The translations under genes and the position numbers were made by a program. The notes beneath the pieces were generated by a model. The model saw only the letters and a program-made list of their open reading frames with translations. It was not told the origin of the DNA and did not search any database. This document shows positions 1-32,160 of a stretch of DNA of 32,160 bases, one piece after another. The stretch is from positions 1 through 32,160 of the forward strand of contig PWVH01000067.1 of the NCBI GenBank assembly GCA_003563465.1, in the 5' to 3' direction. The DNA is from Coriobacteriaceae bacterium (GTDB lineage Bacteria; Actinomycetota; Coriobacteriia; Anaerosomatales; SLCP01). How positions within the stretch are numbered: the first letter of the stretch is position 1; each line of letters opens with the position of its first letter.

Positions 1-504
1 GATCTCTTGAGCGCCACCAGGGCCGAGGAGCTCTTCACTCCCTCCAGGCTCGAGCCCGTATCGATGTCCGTGTTGGCCGAGGAGGTCGTCTCCTCCTTGG
101 AGCACACCTCCGGCCACGCCATCCAGGCACATGCGCTGTGTGAGGGCATGGTGATCGGCGAGGAGAGACGGTTGCGGCAGGTGCTGGTAAACCTGATTGC
201 GAACGCGATCAAGCATACGCCCGACGACGGCCGGATTGACGTGACGGTTGACTGCAGGGAGAACCGCGTTGTGACTCTGGTCGAAGATGAGGGCCCGGGG
301 ATTCCCGAAGAAGACCGCGAACACGTCTTCGAGCGCTTCACCCGTCTCAGGCGTGAAGGCCTTGAAAGCCCGGGAGTCGGGCTGGGACTCTACATAGTGC
401 GCGCCATCGTGGAAGAACATGGCGGCAGCGTGCGCGTGCGGGATCGAGGCGATGTCCCCGGTGCTCGCGTAGTGGTAGAGCTCCCGGAGGCTGACGAGTC
501 CTGA
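1..504 (+). CDS. Sensor histidine kinase, C-terminal fragment (HATPase_c domain), 5' end outside window
   Basis: Open frame from base 1; N box LRQVLVNLIANAIKHTP, G1 VEDEGPGIPEEDREHVFERF, G2 GVGLGLYIVRAIVEEHGGSV. Confidence 0.93.
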   Translation, partial: DLLSATRAEELFTPSRLEPVSMSVLAEEVVSSLEHTSGHAIQAHALCEGMVIGEERRLRQVLVNLIANAIKHTPDDGRIDVTVDCRENRVVTLVEDEGPGIPEEDREHVFERFTRLRREGLESPGVGLGLYIVRAIVEEHGGSVRVRDRGDVPGARVVVELPEADES

Positions 505-515
505 CGGACGTCAGC
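490..515. terminator. Probable bidirectional terminator hairpin shared by convergent genes
   Basis: GCTGACG (490-496) and CGTCAGC (509-515) form a perfect 7-bp stem, followed by GTTTCTCC on the plus strand. Confidence 0.5.
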
Positions 516-1452
516 GTTTCTCCAAAGCCAGTTCGACCAGCCTTTCGCAAAGCTGGGGGAATTCGATTCCCGCAGCCCTTGCAGCATCGGGCAGAAGGCT
601 CGTCTTTGTCATGCCGGGAATGGTGTTAATTTCGAGCATCTGCACCTGCCCGTCGGCGTTCACGATCGTATCCGAGCGCGACATTCCTCGGCATCCCAGT
701 GCCCGATGCGCTCGAATGGCGAGGCTTTGACACTCGGAACGGGCCTCCTCGCTGACCCGGGCGGGGATGATGTGGCGACTCATGCCCGGGACGTACTTGG
801 ACTCATAATCGTAGAACTCGTGCTCGGGAACGATCTCTAGAGTCGGCAGCGCGGTCAACTCGTCGTTGCCGATAACGCCGACGGTCACCTCCACTCCGGC
901 AACGAACTCCTCTACGAGCACGCTGTCGTCGAAGCGGAAGGCTTCGTCTATGGCAGAGGGGAGTTCTTCTGGCTCGTGCGAAATCGTCACCCCTATCGCA
1001 GATCCTTCGCTGGCAGGTTTGACCACGGTTTTGGTGCCCAGTTTCTCGGTGATGCTTTCGATGTCAGGGGGTTCTTCGCGTCGGACGTGCACGTAGGCGG
1101 GCGAGGGGATTCCTGCTTGTGCGAAGAAATGCTTGGACATCACCTTGTCCATTGCGAGCGCGCTTGCCAGCACCCCCGAACCTACATAGGGGAGATCGAG
1201 CAGTTCGAGCATTCCCTGAACGGTGCCGTCCTCACCGAACCGGCCGTGAAGGCACACGAACACGACAGTCGGCGAGGCCTCGGTGAGCGCCGTGATGAAG
1301 CCTGGAGCGCCGCTGTCGATGCACACGGTCTCGTACCCGATGCTTTCCAGGGCGTCGGCAACCTGCCGACCGGTGTTCAAAGACACCTCGCGTTCGGCCG
1401 AGCGCCCCCCCATCAGTATGGCCACTCGTGGAGCCGGGACGATGTCGGCCAC
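511..1452 (-). CDS. ddl: D-alanine--D-alanine ligase
   Basis: VAILMGGRSAEREVSLNTG, GRFGEDGTVQGMLELLDLPYVGSGVLASALAMDK, VLVEEFVAGVEVTVGVIG, EINTIPGMT motifs. Confidence 0.97.
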   Translation of the reverse strand: MADIVPAPRVAILMGGRSAEREVSLNTGRQVADALESIGYETVCIDSGAPGFITALTEASPTVVFVCLHGRFGEDGTVQGMLELLDLPYVGSGVLASALAMDKVMSKHFFAQAGIPSPAYVHVRREEPPDIESITEKLGTKTVVKPASEGSAIGVTISHEPEELPSAIDEAFRFDDSVLVEEFVAGVEVTVGVIGNDELTALPTLEIVPEHEFYDYESKYVPGMSRHIIPARVSEEARSECQSLAIRAHRALGCRGMSRSDTIVNADGQVQMLEINTIPGMTKTSLLPDAARAAGIEFPQLCERLVELALEKR

Positions 1453-1477
1453 GATGACTCCTTCCCTCAGCCGGCCG

Positions 1478-2014
1478 TCACACGAGGCCGAGCCGCAACG
1501 CGTCTACCAGCAACAAAGCCGTCCACCAGGCTACGACACCGAAGAGCGTGGCTGCGGCCCCTCTTACGAGGGCCGCTGTAAGCAGGCCGCTTCTTTCCCC
1601 TCGCTCTCGTCTCCTGAGTGCGAACAGCCATACGGCCCCCGAGAGCACGGGGCCGAAAGCCGCCAGAAGAAGCCCGGTCATGAGGAGAACCGGATAGACC
1701 GGGTCGTCCAAGGGGACCGCTGCAGCATCGGGCCCGGTGAGCAAAAGGGCGGTCGCCGTAGCCTGCGCGGCCCACAAAGCCAGGTAGACGAGGAAGGGCC
1801 AAGTGGCAACCGGGTTGCGCGGCCTGGTCGGCACTGCCTCCCGCTCCTCGGCGGTTGGCTGTAGCGCCTCCTCGGCGGTCATCTCCTTCTCGGAATCCTG
1901 CGCGGCCCCGTCGGCCCCCTCTGCAGCCATCTCCTCGTCTGCCTCCACCGACTCTTCTGCCGCCGGCTCCTCGGCCAGCTCCTCCTTGGCAGTCGGCGCT
2001 TGCTCCCCGTCCAT
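1478..2014 (-). CDS. Hypothetical membrane protein with acidic low-complexity N-terminus and about 3 TM helices
   Basis: Glu/Ala-rich N-terminus then hydrophobic segments WPFLVYLALWAAQATATALLL, VLLMTGLLLAAFGPVLSGAVWLFAL, AAATLFGVVAWWTALLLV. Confidence 0.7.
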   Translation of the reverse strand: MDGEQAPTAKEELAEEPAAEESVEADEEMAAEGADGAAQDSEKEMTAEEALQPTAEEREAVPTRPRNPVATWPFLVYLALWAAQATATALLLTGPDAAAVPLDDPVYPVLLMTGLLLAAFGPVLSGAVWLFALRRRERGERSGLLTAALVRGAAATLFGVVAWWTALLLVDALRLGLV

Positions 2015-2234
2015 AGGTGCCTTTCTTCGCTTCGCCCTGAGAAGGAGTCTACGCGAGCTGCAGACACCGCGTCGACCTCGGTCGTGCCCGGACTCTCTCT
2101 CCAGCTAGCAGGTGCGAGACCGCCGAGCCGGCAGGCGCAAGACCGTCGTCCGTTTCTCAGTGACGCGCTATGGTGCTTTCGTGCATTTTCCCACACACCT
2201 AACACTGGGCCCTATACCGGGCATACTATGTGCA

Positions 2235-2256
2235 TAGCTGCTTGCTAGCTGCTTGC
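2235..2256. repeat. Perfect 11-bp tandem direct repeat (TAGCTGCTTGC x2)
   Basis: TAGCTGCTTGCTAGCTGCTTGC in the 5' region of the HtrA-like gene. Confidence 0.9.
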
Positions 2257-2305
2257 ACGCATGTGGCGTTCGAAGAGTTGTCAGCCGACTCATAGAGGTG
2301 GACGA

Positions 2306-3697
2306 ATGTACGAAGACCATTCCGAAGAGCAGGGCCCAGCGCGTCCGGGTGAGCTTCCCGCCGAACGAACGGAAGGTTTCTCTGCCCAGGGCAGACAGCC
2401 TCCGCTGCCCGGTACTGAGAACATCCCGCACGAGCCCCCGCCTTCTGCCCCAACACCTGCTCCTATAGCCCCTCCCCCTGGTGAGCGTCCCGGCCAGCCA
2501 GGCCCGACCCGAGGAGCTGTGGTGGCTATCGCTCTTGCAGTCGCCCTGTTCGCGGGCTCGATCGCCGGAGGCTTCGGTGGCTTCGCCGGTGCCTGGTTGG
2601 CGACTCACCGGGCTGAAGCTCCTGTGGCCGACACCGTGCGGGTCGTTCCGCCTGAGACCGACGAGCCGGTAGTCGCCGCAGCCGCTGCTGCGTTGCCCAG
2701 CGTCGTGAACATCGATGTGTCGGGCTCCGCTTCGATGGAAGTCCAACCTGAGCTGCCAGAGGGCCACCCAGGCGTACCAAGGCGCGGCAACGGCTCCGGC
2801 GTCGCTTTCCGGGCGGCCGAGGACGGCGGGACCTACATCCTTACGAACGCTCACGTAGTCGCCGAGGCGGACTCAATAGTCGTGACCGGGGTGGACGGCG
2901 AGCGTCGCCGTGCCGAACTCATCGGATCCGACGCCGAAACCGACATAGCCGTCGTCAGTGTAGCCGCAGAGCTTCCTCTGGTCGACATCGGGGACTCGGA
3001 TGACCTGCTGGTCGGCCAATCGGTGACCGCAATCGGCTCTCCCTTCGGCCTGTCCCACTCAGTCACCTCTGGAGTCGTCTCCGCCATAGGCCGCTCCCTG
3101 CCAGGGCCAGGAAGCCAGCGCGGCGTATACCCGCTCGTAGACGTCATCCAGACCGATGCGGCAATCAATCCTGGTAACTCTGGCGGGGCATTGGTGGACC
3201 GCGCCGGGAGTCTTGTCGGCATAAACACGGCCATATTCTCCGAGACCGGAACCAGCGGCGGTATCGGCTTCGCTGTTCCGGTCAATACGGCAGTCAGAAT
3301 CGCCGACCAGCTGATCTCTCACGGTCGAGCCGAGCACCCGTTCCTCGGAATCATCGGCCAGGACGTCACTCTAGACATCGCAGAAACAGAGGGCCTTCCC
3401 GTTGAGCAAGGGGCCTTCGTCGTAGAGCCCATCGAGGGCACCAAGGCCGACGAGGCCGGCATTCTCGCAGGCGATGTCATCGTCTCGCTCGATGACCAGC
3501 CGATACGCTCGATGGACGACCTGATTCTGCAGGTACGTCGCCGCGACATAGGCGACCGCGTATCCCTCGGCATATGGCGAGAAGGCGAGCTCATCGAGCT
3601 GGTGATGGAAGTGGGCATCAAGCCCGAGGACATCGAACTCCCTGAGTCCGAAACACCAGCCGTTCCGGAGGACCCAGACGACCAGGAACAAGACTGA
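2306..3697 (+). CDS. HtrA/DegP-family trypsin-like serine protease, membrane-anchored, with C-terminal PDZ domain
   Basis: TNAHVV (His), SDAETDIAVV (Asp), NPGNSGGAL (Ser) triad; N-terminal TM; PDZ region FLGIIGQDV...GILAGDVIVSLDDQPIRSMDDL. ATG at 2306 follows GAGGTGG; the ORF track extends to 2261. Confidence 0.94.
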   Translation: MYEDHSEEQGPARPGELPAERTEGFSAQGRQPPLPGTENIPHEPPPSAPTPAPIAPPPGERPGQPGPTRGAVVAIALAVALFAGSIAGGFGGFAGAWLATHRAEAPVADTVRVVPPETDEPVVAAAAAALPSVVNIDVSGSASMEVQPELPEGHPGVPRRGNGSGVAFRAAEDGGTYILTNAHVVAEADSIVVTGVDGERRRAELIGSDAETDIAVVSVAAELPLVDIGDSDDLLVGQSVTAIGSPFGLSHSVTSGVVSAIGRSLPGPGSQRGVYPLVDVIQTDAAINPGNSGGALVDRAGSLVGINTAIFSETGTSGGIGFAVPVNTAVRIADQLISHGRAEHPFLGIIGQDVTLDIAETEGLPVEQGAFVVEPIEGTKADEAGILAGDVIVSLDDQPIRSMDDLILQVRRRDIGDRVSLGIWREGELIELVMEVGIKPEDIELPESETPAVPEDPDDQEQD

Positions 3698-3746
3698 GGG
3701 CGTTGCCCGGGGCCCCGTCGCTGATGTCATGCGGATGAGGTCCCCG

Positions 3747-3797
3747 GGCTATAGGTCAGCTGCTGCAAGCGGGCCTATACGTCAGCTGCTGCTCGCG
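3747..3797. repeat. Imperfect tandem direct repeat of about 25 bp spanning the cytochrome gene stop codon
   Basis: GGCTATAGGTCAGCTGCTGCAAGCG / GGCCTATACGTCAGCTGCTGCTCGCG. Confidence 0.85.
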
Positions 3798-5146
3798 CGA
3801 TGCCGCAGGATGAAGTAGGCGAGTATCGCCGCTATCAACGCCATCGCCGCTGCCGTCATCACGAGCAGTAGCCCGCCACCAGCGGCCGGCGACGCGCCTG
3901 GCGCCTGGCGACGGGCCGCCTCTGCCTCGGCCTCCGACGTGTATACCAGCGTCGAGGCCGAGGTCATCGTCGTTGTCGGCACGTCCACTCCCGCCTTCTC
4001 GGCGAACTCCTCGGTGCACGAGCGGTAGTAGAGCGTGGCTGTCAAGGCCAGCGGTCCATCTTCAGGCATAACCGCTTCCCAGGTGTTCTCTACGGACTCT
4101 CGCGGCGGGATGCGATCGTCGCTATCGACTGCCACGGCATCCCAGATTTCGACGGGAGCGTTGCCGTCAGCGTCGGCGAACACGGTGTGGAACTCGCGTT
4201 TGTCGACAAGAGTCTCCGAGCCATCGGGCCCAGTCGCAACCAGCTCCACCCACATTCGCCGGAAATCCGTCAGTCCTGTGGGCAGGTAGTGTCCCGCTCC
4301 GACGTTGGTGATCCGCACGGTAGCGGCCACCGCACCACCGCTCTCGACGACATCCGGCGCCTCCAAATCTATCTCCGCGGCCGCCTGCAAACGCTCCTCG
4401 GCGAGCACCGGGTCGCCCAACGCCACGTTCCCGCCCACGAAAGTCATGGTGTAGATGTGCGGCCGGTCTGGCCCGCCTGCCGCAGCCCTGCCCGGATTCG
4501 GCTTTGTGACGCCGGGACCGGGTGTCATGTGGCAGTCTTGGCAGACGATTCCCTCGCCGGAATACGGTCCCTCGAGCCATTCGGTGTATGTGGCCTCGAG
4601 AACCAGGCCGTTAACGGGGTGGAACACATTGTGGCACGTTCCACAGAACTCTGCAGTCTCGTGAAAGGCAGAATACTCGCTTTCGTGCGAGCGAGAGACG
4701 GCGTCATCATGGGGGCCCCTTTTCACGCCGTCAGGCGTCACTACGATCGATGTGTTGCCGATACGGCCCTCCTGGCGCCCCGTCATCTGATGACAAAGGT
4801 CGCAGGTAACGCCTTCGCCGCCTTGTTCGGAGAAGACGCGGTCTTCGACCTCGCCGGCCATAGCGGCCACTGCGCCGTGACACTCCTCGCAGAACGGCAC
4901 CACCGCGCCGCCGGTCTCGCGGTCCGCCTGCTCCAGCTTGGCCAGGTATAGCGGGTCGGTAAGGGCTTGGGCATGCATCGATCTAGCCCACTGTGTCACA
5001 AGTGCAGCGTGGCAACTGCAGTTCGACGAAGGCTCGAATGCGTCAGCCGGTACCTCCGGCAGCTGCGCTGCAGCTATGCTCGCTGATGCGAACAACATCG
5101 CTAGCATCAATCCGGCGATCCCTGTTCTGGGGCCTCTCATCGCCAC
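3782..5146 (-). CDS. Multihaem c-type cytochrome (cytochrome c554-like) with signal peptide and C-terminal TM anchor
   Basis: CEECH, CDLCH, CGTCH, CQDCH motifs plus an N-terminal NCSCH; signal peptide LMLAMLFASASIAAA; C-terminal TM LLLVMTAAAMALIAAILAYFIL. Confidence 0.88.
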   Translation of the reverse strand: MAMRGPRTGIAGLMLAMLFASASIAAAQLPEVPADAFEPSSNCSCHAALVTQWARSMHAQALTDPLYLAKLEQADRETGGAVVPFCEECHGAVAAMAGEVEDRVFSEQGGEGVTCDLCHQMTGRQEGRIGNTSIVVTPDGVKRGPHDDAVSRSHESEYSAFHETAEFCGTCHNVFHPVNGLVLEATYTEWLEGPYSGEGIVCQDCHMTPGPGVTKPNPGRAAAGGPDRPHIYTMTFVGGNVALGDPVLAEERLQAAAEIDLEAPDVVESGGAVAATVRITNVGAGHYLPTGLTDFRRMWVELVATGPDGSETLVDKREFHTVFADADGNAPVEIWDAVAVDSDDRIPPRESVENTWEAVMPEDGPLALTATLYYRSCTEEFAEKAGVDVPTTTMTSASTLVYTSEAEAEAARRQAPGASPAAGGGLLLVMTAAAMALIAAILAYFILRHRASSS

Positions 5147-5187
5147 ATCCCCATTCTCTTCACTTCTCTAGCGCTCGACAAGCTTGC

Positions 5188-5193
5188 ATTATA
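5188..5193 (-). promoter_or_regulatory. Extended -10 promoter for the cytochrome gene
   Basis: Minus strand reads TTGCTATAATGC: perfect TATAAT preceded by TGn; about 40 nt upstream of the ATG. Confidence 0.55.
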
Positions 5194-5330
5194 GCAATGC
5201 TCCTGCCAGGTGTACCTCGACTGTTTCTCCGTTTATGCCGAAGCGTGTGAGTCGCGGCCCCCGTTTGGCAATAACACATCTACGGACGTAATCCGGGGGG
5301 CGCTTCGGGTGCCCATGAGAGGAGAACGAG

Positions 5331-5837
5331 ATGATCGAGAAGGTTCGCTGTAAAGGCTGCGGCTATCTTCACGTCGGCCCGGCGCCAGAGCCCTGCCCCG
5401 TCTGCGGGGCGCCCAAGAGTATGTTCGTCGAGTATGACGGTCCGGGAGACCTTGCCGGAACCAAGACGCTCGAGAACCTAGAGGCTGCCTTCGCAGGCGA
5501 GTCCCAGGCCAACCGCATGTACACTCTTTTCGCCCGAATCGCAGAGCTCGAGGGGCGGCCTGAGGCTCGTGCGGCCTTCGAGCGGGCCGCTGCCGAAGAG
5601 ACCGCGCACGCCCACGGACACCTTGCGTACATGGGCGGGGTCGGCTCCACGGATGACAATCTTGCTAAAGCTGCCGCCGGCGAGGACTACGAGGCCCAGG
5701 ATATGTATCCCTCCTTCGCCGACACCGCCGAGGAAGAGGGTTTCAGCGATATAGCCTACTACTTCCGCTCGGTCGGGCGATTCGAAAAGGAACACCGGGA
5801 GGACTACAAGAAAGCCACAGGAAACACCGACGGCTAG
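5331..5837 (+). CDS. Rubrerythrin with N-terminal rubredoxin-like domain (reverse-rubrerythrin arrangement)
   Basis: N-terminal CKGCGYLHVGPAPEPCPVCGAP, then ferritin-like LEAAFAGESQANRMYTLFA and AAAEETAHAHGHLAYMG. Confidence 0.95.
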   Translation: MIEKVRCKGCGYLHVGPAPEPCPVCGAPKSMFVEYDGPGDLAGTKTLENLEAAFAGESQANRMYTLFARIAELEGRPEARAAFERAAAEETAHAHGHLAYMGGVGSTDDNLAKAAAGEDYEAQDMYPSFADTAEEEGFSDIAYYFRSVGRFEKEHREDYKKATGNTDG

Positions 5838-5841
5838 ACTC

Positions 5842-6891
5842 GTGGACGAGGCAGGCTCACCGATAATCGGGGTCTCGCAGCTGGACCGTGCAGGGCTGGA
5901 GGCGTGGCTCGTCGCAAGGGGTGAGCCACGCTTTCGCACGGGGCAGCTCATCAGGTGGCTTTACCAGCGAAGCGCCTCCTCGTACGAGGAGATGACCGAT
6001 CTCCCGTCGGCTCTCAGACGCTCACTGGCCGAAGAGCTGCCCGTAGCCCGCCCGGTCCTCGAGAGCTGCCTCGTCTCCGCCCTAGACGATACCCGCCGTT
6101 ATCTTTGGCGGCTCTCAGACAGCGCGACAGTCGAAAGCGTGGGCCTACCGACGCCGAAGCGTCTGACGGTGTGCTTCTCCGTGCAGGCTGGCTGCGCTAT
6201 GGAATGTACTTTCTGCGCGACGGGCAAAGGGGGCTTCGTCCGCAATCTCGGACCGGGAGAGATGGTCGAGCAGGTGCGCCTCACCGCAGAAGACTACGGA
6301 CGCAGAGCCACCAATGCCGTTGCCATGGGCCAGGGCGAGCCGTTCATGAACTACGCTGCGACGCTTGGAGCCTTGCGACTGATGAATGATGCGGACGGCC
6401 TCGCGATCGGGGCTCGTCGCCTTACCATCTCCACTTGCGGAGTCCTAGAGGGAATCACGCGGCTCGCTTCAGAGCCCGAGCAGTTCACGCTCGCCGTGTC
6501 GCTCCATTCGGCAGTACAGTCCACGCGTGACCGAATCATGCCTGCGCTTCGAGGCCAGCCCGTATCGCGACTGAAGACCGTGCTCGCCGACTATGTCACC
6601 CGCACAGGTAGACGTCCGAGCATAGAGTATGCCCTGATGCAAGGCGTGAACGACTCCGATCGAGAGCTTGCCGCTCTCATAGGGTTCTGCCGGGACCTCG
6701 GCTCCCACGTCAATCTCATGCCCGTGAACGAGGTTCCGGCCGCAGGATTCTCCCGCCCGCCCGCTGGTCGAGTCGAGCTGTTCGCCTCGAAGTTGACCGA
6801 AGCTGGAATCGAGGCTTCCGTTCGGGCAGAGAGGGGCTCCGACATCGAGGCGGCCTGCGGACAGCTCACGCAGCGACACAGCCAGAGATGA
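5842..6891 (+). CDS. rlmN: 23S rRNA (adenine(2503)-C(2))-methyltransferase, radical SAM
   Basis: CAMECTFCATGKGGFVRNL radical SAM motif; MGQGEPFMNY; LAVSLHSA; GTG start. Confidence 0.96.
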   Translation: MDEAGSPIIGVSQLDRAGLEAWLVARGEPRFRTGQLIRWLYQRSASSYEEMTDLPSALRRSLAEELPVARPVLESCLVSALDDTRRYLWRLSDSATVESVGLPTPKRLTVCFSVQAGCAMECTFCATGKGGFVRNLGPGEMVEQVRLTAEDYGRRATNAVAMGQGEPFMNYAATLGALRLMNDADGLAIGARRLTISTCGVLEGITRLASEPEQFTLAVSLHSAVQSTRDRIMPALRGQPVSRLKTVLADYVTRTGRRPSIEYALMQGVNDSDRELAALIGFCRDLGSHVNLMPVNEVPAAGFSRPPAGRVELFASKLTEAGIEASVRAERGSDIEAACGQLTQRHSQR

Positions 6892-6939
6892 CCGGAGATA
6901 TCCCGCCGCACAGACACAGTTGATGCCCCGCCGACACGA

Positions 6940-7239
6940 TCAGCTGGTCGCCTGCGCGCGCGTATAGCGCTGCACGGCTTCCCTGATCTCCCCCACCTTA
7001 CGCCAGGCGACCTCTTCGTCCCGGCCGAGATAGTGCTCTACGCGGCCGCCCAAAGCCACGGCGGCCCGCTCCGCTCGATCCGCCACATTCCGGGCGATTT
7101 CGGCTGCCCGCATCGCCTCGCCCGCGAGCCGGCGCCGGGTCTTCGCTCCGCTGTTCGGGGCGAAGAGAATGCCTGCCACTATTCCGGCCACGACACCCAC
7201 TACTAAGCCGATGGCAAAATATTCCATACGCTCCTTCAT
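6940..7239 (-). CDS. YtxH-like small membrane protein
   Basis: IGLVVGVVAGIVAGILFAPNSGAKTRRRL; start overlaps the parB stop (7236-7239). Confidence 0.8.
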   Translation of the reverse strand: MKERMEYFAIGLVVGVVAGIVAGILFAPNSGAKTRRRLAGEAMRAAEIARNVADRAERAAVALGGRVEHYLGRDEEVAWRKVGEIREAVQRYTRAQATS

Positions 7240-8111
7240 CGCTCGACCTCCTTGTCCTCGCAGGAAGCCTCGCCTTCGGTCATCAGCCTGAAAATCCTCT
7301 CCAACTCGTCTTCCCCGTGAAACTCGATCTCTATCTTGCCTTTCTTCTGTGTCTGGCGCACCCGCACTCCCGTACCCAGTATCTTCCTGAGCTTGCGAGC
7401 TACGATCTTGAACGACTTCGGGGTCTGCGTGCGCGGCTCTCGCTCTGCCTGCCCTGCAGCATAGAGCCGTGCGAGGTTCTCGGTCTCCCGCACCGACAGA
7501 CCCTCGGTTACCACTCTGTTGCCAAGCCGTACGCGCAGGGCCTCGTCGGGCACCGACAGCACCGTCCGCGCATGTCCCGCGGAGAGCTGGCCTTCGTAGA
7601 CAAGCCGCTGGACCTCTTCGGGCAGATCAAGCAATCGAAGTGCGTTCGTGACGGTGGAGCGTGACTTCGACACCTTCTCCGCCAGCTCGGCCTGGGTCAT
7701 CTGGTGCTCGGTAAGCAGGCGCCGGTATCCACGAGCCTCTTCGATAGCGTTAAGGTCCTGTCTCTGCAAGTTCTCGATGAGCGCCAGCTCTAGTGACTCG
7801 GCCTCGCTCTTGCTCATGACACGGACCGGCACCCGCTTCAGGCCGGCCGCTCTCGCTGCTATCCACCTGCGCTCTCCGGCAATTATCTGATATCTGTCCC
7901 CGTGGGGCCGGACGACGATCGGTTGCAGCATGCCCACCTTCCGAATCGAATCAGCGAGTTCGGCCACGCTTTCTTCTCCCATGTCCGTTCTCGGCTGTTT
8001 AGGATTCGGGGTGATTTCGTTGATAGACACTTCGTGCACTTCGATGTCCTCTTCGGCGATCGCATTTGGAATGAGCGCCGAAAGACCTCGGCCCAGCCCC
8101 CTCTTAGACAC
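7236..8111 (-). CDS. parB: Chromosome-partitioning protein ParB
   Basis: RGLGRGLSALIP N-terminus, GERRWIAARAAG, ENLQRQDLNAIEEARGYRRL, HTH QAELAEKVSKSRSTVTNALRLLDLP. Confidence 0.98.
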   Translation of the reverse strand: MSKRGLGRGLSALIPNAIAEEDIEVHEVSINEITPNPKQPRTDMGEESVAELADSIRKVGMLQPIVVRPHGDRYQIIAGERRWIAARAAGLKRVPVRVMSKSEAESLELALIENLQRQDLNAIEEARGYRRLLTEHQMTQAELAEKVSKSRSTVTNALRLLDLPEEVQRLVYEGQLSAGHARTVLSVPDEALRVRLGNRVVTEGLSVRETENLARLYAAGQAEREPRTQTPKSFKIVARKLRKILGTGVRVRQTQKKGKIEIEFHGEDELERIFRLMTEGEASCEDKEVER

Positions 8112-8904
8112 GTTGCACCACTTCCTTCGCTAGAGCGCGATATGCCTCGGCCCCCTTGCCCCTCGGGTCGTAGATGGTCACGGGCTGCCCGAAGCTCGGA
8201 GCCTCTGACAGCCGCACCGTTCGAGGGATCAGCGTCTCGAACACCTTCTCGTCGAAGAAGTCGCGGACTTCCTCTACCACCTGCTGTGACAGCCGGGTTC
8301 GCGAGTCATACATCGTCATCACCACGCCGAATACCTCCAGCACGGGATTCAGGTGAGATCGCACCAGGCGGACGCTCTCGAGCAGTTTCGACAGGCCCTC
8401 AAGGGCATAGTACTCGCACTGTATGGGGATAATCAGCCCTTTTGCCGCAGTAAGCGCATTAATCGTGAGCAGGCCCAAGGACGGGGGACAATCAACGATG
8501 ACGAAGTCAAAATCGTCAAGCACGGGCCTGATTATCGTTTTCAGTCGCGCTTCTCTGCTCATTGCAGAGACCAGTTCGATTTCTGCTCCAGCAAGCTGGA
8601 TCGTAGCGGGAACGGCGAACACGTGTTCGATTCCAACCGGCTCGATTAGGGTCTCGATGGGCGTGTCTCCTAGAAGAGCATCGTATACGCACCTCTGCCG
8701 CTGATTCTTGTCGAGCCCAAGGCCTGATGTCGCGTTGCCCTGGGGGTCGATGTCCACTATCAGGACGTCCTCTCCAAGATCGCCCAGGGCAGCAACCAGG
8801 TTAACAGCGGTAGTGCTCTTGCCGACGCCACCCTTCTGGTTGGCCACGGCTAGAACCTGAGCCTTCTTGGTAGCCTCGCCCTGGCCCTCGTCTGCCTTGT
8901 GCAA
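8104..8904 (-). CDS. parA: Chromosome-partitioning ATPase ParA/Soj
   Basis: Deviant Walker A ANQKGGVGKSTTAVNL; VLIVDIDPQGNATSGLG; DFVIVDCPPSLGLLTINAL. TTG at 8904 preferred (GGGGAAG upstream); the ORF extends to 8964. Confidence 0.95.
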   Translation of the reverse strand: MHKADEGQGEATKKAQVLAVANQKGGVGKSTTAVNLVAALGDLGEDVLIVDIDPQGNATSGLGLDKNQRQRCVYDALLGDTPIETLIEPVGIEHVFAVPATIQLAGAEIELVSAMSREARLKTIIRPVLDDFDFVIVDCPPSLGLLTINALTAAKGLIIPIQCEYYALEGLSKLLESVRLVRSHLNPVLEVFGVVMTMYDSRTRLSQQVVEEVRDFFDEKVFETLIPRTVRLSEAPSFGQPVTIYDPRGKGAEAYRALAKEVVQRV

Positions 8905-8976
8905 TGCGGCTTCCCCTTCCCCCAGCAAGGTGCTTCCGCAGAGTATAGGCCAAGTCCGCGCCAACTGGAAGTCCCC

Positions 8977-9690
8977 TCACACAAGAGGACGCTTCTGCGC
9001 CTTGCCTGCTCGACGGGGCAGGCGAACCAGCGGGGCCGACCTCTTCTCGTAGACGACGATCAGCCGCCCCCCTTCAGCAATCGGCAGCTCGTAAGGGTGC
9101 TGAAGAACTTCGCACATACCTGCGGCCTTTGCGGCCAGAACTCCTCGCTCGAGCTCTCCTACGTCCGGCCGCCCCTTCATTGCGAGCATCAAGCCTCCTA
9201 GGCGCAGCAGCGGTGCGGCGAGTTCGACAAGCGCCGGCAAAGAGGTCACCGCGCGCGCCGTCACGACATCATAACAACCCGGCTCAGAGAGCGCCCTCTC
9301 TTCTGCGCGCATCGCATGAACCTCTGCGTGGATGCCCCTGCCTAGCTGCCTCACCACTCGTCTCAAGAATGCGGCTTTCTTTCCTATCGACTCGATAAGA
9401 TGCACTTCGAAACCCCCTACGATTCCGATAGGAATCCCGGGAAAGCCAGCCCCCGATCCCAAGTCCGCCAACTTGAGCGCGCCTTCACCAAGGATGTGCA
9501 GGAGCGCAAGTGAGTCAAGCGTATGTCGAACTACCGCTTCTTCGCGCGTTGTGGGTCCGGTAAGATTCAGTTGTCTGTTGGCTTCCAGAACGGCATCCAG
9601 ATGCTGAAGGAGAAGCTCGCGATCGCACTCACTCAGCTTGACTTCCAATGCGCTTGCCCCTTCTTCGAGCAGCAAGTCACACTCGTCCAC
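8977..9690 (-). CDS. rsmG: 16S rRNA (guanine(527)-N(7))-methyltransferase
   Basis: LNLTGPTTREEAVVRHTLDSLALL, LADLGSGAGFPGIPI, VTARAVTSLPALVELAAPLL. GTG at 9690 has upstream GGAGG; the ORF extends to 9705. Confidence 0.95.
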   Translation of the reverse strand: MDECDLLLEEGASALEVKLSECDRELLLQHLDAVLEANRQLNLTGPTTREEAVVRHTLDSLALLHILGEGALKLADLGSGAGFPGIPIGIVGGFEVHLIESIGKKAAFLRRVVRQLGRGIHAEVHAMRAEERALSEPGCYDVVTARAVTSLPALVELAAPLLRLGGLMLAMKGRPDVGELERGVLAAKAAGMCEVLQHPYELPIAEGGRLIVVYEKRSAPLVRLPRRAGKAQKRPLV

Positions 9691-9713
9691 TGCTTTAGCC
9701 TCCAAGTCGCCTG

Positions 9714-9729
9714 TGTTTCACGTGAAACA
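9714..9729. promoter_or_regulatory. parS site, perfect match to TGTTTCACGTGAAACA
   Basis: TGTTTCACGTGAAACA palindrome close to parAB. Confidence 0.97.
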
Positions 9730-9762
9730 CTGGTCTCTCCAGTAGCCAATCCCGCCCGAAGA

Positions 9763-9778
9763 GGTTTCACGTGAAACC
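9763..9778. promoter_or_regulatory. Second parS site
   Basis: GGTTTCACGTGAAACC, perfect palindrome with ParB-site core, 49 bp centre-to-centre from the first. Confidence 0.92.
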
Positions 9779-9814
9779 GATCGTCAGGTTCACGCAACAT
9801 CATACCTGAACCGT

Positions 9815-9838
9815 GATTCCAACATCCCCGTTGGAATC
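9815..9838. repeat. Perfect 9-bp inverted repeat (GATTCCAAC-N6-GTTGGAATC)
   Basis: GATTCCAACATCCCCGTTGGAATC. Confidence 0.9.
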
Positions 9839-10338
9839 TCACGATCGCATGCCTTCGGCACTGCGAGCGCCCGCAAGGCGGCTCCGCAACGCGACGATCT
9901 TGCCCACTGAGCCTTGCTCGGGGACACCACCACGGTCTGCTCCTTGCGACGTGTCGCCCCTCCAGGCTCTCCCGGGAAAGCCTAAGACACGGGACGTGGG
10001 GCCGACACAGCTAACGGCCACGTTGCATGCCAACGAGGCTAGCCCGCGACAGTTGCCAAGAGTATGCGAGACGGGAATCTCAGGCAAACAGGTCGGATCA
10101 GGTCCGTCGCACGCATGCCGGCCATCGCATCGACAAGTGCAGCCCGTTCCTGGAACCAGAGATCACGCGTGGACTGCCCGGTGCGCGGAGAGTGCAGGCG
10201 GGGTACGTTCGTTGGCAAGCCAGCTCGCTTCGATGTCTACAGGCCTGCGGCACCACGAGGGCCGATCAAGCAGACCACGCTCTTTTAGCGAATCCGCTCC
10301 TGAGCCGACTCGGACCTTGCGAGGTGGATGGTCGTCCT

Positions 10339-11142
10339 TCAGCGCCTTCGCGGAACTACAACCACAGCCCTGAAGGGCTCCTGGCCCTCGCTCTCGGTAG
10401 CAACCCTTTCGTCATCGCGGAGACAGACGTGGATAACTCGGCGCTCCAGGCTGGGCATCGGGCGAAGCTTGACCGGCTCGCCCTGTCTCGACGCTCTATC
10501 GGCCGCGCGGCGGGCGATATCTTCCAGCTTCACACGACGCCGATTGCGGTAGCCCTCCACGTCCACCTGCACCGGATAACGAAACCCAAGACGCCGGTTG
10601 GTGACTGCCGATGTCAGCACCTGCAGGGCGCCCAACGTCTTTCCATGCCTGCCGATAAGTACGCCCAGGTCGTCGCCGACCACATCAAGGATGATTTCGC
10701 CTTCATCCCCTTCGTATTCTTCAATCGTTGCTCCGATGCCTAGAGTGCCGAGAATAGCTTGTACGGTGTTCACTGCCTCATCGGCGACGTTGTCGAGTTC
10801 TTCTTCCGTAAGGCTCGATACCACGTCGCCGGCGGCCGCGAAAGCCTTCGGCGGCCCGCCCTTCGCGATCGGCCCCTTTTCGCCGACGCCGAAATCCTTC
10901 TCATCATCAGGCCGAGACTCTTCCTCCGTGCGCAGCTCCCCGAGCTCGATCTCGCGGATGAACTCTTCCCGGAGCCATACTCTCACCTTGGCCTGTCGCT
11001 CGGCCCCGAGCCCGAACAGCCTGCGCCCGGTTTCTTCCAGAACCTCGTACTCCACCGCATCCTGTTGCACGCCGAGCTCTTCCAGTGCCTTGTCAAGCGC
11101 CTCTTCAACAGTCGAGGCCTGTGTCGTTATCTCCTGCTTCAT
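10339..11142 (-). CDS. jag: Jag/KhpB (SpoIIIJ-associated) RNA-binding protein with Jag-N, KH and R3H domains
   Basis: TTQASTVEEALDKALEELGVQQDAVEYEVLEE, GRHGKTLGALQVLTSAV, R3H-like PMPSLERRVIHVCLRD; next to yidC. Confidence 0.94.
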   Translation of the reverse strand: MKQEITTQASTVEEALDKALEELGVQQDAVEYEVLEETGRRLFGLGAERQAKVRVWLREEFIREIELGELRTEEESRPDDEKDFGVGEKGPIAKGGPPKAFAAAGDVVSSLTEEELDNVADEAVNTVQAILGTLGIGATIEEYEGDEGEIILDVVGDDLGVLIGRHGKTLGALQVLTSAVTNRRLGFRYPVQVDVEGYRNRRRVKLEDIARRAADRASRQGEPVKLRPMPSLERRVIHVCLRDDERVATESEGQEPFRAVVVVPRRR

Positions 11143-11858
11143 GTCGTGGCTCCTTCTCTCTGGGCAAGAAACTTCATCTGTACTTGTTGCTGAACTATGC
11201 CCAGCAGGCTCGACGTCACCCAGTAAACCAGAACTCCGGCGGGGCTGATCCAGCCGATGTAGAGCATGAAGAAAGCCATGATCATCCCGACCTGTTTCTG
11301 CTGGCTCTCTCCCGGCATCAGCATCTGGGGAAGCCAGATGCTCAGACCGAACAGGACAACCAACAGTGCGTAGGGGATAACGGACAGTAGGCCGTCGTCA
11401 TTCCAGATAGACATCGGGGTCGCAGTCAAATCTGGTAGAATTATCCAGAACCGCGTCGCCGCAGCCTGGGCGGCTTCCGGAAGCGCTGCAACGTACTGCA
11501 GGAAAAGGCCTGGTCTGGTCTCTGTCCCTCCCAGAACCTGATAAAGAGCGATGAAAATCGGCATCTGCAGAAGGAGCGGTAAGCATCCCCCTAGCGGGTT
11601 CACTTTGTTCTCCTGATAGAACTTCAGTGTTTCTTCCTGGAGCTTCTCCTTGTCGTTCTTGTACTTCTTCTGCAGCTGTTTGATCTTCGGCTGAATGCGC
11701 TGGAGTTCGTACATCGACCTGGTCTGCTTGACGGTCAGCGGGACCATGAGCGCTCGGATGCAGACCGTTAACAAGATGATTGCGACGCCATAATCGCCAG
11801 TGAGGTCGTGCAGGTACTGAAGAGCAGCGAATATCCCCTCTTTGATCGCAAGCCACAC
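11139..11858 (-). CDS. yidC: Membrane protein insertase YidC/Oxa1
   Basis: DYGVAIILLTVCIRALMVPLTVKQTRSMYELQRIQPKIKQLQKKYKNDKEKLQEETLKFYQENKVNPLGGCLPLLLQMPIFIALY. Confidence 0.97.
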   Translation of the reverse strand: MWLAIKEGIFAALQYLHDLTGDYGVAIILLTVCIRALMVPLTVKQTRSMYELQRIQPKIKQLQKKYKNDKEKLQEETLKFYQENKVNPLGGCLPLLLQMPIFIALYQVLGGTETRPGLFLQYVAALPEAAQAAATRFWIILPDLTATPMSIWNDDGLLSVIPYALLVVLFGLSIWLPQMLMPGESQQKQVGMIMAFFMLYIGWISPAGVLVYWVTSSLLGIVQQQVQMKFLAQREGATT

Positions 11859-11920
11859 GGGTCAGAAACCTCCTCGGCCAAACCGCCACGAGGCGGCGGG
11901 CGTAGATGACGCGGGCTGTC

Positions 11921-12142
11921 TCATGGCACCGGATCATGCCCCCCGGGATTCCAGGGATGACAGCGCCCCACGCGACGCAGCGCCAGATAGCCGCCCTTGA
12001 GCAAACCGTAGCGCTCCAGTGATGTTATCGCATACGCCGAACACGAGGGCGCGAATCTGCAAGAATCGCCGAGAATGGGAGATACCAGGATGCGGTAGAG
12101 CTTCACGAGGCCGACCCCCAATGACGCCGGCAGGCGCGTCAT
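11921..12142 (-). CDS. yidD: Membrane protein insertion efficiency factor YidD
   Basis: KLYRILVSPILGDSCRFAPSCSAYAITSLERYGLLKGGYLALRRVGRCHPWNPGGHDPVP. Confidence 0.97.
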   Translation of the reverse strand: MTRLPASLGVGLVKLYRILVSPILGDSCRFAPSCSAYAITSLERYGLLKGGYLALRRVGRCHPWNPGGHDPVP

Positions 12143-12480
12143 CGCTCCGCCCTCCTCGCTTTGAAAGTCTCTACTGTGGCCTTGATCATTTCGTCAGCCT
12201 CTTCGGCAGTCGCCCCGGCGGTCTTCGGCCTGGCCACCAAGACGGCGTCAAGCCCCGGCCATGGCCCCTCTGCGCGGCGGACCGCCTCCCTCAGAACGCG
12301 TTTGCTTCGGTTCCGTAGCACCGCGCTGCCAAGCCTCTTTCCCGCAACAAAAGCGACGCGGCCCGCTGGGCCGCGTTCCTCACCTGTCTCGCGCATGAAC
12401 ACCGCGGCGACTGGGTGCGCGAATCGAACGCCCTCATGGAAGACCCTCTCGATCTCCCGGCTCGATCTGATAGTGCGCAA
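12139..12480 (-). CDS. rnpA: Ribonuclease P protein component
   Basis: RVAFVAGKRLGSAVLRNRSKRVLREAVR; between rpmH and yidD. Confidence 0.95.
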   Translation of the reverse strand: MRTIRSSREIERVFHEGVRFAHPVAAVFMRETGEERGPAGRVAFVAGKRLGSAVLRNRSKRVLREAVRRAEGPWPGLDAVLVARPKTAGATAEEADEMIKATVETFKARRAER

Positions 12481-12509
12481 TCCTCCACTCTCCGCTCCCG
12501 CGGAACCGC

Positions 12510-12644
12510 TCAGGCGGACAGTACCTCCCGGCCCTTGCGGCGCCGGTTGGCAAGCACGCGTCGGCCCGCCCGTGTCGACATCCGACGGCGGAACCCGTGG
12601 TTCTTGCTGCGCCTGCGCTTACTGGGTTGATAAGTCCTCTTCAA
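12510..12644 (-). CDS. rpmH: 50S ribosomal protein L34 (absent from the supplied ORF track)
   Basis: Translates to (M)[46 protein letters not shown] start with GGAGG 8 nt upstream. Confidence 0.97.
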
Positions 12645-12691
12645 GGCCACTTCCTCCGGTTCCGGCTACCTGAAAGGAGCAAAGCTCAGCG

Positions 12692-12721
12692 ATTATATCG
12701 GCGTGCCGCTGACGCTGTCAA
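12692..12721 (-). promoter_or_regulatory. Consensus sigma70 promoter for rpmH operon
   Basis: Minus strand TTGACA-N18-TATAAT. Confidence 0.88.
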
Positions 12722-12889
12722 TCCGGGCTTCGGGAGTCGAGCATCTCCCGTTCCAGAGCGTTTCCCGCACTAGCGAGCTCATGACTTCATGCTGTCGGCG
12801 TGCGACAGAAACTCTCCTGAAATCTGTGGATACTGTGGAAAAAGCAGGATTCGCGTTTGTTGAACCTGTGGACAACCGGGAGCCGCTCG

Positions 12890-12918
12890 TTGTTGGACCT
12901 AGACCCCTCTGCTAGAAT
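12890..12918 (+). promoter_or_regulatory. Candidate sigma70 promoter in oriC region
   Basis: TTGTTG-N17-TAGAAT. Confidence 0.5.
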
Positions 12919-12924
12919 CGGCCC

Positions 12925-13028
12925 AGTTCGTGAGGGTGGGGAGTGCTTCGTGTGTACGTTGAAAATGCCTGTTCAGAACAGTTAAGCACGAGCCTCGCTG
13001 CGGGCACTGGGGCTTGTGGGGCTTTCTT
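12925..13028 (+). ncRNA. Candidate short RNA or attenuated leader in the origin region
   Basis: Downstream of TTGTTG-N17-TAGAAT; contains GTGCTT/AAGCAC and CTGTTC-A-GAACAG stems and ends with CACGAGCC/GGCTTGTG followed by GGGCTTTCTT. Confidence 0.3.
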
Positions 13029-13372
13029 ATGAAGATCGCTGCGGCTTCGCCGTTAATCTACTCCGGCTATCCACAAGCGGGGAGCTCCTCCCAGCGTCCT
13101 TTTCAACAGCCGGGGAAAGCCAAAAGTACCCTGAACGTCTCCGTGCAGCAAGCTTTAGGGTTGCTGCGGCATTGCTCGGCTAGCTGTTTCCACAGATGTG
13201 GAAAGTCGTGTGTAAAAGTTGGAAAAGTCCGCCTAGGCCTTTCGGCAGAGGCCGTTAGAACAGGTGACCTCGCGGGCGGCTACGGTTCTCTACAGGCATT
13301 CGGGCTGACGCAGACAGGCGTGAGGATGTTGATAAGCGTGTGGATTGTCTTTACTGAAGAGAAAGCGCGGGG

Positions 13373-14233
13373 ATGGTGAAGGTGTTCTTCGACAAGGCGG
13401 GGGTTTCTCTATCGGACAAGCCGACGCATCCCGGGCCCGCCTCGCCGTCTGCTCCAGAGAAACCTCTGGTTCCGCCGAAATGGACTGCTCTGATCGCCGT
13501 CTATGACGCTCCTGCTGTCGCCCCGCGAACCGAGGAGATTCGGGCCGCCTCGGAAACAGATTTGGTGCAGGGCCTCGCTACTCGAGCATACACCTTGGCC
13601 AAGGAGGCTGGGGGCGACATCCCTTACACGGTTGTTCGGGAGGTGGCGGAGAACCTCATCCACGCCAACCTCTGCGAGCCTGTGGTTTCCGTACTAGATG
13701 GGGGGCTTACTATCCGCTTCGCCGACCAGGGCCCGGGCATTCCCGACAAGGAACGGGCCCTTTTCCCCGGCTTCTCGACCGCGACCTATGAGATGAAGCG
13801 CGTGATCCGCGGGGTTGGCTCTGGTCTGCCGATCGTCACCGAATACCTCAGGTACGCCGGGGGCTTGCTCGAGATTGAAGACAACCTTCGGAAGGGAACA
13901 GTGGTGACGGTGAGGTCGGGTGCCGATCGTCCCGCGCGACCTCCTGAGCCTTCTGCCACGCGTTCTCCCGAGAATGAGACTGCCGGCTCCTCGCGGCCCC
14001 TCTCTTCTTGTCCCGTCCTGACCACTCGCCAGAAACAAGTGCTGTCACTCGTGATGGAGGTCGGCGTCGCCGGCCCGACCCTGGTCTCTCGAGAGCTCGC
14101 CGTTGCCCTGTCCACTGCCTATCGGGATCTCGCTTATCTGGAGCATCAGGGGCTCATCGCCTCCGACGCCTCCGGGAAGCGAGTCCTCACGCAAGAAGGG
14201 TCATCCTGTCTCGATAGTCTCTTCGCCCAATAG
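13373..14233 (+). CDS. Stand-alone HATPase_c (SpoIIAB/histidine-kinase-like) protein with C-terminal winged-helix-like domain
   Basis: N box [22 protein letters not shown]1 [21 protein letters not shown]2 [19 protein letters not shown]-terminus [48 protein letters not shown]; no DHp domain. Confidence 0.8.
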
Positions 14234-14250
14234 CCTTCAGAGGGGGATCT

Positions 14251-15648
14251 ATGCAGACTCAAGACGCAGAACGAATCTGGTCTGACGTACTCGAGGTGGT
14301 CAAGTCCGAACTGAACACTCCGACCTTCAAGACCTGGTTCGAGCATACAGCGCCTGTGAGCGTTGTCGCCGGCTCTCTGGTCGTAGCCGTCCAGAACGAA
14401 TTCGCGCGCGAGTGGCTAGAGTCCCGTTACTCCGGGCTACTACAGTCAGCGCTTTCGCAGGTGGCCGGGGAAGATCTTTCTCTCGAATTCACGGTTCCTG
14501 CAGACTCTTCCTCGGCGCAGGGCCTCCGTTCTGCCGACGAGGCCGAGCAAGAGTCACTTATCCAGGCTTCTCCAGCCGAGGCCGTTGCCGGCGAACCGGG
14601 TCCGAGTTCGAACGGCGAGTTCAATCCGAAGTACACCTTCGACTCGTACGTCATCGGGGCGTCTAACCAGTTTGCTCACGCCGCAGCCCTTGCTGTCGCT
14701 GAGTCTCCTGGGCGGGCCTACAATCCTCTGTTCGTGTACGGCGGCGTTGGCCTCGGTAAGACCCACCTGCTTCAGGCCATCGGGCGCTACGTACAGACGA
14801 GCTTCCCTCACTTGAAGGTCAAGTATGTATCGACCGAACAGTTCACCAACGATTTCATCAACTCCATAGGAGACCGCGACAAGAAGCGCATCGAAGGCTT
14901 CCGTCGACAGTACCGGACGAACGACGTTCTGTTAGTAGACGACATCCAGTTCCTAAAAGGAAAAGAGGGGACCCAAGAGGAGTTCTTCCATACTTTCAAT
15001 ACTCTCCAGCAGGCGGGCAAGCAGGTTGTTTTATCTTCGGATAGGCCTCCCAAAGACATCGAGAAGCTTGAGGAACGGCTACGGAGCAGGTTCGAGATGG
15101 GGTTGATAACCGACATACAGCCGCCCGATCTTGAAACCCGCATCGCCATCTTGAAGAGGAACGTCGAGGCCCAGCGCCTCGACGTTCCTGACGATGTCTT
15201 GTCGTTCGTCGCCGATAGAGTGTCCTCGAACATTCGAGAGCTCGAAGGGGCGCTGATTCGCGTCGTGGCGTTCAGTTCGCTGACTCGGCACGCTGTGAAT
15301 CTGGAACTCGCGCGGAACGTCCTAAAAGACATCTTCCCCGAGAGAACGACTCGACCGATCTCTCTTCCGACCATCCAGAGGGAAGTGTGCTCTTACTATT
15401 CGATATCTCGCTCTGAGCTCATCGGCAATAAGCGCTCTCAGTCGATCGTCTATCCCAGACAGGTGGCCATGTATCTCACCAGAGAACTGACCGATCTGTC
15501 CCTGCCGAGAATCGGAGCCGAGTTCGGCGGCCGAGACCACACTACTGTCATGCACGCGACTGCTAAGATTCGCAAGCTGTTGAATGGAGATCGTGAGGTC
15601 TACAACCAGATACAGACCTTGACGAATCAGATACGCCAAAAGAGCTGA
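14251..15648 (+). CDS. dnaA: Chromosomal replication initiator protein DnaA
   Basis: [83 protein letters not shown]. Confidence 0.99.
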
Positions 15649-15660
15649 CTTCATGAGATA

Positions 15661-15827
15661 TGTGGACTCATCTGTGGAGAGAGTGGGGGAGGTTTGTGGA
15701 ACACCGGCGTCTCTTGTTGGTGGTTTCTTCTGTCTGGGGATTGTGTGGACGGAATGATACTTGCCTTCCACACGTTGTTGACACCTCTTACTGCCACAGC
15801 CAAGTGCCCTGATGGAAGATATCCACA
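15661..15827. other. oriC: DnaA-box cluster, right part of probable oriC (dnaA-dnaN intergenic)
   Basis: TGTGGACTC 15661, TGTGGAGAG 15673, TGTGGAACA 15695, TGTGGACGG 15744, CTTCCACAC near 15765, ATATCCACA 15819. Confidence 0.8.
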
Positions 15828-15841
15828 ACTCGTAGGACTCT

Positions 15842-15856
15842 CTACTATTACTACTG
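15842..15856 (+). other. DnaA-trio-like unwinding tract
   Basis: CTACTATTACTACTG located 14 nt after DnaA box ATATCCACA. Confidence 0.65.
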
Positions 15857-15881
15857 ACGATATGTAAGAAAGGACGTAATC

Positions 15882-16988
15882 ATGAAGCTGACCGTTGACA
15901 GAAGCGAGATGCTCGAGTCCCTCACGATAGCAAGCAGAGGCCTATCCTCAAGATCCACTCTCCCGATACTCTCGGGCATTCTGATAAGCGCTTCTTCCGA
16001 TGGAAAGGTCACGCTCCAATCAACCGACCTGGAAGTATCTCTACGTAACAGTCTTTCCCAAGCCTCCGTCGAGAGAGAGGGAAAGAGTGTGATTCCTGGG
16101 AAGCTGGTGACGGAGATAGTGAGATCTCTTCCGGAAGCGGCGGTCACGCTTACGGTTGAAGGAGACATTGCCTCTCTGACGTGCATGCAGTCCTCTTTCA
16201 CGGTGAAGACGCTGCCTGCTGACGACTTCCCACAGTTTCCTGAGGTCAAGAGTGCACAGTCGATCTCGCTACCGGCGACTTCGATTTCAAGCATCGTCAA
16301 GCACGTCTCGAAAGCTGTGAGCCGAGACGAAACCCGGCCGGTTTTGACGGGCGTTCTGCTGACGATAGAGGGCAGTGTGGTGAAGATGGTGTCGACGGAT
16401 TCGTATCGGCTGGCTATTAAAGAAGCGGTCGTCGATTCTGATGCGCTCGAGGATACAGAAGTAGTGGTTCCCGGCAAGGTCATGGAAGAGGTTTCGAGAC
16501 TGGCGCCAGAGGATGGAGACGTAGGTATAGGGATAAGCGAGAACCAGGTCGTGTTTTCCTTCGGCGAGACGGAGTTTGTGACCAGGAGAATAGAAGGCTC
16601 TTTTCCAAACTACAAGCAGCTCATACCGAAGGAGGCAGAGACGACCGTTGTCCTGCCCAGAGAGGATGTCCTCGCAGCGGTCAAAAGGGTTTCTCTCCTC
16701 GCCCAACACAACACGCCAATGAGAATAACAGCCAGCGCCGACGATCAGACACTCAGCCTTTCTGCAGCCACGCATGACGTGGGAGACGCATCGGAGGACC
16801 TGATGGCAACGGTAGAAGGGCAAAACGTGGAGATCGCGTTCAATCACGCGTTTCTGCTAGATGGACTTATGGCATCAGAGGGGGAGACCATGAAGCTCAG
16901 CATAGTAAGCCCGCTGAAGCCAGGAGTCATAACGAGCCCGGAAGATGAAGGGTTCTTGTATCTGTTGATGCCCGTACGTCTCGGGTAG
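15882..16988 (+). CDS. dnaN: DNA polymerase III subunit beta (sliding clamp)
   Basis: MKLTVDRSEMLESLTIASRGLSSRSTLPILSGILI ... LLMPVRL C-terminus; follows dnaA. Confidence 0.98.
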   Translation: MKLTVDRSEMLESLTIASRGLSSRSTLPILSGILISASSDGKVTLQSTDLEVSLRNSLSQASVEREGKSVIPGKLVTEIVRSLPEAAVTLTVEGDIASLTCMQSSFTVKTLPADDFPQFPEVKSAQSISLPATSISSIVKHVSKAVSRDETRPVLTGVLLTIEGSVVKMVSTDSYRLAIKEAVVDSDALEDTEVVVPGKVMEEVSRLAPEDGDVGIGISENQVVFSFGETEFVTRRIEGSFPNYKQLIPKEAETTVVLPREDVLAAVKRVSLLAQHNTPMRITASADDQTLSLSAATHDVGDASEDLMATVEGQNVEIAFNHAFLLDGLMASEGETMKLSIVSPLKPGVITSPEDEGFLYLLMPVRLG

Positions 16989-17033
16989 GCCGCGCCGAGG
17001 GAATCCTCACCGGGCAGGCTAGAAAGGAAGACC

Positions 17034-19579
<2,546 letters not shown>

Positions 19580-19600
19580 CGGGCGAACGGACGGGAGACG

Positions 19601-20104
19601 GTGACCGGGATTCCCGAAAAGCGAGAGCCACGACGCTTCGAGCCGCCCCCATGGGAGCGCGAGCAGTTCGAAGACCTCGCACGCAGAAAGGCCGATGAGC
19701 AGGAAGAGGCCGGCAAGGAGGAGTCCTCCGCCCCGAGCGAGGAGGAGGCCTCCAGCCTCCCGGCCGAGGAACCGGGCCAAGAGCTCGCCGAGCAGCAGAT
19801 GCGTCCGCCCGGCGCGAAGGAAGAGATTCCTCCGGAGGCGTTTGACATGATGATCGCAGCGCTTAGGGAAGAAGAACCCGGAGCGACAGCGGAAACATGG
19901 AAGGTCGGGCTGGCTGCGGCAGTGCTCATGGGCACCATCGGCCTGGCTCTCGTTATCTGGGGAGCCGTGGCTCTTGCCCGCACTGTGGGGGCAGGCCCTG
20001 CGGGCGTGATGGGGTCGGCAATCATGGTCATCATGGGCGGATTGCTCGTCGCGCTCAGTGTCTGGATGGGCCAGCGCAGCCTTCAACAACGAGGAGTGTT
20101 TTAG
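19601..20104 (+). CDS. Hypothetical membrane protein (acidic N-terminus, two TM helices) between gyrB and gyrA
   Basis: Glu-rich N-terminus; VGLAAAVLMGTIGLALVIWGAVALA and GSAIMVIMGGLLVALSVWMG helices; ends immediately before the gyrA GTG. Confidence 0.85.
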   Translation: MTGIPEKREPRRFEPPPWEREQFEDLARRKADEQEEAGKEESSAPSEEEASSLPAEEPGQELAEQQMRPPGAKEEIPPEAFDMMIAALREEEPGATAETWKVGLAAAVLMGTIGLALVIWGAVALARTVGAGPAGVMGSAIMVIMGGLLVALSVWMGQRSLQQRGVF

Positions 20105-22696
20105 GTGGCAGACGAGATCATGGAGAGCACAGTCCTGCCGATCGACATACAACAGGAACTGCGCGAAAGCTTCCTGGAATACTCCATGAGCGTGATCGTC
20201 GCACGCGCGCTCCCGGATGTGCGAGACGGCCTCAAGCCCGTGCACCGACGCATCCTCTTCGCTATGCACGAGTCGGGGCTCACGGCGGGCCGTTCGTACA
20301 AGAAGTCCGCCTGGACCGTAGGAGAGGTCATAGGCAAGTACCACCCACACGGCGATACGGCTGTCTACGACACGATGGTACGCATGGCGCAGGACTTCTC
20401 GATGCGGGCCCCGCTCATAGACGGGCACGGGAACTTCGGCTCGATCGATGGCGACTCCGCAGCGGCGATGCGCTATACCGAAGCGCGGCTGCATCGGATC
20501 TCCATGGAGCTGCTGAGAGATCTGGACAAAGAGACCGTGGACTTCGGCCCGAACTACGACGAGTCGTTGCTAGAGCCCGTCGTCTTGCCCAGCCGTTACC
20601 CGAATCTGCTGGTGAACGGTTCTGCCGGCATAGCCGTGGGCATGGCCACCAACATACCGCCGCACAACCTCGGCGAGGTCATCGATGCAGCTACGATAGC
20701 GATCGACAATCCTGAAGCAACGGTGGAAGAGCTGATGGAAGCACTCCCCGGACCGGACTTCCCGACTGGCGGGATCATCATGGGCATGGAAGGCATCCGG
20801 GATGCATATACGACCGGACGTGGCTCGATCAAGGTGCGCGGGAAGGCCCATGTCGAACAGACCTCTACCGGGCGCACGCGGATAATCATCACCGAGATCC
20901 CTTACACGGTGAACAAATCCAAGCTCGTAACCAAGATCGCAGACCTCGTACGCGAGAAGAAGCTCACAGAGATCAGTGACCTGCGGGACGAATCGGATCG
21001 CAAGGGCATGCGCATAGTGGTGGAGCTCAAGCAGGCGTGCATTCCGCAGGTGGTTCTCAACAAGCTATACAAGCACACACCGCTGCAGACGGGCTTCGGC
21101 GTCATAATGCTAGCGTTGGTCGACGGCGTACCTCGCACGCTGACGCTTCCCGAGGTGCTGCGGCACTACATCCACTTTCAAGAGGAAGTCATCACTCGGC
21201 GAACACGCTTTGAGCTGCGCAAGGCCGAGGAGAGAGAGCACATCCTCGAGGGCTACGTCATCGCGCTCGATAACATCGACGAGGTCATCAAGATCATCCG
21301 GGGCAGCGAAGACGACACCGAAGCGAAGGCCCGTCTCATCGAGCGCTTTGCCCTGTCCGAGGCCCAGACCGATGCGATACTCGAGATGCGCCTACGTCGC
21401 TTGACCGGGCTCGAGCGCCACAAGATCGAGGACGAACTCGGTGGGCTGCGCGAGCGCATCGCGTTCTACAAGAAGGTCCTCGGCGACGAAGGCCTGGTAC
21501 GTAAGATTATCAAGGAAGAAATGGCAGAGATTCGCGCCAAGTTCGCTGACGACAGGCGCACCGAGATCACAGGAGTCGCACACGATCTCGACGTGGAGGA
21601 CCTGATCGCCGAAGAGGACATGGTGGTCACCATCACGCAAGCCGGCTACGTGAAGCGGCTGCCGGTCGCGACATTCCGCCAGCAGAAGCGAGGCGGCAAG
21701 GGTGTAGCGGGCACGAATCTGCGCGAGAATGATTTCGTCGAGCACCTGTTCATCAGCTCGAATCTCGACTGGGTGCTCTTCTTCTCGACGAAGGGCAAGG
21801 TCTATCGGCTCAAGGTCCACGAGCTGCCGGTAGGATCGCGTCATGCTCGCGGGACAGCGATAGTGAACCTCCTTCCGTTCGCGTCCGACGAGCGGATAGC
21901 CGCCGTCATCAACACGCGCGAGTTCGCCCCCGACGACTACCTGCTGTTCGCCACCAGACAGGGGATGAGCAAGAAGACCGCCATGGACGCCTACGACCGC
22001 AGCCGCCGCGACGGCATAATCGCCATCAATCTGCGGGAGGACGACGAGCTTATCAGCGTCCGGAGAGTCCGCCCGGGCGAGCGCGTGATGATGGTATCGA
22101 CCGCGGGCAAGGCCATCATGTGGAGCGAGGGAGACGCACGCCCGATGGGGCGAGACACAATGGGCGTGAAGGGCATGACACTCAAGCCCGGCGAGCAGGT
22201 CCTTGGCATGGAGATCGCTCCGGAAGGCAGCGAGCTCTTCGTGGTGACGGAGCGCGGCTATGGCAAGCGCACCCCTGCAAGCGATTACCCGCTCCAGAAG
22301 CGAGGCGGCATGGGAGTGAAGACCATTCAGATCACCGAGAAGAAGGGGCCGCTGGCCGGCATGAAGATCGTTCGGCCCTCTCACGAGCTGATGCTCATCT
22401 CAGAAGAAGGCGTGGTGATCCGAGTGCGCGCGGAAGACATCTCGCGCCTCGGCCGCTCGACACAGGGCGTCAAGGTGATGAACGTCTCCGAGAACGATCG
22501 CGTGCGCGCGATAGCCCGTGTGGTCGGAGGCAAGAAACGAAGGTCCCGAGGCCCGGCAGAGGGTCAGGAGGAGCTGCTTCCAGAAGACGGAGGGACGAAG
22601 CCTCCTGCATGCCCGGCGCCGATGGGAGACGCCGATCGCGAGGCGGCAGCCGAAGAGCTGGTCAGCGAAGAGTTCGAAGATATCGGCGAAGAGTAG
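20105..22696 (+). CDS. gyrA: DNA gyrase subunit A
   Basis: [61 protein letters not shown]; GyrA-box-like QQKRGGKGV. Confidence 0.98.
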
Positions 22697-22708
22697 GACC
22701 CTAGCTAC

Positions 22709-23443
22709 ATGTCGAAACCCCTCATCGGCGGTCGCGTGCGCGCCGTCCTGTTCGACTTGGACGGAACGCTTATCGACACCGTCACGCTCATACTGAGCTC
22801 TTTCAGGTACGCGACGCGCGCCGTCTTAGGCGCGCCTCTTCCCGATGAGATTCTCATGTGCAATATCGGCGTGCCGCTAGCCCGCCAGATGCAGGACATC
22901 TCGCCCGATCACGCCGATGAGCTCTTGCGTGTCTACCGCGAACACAACGCCGCGATGCACGACAGCATGATTGCCGAGTACCCCGGCACCCGAGAGGCGC
23001 TCGAAGAGCTTCGAGAAATGAGGTTGCCCATGGGGGTGGTGACCTCGAAGGGTTCGCTCATGGCGCGCAGGGGCCTCGAGGCCTTCGGGCTCGGTCGCTT
23101 CTTCGAGACCGTGGTGACCGCAGACGATGTCGCGCTTCACAAGCCCGACCCGCACCCGCTAATCGAGGCCGCGGGGCACATCGGCGTACCCGTCGAGCGG
23201 TGTCTATACCTCGGCGACAGCCCGTACGACATCACGGCAGCCCTCGCCGCAGGCTCGGTCTCGGTAGCGGCGCTTTGGGGTGCTTTCCCCCCGGAGGCGG
23301 TGCTAGCGGCCAGACCTGAATACGCATTGGAAACCATCATCGAGCTCCCCTCGCTATTGGACGGAGAGGCCGATCGTTACCGAGCGGCAAGCCATACCGA
23401 AGAATCGCGGGACGAACGACAGGACAACCGTGGCGACGGGTAG
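22709..23443 (+). CDS. HAD-family hydrolase (phosphoglycolate-phosphatase/PpaX-like)
   Basis: VLFDLDGTLIDTV; VVTSKGSLMARRGLEAFGL; HKPDPHPLIEA; YLGDSPYDITAALAAG. Confidence 0.92.
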   Translation: MSKPLIGGRVRAVLFDLDGTLIDTVTLILSSFRYATRAVLGAPLPDEILMCNIGVPLARQMQDISPDHADELLRVYREHNAAMHDSMIAEYPGTREALEELREMRLPMGVVTSKGSLMARRGLEAFGLGRFFETVVTADDVALHKPDPHPLIEAAGHIGVPVERCLYLGDSPYDITAALAAGSVSVAALWGAFPPEAVLAARPEYALETIIELPSLLDGEADRYRAASHTEESRDERQDNRGDG

Positions 23444-23485
23444 CATGTAGAGAGCGCTTCGCGTCTCTCAGGGCAAGGAGGAACG

Positions 23486-24970
23486 GTGTCGAGAAAGAGT
23501 AAGGCGATCGCAGCAGGTGCGATCCTCGCAGCAGTCGGAGTGCTAGTGGCAGCCGTGGCCTACGGCGCCACGAGGCCGAGGGCCGAGGTGGAGGTAGCCG
23601 CGGTCCTGATCGAGGACTTGGCTGTGACGGTGACCGCATCCGGCCAGATCGAATCCGACGTGCGAGCGGACGTATTCCCGCCCACCGCAGGGACGCTCGC
23701 AGAGGTAGTGGTCCGGGACGGCGAGCGCGTGAAAGAGGGCGCCGTGCTGGCGCTCATGGACACGGATCCCCTGGAAATCGCCGTGGCGCAAGCCGAGGCA
23801 GGGCTGGCGCAAGCCGAGGCGGGACTCGCCTCTGTCGACGATCAGGCGCCCACAAGCGCCGAGGTCGTTGCCGCAAGGGCGGCGACAGATGCCGCATGGG
23901 CGGCATACCGATCGGCCCAGTCTGCCGCCGATGCGGTTTCGGGTCAGGCACCCTCGCAGGCCGACCTCGATGCCGCGGCCGCCGCCACCCGGGCCGCCAG
24001 GACCGCTTACGAGCAGGCGCAAGGCGCGCGCGACAGCCTCAAGGCGCTTCACGAAGCGATGCCGACACCGGAGAGCCTGGCCGAGCTGGAGGCGGCCGAG
24101 CTCGTGCTGGAACAGGCGTACGCCGCTTACCTGGGGGCCCAAGCCACCGAGCGCCAGCTCCGCTCGGCGGACCTTTCGAGCCAGCAGTCTGCGGCCGATG
24201 CCGGCGTGGACCAGGCCTACGCGGCCTACCTGGGCGCCAAGGCCCAACAAGAAAAGCTGGAAGACATCGACCTCTCACCACAGCGCAGGGCAGCACGGGC
24301 GGCTCTCGAGCAGGCGCGCGAGGCGTTGGCGATCGCCGAGAACAACCTGGCCCGCGCCAAGCTCGTAGCTCCTATAGAGGGAGTCGTGCTCTTCAATGCG
24401 CTAGGGGCTCCGTCGGCGGACGGCACGGTGCCCAAGGCGGCGCCCAATGCAGGCGTCGGGCCCCAGGCAGCACCCTTCACCATCGTGCAGCTCGGCGAGA
24501 CCAGGTTCACTGCCGAGCTCGACGAGGTGGACATCGAACTTGTCGAGGAAGGCATGAAGGCGACGGTCAGGCTCGATGCGTTCGCCGACCGGTCGTTCGA
24601 GACGACGGTGTCCGAGATCAGGCCGGCTGCCATGCTGACGCCTACCGGGGGCACGGTGTTTCCGGTCTACCTGCGCTTGTCCGGCTCGGAGGCGCCTGTA
24701 CTCCTCGGCATGAAAGGGGACGCTACGATCGAGGTCAGCCTGGTCGAAGAGGCCACGACCATTCCGATCGAGGCCCTCTTCGATGAGGTGGGGGAGTCCT
24801 TCGTCTACATCGTGAAGGACGACCGGCTGTTTCGAACTAGCGTAGAGGTTGGAACGCTGACCGAGACAACGGTCGAGGTGCTCTCGGGTGTAACCGCCGG
24901 CGAAGAGGTAGCCCTTTCGAGCGAGACCGAGTTCGAGGACGGCATGCCCGTCCGTGTAGGTCAGCCGTGA
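23486..24970 (+). CDS. Periplasmic-adaptor (HlyD/MacA-like) subunit of an ABC exporter
   Basis: N-terminal TM; DVFPPTAGTLAEVVVRDGERVKEGAVLALMD lipoyl half; Ala/Gln-rich coiled-coil; AKLVAPIEGVVLFN second half. Confidence 0.9.
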   Translation: MSRKSKAIAAGAILAAVGVLVAAVAYGATRPRAEVEVAAVLIEDLAVTVTASGQIESDVRADVFPPTAGTLAEVVVRDGERVKEGAVLALMDTDPLEIAVAQAEAGLAQAEAGLASVDDQAPTSAEVVAARAATDAAWAAYRSAQSAADAVSGQAPSQADLDAAAAATRAARTAYEQAQGARDSLKALHEAMPTPESLAELEAAELVLEQAYAAYLGAQATERQLRSADLSSQQSAADAGVDQAYAAYLGAKAQQEKLEDIDLSPQRRAARAALEQAREALAIAENNLARAKLVAPIEGVVLFNALGAPSADGTVPKAAPNAGVGPQAAPFTIVQLGETRFTAELDEVDIELVEEGMKATVRLDAFADRSFETTVSEIRPAAMLTPTGGTVFPVYLRLSGSEAPVLLGMKGDATIEVSLVEEATTIPIEALFDEVGESFVYIVKDDRLFRTSVEVGTLTETTVEVLSGVTAGEEVALSSETEFEDGMPVRVGQP

Positions 24971-25770
24971 GCAACATGGACAGGCCGAACGCAAGACCGC
25001 CCGGGGACCCATGCGACGAAGCACGCGTGATTCTCGAAGCGCGCGGGGTGACCAAATGCTATCACTTAGGCGAGGTCGAGGTTCACGCCTTGCGCGGCGT
25101 AGACCTTTCAGTGTGCGAAGGGCAGATGCTCTCACTCATGGGGCCGAGCGGTTCGGGCAAGTCTACGCTGATGCACATCATAGGGCTGCTCGACCGGCCC
25201 ACCGAGGGGAGCGTGATCGTAGAGGCCGAAGAAGTTTCGAGCATGGCCCCCAACGACCTTGCCGCTGTGCGAAACCGGTGGGTAGGTTTCGTGTTCCAGT
25301 CGTTCAACCTTCTCTCGAGAACGACGGCTCTCGCCAACGTGGAGCTGCCGCTGGTATACGCGGGCGTCTCTGGCGCGCAGCGCTCGAAGCGTGCACGTGA
25401 AGCGCTCGAACGCGTAGGGCTGGGCGATCGTCTCGGACACCTGCCCAACCAGCTGTCCGGGGGTCAGCAGCAGCGTGTCGCGATTGCACGGGCACTCGTG
25501 ACCGAACCCTCGATCGTGCTGGCCGACGAGCCCACCGGCAACCTCGACTCGGCCTCTGGCGTCGAGGTGATGGGCATCCTGCAGGAGCTCAACACTCAAG
25601 GCATCACTGTCGTACTTGTGACGCACGACGACACAGTCGCCCGCCATGCCGAGCGGATCGTGCGCATCCATGATGGTCTGATCGTGAGCGACGAACCCGT
25701 AGCGGAGCGCCTCTCCGCCGCCGAGCTGCGCGAAGCCGTTGTGGATATGGCCGGGCGGCCCGACGCATGA
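24967..25770 (+). CDS. ABC transporter ATP-binding protein (MacB/LolD-like)
   Basis: LMGPSGSGKSTLMHIIGLLDRPT; QLSGGQQQRVAIARALV; IVLADEPTGNLDS. Confidence 0.96.
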   Translation: MSNMDRPNARPPGDPCDEARVILEARGVTKCYHLGEVEVHALRGVDLSVCEGQMLSLMGPSGSGKSTLMHIIGLLDRPTEGSVIVEAEEVSSMAPNDLAAVRNRWVGFVFQSFNLLSRTTALANVELPLVYAGVSGAQRSKRAREALERVGLGDRLGHLPNQLSGGQQQRVAIARALVTEPSIVLADEPTGNLDSASGVEVMGILQELNTQGITVVLVTHDDTVARHAERIVRIHDGLIVSDEPVAERLSAAELREAVVDMAGRPDA

Positions 25771-26960
25771 AGTTCGCAGAGAGCATCCGGATTGCCGTTC
25801 GCGCACTCAACGCCAACAAGGTACGGAGCGCGCTCACTATGCTCGGAGTGATCATCGGCGTGGCTGCAGTCATCCTGTTGGTGGCGATCGGCACCGGTGT
25901 TCAGGAGGAGATCACCGGCTCGATCGAGGGACTGGGTTCGAATCTCATCTTCGTGTTCGCGGGCAACTTCGAGGAAGGGCCGGGCGGGGGAGGCCCGGGG
26001 GGCCGCGCCGTCCGGCAGTTTTCCGTGGAGGACGCCGAGCTGCTCCAGCGGCGCCTAGGGCTCGAGCACTCCGTCGTACCGGTCGTCCAGGGCCCGCTCA
26101 CCCTGCGCGTGGGCAATCGCACCATGCGCACGACGGTGGCGGCGGCCAACGAGAACGCCGGTGACGTCTTCAGCGCGGAATACGTCGGCGGCAGATGGTA
26201 TCGCCGTAGCGAGGTATCCGCGAGCGCGCGCGTCATCGTCATAGGAGCCACCGTGCGCGATCGTCTATTCCCGAACCAAGACCCGGTGGGTGAGACCATG
26301 AGCGTCAACGGGCAGCGCTTCACCGTCATCGGACACGTCGCCGCACAAGGAGGCTCGCTTACTGGAGACCAGGACAACCAGGTCTACATGCCGATAACCG
26401 CGGCGCAGCGCCTGCTCGGTACCACGGATGTCGGGCTCATCGCGATCAAGGCCGCAAGCGCCGACGACGTCGAGGGCCTCCAGAGCCGCATCCGCCAGGT
26501 CCTGGCCCCGCGCTTCGGGGAGGAGTTCAGCGTGTTCTCCCAGGAGCAGACGCTCGGCATCTTCCAGCAGATTCTCGGCACGCTGACCTTCATGCTGGCC
26601 GGAATCGCCGGCATCTCACTGCTGGTGGGCGGTATCGGAATCATGAACATCATGCTGGTGAGCGTGAGCGAGCGGACGCGGGAGATCGGCATCCGAAAGG
26701 CGGTCGGCGCGCGCACCTACGACATCATGAGCCAGTTCGTCATCGAAGCGGTCACGCTTTCGATCGCAGGAGGTGCGGTAGGCATTGCCCTGGGTGCGGT
26801 TGGCGCAAGGGTCCTGGAGCAGTGGGTGCCGACCGAAGTGACGGCGTGGGCCGTGGCCCTGGCCTTCGGGTTCTCGGCGGCGGTCGGAGTGTTCTTCGGC
26901 GTGTATCCCGCCTACAAGGCGTCGGCGCTCGATCCCATCGAAGCCCTTCGCTACGAGTGA
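25767..26960 (+). CDS. ABC transporter permease (MacB/FtsX family)
   Basis: RIAVRALNANKVRSALTMLGVIIGVAAVILLVAIGTGVQ; GGIGIMNIMLVSVSERTREIGIRKAVGAR; YPAYKASALDPIEALRYE. Confidence 0.95.
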   Translation: MKFAESIRIAVRALNANKVRSALTMLGVIIGVAAVILLVAIGTGVQEEITGSIEGLGSNLIFVFAGNFEEGPGGGGPGGRAVRQFSVEDAELLQRRLGLEHSVVPVVQGPLTLRVGNRTMRTTVAAANENAGDVFSAEYVGGRWYRRSEVSASARVIVIGATVRDRLFPNQDPVGETMSVNGQRFTVIGHVAAQGGSLTGDQDNQVYMPITAAQRLLGTTDVGLIAIKAASADDVEGLQSRIRQVLAPRFGEEFSVFSQEQTLGIFQQILGTLTFMLAGIAGISLLVGGIGIMNIMLVSVSERTREIGIRKAVGARTYDIMSQFVIEAVTLSIAGGAVGIALGAVGARVLEQWVPTEVTAWAVALAFGFSAAVGVFFGVYPAYKASALDPIEALRYE

Positions 26961-26996
26961 GCGGGAGTCAGGGCCCCTGTCGCGATCGCCGGCACG

Positions 26997-27491
26997 CTAT
27001 CCTTGGAAATCACTCGGATCCACGTCTTCAAGGAACTCGCGGAAGCGTTCGACCTCGGCCTCCTCGTCCTGCTCGGTCACTTCGACGACAGCCGCTTCGT
27101 CCAGAACCTGCTCCGCGACGTATATCGGTGCGCCGGTGCGCACGGCCAAGGCGATCGAGTCGCTAGGTCTCGCGTCCACCTCGACGCTCGCTCCGCCCTC
27201 ACTGGAGAGGATGATGCTCGCGAAGAAGGTTCCGCCTTCTATGCGGGTGATCTCGATTCGGGTTATGGACGCACCCAGATGCTCGATGACGCTCTTGAGC
27301 AGGTCATGCGTCATGGGCCGAGGAGGTGCGATTCCTTGCAGAGCGAGCAGAATCGCGGTCGCCTCGTTCTGGCCTATCCAGATCGGGATCAACCGTCCCG
27401 CGGCCTGCTCGTCGTCGGTGGGGCGCAGTATGATTACCGGTTGATTGCTCGTCGAATCCACGCTCAGGCTTGCGATGCGTACGTGGACCAC
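26997..27491 (-). CDS. Bifunctional nuclease (BFN/DUF151) domain protein
   Basis: VVHVRIASLSVDSTSNQPVIILRP; LIPIWIGQNEATAILLALQG; VDARPSDSIALAVRTGAPIYVAEQVLDEA; GTG start preceded by GAGGAGG. Confidence 0.92.
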   Translation of the reverse strand: MVHVRIASLSVDSTSNQPVIILRPTDDEQAAGRLIPIWIGQNEATAILLALQGIAPPRPMTHDLLKSVIEHLGASITRIEITRIEGGTFFASIILSSEGGASVEVDARPSDSIALAVRTGAPIYVAEQVLDEAAVVEVTEQDEEAEVERFREFLEDVDPSDFQG

Positions 27492-27575
27492 GCCCACACC
27501 TCCTCTCGTCACGCTCTCTTCGAAGTACCTTCCACTATCATACGGCATGGAATCGGTGCAGGAAGGAGCAAAACC

Positions 27576-27971
27576 TTGATCGAACTCGAGGTGCAGACGA
27601 ACAAACGCTCGGAGCTGGTCGACGTGACCGCGATTCTGGCCGAAGCGGTTGCCAGGCTAGAGATAAAGGAAGGTTTGGTGCACGTGTGGTGCCCTCACAC
27701 CACGGCGGGAATCACGGTCAACGAGGCGGCAGACCCGGACGTAGCCGCAGACATCGCCGACTCTCTCGAGCGCATCGTGCCGCGAGACGCCGGCTACCGG
27801 CACAGGGAGGGCAATGCGGACGGGCATGTGAAAGCAAGCCTGCTGGGTTCCTCGGTCGTCTTGCCTGTCGAGGCCGGGAGTCTCGCGCTCGGCACGTGGC
27901 AAGGGGTGTTCTTCGGGGAGTTCGACGGACCGAGGCGAAGGCGGCTGCAACTGCGGGTCGTGTCCAGCTAG
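27576..27971 (+). CDS. YjbQ/UPF0047 family protein
   Basis: LVDVTAILAEAVARLEIKEGLVHVWCPHTTAGITVNEAADPDVAADIADSLERIVP; SLALGTWQGVFFGEFDGPR; TTG start with GGAAGGAG. Confidence 0.93.
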   Translation: MIELEVQTNKRSELVDVTAILAEAVARLEIKEGLVHVWCPHTTAGITVNEAADPDVAADIADSLERIVPRDAGYRHREGNADGHVKASLLGSSVVLPVEAGSLALGTWQGVFFGEFDGPRRRRLQLRVVSS

Positions 27972-28000
27972 AGCCGCGCCTCTGACCAGCGGTTGTGTCC

Positions 28001-28029
28001 TTGACCGGGCACGACTGTTGGGCTATGGT
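28001..28029 (+). promoter_or_regulatory. Probable promoter of tRNA-Ile
   Basis: TTGACC-N17-TATGGT upstream of the tRNA. Confidence 0.6.
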
Positions 28030-28052
28030 ACGGAGGCGTTTCGCCCGGACAG

Positions 28053-28129
28053 GGGCCCGTAGCTCAGTCGGTTAGAGCGCACGGCTGATAACCGTGAGGT
28101 CATTGGTTCGAATCCAATCGGGCCCACCA
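28053..28129 (+). tRNA. tRNA-Ile(GAT), CCA encoded
   Basis: GGGCCCG acceptor pairs with CGGGCCC; anticodon loop CTGATAA with GAT at 28087-28089; GGTTCGAATCC T-arm; terminal ACCA. Confidence 0.97.
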
Positions 28130-28141
28130 CTAGTAATCGAC

Positions 28142-28173
28142 AAGCCCTGCCTGGAAACGGGCGGGGCTTCTTT
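28142..28173 (+). terminator. Intrinsic terminator downstream of tRNA-Ile
   Basis: AAGCCCTGCC/GGCGGGGCTT stem followed by CTTT. Confidence 0.7.
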
Positions 28174-28242
28174 GCCGCCCTCTCTACGACGATTCCTACT
28201 CGGCAGCCCCCGCTCACGCAGACGTTCAGTAGCGGCAAGCGG

Positions 28243-28268
28243 GTTTCATCCGGATTAATCTGGGGAAT
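28243..28268 (+). promoter_or_regulatory. SigB/SigF-type promoter-like element upstream of micropeptide ORF
   Basis: GTTT (28243-28246)-N16-GGGAAT (28263-28268), close to the GTTT-N14-16-GGG(A/T)AT pattern. Confidence 0.4.
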
Positions 28269-28301
28269 ACGTTTACACAGCACTCGAAGGGAGGTGTACA
28301 G

Positions 28302-28457
28302 ATGAGTCGACTTCTCAAAGTTGTCACGTTGGCGACCTCGCTGGTAATGGCGACCGCAGCCACTGCGATGGCGAGCCCGGCCAGGGCCCATGTGGTCATC
28401 GAAGTGGCCAGGTGGCCCGAAGCCGTCAAGCAGCTCGTATTCAGACTTGTTCACTAG
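28302..28457 (+). CDS. 51-aa secreted or membrane micropeptide (absent from the ORF track)
   Basis: MSRLLKVVTLATSLVMATAATAMASPARAHVVIEVARWPEAVKQLVFRLVH*; signal-peptide-like N-terminus; GGGAGG 7 nt upstream of the ATG. Confidence 0.6.
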   Translation: MSRLLKVVTLATSLVMATAATAMASPARAHVVIEVARWPEAVKQLVFRLVH

Positions 28458-28504
28458 TGCGGCCTGATTCCGGTCTCACTGAGAGTTGCCCACTTGGAAC
28501 CACA

Positions 28505-28551
28505 GGACGTGCGCGCCCTCCCGTCAGGAAGGCGCGCACGTCCGTTCTCTG
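28505..28551. terminator. Strong intrinsic terminator downstream of micropeptide ORF
   Basis: Perfect 13-bp stem GGACGTGCGCGCC (28505-28517)/GGCGCGCACGTCC (28531-28543), then GTTCTCT. Confidence 0.8.
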
Positions 28552-28579
28552 TGCGGTGTAGAATGGCCACCGATCGCGG

Positions 28580-28612
28580 CTGGCGGGCAGTGCTGCTGTG
28601 ATGGCCCGCCAG
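28580..28612 (-). terminator. Hairpin downstream of the CFA-synthase-like gene
   Basis: CTGGCGGGC/GCCCGCCAG perfect 9-bp stem next to the 28619 stop; no clear U-tract. Confidence 0.45.
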
Positions 28613-28618
28613 GCCGAT

Positions 28619-29824
28619 TCACGGCTGCAGACCGACCTGCATCACATCGATCTGGCGATACGAGAATCCAGCCCGGCAAAGAGCGAGATAGAAGCGCCAC
28701 ATCCGCACGAAGCGTTCGTCGAAGCCGAGAGCATGCACCTGCGGCAGGGCTCGGTCGAAACGCTCCAGCCAGGCATCTAACGTCCGAGCGTAGGACTCGC
28801 CGATGAATCGCGGCGATCCAATCGCAAGCCCGGCCGACCGGGCAGCCTCCTCGAAGCGCTCAGGACTGGGCAGCATGCCGCCCGGGAATATGTAGCGCTG
28901 GGTGAAGTCCGGCCCTCTTCGGTATTCTTCGAAGCGCTCCTCCGGGATCGTTATGGTCTGCACTGCTGCAGCACCGCCTTTGCGGAGCCGGTCGCGTACG
29001 GTGCCGAAGAAGACGGGCCAGTACCTTTCGCCCACCGCTTCGAACATCTCGATGGATACGATACGGTCGTAGATTTCCGTGACGTCCCGGTAGTCTTGCA
29101 GCCGGATTTCGACACGGTCCTCGAGTCCTTCCTCGGTGACGCGCGCCACTGCCAAGTCGCGCTGCTCTTGCGAGAGGGTGACGCCGGTCACGCGGCACCC
29201 CGCCTGCTTCGCCGCGTGAATCGCGAACCCGCCCCAACCGCACCCGATCTCGAACAGGTGCGACCGGCTGTCGGGATTGGCGATCTCGAGGATGCGGTCC
29301 CACTTGAGGCGCTGGGCTGCGGCGAGGTCGTCGCAGCCGTCCTCGAAACATGCAGCCGAGTACGTCATCGTGTCGTCGAGCCAGAGCCGGTAGAAGTCGT
29401 TGCCGAGGTCGTAGTGCGCGGCGATGTTGCGCCTCGAGCCCCGGCGGTTGTTGGCGCGCAGCAGGTGGAATAGCCGGTTGGCAATCGTCACTCTGCCCCC
29501 GGCGCCCCCCATTCCGCCCGCAGCCATTCCTGCAGCCCCTAGCTCGAGCACGGCTCGAAGGTCGTGAGTGTTCCACTCGCCTGCCATGTAGGATTCGGCT
29601 AGGCCCAGCGAGCTGTCGCGGACGATTCGTTTGGCAGCGGCTGGTTCGTTCAGAGTGACTTCTGCGTGAGGCCCGGGCAGGGCCCCCGCGTACGTGCTCT
29701 TGCCGCCTTGCGGCCACGTCACCGTGAGGCTTCCAGCGGGTAACCCTCGCGAAAGCATCACGTCGATCAAGCGCTCGTGCATGGTGGACGGACCTCGTTC
29801 GTCACTCCTAGTTCGCCGTTTCAC
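28619..29824 (-). CDS. Cyclopropane-fatty-acyl-phospholipid synthase-like SAM methyltransferase
   Basis: AAHYDLGNDFYRLWLDDTMTYSAACFE; LFEIGCGWGGFAIHAAKQAGCRVTGVTLSQEQ; IVSIEMFEAVGERYW; YIFPGGMLPS. GTG at 29824 overlaps the DUF1365 stop; ATG at 29782 is an alternative. Confidence 0.95.
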   Translation of the reverse strand: MKRRTRSDERGPSTMHERLIDVMLSRGLPAGSLTVTWPQGGKSTYAGALPGPHAEVTLNEPAAAKRIVRDSSLGLAESYMAGEWNTHDLRAVLELGAAGMAAGGMGGAGGRVTIANRLFHLLRANNRRGSRRNIAAHYDLGNDFYRLWLDDTMTYSAACFEDGCDDLAAAQRLKWDRILEIANPDSRSHLFEIGCGWGGFAIHAAKQAGCRVTGVTLSQEQRDLAVARVTEEGLEDRVEIRLQDYRDVTEIYDRIVSIEMFEAVGERYWPVFFGTVRDRLRKGGAAAVQTITIPEERFEEYRRGPDFTQRYIFPGGMLPSPERFEEAARSAGLAIGSPRFIGESYARTLDAWLERFDRALPQVHALGFDERFVRMWRFYLALCRAGFSYRQIDVMQVGLQP

Positions 29825-30594
29825 CAGGTAGTCTCCTCGGCCGGTGGCTCTGTCCTCGGTACGTATCTTATACGTTTTGCGAAGAGGCGAAGCGCCTGGT
29901 AGTGGATGAAAAGCCAGGCACGGGCGGACATCGGACCGTAGCGAGCTATAGCGCGCAGCAAAGCTGCGTCGGTGAGCGGACGCGCCGTGAGAGATACCGC
30001 CGCGATGAGCAGAAGCGGGCCCTTGACGAAATCGAGGAGGCTCACGGAAAGCTGCTCGCCCGGCTCGCTGAAGCGGAACTCGTAACGAGCATCCATCTCG
30101 ATGAACGGCGAGACGTGAAACACCTTGACCATTTCGGGGGCGCTTTGCCAATCGAAGACGTCACCACCGTTGTGGAGTAGGTAGTTGTGGTGGTCGCCGA
30201 AGGTGTTCTGCACCTCGGCTAGGACCGCCCGGGGGGTTCCGTCGGCGTGGAAGCAGTACCAGAAGGAGACCGGATAGAACTTGAAGCCAAGAACACGGGG
30301 GAAGGTGAGTAACCGCACCGGGCCCCTCTCGAGATCGATTCCCGCGCGTGCGAGGGTAGCGTCTACCCACGGGCGCCATGCAGAGCCGTCGCGCGGGCCG
30401 TGATCGCGGGTCCGCAGCGTGACGAGGTTCGCGCGGTCGACCGAGAACAGCCGCAGCGACTCGTCGAGCAACTCCAGCTCGTCGAGGTCTACGTACAGAT
30501 AGTAGATGCCGTAGCGGAAGCGGTTGGCGCGCGGAATCCTGCGGTCGTGGGCGACCGTTCCGACATAGAGCCTGCTGTGCACTGACGTCGTCAT
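29821..30594 (-). CDS. DUF1365 (COG3496) family protein
   Basis: SRLYVGTVAHDRRIPRANRFRYGIYYLYVDLDEL; FPRVLGFKFYPVSFWYCFHADGTPRAVLAEVQNTFGDHHNYLL; ATG at 30594. Confidence 0.92.
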   Translation of the reverse strand: MTTSVHSRLYVGTVAHDRRIPRANRFRYGIYYLYVDLDELELLDESLRLFSVDRANLVTLRTRDHGPRDGSAWRPWVDATLARAGIDLERGPVRLLTFPRVLGFKFYPVSFWYCFHADGTPRAVLAEVQNTFGDHHNYLLHNGGDVFDWQSAPEMVKVFHVSPFIEMDARYEFRFSEPGEQLSVSLLDFVKGPLLLIAAVSLTARPLTDAALLRAIARYGPMSARAWLFIHYQALRLFAKRIRYVPRTEPPAEETTW

Positions 30595-30604
30595 CCTGCG
30601 AACC

Positions 30605-31897
30605 CTATACGACTCGCGTACGCGTCTCGTCAAGCTCGTCGCCCCAGGGAAGTCGCGCGCCCATCGCTTCGGCGACCCATACCGCCGAGAGCATACCGTC
30701 TTCGTGAAAGCCATAGCGCTGCCACGCTCCGGCGAACCAGGTGTGGCGTTCGCCTTGTATCTCGCCGAGGCGGCCCTGTGCTGCGACCGCATCCGCGGAG
30801 AAGAGCGGATGCGTATAGGACATGCGTCCGATCACGCTCGCCGGGGCGGGGTCACGCACGGGGTTGAGCGTCACAAGCAGTGGGGTTTCGACCCCCAAAG
30901 GCTGCAGCCGGTTCAGATAGTAGGTCAGCGAGAGGCCGGAGGCGACCACCTCCGCTGTCTCCGAGAAGTAGTTCCACGACGCATGTGCCCTCTTGCGTGA
31001 AGGCAGAAACGAAGTGTCCGTGTGCAGGACGATATCGTTTCGGCTCGAAGCGAATGCGCCGAGCACCGCGCGCTCGGCGTCGGTCGGGTCAGCGAGCATG
31101 GAGAGCGACTCGTCGGCGTGGGAGGCGATCACAACGGCATCGTAGCGCTCTTCACCGTCCGGCCAGCTTACGATGACACCGTCGGGGCGCCGCTCGACGC
31201 GCTCGACCGGCGACGAGACCCTGACCGTCCCCGAGATCTGACGTGCTGCGGATTCCACATAAGTGCGGGCCCCGCCCACCAGGCTTCGCCACTGCGGTTT
31301 GCCGGTTATGTGCAGCAGCCCATGGTTGTCGCAGAAGCGCAGGAAGGTCTTGGCCGGGAAATCGAGCATCTGGCCGGGCGGGGTCGACCATATCGCCGAT
31401 CCCATCGGAATCAAGTACCAGTCGGTGAACCCCTTCCCGAGCCGCTCGCGCTCGAGAAGCTCGCCGAGAGTGAGGGGGTCGACGCTTTCGTCTGCGAGCA
31501 GGCGCTCGGCCATTGTGGAGAAGCGGACGATATCGACCAACATGCGCAGGAAACCCGGGCTGATCAGATTGGTGCGCTGAGCGAAGATCGAGTCCAGGCT
31601 ATTGCCGGCCCACTCGACGCTCTCTTCGGGGCATTGAACCGAGAAAGACATGTCGCTCTCGGCATGGCTGACGCCGAGCCGCTCGAAGAAGCGGATGAGG
31701 TTGGGGTAGGTTCGCTCGTTGTAGACCATGAAACCCGTGTCGGCGGGCGCGGTCTGCCCGTCGAGCGTCACGTCGTGCGTGTGAGCATGCCCTCCGAGCC
31801 GGGCATCGGCCTCGAACAGATCGACTTCGTTGGCCGGAGAGAGCAGCCAGGCCGCCCCCAGCCCGGATATGCCCGCGCCGATCACGCCTACTTTCAC
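30605..31897 (-). CDS. FAD/NAD(P)-binding amine-oxidase-like protein (COG2907 type)
   Basis: VGVIGAGISGLGAAWLLSPANEVDLFEADARLGGHAHTHDV; DTGFMVYNERTYPNLIRFFERLGV; FAGAWQRYGFHEDGMLSAVWVAEAMG. Confidence 0.94.
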   Translation of the reverse strand: MKVGVIGAGISGLGAAWLLSPANEVDLFEADARLGGHAHTHDVTLDGQTAPADTGFMVYNERTYPNLIRFFERLGVSHAESDMSFSVQCPEESVEWAGNSLDSIFAQRTNLISPGFLRMLVDIVRFSTMAERLLADESVDPLTLGELLERERLGKGFTDWYLIPMGSAIWSTPPGQMLDFPAKTFLRFCDNHGLLHITGKPQWRSLVGGARTYVESAARQISGTVRVSSPVERVERRPDGVIVSWPDGEERYDAVVIASHADESLSMLADPTDAERAVLGAFASSRNDIVLHTDTSFLPSRKRAHASWNYFSETAEVVASGLSLTYYLNRLQPLGVETPLLVTLNPVRDPAPASVIGRMSYTHPLFSADAVAAQGRLGEIQGERHTWFAGAWQRYGFHEDGMLSAVWVAEAMGARLPWGDELDETRTRVV

Positions 31898-31932
31898 GCT
31901 ATCCTCCCATGCCCGATGGAGCCGAACGTGTC

Positions 31933-31955
31933 GTTTTCCCAGCCCTCACGGGTAT
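31933..31955 (+). promoter_or_regulatory. SigB/SigF-type promoter-like element upstream of SDR gene
   Basis: GTTT-N13-GGGTAT; -10 half perfect, spacer 1 nt shorter than the usual range. Confidence 0.3.
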
Positions 31956-32018
31956 ATCTTCCCGAAACGGGCGCCAAACACCAGCGGCGCCTTCTTCCGA
32001 ACATACGGAGGTCTTGCG

Positions 32019-32160
32019 ATGCCCCTCATTCTCGTCACAGGAGTCTCGACAGGCATCGGACGTGCGCTGGCCGAGCGATTCGCGCGCGACGGGTGGACGG
32101 TGGTCGGGACCGCCCGCGACCCTAGCCGTCTGGCTAACGTGGCATGGCCGGGGGACGTGC
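32019..32160 (+). CDS. Short-chain dehydrogenase/reductase, N-terminal fragment running off the window
   Basis: MPLILVTGVSTGIGRALAERFARDGWTVVGTARDPSRLANVAWPGDV (TGxxxGIG motif); ACGGAGG RBS. Confidence 0.9.
   Translation, partial: MPLILVTGVSTGIGRALAERFARDGWTVVGTARDPSRLANVAWPGDV

Follow-up and report, generated by a model that had tools for sequence, protein, structure and literature searches.

An intergenic reading frame of 51 codons, below the usual ORF-length limits, is very probably a genuine small gene that encodes a protein. Together with a paralogue and two members in relatives, all absent from the family libraries, it forms a predicted peptide family not described before, known so far from three genomes, all within one family of uncultured Coriobacteriia. 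The family is new; its kind, small exported peptides, is ordinary. The reading we prefer, and consider modestly probable, is that of a lineage-restricted small gene for a Sec-exported and cleaved peptide acting at the cell envelope, perhaps under SigB-type stress, which the window genome would have gained as a stand-alone unit. The peptide family changes no general principle, and what it yields is a compact set of predicted exported peptides, amenable to testing, from an uncultured group of Coriobacteriia.

The reading frame and its homologues

The window, a stretch of 32,160 nucleotides, is contig 167 of a draft genome (1.8 Mb, 91% complete). On its forward strand, the predicted gene runs from an ATG at 28302 to a TAG ending at 28457 (28302..28457) and is preceded by a Shine–Dalgarno sequence GGGAGG (28289..28294), 7 nt 5′ of the start codon, and by an exact match to a putative SigB-like promoter element, GTTT-N16-GGGAAT (28243..28268). 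It is followed on the same strand by a hairpin (28505..28543) that, given its fold and the complementarity of its arms, is a probable transcription terminator without a U-tract. The arms (28505-28517 and 28531-28543) pair perfectly over 13 bp and, when extended, over 17 bp at 94%; the hairpin region folds at −36.7 kcal/mol (z −5.5 against shuffles). The first-pass annotation, made from the letters of the sequence, had described the same translation, ribosome site, promoter element and perfect hairpin, and all four were recovered as described. Its view of the gene as a self-contained unit also stands, the gene forming a compact, separate unit in the window genome. Terminators without a U-tract are common in G+C-rich actinobacteria; a strict scan for terminators with a U-tract did not call the hairpin, which lacks one. 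A stable hairpin also lies 3′ of each of the other three family members.

The base composition of the frame resembles that of the adjoining genes (GC by codon position 0.63/0.47/0.71). Among 3,000 Markov sequences built from the same 380 nt, an ORF of the same type was found on either strand in one, a frequency that is indicative only, as the criteria were chosen after the ORF had been seen. An antisense ORF of 143 aa (28023-28454) spans the tRNA-Ile gene and was not accepted as a gene.

The strongest evidence for a real gene is homology. A six-frame search of the same genome identified a full-length paralogue, MRKLAGIVSVAVALVFGSVSTAFASPVAHIVLEVSKMPPCVVDLIVPLIHR, on contig C12 (42% identity, E 7.7e-7), and its whole-length alignment with the window copy scored a z of 17 against shuffles. 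Full-length members were also found in G007 (record SKKZ01000196.1, a Coriobacteriia MAG) and G008, which represent two species of one other genus in the same family; the G008 member matched a profile built without it at E 1e-8. Start, stop and length agree in all four. The G007 and G008 members share a locus, where the peptide gene comes after those for a DUF5667 protein and a secreted protein of 184 aa and faces the transketolase gene (tkt) on the opposite strand, and we consider them orthologous because of this common position. The 184-aa protein of G008 (L058:873-1427), which lies before the peptide gene and next to the DUF5667 gene, contains a tandem GKPEWA repeat and has no family match.

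The first-pass annotation had named a frame not conserved in close relatives as grounds for refutation; the gene withstood this check, and the comparison of G007 and G008 found the frame kept with a synonymous bias. Over codons 1-24, 16 codon differences are synonymous and 2 are non-synonymous, base differences are distributed 1/1/17 over the codon positions and 22 of the 24 residues are identical; by comparison, the adjoining 184-aa protein is only 41% identical between the two species. This pattern indicates that the peptide frame is translated and constrained. The known members number only four, in three genomes, so that selection on the window copy is deduced from rather distant relatives.

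One could also see in the frame what is left of a larger secreted protein, or a frame that arose by chance within a non-coding RNA unit, as it lies in a lineage-specific insert and its members are confined to one family of genomes. We hold this to be highly improbable: the synonymous bias, the independent paralogue and the agreement of the four members in start, stop and length argue for coding, the mature part is unlike the secreted 184-aa neighbor in G007 and G008, and the sole Rfam match in the window is a tRNA. A derivation of the mature part from the C terminus of that 184-aa protein was considered and rejected, its scores being no better than those of shuffles.

Export signal and mature peptide

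In motif and composition, the window precursor shows the features of Sec export: a positive N terminus (MSRLLK), a hydrophobic core (V7-A20) and an A-x-A motif (A22-M-A24). The predicted signal peptide covers residues 1-24 (28302..28373, forward strand) and ends in A-M-A, as delimited by the four-member alignment and by the synonymous bias between G007 and G008. A-[M/F]-A ends at residue 24 in 4/4 members, and the alignment has only ten invariant columns, A22 and A24 among them. Export across the cell membrane is probable, and the earlier proposal that a small gene is translated here and carries an export signal is supported by homology, codon bias and the A-x-A motif. The cleavage site suggested with it, after ARA at residue 29 and releasing a 22-residue peptide, was not upheld. 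As ARA is present in the window copy only and A22 and A24 are invariant, cleavage after A24 is the better inference, and the mature peptide here is likely to be of 27 residues, SPARAHVVIEVARWPEAVKQLVFRLVH (28374..28454, forward strand).

Under the preferred reading, the ribosome would produce a 51-residue precursor, as the start site, codon-level constraint and homology suggest, and signal peptidase I would probably cut it after A24, as the invariant A-x-A indicates, so that a hydrophobic peptide of 27 residues, with a proline at its center, would remain outside the membrane. This peptide would act at the envelope of the cell, most likely in association with the membrane, and its production may be limited to particular conditions, perhaps SigB-type stress.

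The mature parts of the window copy and the paralogue are clearly alike (z 11 against shuffles), as are those of the paralogue and the G007 copy (z 9), with a lower score between the window copy and G007 (z 3.8); the G008 mature part is an outlier among the four. The mature parts have in common AH (or PH) close to the beginning, P-x-x-V in the middle and L-[IV]-H at the C terminus, such that the residues H, P, V, L and H are conserved. The mature peptide is predicted to be hydrophobic, with amphipathic stretches and a central proline. AlphaFold placed helices at residues 2-24, 26-36 and 39-50 (paralogue numbering) at a low mean pLDDT of 66, and at this confidence the model shows little more than a tendency to form helices, interrupted close to the conserved proline. 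A search with a profile of the mature part in 298 genomes gave members at 5e-11 or below and the next match at 0.002, and a fusion of the mature domain into larger proteins was rejected.

The comparison of G007 and G008 bears on the fate of the N-terminal segment. Their first 24 residues are better kept than the rest, where the G008 copy is strongly diverged and 16 of 24 mature codons differ non-synonymously, whereas a signal peptide that is discarded is usually the less conserved part. An uncleaved form, in which the segment stays on as the one membrane span of a small protein and a short tail on the outside would modulate a membrane complex, is on this account still a candidate, though one to which we assign a rather low probability: the A-x-A at residue 24 never varies, unlike most of the segment, which differs between the paralogues, and the mature parts of the window copy, the paralogue and the G007 copy are conserved.

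The divergence of the mature part in one orthologue pair would also suit a secreted, pheromone-like signaling peptide with a receptor elsewhere in the genome, as would the size, the export signal and the existence of two paralogues. We consider such a role unlikely, however, as the peptide is hydrophobic and no receptor, transporter or processing protease was recognized beside any of the four members. Rap-Phr signaling peptides have a short precursor with an export signal, and the window peptide resembles them in this; it differs in having no adjoining Rap-type receptor gene, and nothing indicates that a short C-terminal fragment is set free. A role as a bacteriocin-like peptide, active on membranes and directed at competitors, would be in keeping with the patchy distribution, the amphipathic stretches and the altered mature part in G008 relative to G007, but appears very unlikely given a net charge at pH 7 of only +1.6 to −1.4 across the four members. 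Of the marks of class II bacteriocins, a double-glycine leader is absent from the sequences, and no immunity or dedicated exporter gene was recognized in the neighborhoods. That no receptor, immunity or processing gene was recognized beside any member speaks against dedicated bacteriocin or pheromone cassettes in general. The closest likeness is to the uncharacterized secreted or membrane small-protein families of microbiome catalogues such as GMSC, which are likewise short, without a known family and provided with an export signal; in GMSC, 15.3% of the small-protein families are predicted to be transmembrane or secreted (PMC11364881). What sets the present family apart is its paralogue, the two orthologues that share a locus, the candidate promoter and the terminator hairpin.

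The promoter element and the SigB question

The published SigB consensus is GTTTAA-N12-14-GGG(A/T)A(A/T), and the SigB-type ctc promoter of Bacillus subtilis is also read by SigB homologues of Streptomyces (PMC8346170). The window element fits this consensus, as known from the general-stress regulons of B. subtilis and Streptomyces coelicolor, and when the 120-nt upstream region was shuffled 400 times, the exact element never reappeared. The genome encodes a sigma factor of the SigB/F/G type (TIGR02980; 293 bits, curated cut-off 234), the gene for which directly follows that for an RsbW-like HATPase (anti-sigma) protein. The paralogue carries GTTT-N14-GAGTAT, with one mismatch, 47 nt before its ATG (shuffle p of about 0.01) and is divergent from a gene for a STAS anti-sigma antagonist.

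Other observations speak against SigB control. Exact matches were not enriched genome-wide over a reversed control (4 vs. 3 and, in a second count, 6 vs. 8), the 120 nt before the RsbW-like gene held no match and the element is absent upstream of the G007 and G008 peptide genes. SigB control of the peptide gene is plausible on this evidence, though we stop somewhat short of calling it probable; if true, it would provide an entry into the stress response of this uncultured Coriobacteriia group.

Two further observations were made in the same genome. On contig C137 (L158:1501-1525), an exact SigB-like element stands immediately 5′ of an ATG that has a ribosome site, and the frame that follows resembles, by eye, a small helix-turn-helix protein. 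A STAS anti-sigma antagonist gene and its flanks are duplicated at 86% DNA identity (L043:1-630 on C12 and L140:2600-3213 on C131); the copy on C131 is close to a contig end and has a stop inside the matched frame.

Locus and distribution

In the window, the gene lies between a tRNA-Ile (GAT) gene (28053..28129, forward strand), which has its own hairpin at 28142-28169, and a convergent gene of the cyclopropane synthase family (CMAS; 28619..29782, reverse strand; Pfam PF02353, 278.6 bits). The spacing between these two is 489 nt here vs. about 75-115 nt in G001, G002, G007 and G008, which implies either that this lineage gained the unit or that the others lost it. The corresponding interval of G006 contains two unrelated genes and evidently accepts inserts. 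Under the preferred reading, the window genome would have gained a stand-alone transcription unit at this position. Integration targeted to the tRNA with a duplicated tRNA end was unconvincing, as the only trace was a 15-nt match of 80% near the far side, and a phage or plasmid origin was rejected after searches of phages, plasmids and viral contigs gave no match. The relatives' contigs for the paralogue site end at tRNA genes. A broader proposal, that these are founding members of a stress-regulated exported family of extracellular signals or envelope modulators, duplicated and moved as promoter–ORF–terminator units, here beside tRNA genes, strikes us as improbable.

Neither Pfam and NCBIfam (at curated cut-offs) nor PHROGs (by significance) returned a family match for any of the four members, in agreement with the first-pass description of an unannotated gene of no recognized family. 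Searches of 66 other genomes of the order gave no further member at a convincing E-value, the better remaining matches being to the signal segment only; 395 other genomes of the phylum contained no member, and the mature part alone found no further member in 298 genomes of the class. A collection of 84,980 species was scanned twice by pattern, a method that reaches close relatives only, and the G007 record alone matched. The gene is absent from G001, G002, G003, G004 and G006, and since these five relatives are 98-100% complete, its distribution is patchy. No peptide gene was found beside tkt in G000 and the other relatives examined there.

Toward the far end of the window, ARAGORN called a tRNA-Glu (ctc) at 31796-31877, inside an amine-oxidase-like coding sequence and on the same strand; the call is probably false, as it is absent from Rfam at the gathering threshold. 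The cyclopropane synthase, DUF1365 and amine-oxidase genes of this region (28619-31897) form a cluster that is conserved across the relatives.
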